64,000 bases of DNA from Collinsella ihumii (GTDB lineage Bacteria > Actinomycetota > Coriobacteriia > Coriobacteriales > Coriobacteriaceae): the NCBI RefSeq assembly GCF_900046475.1, contig NZ_FCOU01000001.1, positions 1-64,000 of the forward strand, read 5' to 3'. The position numbers were made by a program, and so were the translations under genes. The notes beneath the pieces are model-generated. The model had not been told where the DNA came from. It saw only the letters and a list, made by a program, of their open reading frames with translations, and made no database searches. Below, piece by piece: positions 1-64,000 of this stretch (position 1 is its first letter; each line of letters opens with the position of its first letter).

Positions 1-7
1 AAAATGA

Positions 8-1230
8 TCTTTTGCACAGTGTGGATAGATTCGCCGTCCCGACTGCCTCGGTCGTATAATCCGAGATGACATAGCACGCCCGCGAGAGCGTCCCGCGGGG
101 TGCCGCGCTCTCGCGACGTGGTGGTCCGGATCGCGCGGCATCCCGCGGGACGGGATCGGACCACCACCATGCGCGCAAGGAAGAAGATGCCCTCGGCGTC
201 CGCGACGCCGTGGGACGGCGTCCCCGAATCGGACGTCACGCCCGCCCAGGCGCTCGTCGCCCGGGCCCACCGCGAGGCCTACGCCGCCAGGCACGCCCCG
301 ACCGCCGGGGACGCGGAGTTCCTCAACGGGTACGAGCGGGCATCCTGCCCGCGGTGCGCGTCGCCCGACATCGTGCGCGACGGTTTCGACTCGCGCGGCG
401 TCAGGCGCTGGGCCTGCCGGTCCTGCGGCAGGACGTTCACGCCCGCCACGGGGACCATCTTCGAGGGGCGCAAGGTGCCGGTCTCGGATTGGTGCGAGTT
501 CGTCATCCAGCTGCTCTCCTTCGACAGCGTCCGCGAGATAGCCCGCTCGAACCGCAGGTCGCCGACCACCCCGCCCTGGTGGCTCGCCAAGCTCTTCCTC
601 GTGCTCGACGGGATCCAGGACGGCACCGTCCTCTCCGGGCGCGTCCAGATTGACGAGACGTACTACCCGGTCCCCGCGGCGGAGGCCGAGCGCAACGCCG
701 ACGGCTCCCTCAAGCGGGGCCTGTCGCGCAACAAGCTGTGCATCGCGGTCGCGACCGACGGCCGGGGCCGGTCCGCCTTCGAGCCGTGCGGACGGGGCAA
801 GCCGAGCGCGCGGAGGGCGCTCGCGGCCTACTCGGGCCACGTCGCGCGGGGCTCGACGCTCCTGCACGACAAGGAGAAGTCCCACCGCGCCCTGGTCCGC
901 GAGCTCGGGCTCGCCAGCGTCGAGTACGACTCGAGGCGGCTGAAGAGCCTGCCCGACCGGGAGAACCCGCTGGCGGACGTGAACCGGCTGCACTTCCTGC
1001 TGAAGTCGTTCCTGGACGCCCACAAGGGCTTCGACCGCGCCGACCTGAAGGGATGGCTCGACCTGTTCAGCGTCATCGCCAACCCGCCGTCAGGCGCCAT
1101 GGAGAAGGCCGCGATGGTGCTCGGTCGCGCCATGGAGTGCCCCGGTACGCTGAGGTACCGGGACTTCTATGGAGGAGGCCGCAGCTAGGCGGCATATATG
1201 GAGTCAAATCTATCCACACTGTGCAAAAGA
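8..1230 (+). mobile_element. IS1595-like insertion sequence with perfect 24-bp terminal inverted repeats
   Basis: The stretches at 8-31 and 1207-1230 are exact reverse complements of each other over 24 bases and enclose a single transposase gene. This is a complete IS of about 1.2 kb. A target duplication cannot be confirmed: only seven bases lie to the left of the element in the window, and they do not match the right flank cleanly. The zinc ribbon plus ISXO2-like catalytic domain of the enclosed protein supports the IS1595 family; assignment to a subgroup is not possible by eye. Confidence 0.85.
187..1188 (+). CDS. IS1595 (ISXO2-like) family transposase
   Basis: DDE-type transposase expected to move the surrounding IS. 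Near the N-terminus is a four-cysteine zinc ribbon (CPRC ... CRSCGRTF) followed by TGTIFEGRKVP, the usual lead-in of ISXO2-like transposases. The first catalytic Asp lies in QIDETYY, the second probably in LLHDKEKSH, and the C-terminal NRLHFLLKSFLDAHKGF resembles the last catalytic block of the family. The ATG at 187 is preceded by AAGGAAG; in-frame ATG at 169 and GTG at 100 are possible but lack a clear Shine-Dalgarno sequence. At about 333 residues it is of usual length and appears intact, so the element may be active. The family assignment rests on motif recognition, not on a search. Confidence 0.85.
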   Translation: MPSASATPWDGVPESDVTPAQALVARAHREAYAARHAPTAGDAEFLNGYERASCPRCASPDIVRDGFDSRGVRRWACRSCGRTFTPATGTIFEGRKVPVSDWCEFVIQLLSFDSVREIARSNRRSPTTPPWWLAKLFLVLDGIQDGTVLSGRVQIDETYYPVPAAEAERNADGSLKRGLSRNKLCIAVATDGRGRSAFEPCGRGKPSARRALAAYSGHVARGSTLLHDKEKSHRALVRELGLASVEYDSRRLKSLPDRENPLADVNRLHFLLKSFLDAHKGFDRADLKGWLDLFSVIANPPSGAMEKAAMVLGRAMECPGTLRYRDFYGGGRS

Positions 1231-1363
1231 GCATTGATTGAATAAACCCGGCCTTAAGAAGCCCTTACGTTCTTGTCATGGTTTATTGCCCTGAGATTGC
1301 GCGTACCCCCCCCCTGCTAGACTTTCCGAGACTTACGGAGGACCGATTTTGCTGAGGAGAGGT

Positions 1364-3472
1364 ATGGAACGTCAGCTTGCGAGCAAGCGCGACACCAGGC
1401 GCACCCTATGCGCATGCCTGCTCGGTCTACTCTGCGCCCTGCTCGTCTCCGTCGACCTCGCCCCGGTGCCCACGAAGGCGGTCGAGGCGCTGTGGCCCCA
1501 TGCCACGGGCGCCGTCTATATCGCACTCGAGGTGCTCTGCTCGCTTCCCGGACGCGAGGACAGCCTGCTTGTCGTGGCGTTCGGCCTGCTGCTCGCCCGG
1601 CCGGCGGCGACCGTCTATCTCGATCGCGACGCGGACCGTCCCCGCATGCGGGGCGCGTCCACCTGGGTCGTGCCCGCCCTGTTCGCGCTCGCCATGGTGT
1701 TCGGGCGCAGCTTCGATGTCGCCGGTTCAGCCGAGCTCGTCTGCGGCGGCATATCCGAGGGGATCAAGGCCGCGCTCAGCTTCATCGGATGGCTGCTGCT
1801 CGCCCGCATCGGCATCGTCCACCTCTTCCGGCTGCTCGACCGCGCCCGAGCGGCAGCCGATGCCGAGCCGACCGGGTGCGGCACGAGACCCAGCTCCGCA
1901 TCCCGCGCCGGCCGCGCCGCCGCGTTCGTCTTCGACAGCCACCCCTTCGCGCTTCCCGCCGCCCTGCTCGCCCTCGCCTGGCTGCCCTGCCTGATCGGCT
2001 ACGCCCCGGGCCTTTTCATGTGGGACACGGGAACGCAGATCCTCCAGTGGTTCGGCTACCCCAACAACGCAAGCTCCTACCTCAACCTGATCGACCCGGG
2101 TACGACCATCCTCACGCAGCACCACCCACCGCTCACCACGGCGCTCATCGGCTTATGCGTCCAGCTCGGCATGGCGCTTTGGGGCAGCGAGAACGCCGGC
2201 GCGTTCCTGTTCAACTGCCTGCAGTTCACCGCCGTCATCTGCTCGTATGCCCACGCCCATGCCGCGCTCGCACGGATCGGCTGCCCGCGGGCGGCGCGCA
2301 TGGCGGCCTTCGCCTTCGTGCTCGTCGTGCCGGTCTATTCGAACTACGCCGTCCTCATCACCAAAGACGTCCTGTTCGCGGCGGCGCTGCTCCTGTTCGT
2401 CACGCAGCTCGTCCTGCTCGTTCGCGCCCAGTGCACCGAGGGCGCGGCGTTCGGCGGCCGCGACATCGCCCTGCTCGCCGCAAGCGCCCTCGGCATCACC
2501 CTCACGCGCAACGGCGCGCTCGCCATCGCCGCCGCGGGAATCGTCCCCGCGGCGATCGCCTGCCTGCACGGCCGCCGGCGCGGCGAATCCTGCGCCGGTG
2601 CGCGTCGTGGGCTTCGCATCGCGCTCGGGACGCTCGGCGCGGTCGTCGCCGTCAACGTCGCGCTCACCGGCATCGTCTACCCCGCCCTCGGCATCACGCC
2701 CGGCAGCCGTCGCGAGGTCCTGTCCATCCCCTTCCAGCAGACGGCGCGCTACGCGCGGGAGCACGAAGGGGAGCTGAGCCAGGAGGAACGCGACGCCATC
2801 GGGGCCGTGCTCGACATCGATGCCATCGGAGATGCGTACAACCCGAACAAGTCGGATGCCGTGAAGAACACCTTCAACGAGGACGCGACCGCCGAGGACC
2901 TTGCGGCCTACTTCCGCGTCTGGGCGAGCGAGTTTGCGCGCGACCCCGTCTGCTATCTCGAGGCGACCGCCGCCAACTACTATGCCTACTTCTATGCGGG
3001 CCATGCATCCGGCTGGTCGTACACCTCGGATTTCAGCCGCGAGGTCATGAACTGGGAGATGCTCACGCCCTATTTCTCGTTCTCCGCACCGGACCATCCG
3101 GTCGTGCGCGCGTTGGACGGCCTGTGCACGCTTTGGCGCACCGCGTTCCAAAAGCTGCCGCTCACCACGCTGACCATGCAGGCGGCCCTGTACTGCTGGA
3201 GCCTGATCGCGCTGACCGCCTACGCCGCGCGCACGCGACAGGGCCGGATGGCCGTGGTGCTCGCCCCCATGTGGGCGGTCCTCCTCATCACCCTCATCGG
3301 CCCCTGCAACGCCGCCACGTACTTCCGCTACGCCTACCCGCTCGCCGTCCTCGCGCCCTTCGCGTTCGCGTATGCCGTGAGCGGCGCGTGCGCGCCGGGG
3401 ATGGCACCGACCGATCGCCTGTGCACGCAGGGCCCGCAGGTTCCCGGCGCGACGGCGCCGGGTTCGGCGTGA
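1364..3472 (+). CDS. DUF6020-like polytopic membrane protein
   Basis: Roughly 700-residue integral membrane protein with a dozen or more hydrophobic segments. The central stretch GYAPGLFMWDTGTQILQW, followed by a QHHPPLTT motif and an AVLITKDVLFAAALL segment, is typical of DUF6020 membrane proteins of Gram-positive bacteria. These look like GT-C type glycosyltransferases or polymer ligases, but no activity is established here. The ATG at 1364 has GAGGAG just upstream; a TTG at 1349 with GGAGGA six bases away is an equally credible start. The next gene is a GT2 glycosyltransferase 33 bp downstream on the same strand, so the pair probably acts on an envelope glycan at the cytoplasmic membrane. 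The family call is confident; the function is inferred. Confidence 0.75.
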   Translation: MERQLASKRDTRRTLCACLLGLLCALLVSVDLAPVPTKAVEALWPHATGAVYIALEVLCSLPGREDSLLVVAFGLLLARPAATVYLDRDADRPRMRGASTWVVPALFALAMVFGRSFDVAGSAELVCGGISEGIKAALSFIGWLLLARIGIVHLFRLLDRARAAADAEPTGCGTRPSSASRAGRAAAFVFDSHPFALPAALLALAWLPCLIGYAPGLFMWDTGTQILQWFGYPNNASSYLNLIDPGTTILTQHHPPLTTALIGLCVQLGMALWGSENAGAFLFNCLQFTAVICSYAHAHAALARIGCPRAARMAAFAFVLVVPVYSNYAVLITKDVLFAAALLLFVTQLVLLVRAQCTEGAAFGGRDIALLAASALGITLTRNGALAIAAAGIVPAAIACLHGRRRGESCAGARRGLRIALGTLGAVVAVNVALTGIVYPALGITPGSRREVLSIPFQQTARYAREHEGELSQEERDAIGAVLDIDAIGDAYNPNKSDAVKNTFNEDATAEDLAAYFRVWASEFARDPVCYLEATAANYYAYFYAGHASGWSYTSDFSREVMNWEMLTPYFSFSAPDHPVVRALDGLCTLWRTAFQKLPLTTLTMQAALYCWSLIALTAYAARTRQGRMAVVLAPMWAVLLITLIGPCNAATYFRYAYPLAVLAPFAFAYAVSGACAPGMAPTDRLCTQGPQVPGATAPGSA

Positions 3473-3505
3473 ATCGGCGATGCTTCTTAAGAGAGGTGAC
3501 CCGCA

Positions 3506-4516
3506 ATGAACCGTCTTGACCGTCCATCCAATGCGCCGCAGCCGCCTGAGGCCAGCGCGGTCGCCCCGCGCATCGCCGTGCTGATTCCCTGCTACAACGA
3601 GGAGCTGACGATCGGCACCGTCGTCGATGATTTCAGGCGCGCCCTGCCCGAGGCCGACATCTTCGTCTACGACAACAATTCGTCCGACCGCACCTCCGAG
3701 ATCGCGCAGGAGCACGGCGCTATCGTCCGCTTCGAGCCGCGCCAGGGCAAGGGCGTGACCGTCCGGCAGATGTTTCGCGATATCGAGGCCGACTGCTACG
3801 TGCTCGTCGACGGCGACGACACCTATCCCGCCGAGGCCGCCCGCGCCCTGATCGAACCGATACTCAGCGGCGAGGCGGACATGACGGTGGGAGACCGCCT
3901 GACGAACGGCACCTACGAGCACGAGAACACGCGTGCCTTCCACGCCTTCGGCAACAACCTCGTGCGCTGGCTCATCCACTGGATCTACGGATACAGCTTC
4001 CACGACGTCATGACCGGGTACCGCGCGTTTTCCCGCCTGTTCGTCAAGACGATGCCCGTGCTCTCGGTCGGGTTCCAGATCGAATGCGAGATGTCGATCC
4101 AGGCCGTCGACAAGCACTGGCGCATCCTCGAGATCCCCATCGTCTATCGCGACCGTCCGGCCGGCAGTTTCTCGAAGCTCTCGACGGTCTCGGACGGCAT
4201 ACGCGTGCTCGTGGCCATCGGTTCGCTCTTCAAGGATTACCGGCCGCTGAAGTTCTTCACGCTCGCAGCCCTGCTCTTCGCCGTATGCGGCCTGGTGGCG
4301 GGCGTGCCGGTCATCCTCGAATACCTTGCGACGGCCTATGTGAGCCGCGTGCCCTCGGCCATACTCGCCACCGCGCTCATGTTCTGCGCCGCCCTGTCGC
4401 TCAGCACGGGCGCCATCTTGGACACCGTCGCCAAGGGCGAGCGCAAGCGCTGGGAGCTTGCCGTCTACGAGGTGCAGGAGCGCGCGAAGCGGCGCGAGAA
4501 CGGGCGAGCGCGGTAG
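3506..4516 (+). CDS. GT2 family glycosyltransferase (DPM1-like) with C-terminal membrane segments
   Basis: Transfers a sugar from a nucleotide-activated donor, most likely onto a lipid carrier. The N-terminal GT-A fold shows IAVLIPCYNEELTIG at about residue 26, DNNSSDRT, and the metal-binding DXD in LVDGDDTYP at about residue 100. The GYRAFSRLF and ECEMSIQA motifs and the FSKLSTVSDGIR stretch match dolichyl-phosphate-mannose-synthase-like enzymes. Two hydrophobic helices at about 250-300 would anchor the protein with its active site facing the cytoplasm. AGAGGTGACC precedes the ATG. It follows the DUF6020 gene closely and is probably co-transcribed with it. The exact sugar and acceptor cannot be read from sequence. 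Confidence 0.85.
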   Translation: MNRLDRPSNAPQPPEASAVAPRIAVLIPCYNEELTIGTVVDDFRRALPEADIFVYDNNSSDRTSEIAQEHGAIVRFEPRQGKGVTVRQMFRDIEADCYVLVDGDDTYPAEAARALIEPILSGEADMTVGDRLTNGTYEHENTRAFHAFGNNLVRWLIHWIYGYSFHDVMTGYRAFSRLFVKTMPVLSVGFQIECEMSIQAVDKHWRILEIPIVYRDRPAGSFSKLSTVSDGIRVLVAIGSLFKDYRPLKFFTLAALLFAVCGLVAGVPVILEYLATAYVSRVPSAILATALMFCAALSLSTGAILDTVAKGERKRWELAVYEVQERAKRRENGRAR

Positions 4517-4567
4517 GCCCCAACGCTGCGCACGATCACGGGAAGACAGCCCGGGCGCACGCCGAAG

Positions 4568-4620
4568 GTGTGTCCCCGATTTGCAAAAGTGCAAATTTCA
4601 GGTACGTCCCCGATTTGAAT
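4568..4620. repeat. Degenerate copy of the GTACGTCCCC hairpin family
   Basis: Just 3' of the glycosyltransferase gene lies a stretch with TTTGCAAAAGTGCAAA followed by GGTACGTCCCCGATTTG. The same words occur in the full palindromes at 22379-22460 and 60504-60573, but here the left arm (TGTCCCCGATTTGC) runs in the same orientation as the right, so the copy is not a clean hairpin. It looks like an eroded or partly inverted member. Confidence 0.6.
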
Positions 4621-4642
4621 GACCCCCTGCTCGGGCGGCGCT

Positions 4643-4677
4643 GTGAAAAAGTGGGCCGCCCCGTGGGGAGCGGCCCT
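4643..4677 (-). terminator. Rho-independent terminator of the activase gene
   Basis: On the minus strand a GC-rich stem (GGGCCGCTCCCC ... GGGGCGGCCC) is followed by CACTTTTTC. It sits about 30 bp past the stop codon of the large activase gene and is correctly oriented to end that transcript. Confidence 0.75.
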
Positions 4678-4705
4678 TATGCAAGCTGTCGTGTCGGATA
4701 GGTCG

Positions 4706-7700
4706 TTACTTGCCGAGGCCCTTGCCCAGGCGGTCGGCCACGGCGGCCACGGCATCCTCGGATACCGCACCGCACGCGCGGCAGGAGTCGCCGCGATCGT
4801 CGAGCGGGTTGCGCGTGTCGTCGTCCTCGGCGTGGTGCGGGCGGAACTTGGAGTCGACGGCGTCCATCTCCAGCGGCTTGATGTGCTCGAGTGTGAAGCC
4901 CTTGCCGGCGCGCATGTTCTCCTTGGCGACCGAGATCATGAGCTTGATGCGGTTGAGCTGGTTGACCTCGGAAGCGCCCGGATCGTAGTCCACGGCGACG
5001 ATGTTGCTCTCGGGATGGCGGCGGCGCAGCTCCTTGATGACCGACTTGCCCACGACGTGGTTCGGCAGGCAAGCGAACGGCTGGGTGCAGATGATGTTCG
5101 GCGCGCCGTGATCGATCAGGTCGAGCATCTCCGCCGTGAGCAGCCAGCCCTCGCCCATCGTGTTGCACAGGGAGAGCACCTGGCTCGCCTTGGCGGCAAG
5201 CGCGCTGATGGGCTCGGGGCGCTCGAAGCGCTGCGACTTCTCGAGGATCTCGTCGGCGGGCCCGCGCATCCAGTCGATCAACTTGATGAGGGCGGCCATG
5301 GCCGTGCGCTGCGTACCGGAGCTGCCGAGCTCGCCCTTATCGTTCTCGGCGCCGCTCATCGCGAACAGGAAGAAGTCGAGCAGGCCCGGGACCACGGCCT
5401 CGCAGCCCTCGTGCTCGATGACGTCGACCACGTGGTTGTTGGCGGTGGGATGGAACTTCACGAGGATCTCGCCCACCACGCCCACGCGCGGCTTGGTTCC
5501 CTCGCCCTTGAGCGGCATGGTGTCGAACGCCCGCACGCTCTCGCGCACGAGCTTGGTGTAGCTGTGGCGCGTGAAGGTCGGCGCCATCTCGCGCGCCTTG
5601 GCCATGTACTTCTCGTACAGCGCGTTGGCCGCGCCCGGCTCGACCTCGTAGGGGCGGCAGCGGTAGAGCATCTGCATCATGACGTCGCCGTAGAGCACCG
5701 CGTAGACAGCGGCCTTCAGGATCTGCGGCGTCACCTTGAAGCCGGGGTTGTCCTCGTCGAGCTTCACGGCGGAGATGGAGATGACCGGGATCTCGGGGTG
5801 GCCGGAATCCTTCAGCGCCTTGCGGATGAGCGCGATGTAGTTCGTCGCACGGCAGCCGCCGCCGGTCTGCGAGATAATGACGGCGGTGCGCGACAGGTCG
5901 TAGCGGCCGGACTCGATGGCCTCCATGATCTGGCCCGTGACGAGAATCGACGGGTAGCAGATGTCGTTGTTCACGTACTTCAGGCCCGCCTCGACCGCGC
6001 CGCGGTCGGTGGAGGGCAGAAGCTCCAGGTTGTAGCCGTTCTTGCGGAAGACCTCCTTCACCAGGTCGAAGTGGATCGGCGCCATCTGCGGGCACAGGAT
6101 CGTGTAGCCGTCACGGCGCATCTGCTCGGTGAACTTGACCTTGGGAAACGCTGCGGAGGCGGCGCGGCGCTGCGCGGACAGGGCGTACTTGTGCGTGGCG
6201 AACACCGGAGCCTCGTCGCTCGGGGCGACCGGCGCAGCATCGCCCTGCTCGTAGGCCTCGCCGGCGGCAGCGGCCTCGGCCGCGCGCTCGGCCTCCTGGT
6301 CCTTCAAGGCGGCCATGAGCGAGCGGATGCGGATGCGCGCCGCGCCGAGGTTCGACACCTCGTCGATCTTGAGCACGGTGTAGATCTTGCCGGAGCCCTC
6401 GAGGATCTCCTGCACCTGGTCGGTGGTCAGCGCGTCCAGGCCGCAGCCGAAGGAGTTCAGCTGGATGAGATCGAGGTCGTTGCGCAGCGTCACGAGCTTG
6501 GCCGCGCGATACAGGCGGCTGTGGTACATCCACTGGTCCACGACACGGATGGGACGGTCGGGCTTGACGAGGTGCGCCACGGAGTCTTCCGTGAGCACGG
6601 CGAAGCCGAAGCTCGCGATGAGCTCGGGCAGCGCGTGGTTGATCTCGGGGTCGTTGTGGTAGGGGCGACCGGCCAGCACGATGCCGTGGCCGCCGTGCTC
6701 CTCGATCCAGTGGATGGCCTCCTCGCCCATCGTCTGGATCTGCTCATGGAAGGCGGTGTCCACCTCGTAGGCGTAGTTGACGGCGTCGTCGACCTCGCGG
6801 CGCGTCAGCTTGGGCCCGCGCACGCGGCCGCGGCCGGCCTCGGCGTCGGACACGCGCTGCTCGGCGAGCACCTCGTACAGGCGGCGCTTGAGCGCCACGC
6901 GGTCGTTATACGGCACGAACGGGTACATGAACTCGATGTTCTTCTCGGCGAGCTCGTCGATGTTCAAGCCGAGCGCCGTGGGGTAGCTCATGACGATCGG
7001 GCAGTTGTAGCAGTTGCCCGCGGCCTCGTCCTCCTTGCGCTCCTTGCGGATGCAGGGCATCCAGATGAAGTCCGGATCCTTGTCGATGAGGTTCATGATG
7101 TGGCCGTGGGAGAGCTTGGCCGGATAGCACACGGACTCCGACGGCATGGACTCGATGCCCGCCTCGTAGGTCTTCTTGGTAGAGTCGTCCGACAGCACGA
7201 CCGAGAAGCCGAGCTTGGTGAAGAACGCGTGCCAGAACGGGTAGTCCTCGTACATGTTGAGCGCGCGCGGGATGCCCACCGTGCCGCGCGGGGCCTCGTC
7301 GGCGTCCAGGCACTCACGGTCGAACAGCAGCTCGTTTTTCTTCTTGAACAGGTTCGGGGCCTCGGTCTTGCTCTTCTTGTGCCCCGCGCCCTTCTCGCAG
7401 CGGTTGCCCGTGATGAAGCGGCGACCGCCGCCGAAGTCGTTGATGGTGAGCTGGCAGTTGTTGGAGCAGCGGCCGCAGCGCGCGTGCTTCTGCGTGACGG
7501 TGAGGTCGGCGATCTCGCCGGCGGTCAGGATGGTCGAGACGCCGGCGGCGCCGGCGCGGTCGCGCGCGAGCAGGGCGGCGCCGTAGGCTCCCATGCAGCC
7601 GGCGATGTCGGGACGCACAGCGTCAAGGCCGGTGAGCAGCTCGAAGGCGCGCAGGGTCGCGTCGGACATGAAGGTGCCGCCCTGGACGATGACCTGGTCG

Positions 7701-9355
7701 CCGATCTCGGACGGGTCGCGCAGCTTGATGACCTTGAACAGGGCGTTTTTGATGACGGAGTAGGACAGGCCCGCGGCGATGTCGCCCACCGTGGCGCCCT
7801 CCTTCTGCGCCTGCTTGACGCGGGAGTTCATGAAGACGGTGCAGCGGCTGCCCAGGTCGACCGGGTTCTTGGCGCCGATGGCCTCCTTCGCGAACTGCAC
7901 GACGTCCATGTTCATGGACACCGCGAAGCTCTCGATGAAGCTGCCGCAACCCGACGAGCAGGCCTCGTTCAGCATGATGTGCTCGATGACGCCGTCGCGC
8001 ACGCGCAGGCACTTCATGTCCTGGCCGCCGATGTCCAGGATGAACTGGACGCCGGGGAGGAACGCGCGGGCGCCGCGCAGGTGGGCCACGGTCTCGATCT
8101 CACCGGAGTCGGCCTTGAGCGCCTCGATGAGCAGCGCCTCGCCGTAGCCGGTCGTGGTCACGTGCCCGATGGTGCAGCCGGCAGGGATATGCGCGTAGAA
8201 GTCGGCCATGATGGTCTTGGCCGTGCCGAGGATGTCGCCGTTGTTGTTGCCGTACCACGTGTGCAGCAGCTGGCCGTCCTCGCCCACCATGGCGGCCTTC
8301 ATCGTGGTGGAGCCGGCGTCGATGCCGATGAACACGCGGGCGCCCGTATAGGTCGCTAGGTCGCCCTTGGGCACGACCTCGCGGTCGTGGCGCTCCTTGA
8401 ACGCGCGGTACGCCTCCTCGTCGGCGAACAGCGCGTCGAGGCGCGCGACCTCGGAGCCCTGCGTGTCGCCGAGCGCGTCGATGGCCTCGATGAGCTCGGG
8501 GAACGTTGCGAGCTTGTTGGACTCGTGCGCCATGGCGGCGCCGCTCGCCACGAACAGGTGCGCGTTCTCGGGCACGATGCGGTGCTCCTCATCGAGCTCG
8601 AGCGTGATGTAGAACCGCTTACGCAGCTCGGAGAGGTACTGCAGCGGGCCGCCGAGGAACGCGACGTTGCCGCGGATGGGGCGGCCGCACGCGAGGCCCG
8701 AGATGGTCTGCGTGACGACGGCCTGGAAGATGGAGGCGGCGACGTCTGCGGGCGCCGCGCCCTCGTTCAGCAGGGGCTGAACGTCGGTCTTGGCGAACAC
8801 GCCGCAGCGGGAGGCGATCGGGTAGATGGTCGTCGCCTCGCGGGCGAGCTCGTTCAGGCCGGACGCGTCGGTGTGCAGCAGCGTGGCCATCTGGTCGATG
8901 AACGCGCCCGTGCCGCCGGCGCAGGTGCCGTTCATGCGCTGCTCGATGCCCTGGTCGAAGTAGATGATCTTGGCGTCCTCGCCGCCGAGCTCGATGGCGA
9001 CATCGGTCGCGGGGATCAGGGTCTCCACGGCGCGCTTGCTCGCGATGACCTCTTGCACGAACTCCAGGCCGAGCCACTGGCTGAGCAGAAGACCGCCCGA
9101 GCCGGTGATGGCGCAGGTCATGGGCGTGCGCTCGAGCAGGCCGGCCGCGCCCACGAACAGGTCGCGCGCGCAGGCGCGCACGTCGGTGTGGTGGCGCTGG
9201 TACTTGGCGTAGACGATCTGGTTGTCGTCGTTCAGGACCGCGAGCTTGACCGTGGTGGAGCCCACATCGATACCCAGGTGGAGCGTACCGTAGGCGGCCT
9301 CGGGATTCCAGATGCTGCCCTCGGGGACAACACCGATCTTGATCTCGTCGCTCAT
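4706..9355 (-). CDS. Giant acyl-CoA dehydratase activase fusion (two BadF-type ATPase domains, DUF2229, HgdB-like domain)
   Basis: A 1549-residue protein combining parts of the 2-hydroxyacyl-CoA dehydratase system. ASKHA-type ATPase domain 1 begins at GIDVGSTTVKLA (about residue 28) and contains NGTCAGGTGAF. ATPase domain 2 begins at FIGIDAGSTTMKAA (about 342) and contains DIGGQDMKCL and NEACSSGCGSF, the cysteines that in activases hold a [4Fe-4S] cluster between subunits. A CGRCSNNC motif follows at about 627, then a DUF2229-like region, and from about 1085 an HgdB-like region (CPQMAPIHFD). It ends with CRACG. Related proteins of about 1400-1500 residues are widespread in anaerobes and usually lack an assigned substrate. 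The ATG directly abuts the stop codon of the upstream TetR gene, implying coupled translation. Domain identity is confident; a role in ATP-driven low-potential electron transfer is family knowledge. Confidence 0.85.
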   Translation of the reverse strand: MSDEIKIGVVPEGSIWNPEAAYGTLHLGIDVGSTTVKLAVLNDDNQIVYAKYQRHHTDVRACARDLFVGAAGLLERTPMTCAITGSGGLLLSQWLGLEFVQEVIASKRAVETLIPATDVAIELGGEDAKIIYFDQGIEQRMNGTCAGGTGAFIDQMATLLHTDASGLNELAREATTIYPIASRCGVFAKTDVQPLLNEGAAPADVAASIFQAVVTQTISGLACGRPIRGNVAFLGGPLQYLSELRKRFYITLELDEEHRIVPENAHLFVASGAAMAHESNKLATFPELIEAIDALGDTQGSEVARLDALFADEEAYRAFKERHDREVVPKGDLATYTGARVFIGIDAGSTTMKAAMVGEDGQLLHTWYGNNNGDILGTAKTIMADFYAHIPAGCTIGHVTTTGYGEALLIEALKADSGEIETVAHLRGARAFLPGVQFILDIGGQDMKCLRVRDGVIEHIMLNEACSSGCGSFIESFAVSMNMDVVQFAKEAIGAKNPVDLGSRCTVFMNSRVKQAQKEGATVGDIAAGLSYSVIKNALFKVIKLRDPSEIGDQVIVQGGTFMSDATLRAFELLTGLDAVRPDIAGCMGAYGAALLARDRAGAAGVSTILTAGEIADLTVTQKHARCGRCSNNCQLTINDFGGGRRFITGNRCEKGAGHKKSKTEAPNLFKKKNELLFDRECLDADEAPRGTVGIPRALNMYEDYPFWHAFFTKLGFSVVLSDDSTKKTYEAGIESMPSESVCYPAKLSHGHIMNLIDKDPDFIWMPCIRKERKEDEAAGNCYNCPIVMSYPTALGLNIDELAEKNIEFMYPFVPYNDRVALKRRLYEVLAEQRVSDAEAGRGRVRGPKLTRREVDDAVNYAYEVDTAFHEQIQTMGEEAIHWIEEHGGHGIVLAGRPYHNDPEINHALPELIASFGFAVLTEDSVAHLVKPDRPIRVVDQWMYHSRLYRAAKLVTLRNDLDLIQLNSFGCGLDALTTDQVQEILEGSGKIYTVLKIDEVSNLGAARIRIRSLMAALKDQEAERAAEAAAAGEAYEQGDAAPVAPSDEAPVFATHKYALSAQRRAASAAFPKVKFTEQMRRDGYTILCPQMAPIHFDLVKEVFRKNGYNLELLPSTDRGAVEAGLKYVNNDICYPSILVTGQIMEAIESGRYDLSRTAVIISQTGGGCRATNYIALIRKALKDSGHPEIPVISISAVKLDEDNPGFKVTPQILKAAVYAVLYGDVMMQMLYRCRPYEVEPGAANALYEKYMAKAREMAPTFTRHSYTKLVRESVRAFDTMPLKGEGTKPRVGVVGEILVKFHPTANNHVVDVIEHEGCEAVVPGLLDFFLFAMSGAENDKGELGSSGTQRTAMAALIKLIDWMRGPADEILEKSQRFERPEPISALAAKASQVLSLCNTMGEGWLLTAEMLDLIDHGAPNIICTQPFACLPNHVVGKSVIKELRRRHPESNIVAVDYDPGASEVNQLNRIKLMISVAKENMRAGKGFTLEHIKPLEMDAVDSKFRPHHAEDDDTRNPLDDRGDSCRACGAVSEDAVAAVADRLGKGLGK

Positions 9356-10042
9356 TTAGTTCCCCTCGTTCTCGAGTTGCAGGTTGAGAAGCTTCATGCC
9401 GTATTCCGGCACGTTGATGTCGATGGGCATGCCGTACAGGTCGCCGGGGCGCACGAAGGCGATGACCGTCATGATGCGCGCCATGGTCTCGGGGCTCTCC
9501 TTGAGGCCGGTCTCGAACCAGCGCTGGATCACGCCGACCTCGGCGGTGACGACATAGCTGAGGTAGTAGTCGAAAAAGGCGCCCAGCGCACCGGGGAAGA
9601 TGCCGGTCTGCATGCGGTCGGCGACCGCCGCGCGCGCCAGGTCGATGAGCTTCTTGATGAACGCCGGGTCTCCGCCGGGGCCAAGAAGCGATCCGATGAG
9701 CTCGCAGTGCTTGCGCAGGTAGTCGAGCAGCTCGACGGAGCCGGGGGCGGGAGCCAGCTCATCGATGTTGCGATAGAGCTCCGGCAGCGTCGAGGCGCCG
9801 ATGCGCGCCACGAGCTCTCCGATGTCTTCGAGTAGGACGGACTCCACCTGCTCGACGAAATCGGGAATGTCCTTGTAATGGGAGTAGAACGTGCGCCGCG
9901 TCAGGCCCGCGCACTCGGTGAGCGACGCCACCGTGATGCGCGACAGGTCCTCGCCCGCGCTGAGCTGCCGGACGAGCGCGCCGAGCAGCGCGTGCTGCGA
10001 ACGCAGCGACCGGCGGTCGCACTTGAAATCGGTTTGTGGCAT
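9356..10042 (-). CDS. TetR/AcrR family transcriptional regulator
   Basis: A 228-residue one-component regulator. The N-terminal helix-turn-helix is visible at about residues 34-56 (ITVASLTECAGLTRRTFYSHY), followed by a helical ligand-binding region without recognisable specificity. The stop codon TAA touches the ATG of the activase gene (TAA-ATG), so the two form one transcript and the regulator probably controls the fusion enzyme and itself. A dyad upstream (10072-10087) overlaps the predicted transcription start and is a candidate operator. The C-terminal region is typical of TetR proteins with a variable effector domain. The effector is unknown. Confidence 0.85.
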   Translation of the reverse strand: MPQTDFKCDRRSLRSQHALLGALVRQLSAGEDLSRITVASLTECAGLTRRTFYSHYKDIPDFVEQVESVLLEDIGELVARIGASTLPELYRNIDELAPAPGSVELLDYLRKHCELIGSLLGPGGDPAFIKKLIDLARAAVADRMQTGIFPGALGAFFDYYLSYVVTAEVGVIQRWFETGLKESPETMARIMTVIAFVRPGDLYGMPIDINVPEYGMKLLNLQLENEGN

Positions 10043-10071
10043 GCAGTCCTTTCGGTTGCAATTTCACTCCG

Positions 10072-10104
10072 TGTGCATTATTGCACAGCGTGTGCACGAA
10101 TATA
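10072..10104 (-). promoter_or_regulatory. Candidate promoter and operator of the tetR-activase operon
   Basis: On the minus strand a TATATT box (10099-10104) lies just upstream of a perfect 6-bp dyad TGTGCA-N4-TGCACA (10072-10087), with a further GTGCAC immediately beside it. No good -35 element is seen 17 bp upstream. A TetR autoregulatory operator would be expected in exactly this position; this is inference. Confidence 0.4.
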
Positions 10105-10218
10105 CCTGCCTGGCCGCGCCGCACGGTCTCTGCACAAGTGTCAAGGCACGGTTAAGGAAAACACCAATCGACTAAGTTTGCACCAGCCGCTACCGGGGCA
10201 TGCCCCATCTACCGCGCG

Positions 10219-10335
10219 CTCCGGGCAACGCTCGAATCGACGGTACGTATAGGTAACACCGCCCCATCGACGGTACGGTATGGGAACGTTTTTGGGTGAA
10301 AAACGTTCCCATACCGTACACTCGATTGCCCGACC
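10219..10335. repeat. Palindromic element 1 of the GTACGSTATRGGMACG family
   Basis: The core is a perfect hairpin with 21-bp arms (10273-10293 and 10299-10319) and a 5-base loop. A third, degenerate half-site lies at 10243-10257. Outer bases GGGCAA and TTGCCC also pair. It is flanked by an imperfect inverted repeat, AAGGAAAAC at 10154 and GTTTTCCTT at 10366, which are members of another short repeat described among the findings. The element sits between divergent genes, unlike its two sisters at 12.9 and 14.8 kb. Apart from this element and the tetR promoter, the 436-bp gap 10043-10478 shows no gene. Confidence 0.75.
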
Positions 10336-10478
10336 GCGTCCCCGATTTGTGCCGGTTGGATCAGCGTTTTCCTTGATCTGCGGCTCCTCACATGCGACCA
10401 GTGAAATCGCGGCATCAAAAGATGCCCTCACAAAAATGGGCACACTAGAAGGTAGTCACCTAGCGAGGAGATGGTCTT

Positions 10479-11933
10479 ATGTCGATATGCGCCGCATTCG
10501 CCGTTCCGCATCCACCGCTGATCGTTCCCGGAGTCGGGCATGGGCGCGAGGCGGGCATCCAGGCCACCGTCGACGCCTATCGCGAGGTGGCGCGGCGCGT
10601 CGCCGAGATCGCGCCCGACACCATCGTGCTCTCGAGCCCGCACTCGACGTCGTACCTCGACTACCTGCACATCTCGGGTGGCAGCGGTGCGGCCGGAACG
10701 TTCGCCCAGTTCGGGGATCGCGCCGACGGGAGCCGGGTCGCCTACGACCGGGAACTCGTCGACGCGCTGTGCGAGGCGGCAGACGCCTGCGGCCTTGCCG
10801 CCGGCACCGCCGGCGAGCGGGACCCCGAGCTCGACTGGGGCGTGCTCGTGCCGCTCCACTTCATCCAAGAGGAGTGCGCGCGCCGCCGCGATGCGGGCGA
10901 CGACCTGCCGACGTACCGGCTGGTCCGCATCGGGCTGTCCGGGCTCTCGCCGCTCGACCACTACCGCTTGGGCCAGCTCGTCCAGCGCGTGTCCGATACG
11001 CTGGGGCGGTGCTGCGTCTACGTCGCGTCGGGCGACCTGTCGCACAAGCTTTCCGAGGACGGGCCCTACGGATACGCCCCCGACGGCCCCGCCTTCGACG
11101 AGCTCGTCTGCCATGCGTTCGAGGAGGGCGACTTCCTGGCGCTGATGACCGCGGACCGCGGCATGTGCGAACGCGCCGCCGAATGCGGGCTGCGCTCGTT
11201 CCAGATCATGGCGGGCGCGCTCGACCGCACGCCCATCCGATCCGAGCTGCTTTCCTATGAGGGGCCCTTCGGCGTGGGATACGGCATCGCCGCGTTCACC
11301 CCCACTGGGGCGGACGGCTCGGATGTCTCGCGCGCCATCGGCGACCGGTACGAGGCGTGGCATGCGGCGGACATGGACCGGCGCCGCCGCGCCGAGAGCC
11401 CGTGGGTGCGGCTCGCGCGCTACTCGCTCGAATCCTACGTCCGCGACGGGCGGCGCATCGATCCCAACCGGGACCTGCCGGCAGATCTCGCCGGGGCGCT
11501 TCCCGGCGAGCTGTTCTCGACGCGCGCCGGCGCCTTCGTCTCGCTCAAGATGAACGGGCAACTGCGCGGCTGCATCGGGACCATCCTGCCCGTGCGCGAC
11601 AGCCTTGCCGAGGAGATCTGCGCGAACGCGATCTCGGCCGGATGCCGCGACCCGCGCTTCTCCCCCGTAGAAGAAGACGAGCTCGCGGAGCTGGTCTACG
11701 ATGTCGACGTGCTATCGGAACCCGAGGCTATCGCAGGGCCCGACGAGCTCGACCCCGCCCGCTACGGCGTCATCGTGAGCGCGAGCCGAGGGCGGCGCGG
11801 ACTGCTGCTGCCGGACCTCGACGGCATCGACACGGTCGCGAAGCAGATCGGCATCGCCGCGCGCAAGGGCGGCATCGACCCGGACGACCCGAGCATCACG
11901 CTCGAGCGGTTCACCGTCACGCGCCACGTATAG
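10479..11933 (+). CDS. amrB-amrA: AmmeMemoRadiSam protein B-A fusion (LigB/MEMO-like + AMMECR1)
   Basis: A 484-residue fusion. Residues about 1-275 form a class III extradiol-dioxygenase/MEMO-like domain: FAVPHPPLIVPGVG at the start, SSPHSTSY at about 52, YVASGDLSHKL at about 185, and the GVGYGIAAF end motif. Residues about 300-484 form an AMMECR1 domain with the hallmark MNGQLRGCIGTI and DPRFSPV. In many prokaryotes the MEMO-like and AMMECR1 proteins occur beside a radical SAM enzyme as a three-part AmmeMemoRadiSam set, and that enzyme is encoded 43 bp downstream. The biochemical role of the set is unresolved in the literature known to me. GAGGAGAT precedes the ATG. The symbol describes the fused components rather than an accepted name. 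Confidence 0.9.
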   Translation: MSICAAFAVPHPPLIVPGVGHGREAGIQATVDAYREVARRVAEIAPDTIVLSSPHSTSYLDYLHISGGSGAAGTFAQFGDRADGSRVAYDRELVDALCEAADACGLAAGTAGERDPELDWGVLVPLHFIQEECARRRDAGDDLPTYRLVRIGLSGLSPLDHYRLGQLVQRVSDTLGRCCVYVASGDLSHKLSEDGPYGYAPDGPAFDELVCHAFEEGDFLALMTADRGMCERAAECGLRSFQIMAGALDRTPIRSELLSYEGPFGVGYGIAAFTPTGADGSDVSRAIGDRYEAWHAADMDRRRRAESPWVRLARYSLESYVRDGRRIDPNRDLPADLAGALPGELFSTRAGAFVSLKMNGQLRGCIGTILPVRDSLAEEICANAISAGCRDPRFSPVEEDELAELVYDVDVLSEPEAIAGPDELDPARYGVIVSASRGRRGLLLPDLDGIDTVAKQIGIAARKGGIDPDDPSITLERFTVTRHV

Positions 11934-11976
11934 GGGGCGCGGGCGCGCCTCGAGGCGCCCGTCGAAGGAGGAGACC

Positions 11977-12852
11977 ATGGAAGCAGCCGCGTACGCAACC
12001 TGCGGCACCTGCCCGCGCCGCTGCCGCTTGGCGCTGGGACGCCTTGGGGCGTGCCGAGCCCGACGCAACGTCGGCGGCGCGGTGGTGCCCGCAAACTACG
12101 GGCGCGTCACCTCGCTGGCGCTCGACCCCATCGAGAAGAAGCCGCTCGCGCGCTATAGGCCCGGCACCTTCGTGGTCTCGGCCGGAAGCTTTGGCTGCAA
12201 CCTGCGATGCCCGTTTTGCCAAAACGCGGAGATCTCGCAAGCTGACGATGTGGGCGTCCCCTGGCGCGAAATCGCTCCCGAAGAGCTCGTCGCCATCACC
12301 CGCGACGCACGCGACCGCGATGGCCGCGTGATCGGAATCGCCTACACCTACAACGAGCCGCTCGTGGGATGGGAGTACATGCGCGACTGCGCGCGACTGG
12401 CACACGAGGCGGGGCTTGTGAACGTCTTGGTGTCGAACGGATGCGTCGAGCCGAGCGTGCTCGACGAACTCGCGGGGCTCATCGACGCGGCGAATATCGA
12501 TCTCAAGGGGTTTACCGACGGGTTCTACGACGCCTGCGGCGCGCCCGCACACGCGCTCTCCCGCGTGAAGGGCACCATCGCGCGCCTCGCGGCCGATCCC
12601 GCCTGCCATCTCGAGGTCACGACGCTCGTCGTCCCCGACATGAACGACACCGAGGAGGAGATCGATGCGATGGCCCGCTGGCTCGCATCGCTTGATGAGG
12701 GACGCGGGCGTAACACCGTCACCTACCACGTCACGCGCTTCTTCCCGCGCTGGCGCCTCACCGATCGCGGGCCGACGCCCGTGGATGCGGTCTACCGTCT
12801 CGCCGACGTGGCGCGCCGGCACCTCGAGCACGTCTACACCGGCAACTGCTAG
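11977..12852 (+). CDS. amrS: AmmeMemoRadiSam system radical SAM enzyme
   Basis: A 291-residue radical SAM protein of the PflA-like AmmeMemoRadiSam group. It carries the CX3CX2C cluster motif as GCNLRCPFCQNAEIS at about residue 70, which binds the [4Fe-4S] cluster that cleaves S-adenosylmethionine. An N-terminal CGTCPRRC plus CRAR gives extra conserved cysteines typical of this group. YNEPLVGWEY and the NIDLKGF barrel strand are also characteristic, and the C-terminus ends in HVYTGNC. It follows the B-A fusion by 43 bp with GGAGGAG before the ATG, so the two form an operon. The presumed glycyl-radical or other substrate is not encoded nearby. Confidence 0.9.
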   Translation: MEAAAYATCGTCPRRCRLALGRLGACRARRNVGGAVVPANYGRVTSLALDPIEKKPLARYRPGTFVVSAGSFGCNLRCPFCQNAEISQADDVGVPWREIAPEELVAITRDARDRDGRVIGIAYTYNEPLVGWEYMRDCARLAHEAGLVNVLVSNGCVEPSVLDELAGLIDAANIDLKGFTDGFYDACGAPAHALSRVKGTIARLAADPACHLEVTTLVVPDMNDTEEEIDAMARWLASLDEGRGRNTVTYHVTRFFPRWRLTDRGPTPVDAVYRLADVARRHLEHVYTGNC

Positions 12853-12890
12853 AAACGCTGACTAAAGCATTCCGCTCACAGCAGCGGTGA

Positions 12891-13030
12891 CGGGCAATCG
12901 TCTGAATCGACAGTACGCTATGGGAACGCGGGCCTGCCGAGAGTACGGTATAGGAACGTTTTCGGGCAAAAAACGTTCCTATACCGTACTCTCGGCAAGG
13001 CGATGTTCCCATAGCGTACCGTCGATTGCT
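12891..13030. repeat. Palindromic element 2 of the GTACGSTATRGGMACG family (two nested hairpins)
   Basis: The inner hairpin has 28-bp perfect arms (12935-12962 and 12970-12997). An outer pair of arms (about 12905-12927 and 13005-13028) matches apart from single mismatches. Four copies of the 16-bp unit are seen: 12913 and 12943 forward, 12974 and about 13005 reverse. It lies between the 3' ends of two convergent genes, where it could act as a bidirectional terminator, although no T-run follows. Confidence 0.8.
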
Positions 13031-13056
13031 CGCTCACACCGCCCGACCGCGGCCGG

Positions 13057-13587
13057 CTACAGCCTGTCGAAACCGTTCCAGCCCGCCGGCGGCGTCCAGC
13101 GGCTCTCGCCCGGATGCACGTTGTCGCGGAACTTGCCCACCATGGACTCGACCTTGAGGCGCCACACGGTCGTAGCCGGCACGAGCTTCGTGCTCCACGG
13201 GAAATCCTCCGCATGGTAATGGCGCATGAGGATCTTGAGGCCGTCGACCTTGCGCTCGTCGGACAGGATCTCCACGGTGCCCCGTCCAATGACGCTGCGG
13301 TACCCCATGGTGCGGGTCATGCGCTCATCGTAGAAGATGAAATTGTGGTCACAATCCATCTCGAACGCCGCGCGCGCATCGCGAGCCATAAGGTCGAGCT
13401 TATGGCCTCGGTTCGCACTATGGAAATACAGATATACCTGACCGTCCTCGATATCGACACCGAAATTGAGCGGAACGATGTACGGATAGCCGTCATCCCC
13501 GTTGAGCGCCACACGGCACACGTCGCAGGCGTCGATGATGGCGAGCTGCTCGGCGCGGTCGGTGATCTCGCGGTCTGTGCGGATCAT
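13057..13587 (-). CDS. NimA-like pyridoxamine 5'-phosphate oxidase family flavoprotein
   Basis: A 176-residue protein of the split-barrel FMN-binding fold. IDACDVCRVALNGDDGYPYIVPLNF followed by FHSANRGHKLDLM and GYRSVIGRGTVEI is the usual pattern of NimA/5-nitroimidazole-reductase-like members, which bind FMN at a homodimer interface. The ATG at 13587 has GGAGAC six bases upstream; the 26 residues that could precede it from a GTG are hydrophobic, poorly conserved in style and lack a Shine-Dalgarno sequence, so I exclude them. Such proteins are often annotated as nitroreductase-like resistance proteins, but the physiological substrate is unknown. It is convergent with the radical SAM gene, separated by palindromic element 2. 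Confidence 0.8.
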   Translation of the reverse strand: MIRTDREITDRAEQLAIIDACDVCRVALNGDDGYPYIVPLNFGVDIEDGQVYLYFHSANRGHKLDLMARDARAAFEMDCDHNFIFYDERMTRTMGYRSVIGRGTVEILSDERKVDGLKILMRHYHAEDFPWSTKLVPATTVWRLKVESMVGKFRDNVHPGESRWTPPAGWNGFDRL

Positions 13588-13702
13588 GCTGTCTCCATCT
13601 TGTTCGCACAAGTATGCCACCGTCAAGTATAGCAGAGCGGAGGCGATGGCCGGCACGTCCGCCACATGTACTCGTCCCCCATGGCGGGAGAAAGCGCCAG
13701 AC

Positions 13703-14560
13703 CTATTCGATACGCGTGTAGCCGCTGCGGAGCTGCTGCGCCCGCACCGTGTCGACCATGTGGCGCGGCACCGCGTGGAAGGCGCAGCGACCGATCACGT
13801 TGCCCGCGGCACGCTTGGCGGCATCGCTGCCGTTGGCGGTCGCGTATGCGTGCTCGAAGCGCGAGAGCATGGCGATGTCGTTGCCGCCGTCGCCGTACAC
13901 CGCGACCTCGTCATCCGTGTAGCCGAAGTGGTTCGCGAGCCACGCGACCGCAGCCCCCTTGTTGACCGCGGGGTCGGTCAACTCGAACATCACGGGCGAA
14001 AACGGCGCGTTGACCACCAAGTCGGAATGCTCGGCGATGAACGCCTTGAGCTCATCGGAGCGCGCAGGGTCGCCGACACGGCAGTTGACCTTGCAGATCT
14101 CATGCTTGAGGATCTCCGAGAGCGGGGTCATGAAGTGGATGCTTCTCTGCATCGCCTGGCGCATGCCGCGCATGGCGATACGGCGCCACCACGGGTCGGT
14201 CGCGAACCCCGCATCGCGCACCTCGGCGGATGCGGTCGCGAACGTGCCGCCAAGCGAGATGCAGTCGAAGCAGATGTCAGGAAACGCGGGGATGAGCAGC
14301 TCGAGCAGCTCGGGATTGACCGGGAACGTCTTGAGCACGCCCTCGCGGCCCACGACGATCGAGCCGTTGGCGCCGCACATCTCGACGGGAAGGCCGTCGA
14401 AGCCGTGGTCGCGGTTGGACAGCATGGTGCGGCCGGTGGCGATGACGACGTGCGCGCCGGCATCGGTCACCGTGCGGATCGCGTCGGCGATAGTCCGGTC
14501 AACGTTATGGAACGCATTCAGCAGCGTCCCGTCCAAGTCAGTCGCAAACAGCTTGATCAT
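13703..14560 (-). CDS. Cof-type HAD-IIB family hydrolase
   Basis: A 285-residue phosphatase of the haloacid dehalogenase superfamily. Motif I is FATDLDGTLLN (nucleophile Asp8, acid/base Asp10), motif II is the Thr in VIATGRT at about residue 42, motif III includes the lysine in NKGAAVAWL at about 200, and motif IV is VYGDGGNDIAML at about 222. The large type IIB cap lies between motifs II and III. Members remove phosphate from sugar phosphates, flavin or pyridoxal phosphates; the substrate cannot be told. A GAGGA sits seven bases before the ATG. The gene appears monocistronic between the NimA-like gene and palindromic element 3. Confidence 0.88.
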   Translation of the reverse strand: MIKLFATDLDGTLLNAFHNVDRTIADAIRTVTDAGAHVVIATGRTMLSNRDHGFDGLPVEMCGANGSIVVGREGVLKTFPVNPELLELLIPAFPDICFDCISLGGTFATASAEVRDAGFATDPWWRRIAMRGMRQAMQRSIHFMTPLSEILKHEICKVNCRVGDPARSDELKAFIAEHSDLVVNAPFSPVMFELTDPAVNKGAAVAWLANHFGYTDDEVAVYGDGGNDIAMLSRFEHAYATANGSDAAKRAAGNVIGRCAFHAVPRHMVDTVRAQQLRSGYTRIE

Positions 14561-14652
14561 ACGCTCGTCCTCACATCTCTCGGTGCCCGCACGTAATGGT
14601 ACCCCACTGCCCGGGAAACGCAGGCCGATTCATGTCGCGCAAGGCACCCGGC

Positions 14653-14850
14653 GCGGAATGAATCGACCGGCGCTTCCCCTGAGGAACCGCCGATCAAAGG
14701 GCTTCGAGCCCCGCGGCGCGGGCGTTCGAACGTACGCTATAGGCACGCTCTCCCATCGGCGGTACGCTATGGTCACGCTTTCGGGCGAAAAACGTGCCTA
14801 TAGCGTACTCTCGCCCGGGCGACGTGCCTATAGCGTACTCTCGATTCGGA
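14653..14850. repeat. Palindromic element 3 of the GTACGSTATRGGMACG family
   Basis: Four 16-bp half-sites are visible: forward at 14732-14747 and 14762-14777, reverse at 14793-14808 and 14823-14838, evenly spaced about 30 bp apart. The inner pair forms a hairpin around TTTCGGGCGAAA. On its left (14653-14678) is a copy of the GCGGAATGAATT-type short repeat. It occupies most of the 355-bp gap downstream of the ZIP gene and upstream of the HAD gene; no gene is seen there. Confidence 0.78.
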
Positions 14851-14915
14851 CGGCTCCGCAGAGCACGTGGAAAGCGCCCGGGACCGGGCCGGTACCGGCC
14901 ATCAATCAGCGCCCT

Positions 14916-15728
14916 CTAGCCCAGCGCCACGTCGAGCACCATCATCACCACGAAGCCCACGATGACGCCGAAGGTTCCCACGTTGGAGTGCTCTCCCAGA
15001 TGGGCCTCGGGGATGAGCTCCTCGACCACGACGTACACCATGGCGCCCGCGGCAAACGAGAGCAGCCAGGGCATGAACGGCTGGATCCATCCGGACACCA
15101 GCACCACGAGGATGCCGAAGATGGGCTCGACGATGCCCGACAGGCTGCCCATGGCAAAGGCGCGCCGCCGCGATAACCCCTCGCGCACCAGGGGCAGCGA
15201 GATCGCCGCGCCCTCGGGGAAGTTCTGCAGGCCGATACCCGCGGCCAGCGCAAGCGCCATGCCCAGATACGCCTCGCCGGCGGCACCCGCCTGCTGGGCC
15301 GCCATGGCGAACAGCAGGCCGACGCTCATGCCCTCGGGAATGTTGTGCAAGGTCACCGCCGACACGAGCAGGGTCGTGCGCTTCCAGCTGCTCTTAATGC
15401 CCTCGGGCTCGTCTGCACTCATATGCAGGTGGGGCAGCAGGGAGTCCAGCGCGACCAGGAACGCCACGCCGAGCAAGAAGCCGCCCGCCGCGGGAATCCA
15501 GCCGATCTGCCCGAGCTCCTCCGCCTGCTCGATGGCGGGGTTGAGCAGCGACCAGACGCTCGCCGCGATCATCACCCCCGCCGCGAAACCCAGGAAGATG
15601 TGGTGCATGAGCTTGCGCTCGCTGCGAAAGAAGAAGACGACCGCCGAGCCCGCCGTCGTCATCAGCCAGGTGAATCCGCATCCCAAAGCCGCCCACGTGA
15701 GCGCCTGCACCAAATTCGCCGGAATCAT
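14916..15728 (-). CDS. ZIP family divalent metal transporter
   Basis: A 270-residue inner-membrane transporter, probably for zinc or another divalent cation. Eight hydrophobic segments are visible. The metal-binding helices carry TLHNIPEGMSVG (about residue 142) and GLQNFPEGAAIS (about 182), the paired H/N-x-PEG motifs of the ZupT/ZIP subfamily, and PHLHMSADEPEG supplies a His-containing cytoplasmic loop. A third helix ends with PEAHLGEHSN. The ATG at 15728 has AAGGTGG upstream; an in-frame GTG 45 bases earlier has no ribosome-binding site. Annotation as a ZIP protein is firm, metal specificity is not. Confidence 0.88.
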   Translation of the reverse strand: MIPANLVQALTWAALGCGFTWLMTTAGSAVVFFFRSERKLMHHIFLGFAAGVMIAASVWSLLNPAIEQAEELGQIGWIPAAGGFLLGVAFLVALDSLLPHLHMSADEPEGIKSSWKRTTLLVSAVTLHNIPEGMSVGLLFAMAAQQAGAAGEAYLGMALALAAGIGLQNFPEGAAISLPLVREGLSRRRAFAMGSLSGIVEPIFGILVVLVSGWIQPFMPWLLSFAAGAMVYVVVEELIPEAHLGEHSNVGTFGVIVGFVVMMVLDVALG

Positions 15729-15888
15729 GAGGCCACCTTTCCGCATTTCGTCTTGTTCGTTACGTACCCGCAACCTGCTCGGAGCAGGGGCGGGGACACG
15801 GTGATTAACCTAGGCTAACCAATGTGTCCCCGCATCATACCCGCTTTTTACCGGCGGCGCACGTGCGAAAACGCCCTCAACGTCCCTC

Positions 15889-15906
15889 TACAATTAGTTT
15901 AGGGAG
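15889..15906 (+). promoter_or_regulatory. Candidate -10 box and ribosome-binding site of the LysR gene
   Basis: TACAAT at 15889-15894 is followed by GGGAGG at 15901-15906, seven bases before the ATG at 15913. The short distance implies a very short 5' leader and argues that translation starts at 15913 rather than at the internal ATG at 16006. No strong -35 box is seen. Confidence 0.4.
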
Positions 15907-15912
15907 GCCTGA

Positions 15913-16926
15913 ATGGCTAGCCGTCCACCCACATTTCAGCATATTGTTAGCCCGTACGAGAGCATTGTCAAAGGCGACTTTGACCCGTTGTATGAAACAA
16001 GGGCTATGGACATCAGGCAAATCAGGTATTTCGTTCACGCCGTGGAAGGCAAGTCCCTTTCCGCTGCAGCGAAGCGCCAGTTTGTCACCGTCCAGGCTGT
16101 TTCCAAAGCCATCTCGGAGCTGGAGCATGAGCTCGGCATCCAGCTGCTCACCCGCGGCAACCACGGCGTCAAGCCCACTGCCGTAGGCGTCGCGTTCTAC
16201 GAACGCGCGCGCAAGACGCTGGCGAACTTCGACGAACTCGACGACTTCACCAAGCACTTCCCCACCTCGCGGGACAACGAGCACATGTCGATCGCGCTGT
16301 GCTCGCCCTCGTTCGCCAACGCGGAAGGGGTCATGGCGAGCCTCTCGAAATTCATCGGCAAGCGCCTCGGGCTCGACCTCGAGATCTTCATCGCCCCCGG
16401 CAGGGAATCCATCGAGGCGCTGCACGCCGGCGTCATCGACGCGGCCTGCACGCTCGGCGAGTACGCGAGCCCCGGTACCGACTGCGTCTCGGTCGGCAGC
16501 CTCCCGACCGGCGTAGCGCTCGCGCGCACCCATCCGCTCGCGCACAACCGAACCATCACGCTGAGCGAGATGGCGCCCTACCCTGTCGTCTGGTCCGAAA
16601 CGTTCGACGACTTCAACCACTCGATCCACGCCATGTATCGCGAGCGCGGGCTCGCCTCGGAAGCGGTCCGTTTCCCCTCCAACGCGACCGATGAGCAGGT
16701 CAGCGCGTTTTTCAGCGAGCAAAACGGCATGGCGTTCGGCGCCGTGCTGCCGTTCAACCAGACGAGTGGGAACCTGCTGACGCTCCTTCCCGTCGACCAG
16801 TGCGATCAGGTGCGCGTGCCGCTCTGCCTCATCTCACTCAAGTCGCAAAAGACCGACGCCTACCGCGCCTTCGAGCACTCGGCGGCGACCATCTTCCGCG
16901 GCGGCCAGATTCTGGGGGACTCGTGA
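15913..16926 (+). CDS. LysR family transcriptional regulator
   Basis: A 337-residue LysR-type regulator. The winged helix begins unusually late, at residue 32 (MDIRQIRYFVHAVEGKSLSA), with the recognition helix in AVSKAISELEHELGIQLLTR. The C-terminal periplasmic-binding-like domain for an effector spans about residues 120-325. Most LysR proteins start their helix-turn-helix within five residues of the N-terminus. Here a 31-residue leader (MASRPPTFQHIVSPYES...) precedes it, supported by a strong GGGAGG before ATG 15913; the internal ATG at 16006 has only a weak ACAAGGG. The neighbouring genes do not reveal a target. Confidence 0.85.
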   Translation: MASRPPTFQHIVSPYESIVKGDFDPLYETRAMDIRQIRYFVHAVEGKSLSAAAKRQFVTVQAVSKAISELEHELGIQLLTRGNHGVKPTAVGVAFYERARKTLANFDELDDFTKHFPTSRDNEHMSIALCSPSFANAEGVMASLSKFIGKRLGLDLEIFIAPGRESIEALHAGVIDAACTLGEYASPGTDCVSVGSLPTGVALARTHPLAHNRTITLSEMAPYPVVWSETFDDFNHSIHAMYRERGLASEAVRFPSNATDEQVSAFFSEQNGMAFGAVLPFNQTSGNLLTLLPVDQCDQVRVPLCLISLKSQKTDAYRAFEHSAATIFRGGQILGDS

Positions 16927-17677
16927 TTGGGCGCTTTCGCGCCGCCCGCCACAGAGGCGCCGGGCGCGGAATGAATTGATCGGCGTTTCCTTAAGCGTTC
17001 TCCATCTGCTCAAGGCTTCCCGGGGCGCGGAGCAACATGGACCAAAGATAGGCCGTCATGGCCTCCGGTTCCCTTGAGTCCTTCTGGGCGCGACGCGTAT
17101 TGGCGGTCGTCGATGTGCCCGTCGACGCGGCGGGACGCTGGACGTAGGGTGCGTGTGATGCTGCAGACTTCATCGTTCACTCGATTCTTCCGACGGGACA
17201 TCTTGGGCAGCGCTGACCGATCGCTTTCGCGGGGCCTGGCACGGGGTCGACCGGCGCGGGATGAATTGGTCGGCGTTTTCCTCACAATCGTCTGCGAACT
17301 GTTCGCACGCTCAGGATAAAACGTTACATCACGGGAAACACCTGAGGAACACTGTTCGTTTCGAAATCGAGACACGCCCGAAACCATTCCGAAACGTACG
17401 GACAGGAGGACGCCCGCGACTCCAGCGCCCCTCGCGACGCCCCCGCCGCCCAGGCCGCGATTCGCGCCGCTCATGCATTTCCACTTTGGCGCACCATGTC
17501 TTTTCAAGACAGCGATTGCACCGTTCACCTGCTGTCTTGTTGCTAATCAACCCCGCGCTCGAACAACGCTCGCACTCCCGCCACACATTGCGCGGGGATT
17601 TGTGAGATAGTGGATAAGTTACTGCGGTGCCTGAGGGGGCACGCCGCTCGATGCATGCGGAGGGAGGGTCGCGCGGC
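16927..17677. other. 750-bp gap without a convincing gene; carries two copies of a short dispersed repeat
   Basis: No reading frame here has both a ribosome-binding site and recognisable protein character; a 60-codon minus-strand frame at 16991-17173 was examined and rejected. Copies of the GCGGAATGAATT...CGGCGTTTCC repeat lie at 16966-16995 and 17255-17282, 289 bp apart in the same orientation. An inverted repeat CAAGACAGC ... GCTGTCTTG spans about 17507-17544. GGAGGGAGGG just before 17678 is the ribosome-binding site of the next gene. Confidence 0.5.
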
Positions 17678-19462
17678 ATGATCATTTCGCATATCGCGTC
17701 GCCTGCTGACGTGAAGGCACTCGATCGCAGCGAGCTTCCGACCCTTTGCCAGGAGATTCGCCAGGCGATACTCGCGAGCTCTGCGGCGGTGGGCGGCCAT
17801 GTGGCCCCCAACCTCGGCGCCATCGAGCTTGAATGCGCACTGCACCGCGTGTTCTCGTCCCCGCACGACAAGATCATCTTCGACGTCTCGCATCAGACCT
17901 ATGCGCACAAGATGCTCACGGGGCGCGCCGACGCGTTTTGCGACCCCGCGCACTACCTCGAAGTGTCCGGGTTCTCGAACCCGCTCGAGTCGGAGCACGA
18001 CCTGTTCGCCATGGGTCACACCTCGACCTCTATCGGGCTGGCGCTCGGCATGGCCTATGCGCGCGATTTGGCGCACGAGACCCACGACGTCATCGCGGTC
18101 ATCGGAGACGGCTCGCTATCGGGCGGCCTTGCGTTCGAGGGCCTCGACAACGCGGCCGACCTCGCGAGCGGCCTGATCATCATCGTGAACGACAACGATC
18201 ATTCCATCGCGGAGAACCACGGCGGACTCTACCGCAACCTGGCGCTGCTTCGCGAGAGCAAGGGGCGGGCGCAGGACAACTATTTCCGCACGCTCGGCCT
18301 GGACTACCGCTACCTCGACGACGGAAACGACGTGCTGGCGCTCGTCGACGCGCTGGAGGAGCTTCGCGGCATCGACCACCCCGTCGTGCTGCACGTTCGC
18401 ACGGTCAAGGGCATGGGCTATGCCCCCGCCGAGGCCGATCCAGAAGGCTGGCACCATGTCGGCCCGTTCGACCTTGCGACCGGCGCGCGCGAGCCGCGCA
18501 AACCGGCGGCTCCCCATGCGAATTACGCCGAGCTCACGGCATCATGCCTCGTCTCCGCCATGGAGCGCGATCCGCGCGTGGTCGCCGTCTCCGCCGCGAC
18601 CCCCTACATCATGGGCTTCACGCCCGAGCGCCGCGCGCAGGCGGGACGGCAGTTCCTCGACGTCGGCATCGCCGAAGAGCACGCCGTGACACTCGTCACC
18701 GCGCTCGCCGCAGGCGGGGCGAAGCCGGTGCTCGGCATCTACGGCACCTTCCTGCAGCGCGCCTACGACGAGCTGTGGCACGACCTGTGCCTGAACGCCG
18801 CCCCTGCGACCATCTTGGTCTACGGCTCGTCGGTGTTCGGAACGACCGACCAGACCCATCTCGGCTACTTCGATATCGCCATGCTGGGCGATATGCCCGG
18901 CCTGCGCTACCTCGCCCCGACCAATCCCGAGGAATACGCCGCCATGCTGTCCTGGTCGCTCGAGCAGCGCGAGATGCCGGTGGCCATCCGGGTGCCCGTC
19001 GTCAGCGCGCCGGCGCCGGCAGACGGCCCGGCGTGCGATGATGCAGCCTTCGACACCCCTGCCTACCAGGTCGTGCGCTCGGGCTCGAAGGTCGCCGTGC
19101 TTGCGCTGGGCGACTTCTTCGACCTCGGCGCGCAGGTCGCCGACGAGATCGAGCGCCGCAGCGGCGAGCGCGCGACGCTCGTGAACCCGCGCTTCATCAC
19201 CGGGCTCGACCATGCCTGCCTGCAGCGCCTGTCGCGCACGCACGACCTGATCGTGACCATCGAGGACGGTGTGCTCGAGGGCGGCTGGGGCGAGAAGGTC
19301 GCGCGCTATCTGGGCCCGCTCGGCACCCGCGTGCGCTGCTTCGGCGTGCACGCCGGCTTCCCCGACCGCTATGACCCCCAAGAGCTGCTGGCGCACGCCG
19401 GCATGACCGTCGACGCCATGGCGACCGAAGCGCTCCGCCTGTGCGAGGGCAGTGCTTCGTAG
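17678..19462 (+). CDS. DXS-family (1-deoxy-D-xylulose-5-phosphate synthase-like) thiamine diphosphate enzyme
   Basis: A 594-residue transketolase-superfamily protein. The ThDP motif is VIGDGSLSGGLAFEGL (about residue 145) ending in NDNDHSI, preceded by FDVSHQTYAHKMLTGR and GHTSTSIGLALGMAYA as in DXS. The pyrimidine domain has DVGIAEEHAVT with the catalytic Glu. Two DXS hallmarks are altered: the usual DRAGLVG-type loop reads YGSSVFGTTDQTHLG, and the RYPRG motif that carries a phosphate-binding Arg reads IRVPVVSAP. It is also shorter than typical DXS (about 620-640). It may be a DXS paralogue with a different acceptor, or a degenerate DXS. ATG 17678 is chosen for its GGAGGGAGGG. Confidence 0.75.
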   Translation: MIISHIASPADVKALDRSELPTLCQEIRQAILASSAAVGGHVAPNLGAIELECALHRVFSSPHDKIIFDVSHQTYAHKMLTGRADAFCDPAHYLEVSGFSNPLESEHDLFAMGHTSTSIGLALGMAYARDLAHETHDVIAVIGDGSLSGGLAFEGLDNAADLASGLIIIVNDNDHSIAENHGGLYRNLALLRESKGRAQDNYFRTLGLDYRYLDDGNDVLALVDALEELRGIDHPVVLHVRTVKGMGYAPAEADPEGWHHVGPFDLATGAREPRKPAAPHANYAELTASCLVSAMERDPRVVAVSAATPYIMGFTPERRAQAGRQFLDVGIAEEHAVTLVTALAAGGAKPVLGIYGTFLQRAYDELWHDLCLNAAPATILVYGSSVFGTTDQTHLGYFDIAMLGDMPGLRYLAPTNPEEYAAMLSWSLEQREMPVAIRVPVVSAPAPADGPACDDAAFDTPAYQVVRSGSKVAVLALGDFFDLGAQVADEIERRSGERATLVNPRFITGLDHACLQRLSRTHDLIVTIEDGVLEGGWGEKVARYLGPLGTRVRCFGVHAGFPDRYDPQELLAHAGMTVDAMATEALRLCEGSAS

Positions 19463-19464
19463 CA

Positions 19465-19717
19465 GGGGTTGTTTGGGGACAGGTTCGTTCCAACCCATGC
19501 TTGGCGAAGTGACGGTTTCTGCGGGAAGTTCGAACGAAATATGCATATCGATTCGAGCTTGATATAGGACCACAAGGTAAACAGGCATATCGTTTTGGCC
19601 GTTATGCAAAACATCCCTGCTGTTCCCGCAGAAACCGTCACTTCGTTTTCTGCGGGAAGGCGCCGCGGCGGCCCGTGCCGGCGGGATGGGTTGAACCGAA
19701 CCCGTCCCCAACCAACC
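19465..19717. repeat. Composite nested palindrome downstream of the DXS-like gene
   Basis: Outer imperfect arms (19465-19499 and 19685-19717) carry the GTTTGGGGAC...GGTTCGTTCCAACCC sequence of the GGGGAC family. Inside them is a separate, perfect 23-bp inverted repeat, 19505-19527 against 19623-19645, built on CGAAGTGACGGTTTCTGCGG. The 95 bp between the inner arms are AT-richer and non-coding. The inner arm recurs alone at 58146-58165. It looks like one repeat inserted into another. Confidence 0.8.
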
Positions 19718-19833
19718 CACTGCAGCCCCGCTTCTGCGCGCACTCTACGGTGCGTAGGTGGTCTGTGCGCGCCCGCTTTTCCATAATGGGTGGGCGCGCA
19801 GAAGAATCCACCGAACGAGAAGGAGTTTTCTCC

Positions 19834-20445
19834 ATGGGAAGATATGTGACCGCAGAAATCATCAAGAGCCTGCGTGAGGGCAAGCGCCTCACGCAGCGTG
19901 AGCTCGCCTCGGCCGTCGGCGTGACGGACAAGGCCGTATCCAAATGGGAGTCCGGACGCGGCCTGCCCGACATCTCGCTCATCGACGCGTTGGCCCAGGC
20001 GCTGGGCGTGTCGGTGGCGGAGCTCCTGACCGGCGACGTGCGCGAGAACGCCAACCGCGCCGGCAACATGATGCGCTCGAAGTTCTACGTCTGCCCCATC
20101 TGCGGCAACGTGGTGCACGCCATGGGCGAGGGGTCGTTCTCGTGCTGCGGAGTGCAGCTGATGCCGCAGGAGGCCGAGGACGCCGACGAAGACGACGCCC
20201 ACCGCGTGCGCGTCGAGCGCATCGAGAACGACTGGTACCTCACGCTCGACCACCCCATGACCAAGCAGCACTACCTGAGCTTTGCCGCCTATGTGACCAG
20301 CGACACGGTCAGCCTGAAAAAGCTCTATCCCGAACAGAGCCCCGAGGTGCGCTTCCCCATGCGCGGCAGCGGCCTGCTGTACGTGTTCTGCAACCAGCAC
20401 GGCCTGTTCCGGCTGAAGACACCGCGCATCCAGCGCACGCGATAG
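19834..20445 (+). CDS. XRE-type HTH regulator fused to a class I desulfoferrodoxin (superoxide reductase-like) domain
   Basis: A 203-residue fusion. Residues 8-65 form an XRE/Cro helix-turn-helix (LREGKRLTQRELASAVG, VSKWESGRGLPD). Residues 87-105 hold a desulforedoxin-type FeCys4 site (Cys87, Cys90, Cys104, Cys105). Residues 120-195 match the neelaredoxin fold: His123, His140, His146, Cys186 and His189 occupy the spacing of the five ligands of superoxide reductase centre II (HPMTKQHY, CNQHG). The Lys that precedes the first ligand His in active enzymes is Ala122 here. This suggests a DNA-binding sensor of superoxide, oxygen or iron more than an enzyme; that is inference. AAGGAG lies upstream of the ATG. 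No target operon is obvious. Confidence 0.85.
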   Translation: MGRYVTAEIIKSLREGKRLTQRELASAVGVTDKAVSKWESGRGLPDISLIDALAQALGVSVAELLTGDVRENANRAGNMMRSKFYVCPICGNVVHAMGEGSFSCCGVQLMPQEAEDADEDDAHRVRVERIENDWYLTLDHPMTKQHYLSFAAYVTSDTVSLKKLYPEQSPEVRFPMRGSGLLYVFCNQHGLFRLKTPRIQRTR

Positions 20446-20601
20446 CGCGGGAACGGAGCGGGACGAGGGCGGGCACGCGGACACGCAGACGCACGGGCGC
20501 GGCAGGCGCTTTGGTACGCAGCCCATGCGCCGGGACAACCCATGGCGATATACTGGGGGCACGTGAATCGACGCCACCTCCCCGAACCAAAAGGAGTGCC
20601 C

Positions 20602-21540
20602 ATGAACGTCCTCGTCCTGCTCCCCTTCAACGATGCGCAGCGCGCCGTCCTCGAGGCGGGCGCCCCCGACGCCGACTTCCGATACACCACCAAGGCCGCG
20701 GTCACCGATGAGGAGATCGAGGCTGCCGACGCCATCATCGGCAGCCTCGCCGTCGACCGCCTGCCGGCCGCGCGCAACCTGCGGATGCTGCAGCTCAACT
20801 CGGCGGGCTACGACAACTACGTAAACCCCGCGGGCACCGTGCCCGCATCGGTCAAGCTCGCCTGCGCGGTCGGCGCCTACGGGCAGGCGGTGTCCGAGCA
20901 CATGTTCGCCATGGTGCTCGCCCTCATGAAGCACCTCGACACCTACCGCGACGACCAGCGCTCCCATGCGTGGACCGACCGGGGCGCGGTCACCACGCTC
21001 GCCGGGGCGCAGGTGCTCGTGATGGGCGCCGGCGACATCGGCACGCATTTCGCCCAGCTCTGCCGTGCCATGGGCGCGCGCGTGACCGGCGTGCGCCGGC
21101 GCGTGGGCGTGGTGCCGGAGGGCTTCGACGCCGTGTGCGCCATGGACGATATCGAGACCGTCCTGCCCGACGCCGACGTCATCGTCTCGTTCTTGCCGAG
21201 CTCCGGCAAGACGCGTGGCCTGGTGGACGCGCGATTCCTGTCGAGGTGCAAGCGCGGCGCCTACTTTGCCAACGGAGGCCGCGGCGACCTCGTGGTGCAG
21301 CCCGACCTGATCGCGGCGCTCGAATCGGGGCAGCTTGCCGGCGCCGCGCTCGACGTGACCACGCCTGAGCCCCTGCCCGCCGACGATCCGCTCTGGGATG
21401 CGCCCAACCTGTTCATCACCCCGCACGTCGCGGGACAGTTCCACCTGTACACCGTGCTCGACAACATCGCGCGCATCGCCGCGGAGAACCTGCAGCATCT
21501 CGCGGCGGGCGAGCCGCTGCGCAATGAAGTCGAGCACTAG
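20602..21540 (+). CDS. D-isomer-specific 2-hydroxyacid dehydrogenase family protein
   Basis: A 312-residue NAD(P)-dependent dehydrogenase. The nucleotide-binding Rossmann motif is VLVMGAGDIGTHFAQL at about residue 135, followed by an arginine-rich turn (VRRR) that suggests NADP preference. FLPSSGKTRGLVDARFLSRCK and GGRGDLVVQPDL supply the conserved substrate-side residues, and ITPHVAG carries the catalytic His near residue 277. Members reduce 2-ketoacids to D-2-hydroxyacids; the substrate is not predictable. The ATG at 20602 is preceded by AAAAGGAG; the frame is open further upstream but without a ribosome-binding site. It is followed by a large perfect palindrome. Confidence 0.87.
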   Translation: MNVLVLLPFNDAQRAVLEAGAPDADFRYTTKAAVTDEEIEAADAIIGSLAVDRLPAARNLRMLQLNSAGYDNYVNPAGTVPASVKLACAVGAYGQAVSEHMFAMVLALMKHLDTYRDDQRSHAWTDRGAVTTLAGAQVLVMGAGDIGTHFAQLCRAMGARVTGVRRRVGVVPEGFDAVCAMDDIETVLPDADVIVSFLPSSGKTRGLVDARFLSRCKRGAYFANGGRGDLVVQPDLIAALESGQLAGAALDVTTPEPLPADDPLWDAPNLFITPHVAGQFHLYTVLDNIARIAAENLQHLAAGEPLRNEVEH

Positions 21541-21562
21541 GGACCGCCGGTCGTTCCATACC

Positions 21563-21650
21563 GTGCTGCTTTTGGGGACAGTCCCTTTTGGACCGCGATG
21601 GCGCATGTGCGCCATCGCGGTCCAAAAGGGACTGTCCCCAAAAGCAGCAC
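21563..21650. repeat. Perfect 88-bp palindrome of the GGGGAC family
   Basis: Two 43-bp arms are exact reverse complements around a 2-base centre. The arm reads from GTGCTGC through TTTTGGGGACAGTCCC to GGCGCA. It starts 23 bp after the stop codon of the dehydrogenase gene. A near-identical core and centre are seen at 45817-45914, but the outermost bases and part of the stem differ. Confidence 0.92.
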
Positions 21651-21665
21651 AAAAGCAGCAGAGCC

Positions 21666-21712
21666 GATATGCAAAAATGCATGAGAAAGGTACGTCCCCC
21701 ATTTGCATGAGG
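21666..21712. repeat. Partial member of the GTACGTCCCC hairpin family
   Basis: Contains ATGCAAAAATGCAT followed by AAAGGTACGTCCCCC and ATTTGCAT. It corresponds to the loop and right half of the full palindrome at 22379-22442, with the left half missing. It directly precedes the ribosome-binding site of the flavodoxin-like gene. Confidence 0.65.
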
Positions 21713-21722
21713 AGGAGTTGGC

Positions 21723-22358
21723 ATGAAGGTCATGTTGGTCAACGGCAGTCCGCACAAGACGGGCTGCACCAATCGCGCCCTCGAGGAGATCGCGCGCACG
21801 CTCGAAGACGCCGGCGTCGAGGCCGAGATCTTCTGGATCGGGGCGAAGCCCGTGGGCGGGTGCGTCTCCTGCGGCGGCTGCAACACGCGCGGCGCCTGCG
21901 TTTTCAACGACACGGTGAACGAGTTTCGCGCCAAGGCCGCCGAGGCAGACGGCTTCGTGTTCGGCGCGCCCGTGCACTACGCGCATGCGGCGGGCTCTCT
22001 GCTCGGGTTCATGGACAGGCTCTTCTACGCCAACGGGCGTGCCGGGCAGCCGAACGTCTTCGCCCACAAGCCTGCGGCAGCCGTGGCGAGCGCGCGCCGC
22101 GCGGGCACCACGGCGGCACTCGACGACATCCAGAAGTTCTTCACCATCTCGCAGATGCCCATCGTGAGCTCGCGGTACTGGAACAACGTGCACGGTAACT
22201 CCGTCGAGGAGGTCGAGCAGGACAAAGAGGGCCTGTGGACCATGCGCCAGCTCGGCCGCAACATGGCCTGGATGCTCAAATGCATCGAGGCGGGCCGCGC
22301 TGCAGGCATCGAGCCGCCCGCCCAGGAAGCCGGCACCTGGACCAACTTCATCCGCTAG
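21723..22358 (+). CDS. Flavodoxin-fold NAD(P)H-dependent oxidoreductase
   Basis: A 211-residue FMN-binding protein of the flavodoxin-like/NADPH-dependent FMN reductase group. The phosphate-binding loop is VNGSPHKTGCTNRAL at residues 6-20. CVSCGGCNTRGACVF at about 49 is a cysteine-rich segment common in iron-sulfur flavoproteins of anaerobes, though only part of a full cluster motif is present. FGAPVHYAHAAGSLLGFMDRLF forms the second FMN-contacting loop. GAGGAGGAG is present upstream of the ATG, immediately after a repeat element. Likely role: reduction of quinones, nitro compounds or electron carriers. Confidence 0.85.
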   Translation: MKVMLVNGSPHKTGCTNRALEEIARTLEDAGVEAEIFWIGAKPVGGCVSCGGCNTRGACVFNDTVNEFRAKAAEADGFVFGAPVHYAHAAGSLLGFMDRLFYANGRAGQPNVFAHKPAAAVASARRAGTTAALDDIQKFFTISQMPIVSSRYWNNVHGNSVEEVEQDKEGLWTMRQLGRNMAWMLKCIEAGRAAGIEPPAQEAGTWTNFIR

Positions 22359-22378
22359 CTCGGCAGCACCATTGGAAT

Positions 22379-22460
22379 GCAAATAGGGGGACGTACCTTG
22401 TTCGTGCAAAAATGCACGAATAAGGTACGTCCCCCTATTTGCACGTCCCCCTATTTGCAC
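22379..22460. repeat. Palindrome of the GTACGTCCCC family with duplicated right end
   Basis: Arms 22379-22408 and 22413-22442 pair around AAAA with one mismatch (22400/22421). The right arm end is then repeated in tandem (CGTCCCCCTATTTGCAC, ending at 22460). It lies between the convergent flavodoxin-like and aminopeptidase genes and could serve both as terminator hairpin. Confidence 0.88.
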
Positions 22461-22474
22461 AGGGGCGGGGTCGC

Positions 22475-23827
22475 TCAGGCAACAGTCGCTGCGTCCGCTC
22501 CCTCGATGCGGATGTCGGCGTCATAAAACGCCGTCAGCGCGTCGATGACATGCACCACGTCGCGCGCACCCGCCGTCTCGTAGCTCGAGTGCATGGCGAG
22601 CTGCGGACATCCCACATCGATGGCGTGCATGCTCACGTGCGCGTTCGAGATGTTGCCGAGCGTGGAGCCGCCGGCCATGTCGCTGCGGTTCGCGAACGTC
22701 TGGTACGGGATTCCCGCGTCGTCCATGATCGCGGAGAACACGGCGCGCGAGAACGCGTCGGTGCAGTAGTGCTGGTTCGCCGCCTCCTTGATCACGATGC
22801 CGCGGTTCAGGCGCGGATCGTTCGCCTCGTCGGCCTTCTCGGGATGATTGGGGTGGACGGCATGCGCGTTATCGCAGCTCACCAGCATGGAGCCGGCCAG
22901 CGCACGCACGAGGCTCTCCGGCGTGCGACCGATACGGGCATTCACGCGCTCGAGCGTGTCGCGCAGAAGCGTCGACGCCGCGCCCTGCTTGGTGTGCGAG
23001 CCGACCTCCTCGTTATCGAAGCACACGTACACCGACACGTCGCGCTCGTTCTTGGAGGCCAAAAACGCCTCGAGCGCGGTGTAGGCGCACATGAGGTCGT
23101 CGAGCTTGGGCGCCGAGACGAACTCGTCGACAGCTCCCCATACGCGCGGCGCCTGGCGGTTCACCAGGAACAGATCGCGCGCCAAGATCCGATCGGGCGT
23201 GATGCCGAGCTCCTCGGCCACCAGCGCATCGACCGCCCCGCTCGTCAGCTCGCCGGCGGAGAACAGCGGATACAGGTCGACGGCCCGGTTGGGCGAGAAG
23301 CTGCTGTTGACGCTGCGGTCCAGGTGGATGGCGAGGCTCGGGATGAGCGCCACGTCGCGATCGAGCGAAAACAGGCGGCTCACCACGCGCGCCCCGTCGC
23401 GCACGAGCACGCGACCGGCGAGCGACAACGGACGATCGAACCAGGTGTAGTCGATCGTGCCTCCGTACGGCTCGATATCGAGACGCAGGTAGTTCGCCGG
23501 GCCGTCGAGCTCGGACACCGCCTTGAGCTTGAAGGTGGGCGAGTCCGCGTGCGATGCGGCGATCTGGAAGTGAAACCCGTCCTGCGGCAGGTCGCGGCCG
23601 ACATGCCAGGCGATGATGCTCGAGCCGTTGCGTATCGTGTAGTAGCTTCCGCCCGGCTCCATGAACCACGGCGCCCCCTCGGGCAGATAGGTGAAGCCCG
23701 CGGCGTCCAGGCGCGCCCGGATGGTCGCCGCCGTATGAAACATGCTGGGACTCTTTGAAATGAAATCACAAAGGTCGAGCGCCGCATTGAGATCGCAGCG
23801 AATCTCCTGTGCCGAGGTTTCAGCCAT
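22475..23827 (-). CDS. M18 family aminopeptidase
   Basis: A 450-residue binuclear zinc aminopeptidase of the aspartyl-aminopeptidase family, cytoplasmic. Metal ligands are visible in order: ASHADSPTFKLK (first His), an Asp near SCDNAHAVHPN, the catalytic Glu pair in CFDNEEVGSHT, and the terminal His in MHSSYETAG. ANQHYCTDAFSR and SDMAGGSTLGNI are further M18 hallmarks. The length is typical. AGGAAGG sits eight bases before the ATG. Removes N-terminal residues, usually acidic, from peptides. It is monocistronic as far as can be seen. Confidence 0.92.
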   Translation of the reverse strand: MAETSAQEIRCDLNAALDLCDFISKSPSMFHTAATIRARLDAAGFTYLPEGAPWFMEPGGSYYTIRNGSSIIAWHVGRDLPQDGFHFQIAASHADSPTFKLKAVSELDGPANYLRLDIEPYGGTIDYTWFDRPLSLAGRVLVRDGARVVSRLFSLDRDVALIPSLAIHLDRSVNSSFSPNRAVDLYPLFSAGELTSGAVDALVAEELGITPDRILARDLFLVNRQAPRVWGAVDEFVSAPKLDDLMCAYTALEAFLASKNERDVSVYVCFDNEEVGSHTKQGAASTLLRDTLERVNARIGRTPESLVRALAGSMLVSCDNAHAVHPNHPEKADEANDPRLNRGIVIKEAANQHYCTDAFSRAVFSAIMDDAGIPYQTFANRSDMAGGSTLGNISNAHVSMHAIDVGCPQLAMHSSYETAGARDVVHVIDALTAFYDADIRIEGADAATVA

Positions 23828-23949
23828 GGCCGTACCTTCCTTGTCGGAAATCTATCGGCCCACAGTCTAGCGCTCCGATGGGCAACAGAGATGAGCTTCA
23901 CGAGCTTTCAAGAACCACAGGGCGCGGCCGGCTCCTTTGAACCCTACCG

Positions 23950-24786
23950 TTATGCGGATCTGACCGCTATCTCCAGCTCTTCAAACAGCGCGCGTCTTGT
24001 GTCAACATATCGTCGCTCCGCTCGCTCGTCTGCCACGATGTGCGCAAGCCCTGCAGCCTCCTCGACGGTGACGAAATCCGTCCGCGATTGGAGCACGGCG
24101 ACAGGCAACCCGTCCGAAACGGGCAGGCGCGCATACGGGCTGCGCACAAGCACATAGCGTGCATCTCGAACCGATTCGCCCGTCACATCGTCATGCCCTT
24201 CCTGCTCGTTCAAGAACAGCACGTATTCACAACCGTCCAAGAAAGGAACCATGCCATCGCGAAACGGCGTCTCAGATGGCTCGACTACAAGAGGGGCACC
24301 ATCCGAATCGCCGCATCCCAGATATTCGAGAAACGCAGCGTATCCTTCCGGATCGTATATCTCCCACGACTCCGCACCTTTCATAGGACCTACCGACATC
24401 TGCTCGTACACCGCTACGCGCTCCCCCTCTGCGATGTCGATACCCTTGATCACATCCGTCACGGTCAATTCGACCGCGCAGGTCTCGTATCCAAACGATC
24501 GATTCCCATCGAACCGACCGATGACGATGGCATCGCTTGTGTCCACTAACGTCGATGGAGGCACCAGACCGGCGCTCTCCACCTCGTGTTCCTGGTCGGA
24601 CAGCGTTTCCTGAGAGGCTGCGCTGTACAGATAGGGCATGGTTTTGATGCGATCGGGATTCTCGCCGTAGTCGCTCAGCCCCCGTTCGGTCCAAACCCCG
24701 AACACGGCGGATCCGCCAACAAGTAGTGCACAAAAAAGGCAACTTAACAGAGCCCATCGACGTGCGAAGCGCATTCGAGACATCAT
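23950..24786 (-). CDS. Membrane-anchored extracytoplasmic protein of unknown function, last gene of the ABC locus
   Basis: I do not recognise this 278-residue protein. One N-terminal hydrophobic helix (about residues 12-30, ALLSCLFCALLVGGSAVFG) follows an Arg-rich start, so it is likely exported and anchored, or released. The rest is soluble, acidic and probably beta-rich: IVIGRFDGNRSFGYETCAVELTV and YEYVLF-like strands recall small metal- or ligand-binding beta-barrel proteins, without a catalytic motif. The ATG overlaps the stop of the ATPase gene as ATGA with GGAGGTG upstream, so translation is coupled. Its position suggests a substrate-binding, immunity-like or accessory role for the ABC system. 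Confidence 0.6.
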   Translation of the reverse strand: MMSRMRFARRWALLSCLFCALLVGGSAVFGVWTERGLSDYGENPDRIKTMPYLYSAASQETLSDQEHEVESAGLVPPSTLVDTSDAIVIGRFDGNRSFGYETCAVELTVTDVIKGIDIAEGERVAVYEQMSVGPMKGAESWEIYDPEGYAAFLEYLGCGDSDGAPLVVEPSETPFRDGMVPFLDGCEYVLFLNEQEGHDDVTGESVRDARYVLVRSPYARLPVSDGLPVAVLQSRTDFVTVEEAAGLAHIVADERAERRYVDTRRALFEELEIAVRSA

Positions 24787-25433
24787 TCGGTCACCTCCGC
24801 AAGCGCCCCGTGGTCCATGCTGAACCGTCTGTCGCACAGCGCCCCGATTTCCGGCACGTTATGAGCGCACACCACGATGGTGCCACCACGTGCCTTGTGC
24901 TCCTGCATGATCTCGACAACCATCCGCAAGCCCGATGCATCGAGCGCATTGGTCGGCTCATCCAGCACAAGAAGCCGCGGGTACTCCATGATCGCCTGGG
25001 CGAGCTCCAGACGCTGCCTCATACCCAGGCTGTAGGTGCGAACAGGGGCGTCGCTTCCGGGATCAAGCCCCACGCGATCGAGTGCCTCCCGCACGCCCTC
25101 GTCACCCACGCGCCCGCGGATCGATGCCAAGGCACGTAGATTGTCGAATCCTGACCAATCATCCCAAAAGCCCGACCCTATCACCGCACCCGTATCCCGA
25201 GGAAACGACTGGGTGTCGCCGAGCTCGTCGCCGAACACGCGAACCGATCCTGCTGAGAGGCGGATCAATCCCAAAACCGCCCTGAGCAGCATTGTTTTCC
25301 CCGATCCGTTCGGACCGAACAAACCGTATATTCTTCCCTCCGGCAAGGAAACGCTGATATCCGAGAGAATCGTTCGTCCCTTGATAACTTTCGTCGCGTT
25401 GCTCACTTCCACGCACATCGGAGTGCTCGACAT
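24783..25433 (-). CDS. ABC transporter ATP-binding protein
   Basis: A 216-residue ABC ATPase. Walker A is GLFGPNGSGKT at about residue 40, the signature is YSLGMRQRLELAQAI at about 133, Walker B is LLVLDEPTNALD, and the switch His lies in VCAHNVPEI. The signature is of the short form typical of CcmA/BcrA-type exporters (bacitracin and lantibiotic self-protection), not of importers. It is the third of a run in which two permease genes precede it; the gap to the upstream permease is 36 bp and the overlap with the downstream gene is four bases. It energises the two permeases at the cytoplasmic membrane. The substrate is unknown. Confidence 0.9.
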   Translation of the reverse strand: MSSTPMCVEVSNATKVIKGRTILSDISVSLPEGRIYGLFGPNGSGKTMLLRAVLGLIRLSAGSVRVFGDELGDTQSFPRDTGAVIGSGFWDDWSGFDNLRALASIRGRVGDEGVREALDRVGLDPGSDAPVRTYSLGMRQRLELAQAIMEYPRLLVLDEPTNALDASGLRMVVEIMQEHKARGGTIVVCAHNVPEIGALCDRRFSMDHGALAEVTE

Positions 25434-25469
25434 GGAATCATCCCCTTTCGTTCACGGGATCGGAGTTCC

Positions 25470-26213
25470 CTAAGCTCCCCGGTCGCCCTCGGAGAAGCGC
25501 ACGAGGTCCGTCCGGCGCACAAGCAGGATAAAGACCGCCAGCAACGCGCACAGAGCAGCCAGAAACACCATGAGTTGCATGGCGGCGCTGGTCGGTACCA
25601 CGGGATACGCGATCTCCGTGAGACCCCACCCCGTCGAAGGGGCGCTACCCGCCAAACCCGGCACCATGCGCACGATGAAATCGATGAGCGCACAGAGGCA
25701 CGCAAGGGCAAAGGCGAGCTGCACCCTCTTGAACATAAGGTACGCGCAGGCCATGAGCAGGGACACCGCACAACCGTAGCAGGCAACAAGCACCGTGTGC
25801 ACGCATGCAAATGCAGCCAAGGACAGCATGCGAACGTCCAGCCCCTCCGCCGCGCACAGGCATACCATCGCGCTGGATGTGAAGACAGCAGCAAGGAGCG
25901 CGGAACGCACAAGCATGAGACCGAATACCGAGGCCGCCGCCCGGTCCCGGCTGCCCATGCGCATACAATACGTCTCGATCTCTAGCACCTTGAGCGCGCA
26001 GGCGGCATTCAGCAGAATCAAGGGAGTGAGCACGAATACACCGTACCCTATGCCGGTCATATCCGAATACTGCGCAAAGGGCTCCCAGCCGCCAGGCCCT
26101 CCCCCATGGGAACCATGGACGGCGAGCTGCATGCACCGCACAAAGATTAGGGCGAAGGCACCGAGGGCGAGCGTCTTGTCGAACAGCCGAAGGCGCATAT
26201 CGGCGCGTCTCAT
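25470..26213 (-). CDS. ABC transporter permease component (six-helix), second of the pair
   Basis: A 247-residue hydrophobic protein with about six transmembrane helices and a short extracytoplasmic loop rich in Gly (HGSHGGGPGGWEPF) after the first helix. It has no homologue I can name, but its size, topology and position between another six-helix protein and an ABC ATPase make it a permease subunit of an ABC-2/BcrB-like exporter. Its ATG overlaps the stop of the upstream permease gene as ATGA. The two permeases differ in sequence, so the channel would be a heterodimer. Confidence 0.7.
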   Translation of the reverse strand: MRRADMRLRLFDKTLALGAFALIFVRCMQLAVHGSHGGGPGGWEPFAQYSDMTGIGYGVFVLTPLILLNAACALKVLEIETYCMRMGSRDRAAASVFGLMLVRSALLAAVFTSSAMVCLCAAEGLDVRMLSLAAFACVHTVLVACYGCAVSLLMACAYLMFKRVQLAFALACLCALIDFIVRMVPGLAGSAPSTGWGLTEIAYPVVPTSAAMQLMVFLAALCALLAVFILLVRRTDLVRFSEGDRGA

Positions 26214-27055
26214 ATCGCCACATCCTCACATCGAGCACAGCGTACGAGAAACACGATGCACGCACCCAGCACGAAGAGCGGCGCGATGACGAAGAACAGG
26301 ACTGAAAGCCCCGAAACCAAAACGCATGGGTAAAGATAAAACGACAGGTTCAGCTGGCGCGGCAGCAAGAAGAGCGAGATCAGGTAGAAAAGGGTCGAGA
26401 ACCCCAGAACGGCAAGTCGATTCCGCCTGATGATAAACGAGGCCGAAAACGACACCAGCGCCATGATGCCGCCCCAAAGAGAGGCGTACACGATAAACAT
26501 CATGTTGTACAGATACGGATAATCGACCATCATCTCGGGAATCAGTGCATTCGCAACCTGCGCGCGAGCGTCGGCAAGATTCGAAGCGGGAGTCCCAAAC
26601 CAACTGGAAAACGCATAGGGACCGCTCTCTATCGGAAACAAGGTGAACGCCAGAAGCTGCGACAGCAGCAGAGGGACGAGCAGCACAAGCATCCCGCCGA
26701 TACCGGTGCACACCGCACACGATGCGATATAGGGGCCCTGCCCGCACCGCGCGATGAGATGGCTCGATATGCCCGATTTGCGCGCCACGTAATGGCAATC
26801 CGCGAACACAGAGCTCGATATAAGGAAAAAGAGCAGGTAGATCCCCACACCGAACGACCTGATCTGTAGCGGTTCAAAATGCCCGATCCAACCCCGCGCA
26901 GCCGACGGCAAAGCCGCGCGATCAAAACCTGGAAAGTGGAGGCAACCTTCAACGAACGAAACACATACGAGCGCCGTCATGCACACAAGGCAGATCCACG
27001 GTTCCTTCCTGCCCACGAGGCGCCGAGCCTGAAGCCGCATCATTGTCCAAAACAT
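26210..27055 (-). CDS. ABC transporter permease component (six-helix), first of the pair
   Basis: A 281-residue protein with an N-terminal amphipathic start (MFWTMMRLQARRLVGRKE) and about six transmembrane helices, with a long extracytoplasmic loop after the first (GCLHFPGFDRA...). The layout is that of ABC-2 type permeases. GGGAGGGGGCGG lies upstream of the ATG at 27055; an in-frame upstream ATG at 27139 would overlap the preceding gene and has no ribosome-binding site. It is the first transport gene after the two exported small proteins, and its product probably pairs with the next gene's. Confidence 0.7.
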   Translation of the reverse strand: MFWTMMRLQARRLVGRKEPWICLVCMTALVCVSFVEGCLHFPGFDRAALPSAARGWIGHFEPLQIRSFGVGIYLLFFLISSSVFADCHYVARKSGISSHLIARCGQGPYIASCAVCTGIGGMLVLLVPLLLSQLLAFTLFPIESGPYAFSSWFGTPASNLADARAQVANALIPEMMVDYPYLYNMMFIVYASLWGGIMALVSFSASFIIRRNRLAVLGFSTLFYLISLFLLPRQLNLSFYLYPCVLVSGLSVLFFVIAPLFVLGACIVFLVRCARCEDVAI

Positions 27056-27135
27056 GTCCGCCCCCTCCCGCGCGCCTAGCGGGGGCGCAACCATCCGCGC
27101 CCCCGCCGCACGTCGATGCGCATCAAATCTTAAGG

Positions 27136-27540
27136 TCACCCAAAGTCAACAGCTCCCCAAACATGTTGATTGCCCGCAAGGTTCCAGCCAATCTGACAAC
27201 CACGAAGCTGCACTGAAGCAGTCCAGGTATGAGGGGCGTAATAGTTCAAATAGCGCGTATCCCCCGCATTCACCGTTACAGAATCCGTCACCCTATTGCC
27301 GGTATCGCGGTCAACCCAGAATATCCCACCGAATGATGAATCCGACCAGAGCTGCACTGACGCTCGCGTCGATGAGGTGAAACTCTTTGTACCCGTCACA
27401 ACGGTGACATTTTCCTGTCTGGGTGGAAGAGAGAGATCGATTGCGCCAGATCCCGCATAAGCGGGAACGGCAGCTAAGCCAAGCGCCATCGCAAGCAACA
27501 TAACTGGCAAGAAACGTCTCGCTCCATTGCTTTTCTTCAT
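27136..27540 (-). CDS. Small exported beta-rich protein A (DUF2712-like layout)
   Basis: A 134-residue protein with a clear Sec signal peptide (KKSNGARRFLPVMLLAMALGL ... AVPAYA) and likely cleavage after AYA. The mature part of about 105 residues has short beta-strand-like segments, Gly/Asp/Asn turns, one Cys and a C-terminal GAVDFG. The sequence FGGIFWVDRDTGNRVTDSV and the final WGAVDFG recall the layout of DUF2712-type small exported proteins near ABC transporters in Firmicutes; this resemblance is from memory and tentative. Two adjacent ATGs (27543, 27540) follow AAGGAG; the second has better spacing. It may be the cargo or ligand of the downstream ABC system. Confidence 0.6.
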   Translation of the reverse strand: MKKSNGARRFLPVMLLAMALGLAAVPAYAGSGAIDLSLPPRQENVTVVTGTKSFTSSTRASVQLWSDSSFGGIFWVDRDTGNRVTDSVTVNAGDTRYLNYYAPHTWTASVQLRGCQIGWNLAGNQHVWGAVDFG

Positions 27541-27693
27541 CATGCGCTCCTTTCCATTTACCTCAAGTTCTTTCTTATTCTCTTGGTATTCGCCGCGAAG
27601 GGCCCTGAATCTATCCACCTCCCCGAAAGAAGCCCCCGCATCAGCCAGTTCAAGCCACCACTTCCTTGTTGGGCAGTGACCGTTATGTCATCG

Positions 27694-28095
27694 TTACCAG
27701 CTGTACATCTTGACATCAGAAGACCGGACGACCGCACTATCCGTTCCCTGCCGAGAAATGACAAAACGATATATGCCGGGATCATTCGATTGCCAAGTTG
27801 CTTTAGTAAAACCCTGATAACTAAATGATCTAGTCCCCAGCGATGAACCTCCCGAATAGCCGCTATGGCAGGAAACGAGCAATCGCCCAGAAACCGCAGC
27901 AGAGCAGGTCATTTCAATTCCTATGTTATTGCCATCAAAGTACTGAGCAGGAGTAGTTATCGACTTACCTGTAAGGGTAAATGACCATCCATACCAGCTT
28001 CTTGGAACAATTAGTGCCATCGCGGTTGATGGGACAGGCACCAGCCCTAACGCGCTGAGAACTAATATCTTGAGCGCCCTTCTCCTGTCAATCAT
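27694..28095 (-). CDS. Small exported beta-rich protein B
   Basis: A 133-residue protein with a twin-arginine-like basic start (MIDRRRALK) and a hydrophobic core ending in STAMA, a plausible signal peptidase site. The mature domain (about 105 residues) is rich in Ser, Gly, Thr and aromatic residues in alternating beta patterns (SGRLLVSCHSGYSGGSSLG), with two Cys that could form a disulfide outside the cell. I do not recognise a family. Its size and export mirror protein A immediately downstream (154 bp away), suggesting two components of one surface or secreted assembly. GGAGGAG precedes the ATG. Confidence 0.6.
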   Translation of the reverse strand: MIDRRRALKILVLSALGLVPVPSTAMALIVPRSWYGWSFTLTGKSITTPAQYFDGNNIGIEMTCSAAVSGRLLVSCHSGYSGGSSLGTRSFSYQGFTKATWQSNDPGIYRFVISRQGTDSAVVRSSDVKMYSW

Positions 28096-28206
28096 CTTCG
28101 CTCCTCCATCCCTATCGGTCTAGAACGAGCATCAGACTAGAAGGAGAGCCCGGCTATGTATGCCGTCACATCGTATGAAAACGTCGGCTCACACGTGATG
28201 GCATCG

Positions 28207-30750
28207 CTATTCAGCACGCGATACTTGATCGACAAGTTCGACAAGCTGACGCTTGGAATGGACGCCGAGTTTTCGATATCCATTTCTTCTAGCGGAATTA
28301 ACTGAACCTGCCGAACAGTGGAGTGCTTTCGCGATCTCGGGGCCGCTAAGCCCCCGAACGATTTCCAGCAAAACCGATATCTCGGTTTCGGACAATCCAT
28401 GGGCTCGAAACAGGAGAGTCACGGCATCCGGGGCTTTGATGAATGAGATATTCCGACTCTCACCGCGCACAACGCTCGCGATTGCGATCGCCGCGCAAGC
28501 TGTCGCGGTAAGAAACAGGGCAGAAAAGAGAACCATCCGACAAGCCGCATACACCATGTAATCGTACGTCGAAGACAGGACCATAAGGGTCCCTTGAGCC
28601 TCTGCATCCACAATCGAAAGGGATGCACACCACTGCCCGAACACCAAGCCACCGGCAACAGCAGACATGATGTCCCGCCATGCCGCTCGATTGGTCCCGA
28701 AACCGAGCAGGTGCCGCGACATCAAGAAGATGAAGATCGCCGACAGCAGCCCGCTTGAAGACCGATACAAATACGGATAGACCGTGTCTGCCGCAGCGGC
28801 GCACATCCCAACGATCAGCGCGAGCAACAGGCAAGCCACGAATTGCCTGCATCTCGAACTCCTCTGAGCGGCCACCGCGACGAGAAGGAAAACGGTGGCG
28901 AAGAACACTACGGGAAGCACCGGAGCGAGATAGCCCACGAACCCCTGCCATGTTTCAACCCAGCCGGCCCCCATGCCAAACGCCACAACGAGCACTGCTG
29001 CGTTCCTCTTTGATATCTCTTGATTCGATTCTTGTACATACGGCTGTGAAAAAACGAACCCGAAACGTGAGAACAACGCGAGCATACTTGCCGCCCCGAC
29101 AATCCATGCCAAGACGGCAACAAGCGCCCATAGAGCGTACGACCAAGAGGAGCACGCGCACATTAACGCGGCAACGGCGCATATGCGCAAGCGCGAGCAA
29201 CGCGTCGAGCCACCGCATGAGACACCTGCGGCAACAAGCCCGCAAAGCGCTCTGGCAAGACTGGGGGCAAAGCACCCGAAACACAGGTAGGTGGCGAAAG
29301 CCCATGCGTGAGGATAGATAAGCGGATCATGATAGGGATCGATCACGGCGAAACCGATGCGATACAGCATAGCACCAGCTAACAGGAGCGTAATCGCAGT
29401 CCCCACACACAGCTTTCGACCCTCCAGTACAACGCGAGGAAAAACCGCTCGGGAAAGCACACCGAGTACGAAACCGCAGCACGCGTGGAGCATGGGCCCT
29501 GGTGAGCAGGTAAGTGGAGAGAAGCACAGCAGGTACACGAGGACCATGACGCTGCATGCGGCAGCGGGAACGGCAATCGCGAAGACTCGCGACTCCTTAG
29601 TTTTACCGATGAGGCACGATGACCCCGATTCTCCAGGAATCTCGACACTGAGATCTCGACCAGCCTCGCCAGAGCCGGCACCGCGGATCAAGGCTTTAAG
29701 CTCCCGGAGCGACGATACGCCTATCTTTCGATATGCGCGCTGCATGTACGAGCGCGCGGTCGACGGACGGATCCCCAACTCCGCAGCCGCCTCAGTCGAT
29801 GTCTTTCCAATCAGGCAAGCGGTCACGACGGCGCGCTCGCTCTCCGCAAGGTCGAACCCCAAGAGAAACGACTGAAGCTGAGTATCAATCTGCATGTCGA
29901 CGTCATCTTGAACCGTTGCGTCCTTCTGGCAATACGGAGATCGTATGCGTATCCATACGATCCGAGCGCACGCAACGATCCCCCAAAGCAGGGGAAGTGC
30001 CCACGAACATATGATTACGGAATCGAGGGAAAAGTTTCGCATTTCGAGAAGCCCGACAGACATGACCGACCCGAACAGTACTGCCCTCGCGTCATGGCGC
30101 AAGCCGTCAATATCGTCGCCGCAACGCACCCTTTCGCGCCGCAACGCAAGAATCATCAAACCGGACGCGATTGCAGGCAGGATGGCGGGCGGAATGAAGG
30201 GCCAACCGAATATCCAGCCGCTCATGGAGCAAATGGTCCACCATACAACACAACACATAATCGAAAACACGAGAAACAGATCGGAACGGAACAGGGAATC
30301 CAGAAACGACCATGCGGCGGCGCAAGACATATGCATAAGACCGCCTCGCGTATCGCTAAGCAGCAGGAAGGTCGATGCCATAGTCCCCAAGAAACAGACA
30401 AACGGAACTGCCGTCGGGTATGCTGCCCACACAACGCCTTCCACGGCAATCGCACCGAATCCCACCAGATATTCCAGAGCCAATGCAATTGCGGCAAAAG
30501 CACTGATAACGGGGGCGACAACGTAGGCAAACGGCTTCGATCCGAATAGCGGCAAGGCTTTATATGAACTCATAGCGAAAGCGGCGGATATCCCTAGAAA
30601 GGGCACAGACCCCAAGGTGGAAATCCTTAACAACGCAACGAACGGATCGAGATGTCGCATCCAGACATGATGGGGCATTCCTACAATAAGGACGAAGGAG
30701 ATCGCCGCCGCTGCGGAACGCATTCGGAGCTTCGGTCGACGGTCATCCAT
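28207..30750 (-). CDS. Double membrane-bound LuxR-type regulator (two TM + HTH modules in one protein)
   Basis: An 847-residue protein built as two similar modules. Module 1 has several transmembrane helices (residues about 12-265) and a LuxR/GerE helix-turn-helix at about 297-357 (LAESERAVVTACLIGKTSTEAAAELGI). Module 2 has about ten helices (388-760) and a second LuxR helix-turn-helix at about 783-845 (LSETEISVLLEIVRGLSGPE). Both recognition helices end with a YRK(I/L)GV motif. Single-module membrane LuxR proteins are numerous in Coriobacteriia; a fused pair is unusual. It heads the minus-strand cluster of exported proteins and an ABC transporter and probably regulates it in response to an external signal. 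AAGGTGGG lies before the ATG. Less GC-biased codon use than its neighbours is visible. Confidence 0.8.
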   Translation of the reverse strand: MDDRRPKLRMRSAAAAISFVLIVGMPHHVWMRHLDPFVALLRISTLGSVPFLGISAAFAMSSYKALPLFGSKPFAYVVAPVISAFAAIALALEYLVGFGAIAVEGVVWAAYPTAVPFVCFLGTMASTFLLLSDTRGGLMHMSCAAAWSFLDSLFRSDLFLVFSIMCCVVWWTICSMSGWIFGWPFIPPAILPAIASGLMILALRRERVRCGDDIDGLRHDARAVLFGSVMSVGLLEMRNFSLDSVIICSWALPLLWGIVACARIVWIRIRSPYCQKDATVQDDVDMQIDTQLQSFLLGFDLAESERAVVTACLIGKTSTEAAAELGIRPSTARSYMQRAYRKIGVSSLRELKALIRGAGSGEAGRDLSVEIPGESGSSCLIGKTKESRVFAIAVPAAACSVMVLVYLLCFSPLTCSPGPMLHACCGFVLGVLSRAVFPRVVLEGRKLCVGTAITLLLAGAMLYRIGFAVIDPYHDPLIYPHAWAFATYLCFGCFAPSLARALCGLVAAGVSCGGSTRCSRLRICAVAALMCACSSWSYALWALVAVLAWIVGAASMLALFSRFGFVFSQPYVQESNQEISKRNAAVLVVAFGMGAGWVETWQGFVGYLAPVLPVVFFATVFLLVAVAAQRSSRCRQFVACLLLALIVGMCAAAADTVYPYLYRSSSGLLSAIFIFLMSRHLLGFGTNRAAWRDIMSAVAGGLVFGQWCASLSIVDAEAQGTLMVLSSTYDYMVYAACRMVLFSALFLTATACAAIAIASVVRGESRNISFIKAPDAVTLLFRAHGLSETEISVLLEIVRGLSGPEIAKALHCSAGSVNSARRNGYRKLGVHSKRQLVELVDQVSRAE

Positions 30751-30881
30751 CTCTACCCACCTTCCGATAGTGCCAAGGTATGTCCACTATAAGTCAGCGC
30801 TGAAAACAACCCCCTGACGTTCCACCCGAACGAAAGGAAATCGTGCCTCGAAGGAACATATTCGCCATCCCGCCACAACTC

Positions 30882-30912
30882 TTGACTTGGAGCCAACTCA
30901 AAGAGGTACGCT
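30882..30912 (+). promoter_or_regulatory. MerR-type promoter with 19-bp spacer and operator dyad
   Basis: TTGACT (30882-30887) and TACGCT (30907-30912) are separated by exactly 19 bp, the overlong spacer used by MerR-family activators. The spacer holds the imperfect dyad CTTGGAGCCAACTCAAAG (30886-30903), close to operators of the AdhR/NmlR branch. It lies 24 bp before the merR gene, implying autoregulation. Confidence 0.75.
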
Positions 30913-30935
30913 GATATAAGAAGGAAAGGAGCTCC

Positions 30936-31313
30936 ATGAGGATCGCCGAGGTTTCCCAGAAATACGATATCTCCGCCGATACGCTGAGGTACTACGAACG
31001 CATCGGGCTGCTGCCGCACATCCGCCGCACCTCGAGCGGCGTGCGCGACTACGGGCAGGCCGACCTCGCGCGCGTGGAGTTCATCAAATGCATGCGCTCG
31101 GCGAACGTCTCCATCGAAGCGCTCACCGAATACATGCAGCTCTTCGAGCGGGGCGACAAGACGCTGGCGCTTCGCAAGCAGCTGCTCGAGAACCAGCGCG
31201 ACGTCCTGCGCGACCGCATCGCCGAGATGGAGGAGGGTCTCAAGCTCCTCGATTACAAAATCGCCCATTACGACGATCTGATCGTCGCGGCCGAGCGAAA
31301 CATGCAACAATAA
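30936..31313 (+). CDS. MerR family transcriptional regulator (AdhR/NmlR-like)
   Basis: A 125-residue regulator. Winged helix: MRIAEVSQKYDISADTLRYYERIGLLP, then the wing RTSSGVRDYGQADLARVEFIKCMR, then a long dimerisation helix (residues about 80-120). There is one Cys (in IKCMRSANVSIEALTEYM); no C-terminal metal-binding cysteines are present, so it fits the aldehyde/redox-responsive AdhR/NmlR branch more than metal sensors. AAGGAG lies upstream. The typical 19-bp-spacer promoter in front of it suggests autoregulation. It lies 52 bp before the MoxR gene, with which it might be co-transcribed. Confidence 0.9.
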   Translation: MRIAEVSQKYDISADTLRYYERIGLLPHIRRTSSGVRDYGQADLARVEFIKCMRSANVSIEALTEYMQLFERGDKTLALRKQLLENQRDVLRDRIAEMEEGLKLLDYKIAHYDDLIVAAERNMQQ

Positions 31314-31365
31314 GACGAGCGTTCCAACCTCATCAACGCCATCTCACCCATGATCGGAGGCGGCC

Positions 31366-32379
<1,014 letters not shown>

Positions 32380-32402
32380 GCCCCGAGCGACCGGAGGGCC
32401 CC

Positions 32403-33554
32403 ATGTCGCGCCGCGCCACGAAACCCGATGCACCGGCTCGCGGGACCGTTGCGGGCAACGTGCGGCGCTCGCGACGCAGGCTCGCAGCGCGCCCCCTTCC
32501 TCTGCGGCCCACCGTCGCCGCCGTCATCGCGTTCGAGATCGCCGCGGTCCTGCTCGTCCTGAGTGCGGGGACGGCGTCGATCGCCCTGATGGCGGGATGC
32601 GTCGCGCTGGCCTGCGCGCTCGCGTGGGGATTGGCCAGCGCGATCCTCGGCTGGGCGCTCAGCCCCACGTGGTGCGAGGGGAACCGGGACAGCACCCGTG
32701 GATCCGCGGGCGGGCGCGCCCTTCGCGCGATCGCGGCGCGACCGGTCAGCATCCAGACGACGTGGCTCAGGCTCGACCAGCGCGGACGCGTCATCGATCA
32801 GGTCGCAGGCGACGCGGAGCCCGAGAATCGCGGCCTGTACTGCACCGGCGGAAGCGTGGTGCGCACGCGCGACCTGTTCGGATTCTGGATCACGCGGAGG
32901 ACCGTCGCGTCCACCCGCGAGATGTGGATTCCCCCGCGCGCCCACGACCTGCCCGTACCCGAGATCGACCGGCTCGCCGGCCGTGCGCCCGCGCTTGCGC
33001 CCGCAGATGTCCGCGAGCGCTCATCCGCCCTGGTCCGGCCCTACGAGAAGGGCGACCCGCTGCGCGCGATCTCATGGCGCCAGAGCGCGCACCACGGCCA
33101 GCTGATGTCCTTCGAGCTCGAGCGGGAGCACAACGTCTATCCCGTCGTTGTCGTCGATACGCTCGAGGTCGACGATATCGAATCGCTCGCCGCGGAGGCG
33201 TACACCGCCTCTGTCCGTCTCGCCGCGCAGCGAGGGGCGCGCGACGAGGTGCTCGTGACCGACGGGCGCGCACGCGCGGTCGGCATGCACCGGGTCGGCA
33301 GGCTCCTCGCCGCCCTGCAGCCCGATGCGCCGCAGGGCGGGGAGGCCCGTCGCCGTGAGGCCGCCCGTCGCAGCGCCCAGATCGCGCGCGCGACCCCCTC
33401 GGCGCGCTGGCGTCCCTGCGGCCGACCACGCTCGCCTCCTGCGCGGCGGCGACCATCGTCGCATGCCTGCTCGCGCCGCAAGCCGCAGCCGACGCGCAGC
33501 GGCTTCCCCTCGACACGGGCCTTCAATCGAACGTGCTCGCCTCGAACACGGTGA
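32403..33554 (+). CDS. DUF58 domain-containing protein, out of frame at its C-terminus
   Basis: Two N-terminal hydrophobic helices (about residues 35-85) are followed by the DUF58 core with RPYEKGDPLRAISWRQSAHHGQLM at about 210 and the VWA-like strand VYPVVVVDTLEV. Recognisable sequence ends near residue 330 (RRSAQIARAT). The remaining 55 residues are Arg/Pro-rich and are an out-of-frame reading of the transglutaminase gene that follows. Adding one base to the C5 run at 33394-33398 would join the DUF58 frame directly to the transglutaminase frame. The ATG at 32403 has GGAGGG upstream. Partner of MoxR. Confidence 0.8.
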   Translation: MSRRATKPDAPARGTVAGNVRRSRRRLAARPLPLRPTVAAVIAFEIAAVLLVLSAGTASIALMAGCVALACALAWGLASAILGWALSPTWCEGNRDSTRGSAGGRALRAIAARPVSIQTTWLRLDQRGRVIDQVAGDAEPENRGLYCTGGSVVRTRDLFGFWITRRTVASTREMWIPPRAHDLPVPEIDRLAGRAPALAPADVRERSSALVRPYEKGDPLRAISWRQSAHHGQLMSFELEREHNVYPVVVVDTLEVDDIESLAAEAYTASVRLAAQRGARDEVLVTDGRARAVGMHRVGRLLAALQPDAPQGGEARRREAARRSAQIARATPSARWRPCGRPRSPPARRRPSSHACSRRKPQPTRSGFPSTRAFNRTCSPRTR

Positions 33555-35197
33555 GTCCTATCATGGACCTCAAGCGCGACCTCACGCGACCGCAGGAGAC
33601 CATCGCCCTCACCTACACCACCACCTCGCGCCAGCCGCTCTACCTGCGCCTGACCACGCTCGGAGACTTCTCGGGCGACGTCTGGCGCATCGACGCGGCC
33701 CCCTCCGCGGGCTCCGGCGGCCTGCTCGAGCAGCTCTTCTCCCCTGCGGACCCCACCGAGGACATGCCCCAGGCGCTGCCCGGCTCGTGGACGAGCCCCG
33801 ATGCCGCCATCGAGACGGTGCGCAACACGAACGCGACCTCGGTCGGCAGCATCCGCAGCATCAGCGCGCACATCAGCATCGATGCGCTCTCCTCGCGGTT
33901 CGCGCCCCTTCCCATCGGCGCGTACGACACGCAGACGGCAGATGACCAGTCGCAGGGCGACTGGCGCTGGAGCCCCGACGGGGCGGTATTCGGCACGCAG
34001 GCCATCACGAACCGCAGCCAGGTCTATGCCGTCGACGCGGCCTACATCTCCCCGATCACCGACAGCAGCTCGCTGAGCGGCATCGGCGGGACGCTGATCG
34101 GCTCGCTCCGGTCGAGAATCTGGTCCGCGAGCCCCGGCGACACCACAAGCGATTGGCAGGCTCGACGCGACTCCTGGCAGGAGCTTTTGGACCAGGAACG
34201 CGCAGAAGTCGATGAAGCCTACCTCGCGCTTCCCGACGAGCTGCCGGACCAGATAGCACGCGTCATCGACCTGGCGTCCCAAATCGCTCCGCGCGATGAA
34301 TACGACGAGCTCACGGGTGAGCTCACGTCGCTGGAGTTTCTGCTCGAATACTTCAACGACCCGCGCTTCACGTACTCCCTCGATGCCCCGGACGGAGACG
34401 GTCAAAACAACCTGCAGGTCATCGCGTCGTTTTTGGATTCCGGAGAGGGGTACTGCCTGCACTACGCCTCGGCGTTCGCGGTGCTGGGCCGCGCCCTCGG
34501 CGTGCCCACGCGTATCGCGCTCGGATACCGCACGTCCGATGGGCAGGCAGGAGATACCTATGTGGTCACCAACCGCGACCTGCACGCATGGACCGAAGCC
34601 TATCTGTACGGGGTCGGCTGGGTCCCCTTCGACGTGACGCCCGGACAAGGGGAGCTTCCCGAGGCGTCGATTGGGCGAACGCTCATCGAACAGGACGAGC
34701 CCGACTCCACGCAGCAAGATGCGACCACGCCCGCATCCCCCCTTACGCCGAACACGCCCGTCCAGCCCGACACCCCGATGCAGCAGGCCGACAGCGGCGG
34801 CGACGGCGGGCGCAGCGATGCGACCGATCCCGTTCAGCACGCGCTCGCCCAGGTCGTCGCGGTCGCACGGCAGGCGGCGCCGTTTGCAGGCGCGGGCGCG
34901 ATCATTGCGGCGATCCTTCTCGGCCCCCGTGCGATACGGCGTGCTCGCCACGCGTGGCGCATGCGCGCCGTGGCCGGCGCTGCTCGCAGACGCCGTCTGC
35001 CGCGCCCGCTACGACCAGCCGGGCAACTTCATCAAGGACGCGGAGGCGCTCCAGCGCGCCCTGAGCGACCTGCGCGCGGCACTCGAGGAGCAGCCGGGCA
35101 CCCAGGATGGCGCAAATTGATCCATTCGGCACCCTCGAAATGTCGCCGTTGCGCGAAAATGTCACGCTCGGAGGCACAAGAGGGAGGGGATCAATGA
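33533..35197 (+). CDS. Transglutaminase-like protein (TgpA type), frameshifted at both ends
   Basis: The core at about residues 270-390 (SGEGYCLHYASAFAVLGRALGVPTRIALGYR, then DLHAWTEAYLYGVGWVPFDVTPG) carries the Cys-His-Asp triad of transglutaminase-like proteins. A full TgpA has several N-terminal membrane helices; only the last is encoded here, in frame from about 33395 (LASCAAATIVACLLAPQAAA), without a start codon, and the listed GTG at 33533 is merely the first available. Near 34961-34975 the frame is lost again: the frame ending at 35120 gives the sensible end RYDQPGNFIKDAEALQRAL, whereas the open frame runs on to 35197 as Arg-rich sequence. Probably a pseudogene or sequence errors; the MoxR-DUF58-transglutaminase order is canonical. 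Confidence 0.7.
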   Translation: MLASNTVSPIMDLKRDLTRPQETIALTYTTTSRQPLYLRLTTLGDFSGDVWRIDAAPSAGSGGLLEQLFSPADPTEDMPQALPGSWTSPDAAIETVRNTNATSVGSIRSISAHISIDALSSRFAPLPIGAYDTQTADDQSQGDWRWSPDGAVFGTQAITNRSQVYAVDAAYISPITDSSSLSGIGGTLIGSLRSRIWSASPGDTTSDWQARRDSWQELLDQERAEVDEAYLALPDELPDQIARVIDLASQIAPRDEYDELTGELTSLEFLLEYFNDPRFTYSLDAPDGDGQNNLQVIASFLDSGEGYCLHYASAFAVLGRALGVPTRIALGYRTSDGQAGDTYVVTNRDLHAWTEAYLYGVGWVPFDVTPGQGELPEASIGRTLIEQDEPDSTQQDATTPASPLTPNTPVQPDTPMQQADSGGDGGRSDATDPVQHALAQVVAVARQAAPFAGAGAIIAAILLGPRAIRRARHAWRMRAVAGAARRRRLPRPLRPAGQLHQGRGGAPARPERPARGTRGAAGHPGWRKLIHSAPSKCRRCAKMSRSEAQEGGDQ

Positions 35198-35289
35198 CAC
35201 AGAATGGGCAAAATGTCACGCTAAGAGCGTTTATTAACCCCTTTTAGCGTGCCAAATCGCCCATTCTGTGTCATTGACCCCCTCCCTCT
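35179..35289. repeat. Long imperfect inverted repeat downstream of the transglutaminase gene
   Basis: Left arm from 35179 (AGAGGGAGGGGATCAATGAC) pairs with right arm ending at 35289 (GTCATTGACCCCCTCCCTCT). The pairing continues through CACAGAATGGGC and, with several mismatches, to CGCTAA/TTAGCG. The loop TATTAACCCC region is AT-rich. It shares no core with the other palindrome families. Confidence 0.8.
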
Positions 35290-35336
35290 GATTGCGCACC
35301 CCACACCGGCGCCGCTCGGGCGCAGCAGCCGCGCGC

Positions 35337-35900
35337 CTACGCCCGAGCGACGCTCTCGCGCGGAATCGCGGCCGCGACCAGCAGCTCGATCAGACGATTG
35401 ATGGGCATGCGGTGCTCAGACGACATCCACTGCGTGATGGCCCCCAGCAGCCCGGACAGATAGAACTCGCGCAGCACGCCCTGCTCCGCCTCGCTCAGGC
35501 CGCATTCCGGCAGGATGAAGCGGTCGAGCAGCGGCGCAATGATCTCCTTGAGGCGGTCGCCGAAGCTCGGGTCGCCGTTCATGAGCCGCGGCAGGTATCC
35601 GTCAAAACGCTGGGCGAGCTCCAGAATCATGCCCATATGATGGCTGAAGTCGAGCGTATCCCCTGCGAGCAGGCGGTCCTGAACCAGCGTACGGACCTGA
35701 TCGAGAATGTCGTCCTCGATCTGCTCGAACAGGTCGTAGACGTCGCGATAGTACAGGTAGAACGTCGCGCGGTTATAGCCCGCATGGTCGGTTATCTCTC
35801 GAATGGTGATCTTCTCGATGGGCTTCACCATGTACAGGTCCCAAAACGCCTTGGTCATGTTGGCACGCGTGAGCTCCGCTGCCTGCGACGGTTTTCTCAT
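35337..35900 (-). CDS. TetR/AcrR family regulator, divergent from the MacB-type ABC transporter
   Basis: A 187-residue regulator with an N-terminal helix-turn-helix (ITIREITDHAGYNRATFYLYY at about residues 32-52) and a C-terminal TetR_C-like region. It is transcribed away from the ABC operon; the 231-bp shared region holds the candidate dyads described separately, so repression of the transporter is likely. AAGGAAG lies upstream of the ATG. The effector is unknown; many such pairs respond to the exported compound. Confidence 0.87.
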   Translation of the reverse strand: MRKPSQAAELTRANMTKAFWDLYMVKPIEKITIREITDHAGYNRATFYLYYRDVYDLFEQIEDDILDQVRTLVQDRLLAGDTLDFSHHMGMILELAQRFDGYLPRLMNGDPSFGDRLKEIIAPLLDRFILPECGLSEAEQGVLREFYLSGLLGAITQWMSSEHRMPINRLIELLVAAAIPRESVARA

Positions 35901-36067
35901 CGATCTTCCTTAATGCCGCTTATTTCCATGCATCCCTTATTACCACCACCCTACCGTATCACTGTAAACGGAGTGTTTCGCCACGTTGACTATCGGGCAA
36001 CGGTTCGGCGACTCGACAATCCCTGCCGGAATGTCGAGCAGCTCTCCCCTCCGCCTTTCTCCTCTTC

Positions 36068-36098
36068 TATACTAGATGCAAGTGATGTTTAGACAACA
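36068..36098 (+). promoter_or_regulatory. Candidate promoter and TetR operator of the MacB-type ABC operon
   Basis: TATACT (36068-36073) is a good -10 box about 59 bp before the ATPase start. Just downstream is the small dyad TGTT-TAGAC-AACA (36086-36098); a similar dyad AAAC-GGAGT-GTTT lies at 35966-35978 nearer the tetR gene. No clear -35 box. The operator role is inferred from position. Confidence 0.35.
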
Positions 36099-36131
36099 CG
36101 CTGTCGAGTAATCTGAGGAGCTGAAACGCTC

Positions 36132-36833
<702 letters not shown>

Positions 36834-36842
36834 GCAGGTGAC

Positions 36843-39800
36843 ATGATGGCCACAGCCGCCCGCAAGGATACTGCCCGAACGATACGCAACAACCTCAAGC
36901 GCTTCGTCTCCATCGCGGTGATCTGCGCCCTCGGTGTGGCCATGTTCTGCGGCCTGCGCGCATCGTGCTCCGATCTGCGCGAAGCGGCCGACCGCTTCTT
37001 CGATGAGCAGAACCTCTTCGACGTGCAGGTGCTCTCGACCCTCGGCCTCGATGACGACGATCTCGCGGCGCTCGCGGATGTCGAGGGCGTCGCCGGCGTC
37101 GAGGGCGGCTGGAGCGAGACCGCCTACACGACCGTGGACGGCTCCCATGCGTCGATCGAGGTCAAGACGCTGTCGGAATCGGGCCTGAACGTCCCCCATG
37201 TGGTCGAGGGCGCGCTGCCCCAGCGTGCCGACGAGGTCGCCGTCACGCAGAAGTTCATCGACGCGAGCGGGCTGGACATCGGGGACACCGTCGAGATCGA
37301 CGAGGCGGAGAACGCGGACGAGGCGATCTTCGCGCGCCACCCCTACACCATCTGCGGCATCGTGATCGACGCGTCCGACGTCAACAACCCCGAGCTGTCG
37401 TTCCGCTCGAGCTCCACGTCCGACTACACGTTCATCGTGGCCCCAGGCGCCGTCGAGAACACCGACTCCTACACGGTCGCCTACCTCACGCTTGAGGGCA
37501 CCGAGGGCATGGCGTGCTTCTCGGACGAGTACACATCGGCGGTCCGCGCCGTCACCGACCGCATCGAGGACACCATCCGCGACGACCGCGAGGCCGCGCG
37601 CACGGCGCGCGTCAAGGGCGATGCCCAGGCAGAGCTCGACGACGCGCGCGCCGAGTACGAGCAGGAGCGTGCCGACGCCGAGGCGGAGCTGGCAGACGGC
37701 AAGGCGGAGCTGGACGACGCGGCGGCGCAGCTCGCAGACGCCGCGGCCGAGCTGGCCGACGGACAGGCGCAGCTCGATGATGGCTGGGCGCAGATCGCCT
37801 CGAGCGAGCAGGAGCTTGCAGACGGCCGCGCCCAGCTCGCCGACGGCGAGGCCACGGGCCGCGCCCAAGTGGAAGCCGAGCTCGCCCAGGCCCGCGAGGA
37901 TGCCCAGAAGACGCTCAACGAGCAGATCGAGGCCGGCCGCGAGAGCGGGCTCATCGAGCTGAACCGCCAGTTCGACGAGGCGCGCCAGGAGGCCCAAGAC
38001 CAGCTTGACGCAGGCATCGAGGAGGGTTATCAGACCGGGCTCGCGCAGCTCGACGAGCAGTTCGGCGCGGCGCGGCAGGAAGCCCAAGACCAGCTCGACG
38101 CCCAGATCGAGGCGGGGTACCAGCAGGGCCTCGAAGAGCTCGACAGCCAATTCGACACAGCGCGCCAGGAGGCCCAGGCCGAGCTCGACGCCCAGATCGA
38201 GGCGGGATACGAGCAGGGCAAGGCCACCATCGACGAGAAGTTCGACGCCGCGCGCGCCGACGCCATCGCCCAGCTCGATGAGAAGCTCCAGCCCGCCCGC
38301 GACCAAGCCGAAGCGGAGCTGGAAGAGAAGCTCGCTCCCGCCTACAACATCCTGCAGTCTTTTACCACGCAGCTCGAGCAGATCCAGGCGGCCATCGAGC
38401 AGACCAGCGGGAACATCGCCTCCTACCAAGAGGCGCTCGCCGGCATCGAGAGCATCGACGCCCAGCTTGCGGCCCTCGACCCCAACGATGAGGGCTACGA
38501 GGCGACGAAGGCGGAACTCGAAGAGCAGCGCGCCGCGTACCAGCTTACGCTCAACATCCTCGATTCGCAGGTCGGAGGGCTCGACGCCCTCAACAGCATG
38601 CTGGCGAGCGAGCAGAAGCAGGCCGCCACGATCCAGGCGAGCATCGATGGCGTCAACGCCGAAATCGAATCCGCCAAGCAGAAGGCATACGCCCCCATCG
38701 AGGCCGCCCGCAAACAGGGCATCAAGGAGATCGAAGAGCGCATCGCCCCTGAATACCAAGCGGCCTTGGACCAGCTGAACCAGACGATCGAAGCGCAGCG
38801 CGAGGCCGCGCAGGCCGAACTCGACGCACGCATGGAGGAAGAGTACGGAAGCGCGCTCGACACGCTCAAGCAGACGATCGAGGAGCAGCGCGAAGCCGCG
38901 CAGGCCGAGCTGGATTCCAAGCTCGATGCAGAGTACGCCTCCGCCCTCGAGACCTTGAAGCAGCAGATCGAGGAGCAGCGCGCGGCCGCGCAGGCGGAGC
39001 TCGATGCCCGCATGGAGGCCGAGTACGCCTCCGCTCTCGCCACGCTCGACCAGACCATCGCCGATCAGCGGGCGGCTGCGCAACAGACCTTGGAGCAGCA
39101 GCTCGCGGAAGGGCGCGCCACGGCATATGCGCAGCTTGAGGCGAGGCTTGCGTCGGCACGCGCCGAGCTCGAGGAGGGCGCCGCGCAGCTCGCTGACGCC
39201 CGCGCCGAGCTCGTCGATGCCCAGGCCGAGCTCGATCAGGGCCGGGCAGACTACGAGGACGGCCTCGCCGAGTACCAAGACGGCCTCGCCGAATGGCAGG
39301 ACGGCCGCGCCGAGGCGGACGAGCAGTTCGCCGACGCCGAAGCCGAGCTCGCCGACGCGCAGGCGGATATCGACGCCATCGACGCGGCGACCTGGTACGT
39401 CCAGCCGCGCTCATCGCTGTCGAGCTATTCCTCCATATCGAGCGACGCCGATTCCATCGAGGCCATCGGCACCCTGTTCCCCATCGTGTTCCTGATCGTC
39501 GCGGTGCTTGTGTCGCTGACCACCATCACGCGCCTCGTCGAGGAGGAGCGCGGCCTTATCGGTACCTACAAGGCGCTGGGCTACCGCAACGGCGAGATCT
39601 TCGCCAAGTACCTGACCTACGCGCTCGCCGCGTGCGCCGCCGGCTGCATCGTCGGCCTGTTCTTGGGCTTCATCGCACTGCCCGCCTTCATCTTCTGGGT
39701 ATTCGACATCATGTACCTGCTGCCGAGCTACCCGTTCCTGTTCGACCCGCTCTACGGGTTCGGCGGCTCGCTCATCTTCATCGTCGCCATCGCCGGCACC

Positions 39801-41084
39801 GCTTACCTCGCCTGCCGCTCCGAGGTGCGCCGCACCCCCGCCGCGCTCATGCGCCCCAAGGCGCCGCGCTCCGGCTCGCGCATCCTTCTCGAGCGCATCC
39901 CCTTCATCTGGAGCCGCCTGTCGTTTTTGAACAAGGTCACGGCGCGCAACCTCTTCCGCTATAAGCGCCGCTTCCTCATGACCGTTGCCGGTATCATGGG
40001 CTGCACGGCGCTGATCGTCTGCGGCTTCGCCATCAAAGATTCGGTCGCCGAGCTCGTTCCCGAGCAGTACGAGCGCATCGCGCACTACGACCTCATGGCG
40101 GTCACCGAATCCGGCGATCACGACGCCGTCGCCGCCGAGGTGGCCGACGACTCCCGCGTGGACAGCATGGTCCGTATCTATCTCGACTCGACGACGCTCA
40201 AATACGGCGAGGACGAGGAGACCGTGCAGCTCATCGTCGTGCCCGACGACTACGCCACCTCCGACAAGCTCTCCGAATTCATGGGCGTGACCTCGCGCGA
40301 CACCTCGGCGAGCATCGACCTTCCCGACGAGGGCGCCGTCATCACGCAAAACGCCTCCGAGGTGCTCGGGTTCGCCGTCGGCGACACGCTGTCGCTGCAG
40401 GATTCCCAGCTCAACCAAGCCGACATCGAGGCCGCCGCCATCGCCCGCAACTACCTGGGCAACTACGTCTACATGAGCGCGACCGCCTATCGCGCGGCGT
40501 TCGGCGACGACGCCCCCGCCCTCGCCTCGGACGGGAGCTTCGCCCCCAACGGCATGCTCGTGATCTGCAGCAGCGCCGATGACGCAGCAAGCCTCTATGA
40601 CGAGATGAGCGACGATTCCCGCTACCTCTCGGTCACGAGCACCGACGAGCTCGCCGACGACTTCAGCCAGTCGTTCATGCTTATCAACGCCGTGGTCGCC
40701 ATCGTCCTCGGCATGGCCGCGGCCCTCGCCTTCGCCGTGCTGTTCACGCTGTCCACCACGAACATCTCCGAGCGCGAGCGCGAGCTGGCGACCATCAAGG
40801 TCCTTGGATTCCGTCCGCGCGAGGTGCACCACTACGTGAACAAGGAGACCATCATCCTCACGTGCATCGGCATCGTATGCGGCCTGCCGCTCGGCTATGT
40901 CCTGGGCGATGCGCTGCTCCACGTGCTGCGCATGCCCTCGATCAGCTTCCTGACCGTGGTGACGCCCGTAAGCTACGTGATAGCCGCCGTGCTGCCGCTC
41001 GTGTTCGCGCTCGTGGTGAACCTCATCACCAACCGCACCCTCAACCGCATCGACATGATCGAGGCGCTGAAGAGCGTCGAGTAG
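36843..41084 (+). CDS. FtsX-like ABC permease with very long extracytoplasmic coiled coil
   Basis: A 1413-residue permease. One N-terminal helix (about 20-40) is followed by a MacB-like periplasmic core domain (about 45-250), then a giant coiled coil (about 255-855) built from degenerate 11- and 30-residue repeats (DGKAELDDAAAQL-type heptads, then QIEAGYQQGLEEL-type units). The first FtsX domain has three helices around residue 880-1000 (RLVEEERGLIGTYKALGYRNGEIF). A second core domain follows, then the last helices at about 1275-1400 (ERERELATIKVLGFRPREV). Proteins of this shape are common in Firmicutes and Coriobacteriia and may span the wall. The coiled coil could be a molecular rod sensing or carrying something across the peptidoglycan (inference). 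Confidence 0.92.
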   Translation: MMATAARKDTARTIRNNLKRFVSIAVICALGVAMFCGLRASCSDLREAADRFFDEQNLFDVQVLSTLGLDDDDLAALADVEGVAGVEGGWSETAYTTVDGSHASIEVKTLSESGLNVPHVVEGALPQRADEVAVTQKFIDASGLDIGDTVEIDEAENADEAIFARHPYTICGIVIDASDVNNPELSFRSSSTSDYTFIVAPGAVENTDSYTVAYLTLEGTEGMACFSDEYTSAVRAVTDRIEDTIRDDREAARTARVKGDAQAELDDARAEYEQERADAEAELADGKAELDDAAAQLADAAAELADGQAQLDDGWAQIASSEQELADGRAQLADGEATGRAQVEAELAQAREDAQKTLNEQIEAGRESGLIELNRQFDEARQEAQDQLDAGIEEGYQTGLAQLDEQFGAARQEAQDQLDAQIEAGYQQGLEELDSQFDTARQEAQAELDAQIEAGYEQGKATIDEKFDAARADAIAQLDEKLQPARDQAEAELEEKLAPAYNILQSFTTQLEQIQAAIEQTSGNIASYQEALAGIESIDAQLAALDPNDEGYEATKAELEEQRAAYQLTLNILDSQVGGLDALNSMLASEQKQAATIQASIDGVNAEIESAKQKAYAPIEAARKQGIKEIEERIAPEYQAALDQLNQTIEAQREAAQAELDARMEEEYGSALDTLKQTIEEQREAAQAELDSKLDAEYASALETLKQQIEEQRAAAQAELDARMEAEYASALATLDQTIADQRAAAQQTLEQQLAEGRATAYAQLEARLASARAELEEGAAQLADARAELVDAQAELDQGRADYEDGLAEYQDGLAEWQDGRAEADEQFADAEAELADAQADIDAIDAATWYVQPRSSLSSYSSISSDADSIEAIGTLFPIVFLIVAVLVSLTTITRLVEEERGLIGTYKALGYRNGEIFAKYLTYALAACAAGCIVGLFLGFIALPAFIFWVFDIMYLLPSYPFLFDPLYGFGGSLIFIVAIAGTAYLACRSEVRRTPAALMRPKAPRSGSRILLERIPFIWSRLSFLNKVTARNLFRYKRRFLMTVAGIMGCTALIVCGFAIKDSVAELVPEQYERIAHYDLMAVTESGDHDAVAAEVADDSRVDSMVRIYLDSTTLKYGEDEETVQLIVVPDDYATSDKLSEFMGVTSRDTSASIDLPDEGAVITQNASEVLGFAVGDTLSLQDSQLNQADIEAAAIARNYLGNYVYMSATAYRAAFGDDAPALASDGSFAPNGMLVICSSADDAASLYDEMSDDSRYLSVTSTDELADDFSQSFMLINAVVAIVLGMAAALAFAVLFTLSTTNISERERELATIKVLGFRPREVHHYVNKETIILTCIGIVCGLPLGYVLGDALLHVLRMPSISFLTVVTPVSYVIAAVLPLVFALVVNLITNRTLNRIDMIEALKSVE
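37930..39110 (+). repeat. Two blocks of 90-bp (30-residue) repeats in the coiled coil
   Basis: Block 1 (about 37930-38290) has four units of 30 residues, each including (E)ARQEAQDQLDAQIEAGY. Block 2 (about 38780-39110) has three and a half units including QREAAQAELDARMEEEY. The DNA is repeated with moderate divergence, so unit number may vary between strains. Confidence 0.75.
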
Positions 41085-41108
41085 CGCGACGAGGGCGTTT
41101 GCGTGACA

Positions 41109-41144
41109 GACCCCGCGGCACCTCTTGGTGCCGCGGGGCTGTTT
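41109..41144 (+). terminator. Terminator of the MacB-type ABC operon
   Basis: A perfect stem CCCCGCGGCACC ... GGTGCCGCGGGG (41111-41138) with loop TCTT, followed by CTGTTT, 27 bp after the permease stop codon. The T-run is short. Confidence 0.75.
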
Positions 41145-41186
41145 GCGGGATGAGAATTCGGGGTGCCCCCGAAAAACGTGTATATC

Positions 41187-41321
41187 GAGTTTGGTGCGAT
41201 TTTTCGGTGGCTTTTGCCCACATGCGCCACACCCCTCAGCATTTGCCCAGTTGTTTCCTGCGGAAATGCTGAGGGGTGGGGCGCATGTGGGGAAAGCTGT
41301 CTCAAAAATCGCACCAAACTC
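41187..41321. repeat. 135-bp imperfect inverted repeat in the gap after the FtsX permease
   Basis: Ends GAGTTTGGTGCGATTTTT (41187-41204) and its exact complement (41304-41321). Inner arms ACCCCTCAGCATTT and AAATGCTGAGGGGT also pair, as do CACATGCGCC and GGCGCATGTG. The internal mismatches suggest an old element. The remaining gap 41322-41515 holds no gene that I can support. Confidence 0.82.
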
Positions 41322-41515
41322 AACCTACTTCCTCTATGGGTTTTGCCCAAAACGGATTTTTATGCAGTTTCGTGATGGGAATATACAATTTGAGGCCGCC
41401 TGAGCAGTCGACCCACTGAAAGCGAAGGGCCCTTGATCAAGGCTGTGCGTTTGCAAGACCAACGAAGCATCACCTTTACGGTACGCCTCGCTGCCCGCAG
41501 CCATCGTGCGGGCAC

Positions 41516-42436
41516 CTACAGCACGACAAGGCTCACGGCGAGCAGTGCGGGCATGACGACGAGCGACATGAGCGTGGACACCGAGACCAAGCCGGCGCCG
41601 AAGCGGTAGTCGCCGCCGAACATCTGCGGGAACATCGCCGACACCGTGCCGCACGGCGCAGACAGCGCGATGACCACCACGAGCTTCACCGTGATATCCA
41701 GCGGCACGAACAGCAGAAGCGCGATGACGAGGGCCGGCACCACCAGCAGGCGCAGGATGCACGCGGCATAGAGGTTTCGGTTCCTCGCCAGGCTGCGCAG
41801 GTCGGTCTGCGCGAGGTAGGTGCCCATCACGAGCATCGCGAGACCCGTGTTGAGGTTGCCCATGTCGGCCACGGCGACCTTGATGACGCCCCCGAGGTCG
41901 ACCGAGCTCAAAAACAGGACGACGCCGATCGCCACCGCGATCACCGAGGGGTTCGTGATGATCTTTTTGGGCGAGATGGTCGCCCTATCCTGCGAGGCGA
42001 GCCAGACGCCATAGGTCCACATGAGCGGCACCTGAGCGGCGATGCACGCGGAGATGTAGAACACGTACTGCTCGCCCAGGACGTTCTGCACGAGCGGGAT
42101 GCCCATGAAGCCCATGTTGGAGATCATGATGCCGATCTGAGCGGCGCGCATGCGATCGCGGAAGAACAGCCACGCCACGAAAGCGGAGAGCGCCGTGAAC
42201 AGGAACGACAGCACGAAGCAGGCGGCGCCCGCCGCAAGCTTGTCGGGGTCGAAGCTCGTGGCGAGCGACTGCAGGATCACGGCGGGCGTGGCGACGTAGA
42301 GGGCGATGCTCGCCAGCTGCGCCGAGCCCGTGTTGTCGACGAGCTTGGCGCGATACAGGATCGCCCCGATCAGCATCATGATGAACATGGCGACCACCTG
42401 CGTGATCATGATAGGCATCGTCGCTGCAACCGACAT
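41516..42436 (-). CDS. AEC family transporter (auxin efflux carrier-like)
   Basis: A 306-residue secondary transporter with ten predicted helices in the AEC fold. YVATPAVILQSLATSFDPDKLA and NMGFMGIPLVQNVLGEQYVFY (with the conserved Asn-Met-Gly-Phe-Met-Gly break) in the N-terminal half, and ALSAPCGTVSAMFPQMFGGD in the C-terminal half, are AEC hallmarks. Family members carry carboxylates such as malate or malonate. The ATG at 42436 has GGGGGAG eight bases upstream; an earlier in-frame ATG at 42457 lacks such a site. The gene is solitary. Confidence 0.88.
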   Translation of the reverse strand: MSVAATMPIMITQVVAMFIMMLIGAILYRAKLVDNTGSAQLASIALYVATPAVILQSLATSFDPDKLAAGAACFVLSFLFTALSAFVAWLFFRDRMRAAQIGIMISNMGFMGIPLVQNVLGEQYVFYISACIAAQVPLMWTYGVWLASQDRATISPKKIITNPSVIAVAIGVVLFLSSVDLGGVIKVAVADMGNLNTGLAMLVMGTYLAQTDLRSLARNRNLYAACILRLLVVPALVIALLLFVPLDITVKLVVVIALSAPCGTVSAMFPQMFGGDYRFGAGLVSVSTLMSLVVMPALLAVSLVVL

Positions 42437-42610
42437 CGTCTTCGCTCCCCCGCGCATCTACACAAACGCGATTATTGTGGCACAGAGCCCCGAGAAGGGC
42501 GGCGAACAATTTGCGGGCTGCTGCCGCAGGGGGCACGGCCATCTCCGAGGTGCGTTCGACCCGCGATTCGATTCCCTCGCCACGTGCGGGTTCTTGGTGC
42601 AACCATCAAC

Positions 42611-42672
42611 GTATCACCCGGCCGGAATGCACGGAATTGCCTGCGATTCCGTGCATTCCGGCCGGGTGATAC
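42611..42672. repeat. Perfect 62-bp palindrome with 27-bp arms
   Basis: Arms 42611-42637 and 42646-42672 are exact reverse complements around an 8-base loop. The arm contains CACCCGGCCGGAATGCACGG. It lies 3' of the F420-ligase-like gene (minus strand) with no T-run. Its sequence is not shared with the other families in the window. Confidence 0.9.
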
Positions 42673-42762
42673 CAGCAATGTTGCATCACGGCGGCCCGCT
42701 TCCCGATGTACGTGCGCATCCCAGATGGCGCACGGGAGGGGACGGGCCGGAGCGGCTATCGA

Positions 42763-43467
42763 TCAGCGCTCGGGCAGCGGGCGGATCAAGATGAACGGCG
42801 TGAGCTCGCGCGACTGGCCTGCGGGGTTGTCGGCAATGAGGGCCTTGAGCGTATCCTCGTCGAGGTCGACGGACGATGCGTGCCCCAAGATCTCGACGTT
42901 GAGGTCGTTGGCGTCGACGATCATCATCTGCACGCCGGTTTCGGCCTCGACCTCGTCGCACACGCGGTCGGGCTCCGCAGGGATGCGGATGCCGTATTCG
43001 CCGTACTCCTCGAACTCATGGTCGTAGAGCCCGTCGAGACCGGATACCTCCTGGCCGACCATCTCGTAGAACACGCCCCGGTGCCCGAGCAGCTTGCCCA
43101 CGCCCGCGCAGACCGCCGCCCAGATCACGCGCGCCGCGCCGACCTCGTTGATGGCGAACTGCATCTTATAGGGGCTGTTCACGCCGATACCGGCCGTCGA
43201 GGACGAGGCGAAGCGGGAGAGGAAGCGCGCCAGGCTCCCGACCGGCATGTCCTTTTTGTACACGACGCGCTTCTGGCACAAGGCGATAATCTTCTCGCTT
43301 GAGCTCAGCAGGTCGCCCGGCTGCCACAGGGGCAGCACGTAGCGCTTGACCAAGTCGATATAGCTTTCACCGATCTGCACGAAATGCGTCTTGATGGCGC
43401 AGCGCGCATATCGCCTGCCCGCGACCTCGATCTCCACGGGCTTATTCTCATTCATCCAGAAATCCAT
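42763..43467 (-). CDS. Coenzyme F420-0:L-glutamate ligase-like (CofE domain) protein
   Basis: A 234-residue protein with the F420_ligase domain: AIKTHFVQIGESYIDLVKRY and LLSSSEKIIALCQKR near the N-terminus resemble the nucleotide and metal contacts of CofE-like proteins. In this bacterial lineage there is usually no F420 pathway, and such stand-alone copies are thought to ligate amino acids to other substrates; function is open. The ATG at 43467 and a second ATG four codons on are both possible. It lies downstream of the two-component genes on the same strand, separated by the palindrome at 43662. Confidence 0.75.
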   Translation of the reverse strand: MDFWMNENKPVEIEVAGRRYARCAIKTHFVQIGESYIDLVKRYVLPLWQPGDLLSSSEKIIALCQKRVVYKKDMPVGSLARFLSRFASSSTAGIGVNSPYKMQFAINEVGAARVIWAAVCAGVGKLLGHRGVFYEMVGQEVSGLDGLYDHEFEEYGEYGIRIPAEPDRVCDEVEAETGVQMMIVDANDLNVEILGHASSVDLDEDTLKALIADNPAGQSRELTPFILIRPLPER

Positions 43468-43661
43468 AGAGCTTCTTTCTGTATCAGGGGGAAGAGGGCT
43501 CGCGGTCGATGCGGCGTTGAGTGTTGGGATGACATCGACACGGCGGGTCGTGAACCGTCACGCGTGAGCCTGCAATGCAGCGTGCGCGAGCCTCTGGTCC
43601 TATTGTTTCTGAATGTCCGGTACTACATGCACGCGAACGCGCAACTTTAAGTTGAGAAAAG

Positions 43662-43766
43662 GTAGCGCAGGGGTTGATTGGGGACGGGTTCGTTCCAACC
43701 CATGGGCGGCCGCGCAGGCCGCCCATGGGTTGGAACGAACCCGTCCCCAATCAACCCCTGCGCTAC
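43662..43766. repeat. Perfect 105-bp palindrome of the GGGGAC family overlapping the kinase stop codon
   Basis: Two 50-bp arms are exact reverse complements around GCGCA. The arm includes TTGATTGGGGACGGGTTCG and CCAACCCATGGGCGG. The right end includes the stop codon of the histidine kinase gene (TAG, 43763-43765) plus the base beyond it, so the left end is an inverted copy of that gene's last bases. Confidence 0.93.
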
Positions 43767-45052
43767 AGACGCATGCTGAACGTCAAGATGCCCTTGTTGT
43801 ATGACACGCTCGCCCTGCCGCCGTGCGCCTCGGCGATGGCCCGCACGATGGACAGTCCGATGCCCGAACCGCCCGTCGACGAGCTGCGCGACGAATCGGG
43901 GCGGTAGAAGCGCTCGAACAGACGGTTGAGGTCGCCCTCGGGCGCCTCGTCGACCGGATTGGAGACGCTCAGCACGATGCCGCGCACGCCGCCCTCCGCC
44001 ACGAGCTCGATGGTCGACCCCTCGCTCGCGTAACGGGTCGCGTTGTCGAGCAGAAGGCCCAACGCGCGCGCGACGGCCTCAGGATCCGCGCGATAGTCGA
44101 GATGCCCCGGCGTGCGCACCTCCAGGCGCTTGCCGCGCGCGCCCGCCAGCGTCTCGAACGGCGCCGCCGCCTCGCGCACGACCTTTGCGATATCGACCTG
44201 GCGCACGTTCAGACGGCTTCCCCCTTCGTCCATACGGCTCAGCATCACGAGCTGCTCGCACAGACCGGAGAGGCACTCGACCTGCTCATGGATGCTGTCG
44301 GTCCATTCGTCCTCGCCGTGCTCGATCTTAAGGACCTCGTTTGCCGCATCGATCACCGCAAGCGGCGTCTTGATCTCGCGGCTCGCATCGGTCACGAACC
44401 GCCGCTGCTTCTCATAGCTCTCCACCACCGGCTTGAGCACGATATGGGAGAACATGATGACCAGCAGCAAGACCAGCAGCAGGCCCGCCGCGCCGACCAC
44501 CAGGCTCATCGCGAAGGTTCCCCAGAACTTTGAAAGGTCGCGCCCGCAATCCAGCAGGATGTACATGCGTCCGCCGCCGTCGCCGGATGTCGACGGCGCA
44601 TCGACCACACAGAACCGGTACGCATCGGAAAAGCCACTGGTGCGCCCCTGCTGCGCGAGCGTCTGCACCAGCTGACGGGCCTCGTCCTCGTCCACCGTGG
44701 CGATGCGGTCGGTATAGGCCTCGCCCATCGAGCCGTCCGCGTTGACGACGACCGTGAAATAGCGGAGCTCAAACATCATCTCGACGCTCAGCCCGTACTT
44801 GGCGAGATCGCTTTTCAGCTCGCGCTCGCGGTCCTTGCCGGGCTTTTCTCCCGACGCATAGGGCACGAGCCCCTCGCAGCTGGCGATGTAGGCGAGGCAC
44901 CCGTCGGCCTGCTGGCACACCGACAGGTAGCTCGCGACGTTGATGGCGGCGATGATGGCGGCAAGCACCAGCGTGACGGCCGCCATCGCGCCCACGATGA
45001 ATCGGCGCCTCAGGCGCTGGATGAATCCGCTGCGCTTCCCCCGGCCGATCAC
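43763..45052 (-). CDS. Sensor histidine kinase with Arg in place of the phospho-accepting His
   Basis: A 429-residue membrane kinase: TM1 at about 15-40, an extracytoplasmic domain, TM2 at about 155-180, a dimerisation/HisKA helix, and an ATPase domain with LLLDNATRYASEGSTI (N box), RLFERFYRPDSSRSSSTGGSGIGLSIV (F and G2 boxes). The H-box reads FVTDASREIKTPLAV: residue 225 is Arg (codon CGC at 44378-44380) where a functional kinase has His (CAC/CAT). It could therefore not autophosphorylate. The GTG start at 45052 overlaps the regulator's stop codon as GTGA. The upstream response regulator is broken too. Other regions look intact. Confidence 0.88.
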   Translation of the reverse strand: MIGRGKRSGFIQRLRRRFIVGAMAAVTLVLAAIIAAINVASYLSVCQQADGCLAYIASCEGLVPYASGEKPGKDRERELKSDLAKYGLSVEMMFELRYFTVVVNADGSMGEAYTDRIATVDEDEARQLVQTLAQQGRTSGFSDAYRFCVVDAPSTSGDGGGRMYILLDCGRDLSKFWGTFAMSLVVGAAGLLLVLLLVIMFSHIVLKPVVESYEKQRRFVTDASREIKTPLAVIDAANEVLKIEHGEDEWTDSIHEQVECLSGLCEQLVMLSRMDEGGSRLNVRQVDIAKVVREAAAPFETLAGARGKRLEVRTPGHLDYRADPEAVARALGLLLDNATRYASEGSTIELVAEGGVRGIVLSVSNPVDEAPEGDLNRLFERFYRPDSSRSSSTGGSGIGLSIVRAIAEAHGGRASVSYNKGILTFSMRL

Positions 45053-45741
45053 GAGCGCACGCCGTCTTCCGGCTCTAGCGAATAGCCCTGGTTGCGCGCG
45101 GCGCGTATGCACTGGTCGGCGCCGACGGCAGCCAAGCGCTTCCGCAGGTGGGAGATGTGCACCCACACCACGCTCAGCTCCTCGGGCGCATCGTCGCCCC
45201 ACACGTCCGCCCACAGGCGCTCGGTGGGAAACCGGCGGGAGGGGTGCGCCATGAGCACGCGCATGAGCTGGAACTCCCGGTTGGGAAGATGCTCCTGGCC
45301 GGCCGGACCCGCAAGCATGCACGAGGCGAGGTCGAGCCTGATGTTGCCCACCGCGAGCGTCTGCGCGTCGAGCGCCGTCGACGCGCGCGTGAGCACGCGG
45401 ATGCGGGCGAGCAGCTCCTTTGCGGCAAACGGCTTGGTGAGGTAGTCGTTGGCACCGGAGTCCAGCCCGAGCACCTTGTCGGAGATCTCGCTTTTCGCCG
45501 TCAGCATGATGATGGGCGTGCGGACGCCGCGCGCACGGGAACGGCTCAGCACGTCGATGCCGTCCATCCGGGGCATCATGATGTCGAGAATCGCCGCATC
45601 GAACGATTCTTGGACCAGCGCCTGCAGCGCCTCCTAGCCGTCGAATACCGGCTGCACCTCATAGCCATCGTGCTCGAGAATCGCTGTAAGGGCGCGGGAC
45701 AGACTGCGTTCATCCTCCGCGAGCAACAACCTCGTAGCCAT
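45049..45741 (-). pseudogene. OmpR-type response regulator interrupted by an in-frame TAG at codon 36
   Basis: Reading from ATG 45741, the receiver domain starts MATRLLLAEDERSLSRALTA (acidic pair Glu9-Asp10) and continues to PVFDG, where TAG (45634-45636) replaces what is probably Gln or Glu. The same frame then continues with ALVQESFDAAILDIMMP (phospho-acceptor Asp), the switch Lys in LTKPFAAKELLARI and the winged-helix domain ending GYSLEPEDGVRS. A 176-residue downstream product could only start at the internal ATG at 45579, without the phospho-acceptor. The gene overlaps the kinase gene by four bases. One nonsense change appears to be the only lesion. Confidence 0.9.
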
Positions 45742-45816
45742 ACGCCGACCCCATCCCAACGCAGTATGAAAACTCAGCAACCGATAATGATAGCGCCCGT
45801 ACTTTAACCGAACCTA

Positions 45817-45914
45817 AACGGGGCGAACTTTTGGGGACAGTCCCTTTTTGCTCACGACGGCGCATGTGCGCCGTCGTGAGCAAAAAGGGACTGTCCCCAA
45901 AAGTTCGCCCCGTT
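45817..45914. repeat. Perfect 98-bp palindrome of the GGGGAC family
   Basis: Two 48-bp exact arms around a 2-base centre, with the core TTTTGGGGACAGTCCCTTTT and the centre CGGCGCATGTGCGCCG. It shares core and centre with 21563-21650; the outermost bases (ACGGGGCGAAC) are specific to this locus. It lies 3' of asd and 5' of the broken response regulator. Confidence 0.93.
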
Positions 45915-45925
45915 ATTGGGTGCGG

Positions 45926-46951
45926 CTACTTGGTCAGCAGCTTGGCGATCTGGACGGCGTTGGTGGCAGCGCCCTTGCGGATCTGGTCGCCGCAGCACCA
46001 GAACGTGATGCCGCGCGCCGTGTTCGGATTGGAGATGTCGCGACGCAGGCGGCCGACCCAGATCAGATCCTGATCGGACGTGTCGATCGGCATGGGATAG
46101 CGGTCGTGCGCGCTCGCCGCCTCGCGGTCGTCGACGAGCTTCACGCCCGGGGCGGCAGCCAAGGCCTCGCGCGCCTCTTCGAGCGTGATGTCGCGCTCGA
46201 ACTCGAGCGTGACGCTCTCGGAGTGCGAACGCAGCACCGGAACGCGCACGCAGGTGCAGTTCACGCGCAGCTCAGGCAGGTGCATGATCTTGCGGCCCTC
46301 GTTTTGCAGCTTCATCTCCTCGGAGGTGTAGCCCTCTTCCTTGAAGCCGCCGATCTGCGGGATGAGGTTGCTCACGAGCTGGGCCGCGAACGCACGCGGC
46401 TCGGGGATGGCCTCGCCGCGACCCATGGCGGCGATCTGCGCCTCGAGCTCGGCCATGCCCGGCGCGCCGGCGCCGCTGGCGGCCTGATAGGTCGACACGA
46501 TCATGCGCGTCACGCCCGCGACCTTGTGCAGCGGCCAGGTGGGCACCAGGCCGATGATCGTCGCGCAGTTGGGGTTGGCGATGATGCCATGATGCCAGGA
46601 GATGTCCTCGGCGTTGATCTCGGGAACGACCAGGGGCACATCCGGATCCAGGCGGAACGCGTGGCTGTTGTCGACCACGACCGCACCGGCCTCGACGGCC
46701 TTCGGCAGCATCTCGCGCGCGATGTCGTCATCGACGGCACCCAGCACGATATCGCAGCCCTCGAACGCCTCGGGGCGGGCCTCCTCGATCTCGACCTCGC
46801 CGCCGGCGAAGGCGACCTTCTTGCCCGCGGAGCGCGCGCTGGCGAGCAGCTTGAGCTTGCCCACCGGGAAGTTCTGCTCCTCCAGGCACTGGACCATCTG
46901 CGTGCCCACGGCGCCCGTCGCGCCAAGAATCGCTACGGTGTACTGCTTCAT
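45926..46951 (-). CDS. asd: Aspartate-semialdehyde dehydrogenase
   Basis: A 341-residue enzyme converting aspartyl-4-phosphate and NADPH to aspartate semialdehyde in lysine, threonine and methionine synthesis. The dinucleotide motif is ILGATGAVGTQMVQCL at residue 8. The catalytic Cys lies in IIANPNCATIIG (about residue 130), GAGAPGMAELEAQ follows, and the active-site His is in the RVPVLRSHSESV stretch. It is complete and typical of the asd branch found in Gram-positives. It lies 60 bp downstream of lysC on the same strand, so the two form an operon. It ends at a perfect palindrome. Confidence 0.95.
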   Translation of the reverse strand: MKQYTVAILGATGAVGTQMVQCLEEQNFPVGKLKLLASARSAGKKVAFAGGEVEIEEARPEAFEGCDIVLGAVDDDIAREMLPKAVEAGAVVVDNSHAFRLDPDVPLVVPEINAEDISWHHGIIANPNCATIIGLVPTWPLHKVAGVTRMIVSTYQAASGAGAPGMAELEAQIAAMGRGEAIPEPRAFAAQLVSNLIPQIGGFKEEGYTSEEMKLQNEGRKIMHLPELRVNCTCVRVPVLRSHSESVTLEFERDITLEEAREALAAAPGVKLVDDREAASAHDRYPMPIDTSDQDLIWVGRLRRDISNPNTARGITFWCCGDQIRKGAATNAVQIAKLLTK

Positions 46952-47011
46952 GATGTCCCTCCCATATACCGGACCGGTGGTTTGCTGGGGAATCAGCGGC
47001 CAATTGATTCC

Positions 47012-48376
47012 CTAAAACGGCTGCGGGGTCGGCTCCAGATCCGACGTCTCGACGATGCCGTTCTCATCGGAGAACGCCTTGTAGATCGTGCGAATCGCCG
47101 TCTCGAAGTCCTTCTCCTCGACGCCGACGATGATGTTGATCTCGTCGCAGCCCTGCGTGATCATGCGCACGCTCACGCCCGCCTGGCCGAGCATGCCGAA
47201 CAGGTGGCCCGCCACGCCGGCGCGGCCATGCAGGTTGCGGCCGACCGTGGCGATCAGCGCCAGGTCCTCCACGACCTCGATCTGGAGCGGCTGGACCTCC
47301 TCCTGGATGTCGGCGATGAGCGAGTAGAGCGAATCGTGCACGTCATCGGCCTGAACGACGGCTGCAAACTGGTCCACGCCCGTGGGCATGTGCTCGACGC
47401 TCACGTTATAGCGCTCGAACACCGACAGGGCGCGGCGCATGAAGCCGATACGGCTCGTCGTGCGGTCGCGCGCGACGTTGATGGCCAGAAAGCCCCGCTT
47501 GCCCGACACGCCGGTGATGATGGGCTCGCTCTCGCCCTCCTTGGCGTGCTCGGAGATGATCGTCCCGGGGTCGGACGGCGCGTTCGTGTTCTTGATCACG
47601 AGCGGGATGCCCGCCTCGCGCACCGGGAAGATGGCCTCCTCGTGCAGCACCGACGCGCCCATGTAGGAGAGCTCGCGCAGCTCCTCGTAGGTGATGCGGC
47701 CGATGGGCTGCGCCTCGGGCACGATGCGCGGATCCGCCGAATAGAAGCCGGACACGTCGGTCCAGTTCTCATACAGGTCGGCACCGAGGCACTTGGCGAG
47801 AATCGAGCCGGAGATGTCTCCGCCGCCGCGGTCGAGCAGGCAGATGCGGCCCTCGCGCGTGGCGCCGTAGAAGCCCGGCATCACGAAGCCGCCGCGCGGG
47901 GCGCGCTCGTCGAGCAGCTTGGCCGTGCGCGTCATGGACAGCGTGCCGTCGTGATGGAACGCCACGACGTCGGCGGCGTCCAAAAACGGCAGGTCGAGAT
48001 ACTCGGCCATCAGGCGCGCCGTGAAGTACTCGCCGCGGCTGACGAGCTCCTCGGTGCTGAACCCGCCGGTGCGGGCCTTGTCGCAAAACGCGGCCATCTC
48101 CTCGCGGATGGGATAGGAAAGACCCAGCTCGTCGGCGATATCGACATAGCGCTGCACGATGTCGTCAAGCAGGTCGTCGCACGACACGCTGTACTTGACG
48201 TGCGCGTTCACGAGATACAGCAGGTCGGTGACCTTGGCGTCCCCGCTGCGCCGGCGCCCGCACGCGGACACGACGACGAAACGGCGCGCGGGATCCGCAT
48301 CGATGATCCCCTTGATCTTCCTGAAATGCTCGGCGTCCGCGACGGAGGAGCCGCCGAACTTGGCAACCTTGATCAT
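47012..48376 (-). CDS. lysC: Aspartate kinase (monofunctional, with two ACT domains)
   Basis: A 454-residue enzyme that phosphorylates aspartate, the first step of the aspartate family pathway. KFGGSSVADAEHFRKI at the start is the kinase signature; RGEYFTARLMAEYL, GFYGATREGRICLLDRGGGD and VSGFYSADPRIV build the active site. Two C-terminal ACT domains (about residues 295-454), one with QCDEINIIVG-type ligand contacts (TQGCDEINI), imply feedback control by lysine or threonine. The ATG at 48376 is chosen because the family signature starts right after it (MIKVAKFGG). It is divergent from thrC, and both belong to the same pathway. Confidence 0.95.
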   Translation of the reverse strand: MIKVAKFGGSSVADAEHFRKIKGIIDADPARRFVVVSACGRRRSGDAKVTDLLYLVNAHVKYSVSCDDLLDDIVQRYVDIADELGLSYPIREEMAAFCDKARTGGFSTEELVSRGEYFTARLMAEYLDLPFLDAADVVAFHHDGTLSMTRTAKLLDERAPRGGFVMPGFYGATREGRICLLDRGGGDISGSILAKCLGADLYENWTDVSGFYSADPRIVPEAQPIGRITYEELRELSYMGASVLHEEAIFPVREAGIPLVIKNTNAPSDPGTIISEHAKEGESEPIITGVSGKRGFLAINVARDRTTSRIGFMRRALSVFERYNVSVEHMPTGVDQFAAVVQADDVHDSLYSLIADIQEEVQPLQIEVVEDLALIATVGRNLHGRAGVAGHLFGMLGQAGVSVRMITQGCDEINIIVGVEEKDFETAIRTIYKAFSDENGIVETSDLEPTPQPF

Positions 48377-48623
48377 GAACCGACTAACCTTCCCCGAAAA
48401 TCCACCACCGGCCGCCCGAAGACCCACTGCGACGATGCAGCGCGGACGCGACAGATAGCAGGAGCCACTTTAGTAGGTGCAAGTGTACTAGCCGTTTCGT
48501 CGAGGGTCAAAACCGGCACGAAACGTCGTCCATTTGTTTCCAAACGGAAAACGTCCTGTGTTCAGCCGCTGGTATCGCAACCCGGATGCACCGCGAGAAC
48601 CGCGCAGACCGCGACCGCTCTGC

Positions 48624-48629
48624 TACGAT
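48624..48629 (+). promoter_or_regulatory. Candidate extended -10 box of the thrC-thrB operon
   Basis: TGCTACGAT provides a TG-extended -10 (TACGAT) 43 bp before the thrC ATG; AAGGGG about nine bases before the ATG is the ribosome-binding site. No -35 box or attenuator-like leader is seen in the 295-bp lysC-thrC gap. Confidence 0.35.
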
Positions 48630-48671
48630 ATCTCCACGATTCACTTTTGTTAGATAAAGGGGTGGTTCCCG

Positions 48672-50180
48672 ATGGGTCTGTTCCACAGCACGCGCTCCCG
48701 TGAAGCCACGTGCACCGCCAAGCAAGCCATTCGCCGCGGCATCGCGCCCGATGGCGGCCTGTACGTCTCGGACGCGCTCGGCGAGACCACCATCGACGTC
48801 GCGACGCTCGCATCCAAGGGCTATTTCGAGCTCGCCCGCGAGGTGCTGGGCATCTTGCTTCCCGACTACACCGCCGACGAGATCGCGGCGTGCGTGGAGG
48901 AGGCGTACGGCGGCACGTTCGCGAGCGAGGAGGTCACCCCGCTCGTCCCGCTCAAGCAGGCGCCCAACGCCGACGGCGTCTCCACCTACGTGCTCGAGCT
49001 GTTCGGCGGCCCCACGAGCGCCTTCAAGGACGTGGCCCTGCAGATGCTGCCCCGCCTCATGGCGCGCACCGGCACGGGCGACAACGCGGGCGAGAAGATC
49101 ATGATCGTGACCGCCACCTCCGGCGATACCGGCAAGGCGGCGCTCGCCGGATTCGCCGACGCGCCGGGCTGCGGCATCACCGTGTTCTACCCCGAGGGCA
49201 AGGTCAGCCGCGTGCAGGAGCTCCAAATGACCACGCAGAAGGGCGCGAACGTCTCCGTCTGCGGCGTCCGCGGCAACTTCGACGACGCCCAGAGCGCCGT
49301 GAAGCGCATCTTCGCCGACACGGAGCTGGCCGCGCGCCTGGCCGACGCGGGCGTCGTCCTCTCGAGCGCCAACTCCATCAACGTCGGCCGCCTCGTGCCC
49401 CAGGTCGTGTACTACTTCGCCGCCTACGCGCAGCTGCTGCGCGCCGGCGCGATCAAGGCGGGCGACGCCGTCGAGTTCTGCGTGCCCACGGGCAATTTCG
49501 GCGACATCCTCGCCGGCTACTATGCGCGCCGCATGGGCCTGCCCGTCAGCCGCCTCATCGTGGCGAGCGACAAGAACAACGTCCTGTTCGACTTCCTCAC
49601 CACCGGCATCTACGACCGCAAGCGGCCGTTTTTCACCACCACCTCACCCTCCATGGACATCCTGATCTCGTCCAACCTGGAGCGCATGCTCTACTACGCG
49701 GCCGACGGCGACTGCGAGCTCGTGACGAACCTCATGGCCGGCCTCGCCGACGGCGGGTCCTACACCGTCCCCGCCGAGGTGCTCGCCCGCATCCAGGACG
49801 TCTTCGGGTGCGGCTGGGCCGACGAGGACCAGGTCGCCGCCGCCATCCGCGACTGCTGGGACGCCAACGCCTACGTCATCGACCCGCACACCGCCTGCGG
49901 CTACCACGTGCTCGAAGAGCTCCCCGCCTCCCCCGGCACCGCCGCGCGCGTGCTGCTGTCCACGGCAAGCCCCTACAAGTTCCCGCGCGCCGTCGCCAGC
50001 GCGCTCGGCCTGTTCTGCCCTCCGAGCGACTTCGCCTGCATGGACGTTCTCGCCAAGGCGACGGGCACCACGCCGCCCGTCCAGCTCGCGACGCTGCAGC
50101 AGAAGCCGACCCTCCACACCGACGTGGTCGACGTGGACGCCATGGGCGCCTTCGTGGAGCACGCGGCCCTGAACCTGTAA
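48672..50180 (+). CDS. thrC: Threonine synthase
   Basis: A 502-residue PLP enzyme that turns O-phosphohomoserine into threonine. The PLP lysine is in FGGPTSAFKDVALQML at about residue 118, and the phosphate-binding loop is in TATSGDTGKAALAGF. ISSANSINVGRLVPQ-like LSSANSINVGRLV and PTGNFGDILAGYYA are typical of the fold-type II threonine synthase with N-terminal extension (RGIAPDGGLYV). The length matches the larger class. It is followed at 83 bp by homoserine kinase. Confidence 0.95.
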   Translation: MGLFHSTRSREATCTAKQAIRRGIAPDGGLYVSDALGETTIDVATLASKGYFELAREVLGILLPDYTADEIAACVEEAYGGTFASEEVTPLVPLKQAPNADGVSTYVLELFGGPTSAFKDVALQMLPRLMARTGTGDNAGEKIMIVTATSGDTGKAALAGFADAPGCGITVFYPEGKVSRVQELQMTTQKGANVSVCGVRGNFDDAQSAVKRIFADTELAARLADAGVVLSSANSINVGRLVPQVVYYFAAYAQLLRAGAIKAGDAVEFCVPTGNFGDILAGYYARRMGLPVSRLIVASDKNNVLFDFLTTGIYDRKRPFFTTTSPSMDILISSNLERMLYYAADGDCELVTNLMAGLADGGSYTVPAEVLARIQDVFGCGWADEDQVAAAIRDCWDANAYVIDPHTACGYHVLEELPASPGTAARVLLSTASPYKFPRAVASALGLFCPPSDFACMDVLAKATGTTPPVQLATLQQKPTLHTDVVDVDAMGAFVEHAALNL

Positions 50181-50194
50181 CCGCCGGGCATCCG

Positions 50195-50240
50195 CGTCGC
50201 GTCTGCGCGCCGCGCGCGAAGGCGGCCTGCAGACGCGACG
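50195..50240 (+). other. Hairpin in the thrC-thrB spacer
   Basis: CGTCGCGTCTGC (50195-50206) and its exact complement (50229-50240) can form a 12-bp stem around a GC-rich 22-base loop. There is no T-run. It ends 23 bp before the thrB ATG and may tune stability or translation between the two cistrons. Confidence 0.45.
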
Positions 50241-50263
50241 GACCCGGTCTGATTGGAGTTTGC

Positions 50264-51145
50264 ATGATCAAGATCACCGTTCCGGCCACCAGCGCGAACC
50301 TGGGCATCGGCTACGACACGCTCGGCATGGCGGTGTCGCTCTACTCGCACTTCACCTTCGACCGCGCCGATCGCCTCACCATCACCGGGTGCCCCGAGGA
50401 GTTCCGAAACGAGGACAACCTCGTCTACGTCTCGTTCGTCGACGCGCTGCGCGAGTGGGACGAGGAGCCGTTCCCCGTATCCATCGACATCCAGACCGAG
50501 GTGCCCGTCGCCCGCGGCCTGGGCTCGAGCTCGACCTGCGTCGTCGCCGGCATCATGGCCGCGGCCGCGCTCACCGGCCACACGGTCGACCGCGCCGAGC
50601 TCGTCCGCATCGCCACCGCCGTCGAGGGCCATCCCGACAACGTCGCGCCCGCCATCCTCGGCGGCGCCGTCTGCTCGTTCACCCCCGAAGGGGACCTTCC
50701 CCGCTGCCTGCGCTACGAGGTATCCGACCGCCTGCGCTTCATCACCATCATCCCGCCCTACGAGGTCCATACGAGCGAGGCGCGCAAGGTCGTGCCCCAG
50801 CAGATCCCGCTGTCGAGCGCCGTATGGCAGATGGGCCGCATCGCCGGCATGACGCGCGGCCTGGAGACCGGCGACACCGACCTGATCGCCGCCGCCAACG
50901 ACGATCGCCTGCAGGAGCCCTATCGCCGGCCGCTCATTCCCGACTACGACGCGATTCGCCGCACATGCCTTGCCGGCGGCGCCAAGACGCTGTGGATCTC
51001 CGGCTCGGGCTCCACGCTCATGGCCGTGACCGACGACACCATCGTCGCCAAGTTCCTGCAGGTGAGGCTGCAGGAGAGCTTCCCCGGCTGCGCGACGCAT
51101 ATCCTGACGTGCGACACGGAAGGCGCCCAGATCGAGTACCTGTGA
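50264..51145 (+). CDS. thrB: Homoserine kinase
   Basis: A 293-residue GHMP kinase that phosphorylates homoserine for ThrC. It begins MIKITVPATSANLGIGYDTLG, and the ATP-binding GHMP motif is ARGLGSSSTCVVAGIMAA at about residue 85. GHPDNVAPAILGG and the C-terminal SGSGSTLMAVT glycine-rich loop complete the family pattern. TTGGAG is found upstream of the ATG. An open frame continues upstream through thrC but is antisensical for this protein, and the family start matches ATG 50264. Confidence 0.95.
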   Translation: MIKITVPATSANLGIGYDTLGMAVSLYSHFTFDRADRLTITGCPEEFRNEDNLVYVSFVDALREWDEEPFPVSIDIQTEVPVARGLGSSSTCVVAGIMAAAALTGHTVDRAELVRIATAVEGHPDNVAPAILGGAVCSFTPEGDLPRCLRYEVSDRLRFITIIPPYEVHTSEARKVVPQQIPLSSAVWQMGRIAGMTRGLETGDTDLIAAANDDRLQEPYRRPLIPDYDAIRRTCLAGGAKTLWISGSGSTLMAVTDDTIVAKFLQVRLQESFPGCATHILTCDTEGAQIEYL

Positions 51146-51244
51146 TAAACGGGCGGCGAGGCGGGATGCACATTCGATACAGGCCGTGACCGCATCGAAC
51201 GGCTATGATTGATGGATTCAGACCCTGTTCACGAGGAGCCCATC

Positions 51245-51919
51245 ATGGACGAACCCACCGCCAAGCCGCTTTCACCCGTCGTCACCGCCGCGTGCCTCCT
51301 GCTCGCCCTCTCCCCCGCCATCGCGCTGGCGGTCTCATGGGGCATGCTGCCCGATGTCGTCCCTGCGCACTGGGGCGCCGAGGGGATCGACCGCTGGGGA
51401 TCCAAGGTCGAGATGGTCGCGGTGCCGGCGGTCACGCTCCTCGCAAGCGGCGGCCTTCTCTTTGGCGCACGGCGCACCACGGGCGACGAGCGCGTCTCGT
51501 TTCTGAACGGGTCGCTTGGCGAGCGCGCCGTCATGGTCGTGTCGAGCATCTGCGTCTCGCTCGTCGGGCTGGTCTCGCTTATCTGCTGGATCACGGGCGC
51601 CCTGGCACCCGAAGCCGCCGGCGGCGCCATCGAGACGGCGACGCTTTCCTGGCAGGTGCTCGGCGTGCCCGCGATCTTCCTGGTGGCGGGCATCCTGCTT
51701 GCGCTGCGCTCCCTCAACATGCCCGAGGGCGCAGAGATGCTGCTGGAAGAGCAGTACCATGCGCAGCGCATCGCCGGCGCCATCATGGTTGTCGCCGGCG
51801 CCGTCATGGCCGTGCTCTCCGCGCTCGTGCTCAGCGGCACCATGATCCAGGTCGGCCAGGCCGCGATCGCAGCCGTCGCCATGGTCTTCGTCTTCGTGCT
51901 GCTCAAGCGCTGGCTGTAA
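51245..51919 (+). CDS. DUF1648 domain-containing membrane protein
   Basis: A 224-residue protein with about five hydrophobic helices. The first part (MLPDVVPAHWGAEGIDRWGSK) is the DUF1648 signature also found at the N-terminus of SdpI-type immunity proteins: a Pro-x-HW-Gly-Asp loop between helices 1 and 2. There is no full SdpI C-terminal domain. The ATG at 51245 has GAGGAGC upstream; an in-frame ATG at 51209 lacks one. Function unknown. A perfect palindrome follows the stop codon by six bases. Confidence 0.75.
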   Translation: MDEPTAKPLSPVVTAACLLLALSPAIALAVSWGMLPDVVPAHWGAEGIDRWGSKVEMVAVPAVTLLASGGLLFGARRTTGDERVSFLNGSLGERAVMVVSSICVSLVGLVSLICWITGALAPEAAGGAIETATLSWQVLGVPAIFLVAGILLALRSLNMPEGAEMLLEEQYHAQRIAGAIMVVAGAVMAVLSALVLSGTMIQVGQAAIAAVAMVFVFVLLKRWL

Positions 51920-51925
51920 CAGCCA

Positions 51926-52022
51926 GGGCATGGGTCATTTGGGGACGGGTTCATTTCAACCCATGGCTGCGTGCTGCGCAGCCATGGGTTGAAATGAACC
52001 CGTCCCCAAATGACCCATGCCC
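51926..52022. repeat. Perfect 97-bp palindrome of the GGGGAC family
   Basis: Two 46-bp exact arms around TGCTG. The arm includes GGGTCATTTGGGGACGGG and TTCAACCCATGGCTGCG. The ATTTGGGGACGGGTTC...CAACCCATGG words match the palindrome at 43662-43766. It begins six bases past the DUF1648 stop. Confidence 0.93.
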
Positions 52023-52094
52023 CGCAGTGGAGAATGCGCGATGTCCGCGGCCAGCTGATACCATAGGGAACCAGCAAGCAAGCGAGGACAGGAG

Positions 52095-52928
52095 ATGCGC
52101 ATGACCCCGACGATTGCCATCATCGGTGCACTGGAGAAGGAAGTCCGTCAGATCTATCAGGAGATCGAGCACGGCACCGTCGCCGAGGAGGCAGGCCTCA
52201 CCATCGTGGGCGGCGAGTACCACGGGTTCAACCTTGTCGCCACCACGGCGGGCATGGGCACCGTCAACGCGGCGGCGGCATCCCAGCACCTTGTGACCCG
52301 CTACGGCGCCAACGCCCTCATCTTTTCCGGCATCGCCGGCGGCCTCAACCCCGCGCTGCACATCGGCGACGTCGTCATCGGCGAGCGCCTGCGCTACATC
52401 GACACCGACACCTCTCTGATCGCCGAGTCGGCACCCGGGCTGGAGGAGTTCACCTCCAGCGACTACCTCGTCGGCGTGGCAGAAGAGGTCCTGGTCGCCC
52501 ACGGCTACATCGACGCCGCGCTCGACGAGCGGCTCACCGCGCCCGGAAGCGCCGCGCGCGAGATCGCGGACGCCTCCCCGTACCGCCGCAACAACACCGA
52601 CGCCGAGCCGCAGCGCTACCTGCGCGGGACCATCGCGACCGGCAACCGCTTCATCACCGGAGACGAGCTGCGCCGCGCTGTCATCGAGGCGACGGGCGCC
52701 GATTGCGCCGAGATGGAAGGCGCCGCCGTCGCCCACGTCGCCGCCAAATGCGGCATCGACTGCCTGGTGCTGCGCGCCATCTCGGACAACTGCGATGAGG
52801 CGTACGACGCCTTCTGCGAGCGTACCTTCGACCTGGACGAGTACGCGCGCAGCGCGAGCGGCCTGACGCTCGCCATCATCCGCCGCCTGGCGGGCAAGCT
52901 CGGCCTGCGCGACCACGACGCCGAATAA
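52095..52928 (+). CDS. mtnN: 5'-methylthioadenosine/S-adenosylhomocysteine nucleosidase
   Basis: A 277-residue purine nucleoside phosphorylase-fold enzyme that hydrolyses MTA and SAH to free adenine. IAIIGALEKEVRQI at residue 7, the FSGIAGGLNPALHIGDVVIG strand-loop, ATGNRFITGDE and the substrate-binding EMEGAAVAHVA with the catalytic Asp in AISDNCDE are all present. Residues about 110-190 carry an insertion that makes the protein longer than the usual 230 residues. Either ATG 52095 or the ATG two codons on may be used; GGAG lies just ahead. Its role is methyl-cycle recycling. Confidence 0.92.
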   Translation: MRMTPTIAIIGALEKEVRQIYQEIEHGTVAEEAGLTIVGGEYHGFNLVATTAGMGTVNAAAASQHLVTRYGANALIFSGIAGGLNPALHIGDVVIGERLRYIDTDTSLIAESAPGLEEFTSSDYLVGVAEEVLVAHGYIDAALDERLTAPGSAAREIADASPYRRNNTDAEPQRYLRGTIATGNRFITGDELRRAVIEATGADCAEMEGAAVAHVAAKCGIDCLVLRAISDNCDEAYDAFCERTFDLDEYARSASGLTLAIIRRLAGKLGLRDHDAE

Positions 52929-52973
52929 GGCACCCCGCCGACTGAGAGCGACCACCGACCAAGGAGTTCCCTT

Positions 52974-53594
52974 ATGACCGACGCCATCCGCTACCAGACC
53001 GCCAAGTTCGTCGCGAGCTACGGCAACGCTTCCAAGATCCCGCCCTCGACCTGCCCGGAGGTGTGCTTCGTCGGCCGCTCGAACGTGGGCAAGTCCTCCA
53101 TCATGAACAAGCTGTTCAACCGCAAGAACCTCGTGAAGGTGTCGAGCACGCCGGGCAAGACGAGCAACGTCAACTTCTTCGTCGCCGACGGCGTGCACTT
53201 CGTCGACCTGCCCGGCTACGGCTTTGCGCAGCGCTCCAAATCCGAACGCGAGCGCTGGGCCGACCTCATCTTCGACTTCCTGGATATGGAGCGCAGCTTC
53301 AACCTGGTCGTCTCGCTGGTCGACATCCGGCACGATCCCAGCAAACTCGACCACCAGATGATCGAGTTTCTGCAGGAGGGCGGCTATCCGTTCGTCGTGG
53401 CGCTGACCAAGGCCGACAAGCTCTCGCGCAGCCAGCAGGGCCGCCAGCTCGCCACCATCCGCAAGCAGCTCAACGTGCCCGCCGAGGACATCATCGTGAC
53501 CTCTTCGGCAACCGGCCAGGGCATCGACGAGCTCAAGCGCCGCATCGAGGCCGCCTGCCTCGACGAGGGCGAAAACGAGCCGACCGAGGAGTAG
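52974..53594 (+). CDS. ysxC: Ribosome biogenesis GTP-binding protein YsxC/EngB
   Basis: A 206-residue TRAFAC GTPase for assembly of the large ribosomal subunit. G1 is VGRSNVGKSSIMNKL at about residue 34, G2 STPGKTSNVNFF, G3 VDLPGYGFAQRSK, G4 LTKADKL and G5 TSSATGQGI. Length and order are those of EngB. AAGGAG precedes the ATG. It follows mtnN by 45 bp and ends in a terminator. Confidence 0.95.
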   Translation: MTDAIRYQTAKFVASYGNASKIPPSTCPEVCFVGRSNVGKSSIMNKLFNRKNLVKVSSTPGKTSNVNFFVADGVHFVDLPGYGFAQRSKSERERWADLIFDFLDMERSFNLVVSLVDIRHDPSKLDHQMIEFLQEGGYPFVVALTKADKLSRSQQGRQLATIRKQLNVPAEDIIVTSSATGQGIDELKRRIEAACLDEGENEPTEE

Positions 53595-53629
53595 GCAGGA
53601 CACCCATAGAGCCTCCGAACACGAAGGGC

Positions 53630-53685
53630 GGGGCGCCTCGCGGAAGAGGAATCATTTCCTGATCCGTGAGACGCCCCGCTTTTTG
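53630..53685 (+). terminator. Terminator of the mtnN-ysxC operon
   Basis: Long stem GCGGGGCGCCTCGCGGA ... TCCGTGAGACGCCCCGC with one or two mismatches, enclosing a smaller GGAA...TTCC hairpin, followed by TTTTTGAG. It sits 36 bp after the ysxC stop and faces a convergent gene. Confidence 0.8.
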
Positions 53686-53715
53686 AGAAAAAATCACCTG
53701 TCCCTAAAAAATCGG

Positions 53716-55695
53716 CTAGTCGAGCTCTTTAAGGCCCTGGTACAGCTCCCAGTATTCGCCGTGCTGCGCGAGCAGCTGCTCATGGGTGCCGCGCTCGATG
53801 ATCTTGCCGTGCTCGAGGACCATGATCGCATCGGCGTTGCGCACGGTCGACAGACGGTGCGCGATCATAAACGTCGTGCGGCCCTCCATGATGCGGTCCA
53901 TGCCGCGCTCGATCAGCTTCTCGGTACGCGTGTCGATGCTCGATGTCGCCTCGTCCAAGATGAGCACCGGCGGATCGGCCACCGCGACGCGCGCGATGGC
54001 GAGCAGCTGCCGCTGCCCTTGCGACAGGTTCGCGCCGTCCGAGGTCACCATGGTGTCATAGCCCTGCGGCAGACGGCGGATGAACGAGTCCGCGCAGGCG
54101 GCCCGGGCGGCCTCGCGCACCTCCTCGTCGGTCGCATCGAGCTTGCCGAAGCGGATGTTGTCCGCGATCGTCCCCGTGAACAGGTGCGTGTCCTGCAAGA
54201 CGATGCCCAGAGAGTGCCGCAGGTCGTCCTTGGCGATATGCTGCACGTTGATGCCGTCGAAGGTGATCTCGCCCCCGTTGATCTCGTAGAACCGGTTGAT
54301 GAGGTTCGTGATCGTGGTCTTGCCTGCACCGGTCGAGCCCACGAAGGCGATCTTCTGCCCCGGCTTGGCGAACAGGTTGAGCTTCGTCAGGACCAGGCGA
54401 CCCGGCACATAGCCGAAGTCCACGTCGTGGAAGCGCACGTCGCCGCGCAGCGGGATGCGCCCGCACGCGAGCACCGTGCCGTCCGCGCCGAGCGCGGTCT
54501 GCTGCGCGACCGCTCCCGACTGCACGGCCGCAAGCTCCCCCTTCTCGCTCGCGCCATCGGTCCCCGCCGCGTTGGCGGAGGCACCGTCGGCCAGCGGAAC
54601 GAGCGCGCCGTACGCGCCCACGCCCACGCCGTCGGGAAGCTGCCACGCCCAGCTGTCCCCGCCCGTGCGCACGAGCCTGACCGCGCCCTCGTCGACCTCG
54701 GGCTCAAGCTCCATCGCGGCGAACAGGCGCTCGGCACCGGCAAGCGCGTTCAGCAGGAAGTTGCCTAGCTGCGTGAACTGGTTGATGGGCTGCGTCGCCT
54801 GGCGCACAAACACCAGGTAGCTCGCGAGCGCGCCCACGTCGGCCATGCCGTTGACGGCCAGGATCGCGCCCACGACGGCCACGATCGTGTAGTTGATGTA
54901 GCCCACGCACACCGTGGTGGGCACCATCGTGAAGGCGTAGTTCTGCGCCGAGGCGCCCGCGCGGCGCAGGTCGTCGTTGCGCTCGGCGAACTCCGCGACG
55001 TTCGCCGCCTCATGGTTGAACACCTTGACGACCTTCTGGCCTGCGACCATCTCCTCGATATAGCCGTCGAGCGAACCCAGCGCGTCCTGCTGGCGCGCGA
55101 AGAACGCCTTGCTGCGGCCGCCGGAAAAGCGCACGTACAGGGCGATGACCACGTTGCACGCGACCGTGATGAGCGTGAGCTGCCAGTTGAGCACGAACAG
55201 CACGGCGAGCGTTCCGACCATCTGGATGAACGCCTGGATCACGTTGGCGAAGCTGTTGTTCAGGGCCTCGGCCACCGTGTCGACGTCGTTGGTGAAGTAG
55301 CTCATCACGTCGCCGGTGCGCGTGCGGTCGAAATACGACAGCGGCAGCGTCTGGATATGCGCGAACAGGTCGCGACGGATGTCGAACACGACCTTCTGGG
55401 CCGCGCGCACCATCGTCTGCGTGTAGCCGAAGGCGGACACAACGCCGATCGCGTACACGCCCGCCGTCAGCATCACCAGACCCGGCAGCTCGTCGGCGCG
55501 CCCCTCGGACAGGGCGTTCACCACGGGGCGCACCATGTAGGTGCCGAACAGGTTGGCCAGCGCCGCCACGGATACGAGCACCGCCACCACCAGCAGCGAG
55601 AGCTTCGCATGGCCCATGTAGGCGAGCAGGCGGCCCACCGTGTGGCGCAGATCGTTCGGTCGCGCCTGCGCAGTCGTCCTAGCCACGGCGCTCAC
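53716..55695 (-). CDS. Type IV ABC exporter, ATPase-permease subunit 2
   Basis: A 659-residue half-transporter with six N-terminal helices (about 30-330) and a nucleotide-binding domain at the C-terminus: Walker A VGSTGAGKTTI, signature NLSQGQRQLLAIARVA, Walker B PVLILDEATSSIDTRTE, and switch His in IAHRLST. Between them is a 70-residue linker rich in Ala and Gly (ADGASANAAGTDGASEKG) not usual for the family. The GTG at 55695 has GGAGG six bases upstream; it overlaps the end of the partner gene by 17 bases. It forms a heterodimer with the next protein, probably for drug or peptide export. Confidence 0.9.
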   Translation of the reverse strand: MSAVARTTAQARPNDLRHTVGRLLAYMGHAKLSLLVVAVLVSVAALANLFGTYMVRPVVNALSEGRADELPGLVMLTAGVYAIGVVSAFGYTQTMVRAAQKVVFDIRRDLFAHIQTLPLSYFDRTRTGDVMSYFTNDVDTVAEALNNSFANVIQAFIQMVGTLAVLFVLNWQLTLITVACNVVIALYVRFSGGRSKAFFARQQDALGSLDGYIEEMVAGQKVVKVFNHEAANVAEFAERNDDLRRAGASAQNYAFTMVPTTVCVGYINYTIVAVVGAILAVNGMADVGALASYLVFVRQATQPINQFTQLGNFLLNALAGAERLFAAMELEPEVDEGAVRLVRTGGDSWAWQLPDGVGVGAYGALVPLADGASANAAGTDGASEKGELAAVQSGAVAQQTALGADGTVLACGRIPLRGDVRFHDVDFGYVPGRLVLTKLNLFAKPGQKIAFVGSTGAGKTTITNLINRFYEINGGEITFDGINVQHIAKDDLRHSLGIVLQDTHLFTGTIADNIRFGKLDATDEEVREAARAACADSFIRRLPQGYDTMVTSDGANLSQGQRQLLAIARVAVADPPVLILDEATSSIDTRTEKLIERGMDRIMEGRTTFMIAHRLSTVRNADAIMVLEHGKIIERGTHEQLLAQHGEYWELYQGLKELD

Positions 55696-57496
55696 CCCCT
55701 TCCTCCACATCGACGGGCGACGCGGCGCGCTCATAGGCCGACGCAGCTGCGCCCGCGTGCGCGCCATCCTCCGCATGCTCCATCTGAGAGGCGTAGATCT
55801 CCTGGTAGATGCTATCGTTTGCGAGAAGCTCGGCGTGCGTGCCGTGCGCATGCACGCGTCCGTCGTCCAGCACGAAGATCTCGTCGGCGTCCATGACCGA
55901 CGTGATGCGCTGGGCGATGATGATCGTCGTCACGCCCGGGATGCTCGCCAGATTGGCGCGGATCTTCGCCTCGGTCGCCATGTCCACCGCACTCGTCGAG
56001 TCATCGAAGATCAGGACGCGCGGGCGCTTGAGCAGCGTGCGGGCGATACACAGGCGCTGCTTCTGGCCGCCCGACACGCCGGCGCCGCCCTGGCCCAAGT
56101 CACCCGCCAGGCCGCCGATGCGGTCCAAAAACTCGTCGGCGCAGGCCAGGCGGCACGCCTCGAGCAGCTCCTCGTCGGTAGCGTCGGCGTCGCCCCAGCG
56201 CAGGTTCTCGGCCACCGTGCCGGTGAACAGCACGTTTTTCTGCAGCACGACGCCCACCGCATCGCGCAGGGACGCGAGGTCGTAGGCGCGCACGTCGTGG
56301 CCGCCCACCAGCACCGCACCGTCCGTCGCGTCATACAGGCGCGCGATCAGCTGCACGAGCGAGCTTTTGCCCGAACCCGTCGAGCCGAGCACGCCCACGG
56401 TCGCGCCGCTCGGCACGCGCAGGGACACGTGCTCCAGCACGTCCTCTTCCGCGGCCGCGCTGTACTTGAAGCTCACGTCGCGGAACTCGACGGATCCGTC
56501 GGGCACGTCGGTGAGCGCCTCCCCGTCTGCGGGGCTCGCGAGCTCAGGCACCTCGTCGAGCACGTCGCGCACGCGGCGGATGCTCGTCAGCGCGCGCGTG
56601 AGCAGCAAGAACACGTTGGAGATCATCATGAGCGAGTTCATGATCTGCAGCACATAGCTCATGAAGCCCGTGAGGGTGCCCACGCCGAGCGCCCCGGTCG
56701 CCACCATGTGCCCGCCGACCGCGAGCACCAGCACGGTCGTCGTGTACATGACCAGCTGGAATGCCGGAAGGTTGAGCACGGCCGTCGAGAACGTCTTGGT
56801 CGAGGTGCGCGCCAGCTCGCCGTTGACGCCCGCGAACACGTCGCACTCGTGCGGGCCGCGCACGTACGCCTTGACGGCGCGCACCGCGGTCACGTCCTCC
56901 TGCACCACGTTGTTGAGATGGTCCATCGACACCTGCAGGTCGCGGTAGAGCGGCGCCACGCGCCACGTGATGAGGCCGAGCAGGACGCCGAGCAGCGGCA
57001 TCGTGCAGAAGAACACGACGGCGAGCTCGGCGCTCATGATGCTCGCGTACGCAAGCCCCATGATCAGCAGCACCGGGCCGCGCACCATGGGTCGAAAGCC
57101 GCTCGAGATCGCGTTTTGGATCACGGTGATGTCCGTCGTCATGCGCGTCACCAGACTGGAAGTCTGGTAGCGGTCGAGATTGCCGAACGCGAACGCTTGG
57201 ATCTTTTCGTACTCCGCCTGGCGCAGGCGGGCGCCGAGCCCCGTGGCGAGACGGGAGGCGAACCGCGCATAGCCCAGGCCCAATACCAGCGAGAGCAGCG
57301 CGAGCGCGAGCATGATTGCGCCCTGGCGCATGATGACCGCCACGTCGCCCGACGCGATTCCCTCGTCGATGATGCTGGCCATGAGCATGGGGATCAGAAG
57401 CTCGAGCGAGGTCTCGAGCGCGACGAACAGCGCTCCGAGCGCCGCGTCGCGGCGATACGGCCCCACGTAGGAAAGCAGCAGGCGAATCTCAGACAT
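55679..57496 (-). CDS. Type IV ABC exporter, ATPase-permease subunit 1
   Basis: A 605-residue half-transporter. Six helices occupy about residues 15-310 (MSEIRLLLSYVGPYRRDA start; SSLVTRMTTDITVIQNA coupling region). The ATPase has Walker A LGSTGSGKSSLVQLIARLY, signature VSGGQKQRLCIARTL, and Walker B VLIFDDSTSAVDMATE. The residue after Walker B is Asp-Ser instead of Glu, so one ATP site of the pair is probably catalytically degenerate, as in other heterodimeric exporters. The ATG at 57496 has GGAGG and overlaps the marR gene by eight bases. The marR-ABC-ABC order suggests drug-responsive export. Confidence 0.92.
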   Translation of the reverse strand: MSEIRLLLSYVGPYRRDAALGALFVALETSLELLIPMLMASIIDEGIASGDVAVIMRQGAIMLALALLSLVLGLGYARFASRLATGLGARLRQAEYEKIQAFAFGNLDRYQTSSLVTRMTTDITVIQNAISSGFRPMVRGPVLLIMGLAYASIMSAELAVVFFCTMPLLGVLLGLITWRVAPLYRDLQVSMDHLNNVVQEDVTAVRAVKAYVRGPHECDVFAGVNGELARTSTKTFSTAVLNLPAFQLVMYTTTVLVLAVGGHMVATGALGVGTLTGFMSYVLQIMNSLMMISNVFLLLTRALTSIRRVRDVLDEVPELASPADGEALTDVPDGSVEFRDVSFKYSAAAEEDVLEHVSLRVPSGATVGVLGSTGSGKSSLVQLIARLYDATDGAVLVGGHDVRAYDLASLRDAVGVVLQKNVLFTGTVAENLRWGDADATDEELLEACRLACADEFLDRIGGLAGDLGQGGAGVSGGQKQRLCIARTLLKRPRVLIFDDSTSAVDMATEAKIRANLASIPGVTTIIIAQRITSVMDADEIFVLDDGRVHAHGTHAELLANDSIYQEIYASQMEHAEDGAHAGAAASAYERAASPVDVEEGGERRG

Positions 57497-58052
57497 GGCG
57501 AACCTCCGCGCTTTCGGACTCGGTTGACTCTTCGGGCTGCGGCTGCGTGCCTGCGGGCTCGGCGCCATCGGGCGCACGACCCGCGTCGGCGCGAGACAGA
57601 TGCGCCCGCATGTTGGCCTGAACGCGGTCGAGCAGCCGTGCGAGCGCCGCGCGCTCATCGGGCGAAAAGCCCGCAAGCATGACCTCGTCGGTCATCGCGC
57701 ACACCTTGTCCCAGCGCGACACCGCCTCGACGCCCTTCTCGGTGAGCTCGACGGCACGGCGCCGACGGTCCTCCCCGGGGACCAGGCGCACGAACCCCGC
57801 GCGGCCGAGCGTATCGAGCATGCGCGAGACGGCGGCGGGGTCGATGGAGAAATAGCTCGCGATGTCGCGCTGGGGGCTCGTGCCGTGCACGGCGAGATAC
57901 GACAGGATACGGGGCTGCCCCGGACCGAGTCCGAGTTCCGGCAGGTACGGATGGTTGCACGACCGCATGAGATGGAACATCATGCTGACCTGCATGTGAA
58001 AATCAGTGAGGGAAAACCCGAGTGGAAACGATTCCGATATCTGTTCTTCCAT
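57489..58052 (-). CDS. MarR family transcriptional regulator
   Basis: A 187-residue winged-helix regulator. GLGPGQPRILSYLAVHGTSPQRDIASYFSIDPAAVSRMLDTLGRAGFV holds the helix-turn-helix, and LVPGEDRRRRAVELTEKG the wing. The last 40 residues are a Pro/Glu/Ser-rich tail not seen in typical MarR proteins. Two ATGs are possible; the one at 58052 has AAGGTG at seven bases. It precedes two ABC exporter genes and overlaps the first, so all three form one operon, most likely autorepressed through the palindrome upstream. Confidence 0.9.
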   Translation of the reverse strand: MEEQISESFPLGFSLTDFHMQVSMMFHLMRSCNHPYLPELGLGPGQPRILSYLAVHGTSPQRDIASYFSIDPAAVSRMLDTLGRAGFVRLVPGEDRRRRAVELTEKGVEAVSRWDKVCAMTDEVMLAGFSPDERAALARLLDRVQANMRAHLSRADAGRAPDGAEPAGTQPQPEESTESESAEVRHV

Positions 58053-58080
58053 GAGCATGCACCTTTTGACATACCAATAG

Positions 58081-58092
58081 TTGATATATCAA
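58081..58092. promoter_or_regulatory. Candidate MarR operator
   Basis: The perfect 12-bp palindrome TTGATATATCAA lies 29-40 bp upstream of the marR start, beside a TATACT box (minus strand). Size and AT-richness fit MarR operators. Confidence 0.55.
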
Positions 58093-58188
58093 GTATAGCC
58101 CGTTCACGCGTCGCGGTACATCACGGCTGCGGACATTGAGGCGGTGCTTTGTGCCCCGCGACGAAGTGACGGTTTCTGCGGAAAGGCA

Positions 58189-60411
<2,223 letters not shown>

Positions 60412-60503
60412 TCACTCGGTTTGACTCGACCTCATAGGGTACACCACCGGTGGCGCATTTGGGGACGGGGCCGTTTTTACCCATGACGGCGCAACGCGCC
60501 CAC

Positions 60504-60573
60504 AGTGCAAATCGGGGGACGTACCTGTTGCGTGCAAAAATGCACGCAACAGGTACGTCCCCCGATTTGCACT
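60504..60573. repeat. Perfect 70-bp palindrome of the GTACGTCCCC family
   Basis: Arms 60504-60536 and 60541-60573 pair perfectly around AAAA. The arm carries AAATCGGGGGACGTACCTG. A half copy of the GGGGAC family (ATTTGGGGACGGGGCCG) lies immediately to its left at about 60457-60475. It lies between the rnf terminator and ligA. Confidence 0.93.
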
Positions 60574-60584
60574 CACCCCGCTGT

Positions 60585-60632
60585 AACAAAAATCCCCGGC
60601 TTGCGCGGGCAACGCCCTGTCGCAAGCCGGGG
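60585..60632 (-). terminator. Rho-independent terminator of the rnf operon
   Basis: On the minus strand a 12-bp perfect stem CCCCGGCTTGCG ... CGCAAGCCGGGG (60594-60605 with 60621-60632) is followed by ATTTTTGTT. It lies 35 bp after the stop of the 54-residue protein, the last gene of the operon. Confidence 0.88.
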
Positions 60633-60666
60633 AGTCACAAGACAGCAGGTAAGACCCAGCTGCAGC

Positions 60667-60831
60667 CTACTCGGCCTCAGCCTCGCCCGCAGCCGCAGCG
60701 GCGGCGTCCTCGGCGTCGCAGCGGTCGTGGTAGTGCAAGAGCCCCACGGCGATCGTCAGCGCGGCGGCAAGCGGAAGCGCCACGACCAAAAGCAGCAACG
60801 GCGGCATGCCGATCATGATGATGGGATCCAT
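60667..60831 (-). CDS. Small membrane protein at the end of the rnf operon
   Basis: A 54-residue protein with one hydrophobic helix (about residues 8-34, MIGMPPLLLLVVALPLAAALT) and a charged tail (HYHDRCDAEDAA...GEAEAE). AAGGAGG lies seven bases before the ATG, and it follows rnfA by 11 bp, ahead of the operon terminator, so it is probably translated. No known Rnf subunit has this size. It occupies the slot where rnfB usually stands, but lacks any ferredoxin-type Cys motif. It may stabilise the complex. Confidence 0.6.
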   Translation of the reverse strand: MDPIIMIGMPPLLLLVVALPLAAALTIAVGLLHYHDRCDAEDAAAAAAGEAEAE

Positions 60832-60842
60832 AGCCAGCCTCC

Positions 60843-61439
60843 TTACGCGAACAGTCCGCCGGCGATACCCGCCACGCAGGAAAACGCCATGCACATGAGC
60901 GAAGCCGTCACCAGCGAGATGGGGAGACCGCGCAGGGCCCCGGGCACCAGGCGCTCGTCGATGCGCTGGCGGATCGTGGCGAACAGCACGACGGCGATGA
61001 AGGCGCCGAGGCCCGCTCCGATGGAGGAGCCGGTCGCCACGGCGAGCGTCGTCGCCTCACCGGCGGCGGCGTTGCCGAGCGGAGCCGCGAGCACGCAGGC
61101 GTTGACCGCGAGCAGGGTGCACTGCGTCATGATGCGCGCACGAGCGGCCTCGCTCTTGCCGGTGCATGCCACGGCGCCGTACAGGAACACCACGATCGAG
61201 CTCACGAGCACGTAGGCGATCGGGGCCATGTAGCCGATGCCCCACGGCTCGAAGAACAGGGCGAAGATCGGCCAGCCGACCAGACCGGAAATGGACGTGG
61301 CGGCCCACAGGGCAAGCCCGAACCTTACGGCATCCTGCGGCTTAAACGCCAGCAGAAAGACCGCGACCATGCCCACCATCTGGGCAAAGACGACATTGCT
61401 ATCGAACGCCGCCGTGAATAGCGCGCTCAAAAACTCCAT
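60843..61439 (-). CDS. rnfA: Rnf complex subunit RnfA
   Basis: A 198-residue six-helix subunit of the ion-translocating ferredoxin:NAD+ oxidoreductase. AFKPQDAVRFGLALW, YMAPIAYVLVSSIVVFLY and NACVLAAPLGNAAAGE correspond to the RnfA/NqrE helices; CTGKSEAARARIMTQCTLLAVNACVL keeps the Cys pairing region. The ATG overlaps the stop of rnfE as TAATG. The whole set acts in the cytoplasmic membrane, coupling ferredoxin oxidation to ion export. Confidence 0.9.
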   Translation of the reverse strand: MEFLSALFTAAFDSNVVFAQMVGMVAVFLLAFKPQDAVRFGLALWAATSISGLVGWPIFALFFEPWGIGYMAPIAYVLVSSIVVFLYGAVACTGKSEAARARIMTQCTLLAVNACVLAAPLGNAAAGEATTLAVATGSSIGAGLGAFIAVVLFATIRQRIDERLVPGALRGLPISLVTASLMCMAFSCVAGIAGGLFA

Positions 61440-62089
61440 TAGCGCTCACCACCTTCGGACTGTTTGCGGCTGATCGCGACGGCGCTCTCGATGGACTGCA
61501 CGAACGTGGCGACCAGCGCCATGATCAAAAGCGAGCCCGCAGGCTTGCCGAAGATGGCGATCGGCGTCGCGGCGAGCTCGGTCATGGTGAGACCAAAGAC
61601 CTGGCCGGTCGCGAACATGCCGTTGATGAAGCCCACGAAGGTGAGCGTCGCGCACGTGCAGACCGCGGCGAACAGGGCCGTCGCCAGCGAGGACTTCGCC
61701 GTCGGGGCCGCGGCGAACCCGTCGCAGGAGACGAACGTCATGGCCATCGCGTTCAGGGCGGCAAGCGCCACATAGATGCCGAGGTCCTCGTGGACCACCG
61801 GATCGATGACGCGCAGGGCGAACCCGAGCAGGATCGCGATGGTGACGCTCACGGTGAGCGTCACGGGAATGTAGGCGAACCGCCCCGTCACGGCCCGCAG
61901 CGGGCGCGCCAGGATCGCCATGGCGAGGATGCTTGCGGCGGACACCGCGCCGATGGCAAAGCCGTCGACCGCAGAGGTCGCCACGAACAGGCCGGGCAGC
62001 GATCCGGCGACGACCAAAAACGTGGGCGTATGGGTGAGCGCGCGCACGCGCTCGTCCTGCTCACGCTGGATAAGCTCGTTCAGCGCCAT
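61439..62089 (-). CDS. rnfE: Rnf complex subunit RnfE
   Basis: A 216-residue six-helix subunit, NqrD/RnfE family. Conserved helix patterns are ASILAMAILARPLRAVTGRF and AYIPVTLTVSVTIAILLGF. The starting ATG at 62089 comes one base after the rnfG stop, with GGGGGGTAA just ahead, which also holds the end of rnfG. It pairs with RnfA as the inverted-topology core of the complex. Confidence 0.9.
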   Translation of the reverse strand: MALNELIQREQDERVRALTHTPTFLVVAGSLPGLFVATSAVDGFAIGAVSAASILAMAILARPLRAVTGRFAYIPVTLTVSVTIAILLGFALRVIDPVVHEDLGIYVALAALNAMAMTFVSCDGFAAAPTAKSSLATALFAAVCTCATLTFVGFINGMFATGQVFGLTMTELAATPIAIFGKPAGSLLIMALVATFVQSIESAVAISRKQSEGGER

Positions 62090-62090
62090 G

Positions 62091-62678
62091 TTAGTTACCC
62101 CCCAACTGCGCATAGGCCTCGAACGCGATGTTCAAGCAGCCGATCACCGCGTTGCTCGTGAACGTCGCGCCCGAGACGCCGTCGACGTGCGTCTCGCCGC
62201 TGCCGGCCTCCTCGACCGTCAGCGTGCCCGTCGCGGGAAGCTCGGCAAACGTGCCGAAGTAGTCCTCGGTCAGGGCGTTCGTGCCGATACCGTCGGTCTC
62301 GTCCTCGGCGACGATCTGGATGCCGGCGACCGTGCCGTCGGTGCCGATGCCGACCATGAGCTCGACGTCGCCGTGGTAGCCCGTAGCCGAGCAGTCGAAG
62401 ACCCACGCGCCGTCGTTGGTCTGGTACACGGAGTTCAGGCCCTCGATCGCAGGAGCGCTGACCTGCTCGAACGAGGTCGCATCGGGGAACAGCAGCGCGC
62501 GCTGGGCGCCGCCCTTGGACTCGTCGAGGCGCGCGTCGGCCTCGGCGAAGGCGTCGTGGCCGGCGAAGTTGACGCCCGCGGTGATGCCGCCGCAGACGAC
62601 AACGACCAGCACGATCGCGACCAGCGAATACCAGGCGCCTTCCTTATGGCGCGCCAGCCAGGAATTAGATGAGGGCAT
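62091..62678 (-). CDS. rnfG: Rnf complex subunit RnfG
   Basis: A 195-residue subunit with one N-terminal helix (about 15-38) and an extracytoplasmic FMN-binding domain. The covalent flavin attachment motif is VSGATFTSNAV near the C-terminus, with Thr as the FMN acceptor. Start ATG 62678 sits seven bases after GGAGGT; an overlapping GTG nine bases earlier is not used in my view. It overlaps rnfD by 14 bases. Confidence 0.9.
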   Translation of the reverse strand: MPSSNSWLARHKEGAWYSLVAIVLVVVVCGGITAGVNFAGHDAFAEADARLDESKGGAQRALLFPDATSFEQVSAPAIEGLNSVYQTNDGAWVFDCSATGYHGDVELMVGIGTDGTVAGIQIVAEDETDGIGTNALTEDYFGTFAELPATGTLTVEEAGSGETHVDGVSGATFTSNAVIGCLNIAFEAYAQLGGN

Positions 62679-63597
62679 TCTTGACACCTCCAGCCGGAAG
62701 CGGACGCGTGATGCGGTCGATCAGCGGCACGAACATGTTCATGAACAGGATGGAGAACGCCACGCCCTCGGGAGAGGACGCGAAGAAGCGGATGAGCCCC
62801 GTGATGATGCCGCAGCACAGGCCGAATATGATCTTGCCCACCGGGTTCATCGGCGTGGTCGTGTAGTCGGTCGCCATGAAGAAGGCGCCCATGGCAAGAC
62901 CGCCGGACAGCAGCTGGTAGACGACATCCTGACCCGCAAAGGCCGAGATGAGCGCCACGGCGCCGATGAACGGCAGCGTCGCCCAGGCGTCGACCACGCG
63001 CACGGCGAGCAGGAAGATGTAGCCGATCAGAAGCGTAATGATGCAGGTCTCGCCCAGTGCGCCGGCATGGTTGCCGAGCAGCAGGTCGAGGTAGCTGTAG
63101 GGCATATCGCCCGCACTCGCCATGGCGAGCGGGGTGGCGCCAGTGATGGCGTCGAGCGGCTTGCCCGCCACGTCGGGATAGGCCGAAAGCGCGCTCGGCA
63201 GCGCGACCATGATGAACACGCGCGCGGCGACCGCCGGGTTGAAGATGTTGCAGCCGATGCCGCCGAACAGCATCTTCACCACGACGATGGCGAACGCGGT
63301 GCCGAGCACGGCGACCCAAAACGGGCAGTTCGCCGGCAGCGTGAAGGCGAACAGCATGGCGGTGACCACGCAGGACATATCGCCCGCCGTGGACTCGCGG
63401 TGCATGGCGATGCAGCACAGGTGCTCGCTCACGAGCGCCGTCGAGATGCAGACGAGCACCAGAAGCGGCGCGGCGAGACCATAGAGCACGGTCGCCGCGA
63501 TGAGCGTGGGCACGAGCGCCAGGCAGACGGCGCCCATGATCTTGGTGGTGGAAGCGTTACCGTGGAAATGCGGAGATGCCTCGTTGATGAGATTCAT
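62665..63597 (-). CDS. rnfD: Rnf complex subunit RnfD
   Basis: A 310-residue polytopic subunit, NqrB/RnfD family. It begins MNLINEASPHFHGNAST; FGGIGCNIFNPAVAARVF and the flavin motif DAITGATPLA (covalent FMN on Thr) are diagnostic, as is YTTTPMNPVGKIIFG. The ATG at 63597 fits the family start; a GTG at 63612 overlapping the rnfC stop is an alternative. It receives electrons from RnfC/B and passes them on toward NAD+ or ferredoxin depending on direction. Confidence 0.9.
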   Translation of the reverse strand: MNLINEASPHFHGNASTTKIMGAVCLALVPTLIAATVLYGLAAPLLVLVCISTALVSEHLCCIAMHRESTAGDMSCVVTAMLFAFTLPANCPFWVAVLGTAFAIVVVKMLFGGIGCNIFNPAVAARVFIMVALPSALSAYPDVAGKPLDAITGATPLAMASAGDMPYSYLDLLLGNHAGALGETCIITLLIGYIFLLAVRVVDAWATLPFIGAVALISAFAGQDVVYQLLSGGLAMGAFFMATDYTTTPMNPVGKIIFGLCCGIITGLIRFFASSPEGVAFSILFMNMFVPLIDRITRPLPAGGVKNALI

Positions 63598-63608
63598 GAT
63601 GCTTAAGC

Positions 63609-64000
63609 TCACGCCCCCTTCGCAGGCTGGGTGAGGCGCGCGACCTCGCTCCGATAGAAACCCTTGCCCTCGCGGATCGACGCGGTGATGCGGCGATGGG
63701 CCGGGCAGGTGTAGGCGCAGCTGCCGCACTCCATGCAGTTCATGATGCCGAGCTCATCGAGCGCAACGACATCATGGCTGCGCGAGGCGGAATCGAGCGC
63801 GTACGGCATGAGCCCGAGCGGGCACACGCGCACGCAGCGCCCGCAGCGGATGCACGGCGTCTCGTCGGGCAGGACGGCCTGGTCGTCCAGGCACAGGATG
63901 GCGTTGTTGGCCTTGATGATGGGGCAGTCGATGCTCGTGAGCGTGCGTCCCATCATGGGACCGCCCATGATGATCTTACGCGGCTCCTTGGTAAGCCCGC
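63609..64000 (-). CDS. rnfC: Rnf complex subunit RnfC (partial, cut by the window edge)
   Basis: Only the C-terminal ~130 residues are in the window. EPRKIIMGGPMMGR leads into two [4Fe-4S] motifs: CIRCGRCVRVCP and CMECGSCAYTCP. These are the ferredoxin-like clusters of RnfC, the peripheral NADH-binding subunit. The rest lies past 64000. The stop at 63609-63611 overlaps a possible rnfD GTG start. Confidence 0.92.
   Translation of the reverse strand, partial: GLTKEPRKIIMGGPMMGRTLTSIDCPIIKANNAILCLDDQAVLPDETPCIRCGRCVRVCPLGLMPYALDSASRSHDVVALDELGIMNCMECGSCAYTCPAHRRITASIREGKGFYRSEVARLTQPAKGA

Follow-up and report, generated by a model that had tools for sequence, protein, structure and literature searches.

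A seven-gene block in Collinsella ihumii, a gut actinobacterium of the order Coriobacteriales, raises the question of what a membrane-spanning LuxR regulator, two small exported proteins, the genes of an ABC transporter and a membrane-anchored exoprotein might do together. A preliminary description of the window (the whole 64,000-nucleotide stretch of DNA analysed, positions 1 to 64,000 of contig NZ_FCOU01000001.1) had placed seven minus-strand genes at 23950-30750, and the list of open reading frames bore this out (Table 1). Its view of a conserved gene set under no named system also held, and the titles and abstract openings listed by our literature searches contained no description of such a locus. 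Judged by their sequences, this block and its relatives suggest an as yet uncharacterised system, either for defence or combining a weapon with self-protection. In our best explanation, which we consider quite possible without calling it probable, Sec-exported bacteriocin-like proteins are combined with a self-protection module resembling LanFEG/LanI under the control of a membrane sensor.

Table 1. Features of the Collinsella ihumii locus (window coordinates).
Feature	Coordinates	Strand	Remarks
Double membrane LuxR regulator	28207..30750	-	847 aa, TM-HTH-TM-HTH
sp133, exported protein with signal peptide	27694..28095	-	133 aa, MYSW motif C-terminal
sp160, exported protein	27136..27543	-	135 aa counted from ATGATG start; predicted 8-strand jelly-roll
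P1, ABC-2-like multi-TM permease	26210..27055	-	alignments A2, A4; RBS-like stretch ahead of ATG
P2, second permease unlike P1	25470..26213	-	ATGA overlap with P1
ABC ATPase, LanF/DrrA/CcmA-like	24783..25433	-	Pfam ABC_tran 4.7e-26
exo, N-terminal TM helix and netrin/TIMP-like outside domain	23950..24786	-	predicted (model)
~7.0 kb stretch missing in two congeners	23871..30878	.	between M18 aminopeptidase and MerR genes

Gene layout and the tandem LuxR regulator

The open reading frames are not due to chance, since other genomes have homologues arranged alike and pN is below pS in diverged pairs of sp160 and sp133. Starts at 27543 (sp160), 27055 (P1, whose frame is open from 27139) and 24786 (exo) were preferred on the basis of ribosome-binding sites and homologues. 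The tight junctions described earlier were only partly recovered: both ATGA overlaps (P1/P2 and ATPase/exo, -4 nt each) are real and P2 lies 36 nt from the ATPase gene, but gaps of 111 nt (LuxR-sp133), 150 nt (sp133-sp160; 153 from the second ATG) and 80 nt (sp160-P1) set off the regulator and the two small genes, which with this spacing of 80-150 nt could be transcribed separately. Because promoter- and terminator-like matches at the locus did not exceed the shuffle expectation, we dropped any argument from them.

The regulator has 14 hydrophobic segments and two HTHs, near 300-345 and 786-839. It joins a multi-TM region to a GerE HTH, as membrane LuxR proteins do, but has two HTHs instead of a single C-terminal one after one TM domain, and so represents this known family in tandem form. 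Homologous tandem regulators stand directly upstream of the module in seven relatives (L069, L070, L071, L077, L080, L082 and L089). Each of eight other LuxRs compared has two HTH-like stretches, one of them weak in some; of the two relatives scanned with Pfam, each gave a single GerE stretch. DadR, CadR and HcdR are membrane LuxR regulators of Coriobacteriia with 10-12 TM segments (PMC9734109, excerpted text). Like these regulators of the same bacterial class, the window protein spans the membrane and has a GerE HTH; unlike them, it consists of two TM-HTH modules in tandem, and its linked genes encode exported proteins and an ABC transporter rather than a metabolic enzyme. In the excerpted text of the same source, the described relatives answer to the substrates on which metabolic enzymes act and not to damage of the envelope, which argues against a role in competition. 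The surface sensing proposed earlier has the membrane LuxR as its sole basis and was not otherwise supported.

Catechols, among them dopamine and catechin, are the signals of three of the membrane LuxRs of Coriobacteriia (PMC9734109, excerpted text). This would suit a surface or adhesion locus whose regulator senses host or diet molecules, whose transporter and exo help to bring a glycan or lipid to the cell surface, and whose two small proteins, sp133 and sp160, have a lectin-like or adhesive role. We regard such a function as improbable; sp133 and sp160 have no wall-anchoring signal by eye, and the transporter and exo stay where sp160 is broken or absent.

Recurrence, decay and apparent mobility of the gene block

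Whether other strains share the gene order had been set beforehand as a test, and the order double LuxR, sp133, sp160, P1, P2, ATPase and exo was found to recur in other genera, in Olsenella-type relatives, with P3 next after P2; relatives in family f2 mostly have this third permease. The confident places of sp160 number 15, spread over 12 of the 395 genomes of the order, and all 15 are directly upstream of P1; P1 has 29 strong places in 24 of 396 genomes of the class. Eight weak matches (E 1e-4 to 7e-4), most of which cover the end with the signal peptide, were left out of the sp160 count, and matches weaker than 2.1e-39, including a partial second match in G335 (1.7e-18), out of the strong P1 count. 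Also left out were G107 (L086), whose protein has a CxxCH motif and on inspection looks unrelated, and L088 and L092, which are cut by contig ends. All six sp133 members, including that of the window, occupy the same place in the locus, and exo was found in 30 of 30 modules mapped. The A6 profile matched G000, G063 and, weakly, one further sequence among 396 genomes of the phylum, all within Coriobacteriales; plasmids (tblastn of L096 P1) and viral contigs (A5) gave no match.

At 14 of the 29 strong P1 places there is no sp160, P1-ATPase-exo being as common without it as with it. That sp160 is found only with the transporter, while P1 often lacks sp160, resembles the relation between producer and orphan immunity loci and supports the competition reading. 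The frequency of the bare module would also suit a resistance function. The LuxR would then sense foreign antimicrobials and the transporter and exo would rid the membrane of them; no toxin would be made, and sp133 and sp160, once secreted, would serve as binders or decoys, either capturing the compound or shielding glycans of the wall. We consider this unlikely, although well worth weighing: alone, it does not account for the restriction of sp160 to transporter loci, and the locus proteins match no catalogued antimicrobial-resistance transporter family above cut-off (Pfam, NCBIfam).

Decay points in both directions. sp160 is broken by one in-frame stop in G335, G208 and G248 and reduced to a fragment in one G239 copy, and in all four loci the frames of P1, P2, P3, ATPase and exo have stayed open and are no shorter than normal, which supports a role in competition. 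Against that role, transporter genes also decay in modules without sp160: P1 has a stop in one G028 copy and in G398 (contig end), P1 of G032 matches only positions 75-283, P2 is short in the other G028 copy, and no P2 was found in L068.

The absence of a modification enzyme noted earlier holds for the window, but two relatives (L019 and L022; 2 of 15 sp160 places) have a radical SAM/SPASM protein upstream of sp160. The models closest to it are those for peptide maturases and heme synthesis, and it stays under every cut-off shown. Because at most ~1 kb is visible upstream in L015 and L081, these loci are uninformative on this point. A modified-peptide (RiPP-like) locus, with sp160 or an unseen peptide as an ABC-exported precursor that is radical SAM-modified in some lineages, would make sense of these two neighbours, but we think it very improbable given their rarity and the Sec-type signal peptide of sp160.

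GC3 is 0.46-0.76 in the seven locus genes and 0.80-0.92 in six flanking genes, confirming the weaker GC bias reported before, although the extent given for it (26.2-30.7 kb) was too narrow, as all seven genes are shifted. Because the flanking M18 aminopeptidase and MerR genes are adjacent in two congeners (G033 and G043), the ~7.0 kb were gained here (or lost there); the L131 intergenic stretch has weak homology to window positions 23853-23870 (E 0.008) and 30879-30913 (E 1.9e-4). The low GC3 and the empty site thus support the acquisition that had been suspected. Mobility is further supported by direct repeats, which flank the module at 5 of the 18 loci examined for them, and by multiple copies (four in G239, two in tandem in G291). 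The L021 repeats count for little here because they are part of a dispersed element with ~30 copies in G028, and in the window itself the flanking repeat, at 11 nt, does not exceed what shuffled sequence gives (up to 12 nt). No recombinase was seen in modules, and related modules occupy other chromosomal sites in related bacteria. Window P1 groups with f1, f6 and G250 rows in a clade of 12 rows (99/99) and outside the 7-row f1 clade, a placement that leaves plain transfer from Atopobiaceae unsupported. Overall, the seven-gene block is a conserved, apparently mobile unit.

The transporter, its exoprotein and the small exported proteins

P1, P2 and exo have seven, six and one hydrophobic segments, respectively, and from layout and topology we infer that P1 and P2 are ABC-2 permeases. 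Neither P1 nor P2 matched an NCBIfam family at E<=1, including the models that we take to be of the LanE/LanG type, and 19 P1 homologues reached no Pfam cut-off. The best NCBIfam model of the ATPase is TIGR03740, a lantibiotic-protection subfamily, at 127.8 bits and hence under its cut-off of 309.75, and P3 of L096 has a sub-threshold match to ABC2_membrane_4 (E 0.053). On the locus, PADLOC matched the ATPase and HTHs only, and lantibiotic biosynthesis families had no match among the seven locus proteins and three neighbours scanned.

The exo model (AlphaFold pLDDT 80.5, pTM 0.75) has residues 3-41 as one N-terminal helix, with no clear lipobox by eye, and predicts a membrane-anchored domain of netrin/TIMP-like fold, a likeness of fold only. 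The 50 VIA-align rows listed were agrin NtA, TIMP, complement C3/C4/C5, PCOLCE1 NTR and meteorin NTR, with Z from 9.6 to 7.2 over 100-136 residues and rmsd 3.2-5.7. Foldseek gave E 8.4e-4 at best with low TM-scores, and the exo of L096 matched Pfam NtA below threshold (E 0.12). PDB searches with profiles of exo, sp160, sp133 and P1 returned nothing credible.

The likeness in layout to bacteriocin self-protection loci that was seen at the outset is supported. LanFEG/LanI systems (NisFEG-NisI, SpaFEG-SpaI) confer self-immunity, and orphan copies occur in non-producers (PMC4239024, excerpted text). Like them, the locus has one ATPase, two dissimilar, presumably ABC-2-type permeases and a surface-anchored partner, and modules without sp160 resemble the orphan copies. 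This layout, together with the two sub-cut-off matches of the ATPase and P3, supports the competition reading. Unlike LanFEG/LanI systems, the seven genes include no lantibiotic or modification gene, P1 and P2 match no NCBIfam model, which counts against that reading, the ATPase stays under the LanF-type cut-off, exo is modelled as TM-anchored with its netrin/TIMP-like domain, and f2 relatives mostly add a third permease.

By inspection, sp133 and sp160 have Sec-type signal peptides. Because of these, and because the ABC-exo module often occurs without the two proteins, the earlier idea that the transporter exports them is not supported. Neither reached a Pfam or NCBIfam cut-off, antimicrobial and bacteriocin families included, which also speaks against competition, and a profile comparison between them was unconvincing (probability 14%, 32 columns). 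pN was below pS in 21 of 21 diverged pairs of sp160 and 10 of 10 of sp133, pS being saturated in many; L081 and L082 are nearly identical and differ too little to be judged (sp160 pN 0.003, pS 0). In three family-f1 pairs sp160 is conserved at 55-61%, compared with 42-47% for P1 and 27-34% for exo. By these comparisons sp160 is well conserved and under purifying selection and does not look fast-evolving, unlike a diversifying toxin, a point against antagonism and in favour of a resistance function.

The sp160 model (pLDDT 72 overall, 73-86 per block past residue 30) predicts an 8-strand jelly-roll. This fold is generic, as are the BFVD matches, which weakens the competition reading; among other jelly-rolls, the structural matches include carbohydrate-binding modules and lectins, which would fit the capture of compounds by secreted binders, and CBM6 and collagen-binding domains, which would fit adhesion. 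Lactococcin 972 has a beta-rich fold, leaves the cell by the Sec route and is linked to an ABC transporter. Like it, sp160 and sp133 would be small, unmodified exported proteins, but they have no family match and sp160 is the larger protein. Lactococcin 972 binds lipid II (PMC8538875, excerpted text); its absence among the listed structural matches of sp160 excludes nothing.

A putative competition system of Coriobacteriales

In the explanation that we favour, the locus would have been acquired horizontally for inter-bacterial competition. The double LuxR would sense an extracellular or envelope cue and turn the locus on, and sp133 and sp160 would be exported via Sec as folded beta-rich proteins and act together beyond the producing cell, with the envelope of related bacteria as the most likely target. 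A heteromeric ABC-2 transporter made up of P1, P2 and the ATPase would protect the producer with exo as its extracellular binding partner, by analogy with LanFEG and LanI in lantibiotic producers. More doubtfully, such loci may represent a new, mobile class of Coriobacteriales antagonism systems, with two Sec-exported beta-rich effectors, a heteromeric ABC immunity transporter with two or three permeases, a TIMP-like tethered receptor, a tandem LuxR sensor and varied insertion sites. The locus is built from six families (P1, P2, P3, sp133, sp160 and exo) in which the members scanned reach no Pfam or NCBIfam cut-off. If the antagonism reading is true, Coriobacteriales would possess their own system for competition, and the membrane LuxR sensors, a large family in these bacteria, would gain a non-metabolic role.

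Gene block and insertion site

Seven minus-strand genes had been proposed in the preliminary description, and open reading frames for all of them were found in that place: those of a double membrane LuxR regulator, the exported proteins sp133 and sp160, the permeases P1 and P2, an ATPase and the membrane-anchored exo. The window comes from a 2.84-Mb draft genome of 35 contigs. Its two reported ATGA overlaps are genuine and join P1 to P2 and ATPase to exo, and the remaining junctions are gaps of 36-150 nt. GC3 is 0.46-0.76 in all seven genes compared to 0.80-0.92 in six flanking genes. The window also holds a perfect 43-nt inverted repeat with a 2-nt loop (see the table).

The neighbouring M18 aminopeptidase gene occurs in all 43 genus genomes (own genome counted; in G040 as a distant one only), and a close MoxR gene in seven congeners (66-77% identity). 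M18 is adjacent to MerR in G033 and G043; it adjoins MoxR in G045, G039, G044 and G023, where no MerR was detected, and lies approximately 3.9 kb from MoxR in G042. From short stretches of weak homology, the junctions map near 23870 and 30879, so approximately 7.0 kb was gained in the window or lost in congeners, and the low GC3 favours gain.

Distribution, order and apparent mobility of the module

P1 was matched in 9 and sp160 in 4 of 65 family genomes (own genome counted). Among 396 class genomes, we identified 29 strong P1 places (E 2.1e-39 or better), spread over 24 genomes, or 48 genomes when weaker matches are included. Confident sp160 places (E 1.3e-12 or better) numbered 15 in 12 of 395 order genomes; the full tally is 20 genomes, and the eight genomes with weak matches only were left out of the counts. 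All 15 lie directly upstream of a strong P1 place, with 11 open frames, three carrying one in-frame stop and one fragment, and 14 of the 29 strong P1 places lack sp160, one of them (G398) at a contig end. The three stops fall early in the mature part, and the remaining frame is open and conserved. Their close placement is odd: the genes may have been inactivated recently, the assemblies may be wrong, or a switch, read-through or the like may be at work.

We mapped 30 modules, namely the 29 strong P1 places and L089, and found ATPase and exo in every one. P2 is short in L016 and was not found in L068, which is rearranged to P3-ATPase-exo-P1. The additional permease P3 is absent from the window and eight other modules of its family f1 and present in L016. 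That gene order would extend beyond this strain was borne out by LuxR-sp133-sp160-P1-P2-P3-ATPase-exo in L070, L077 (= L096), L080 (= L094; its sp160 carries a stop) and L082 (= L100). The L081 (= L097) stretch begins within sp133, and L071 is without sp133. In L069 and L089, LuxR precedes P1, with neither an sp133 nor an sp160 homologue found in between; a 67-aa ORF with a signal peptide and short tail in this interval of L069 is perhaps a truncated sp133. Because of the arrangements in L069, L070, L071, L077, L080, L082 and L089, we count a double LuxR upstream of eight of the 30 modules, including the window. Upstream of sp160, L019 and L022 encode radical SAM/SPASM proteins, near which lie an HTH_26 gene and a DUF2975-like gene (weak in L022).

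Comparing the window LuxR with seven linked relatives and L085 from its own genome, we found HTH-like stretches mid-protein and at the end in all nine, with a cluster of hydrophobic segments ahead of each; in L070 and L080 the terminal stretch is weak when compared with the window HTH. Pfam GerE stretches number two in the window protein and one each in L089 and L085. L085 is a second, paralogous locus encoding a 781-aa LuxR, an exported protein, P1-like and P2-like permeases, an ATPase (TIGR03740, 142.5 bits, under the cut-off) and an exported protein; sp133 and sp160 homologues were not found in it.

Direct flanking repeats exceeded 100 shuffles in 4 of 18 loci (L070, 35 nt; L071, 60 nt; L082, 41 nt; L021, 184 nt), and a further locus of this set, L019, has a 300-nt repeat pair. 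The 30-base core of the 41-nt repeat has only two copies in genome G211 (at most 3 mismatches). These flank the locus, one overlapping the 3′ end of an arginine deiminase gene and the other beside an ornithine-carbamoyltransferase-family gene; G337 likewise has two, one on each of two contigs. The only full-length copies of the 60-nt repeat in G239 are the flanking pair, and seven partial copies lie elsewhere. The L021 repeat belongs to a dispersed repeat of approximately 165-184 nt with inverted ends and some 30 copies in the 1.7-Mb genome G028; among the copies listed, its nearest match is on the module's other side. By eye, the repeats of separate loci are unlike one another, and no recombinase was noticed in the modules.

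Coordinates of features in the window and in related loci
Feature	Sequence	Position
Inverted repeat	window	21563-21650
sp160 with single in-frame stop	L067	9225-9641
sp160 with single in-frame stop	L080	9556-9945
sp160 with single in-frame stop	L084	8274-8669
41-nt direct repeat bracketing whole locus	L082	5560-5600 and 12799-12839
Dispersed repeat copy	L021 (G028)	8234-8417
Paralogous double-LuxR locus	L085 (contig C14)	5257-11652
Short exported ORF	L069	9603-9806
Radical SAM/SPASM gene	L019	6080-7345
Radical SAM/SPASM gene	L022	7008-8279

Transporter and exported proteins

In NCBIfam the window ATPase scores best against the lantibiotic-protection subfamily (127.8 bits; cut-off 309.75), followed by DrrA and CcmA. 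P1 and P2 gave nothing above Pfam or NCBIfam cut-offs, and P3 has sub-threshold matches to ABC2_membrane_4 and DUF2705. The layout of transporter and exo agrees with LanFEG plus LanI as outlined in PMC4239024, whereas formal LanFEG membership fails on three of the features tested (the TIGR03740 cut-off, the LanE/LanG permease models and linked lantibiotic biosynthesis genes, sought among the seven locus proteins and three neighbours).

No Pfam or NCBIfam model fits sp133 or sp160: a longer sp160 ORF matches an NCBIfam molybdopterin model at 7.6e-4 (17.6 bits; cut-off 534), and sp133 a Pfam antifreeze repeat at 0.0071, under the cut-off. pN was below pS in 31 of 31 diverged pairs of sp160 or sp133; the near-identical L081/L082 pair is uninformative. 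Six sequences went into the sp160 model, which shows an eight-strand sandwich (pLDDT 73-86 per block past residue 30), and its structural matches (Z 8.2 to 6.7; PirA, Pgp3, GOLD domains, a subtilisin domain, CBM6, lectins and viral coat proteins) point to a jelly-roll and nothing more specific. The exo model (11 sequences, pLDDT 80.5) predicts a TM helix and one domain, for which the VIA-align rows are consistently netrin-like (Z 9.6 to 7.2); Foldseek TM-scores were low. A sub-cut-off Pfam agrin-NtA match of the L096 exo (E 0.12) agrees with this fold.

A putative producer/immunity pair

Among the open-licence papers listed, none was found by title or start of abstract to treat this locus, which is weak evidence of absence. 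Because sp160 depends on the transporter while the transporter does not depend on sp160, because broken sp160 sits beside open transporter and exo genes in four of four cases, and because of the mobility, a bacteriocin-like producer with LanFEG/LanI-like immunity fits best, albeit tentatively. Against this reading, sp160 shows higher conservation than either P1 or exo in three f1 pairs, and some modules without sp160 carry damaged transporter genes. These two observations keep alive the less likely alternative of a resistance module with sp133 and sp160 as secreted binders. We infer function, export and sensing, and the producer/immunity pair remains the best-fitting account of the locus.
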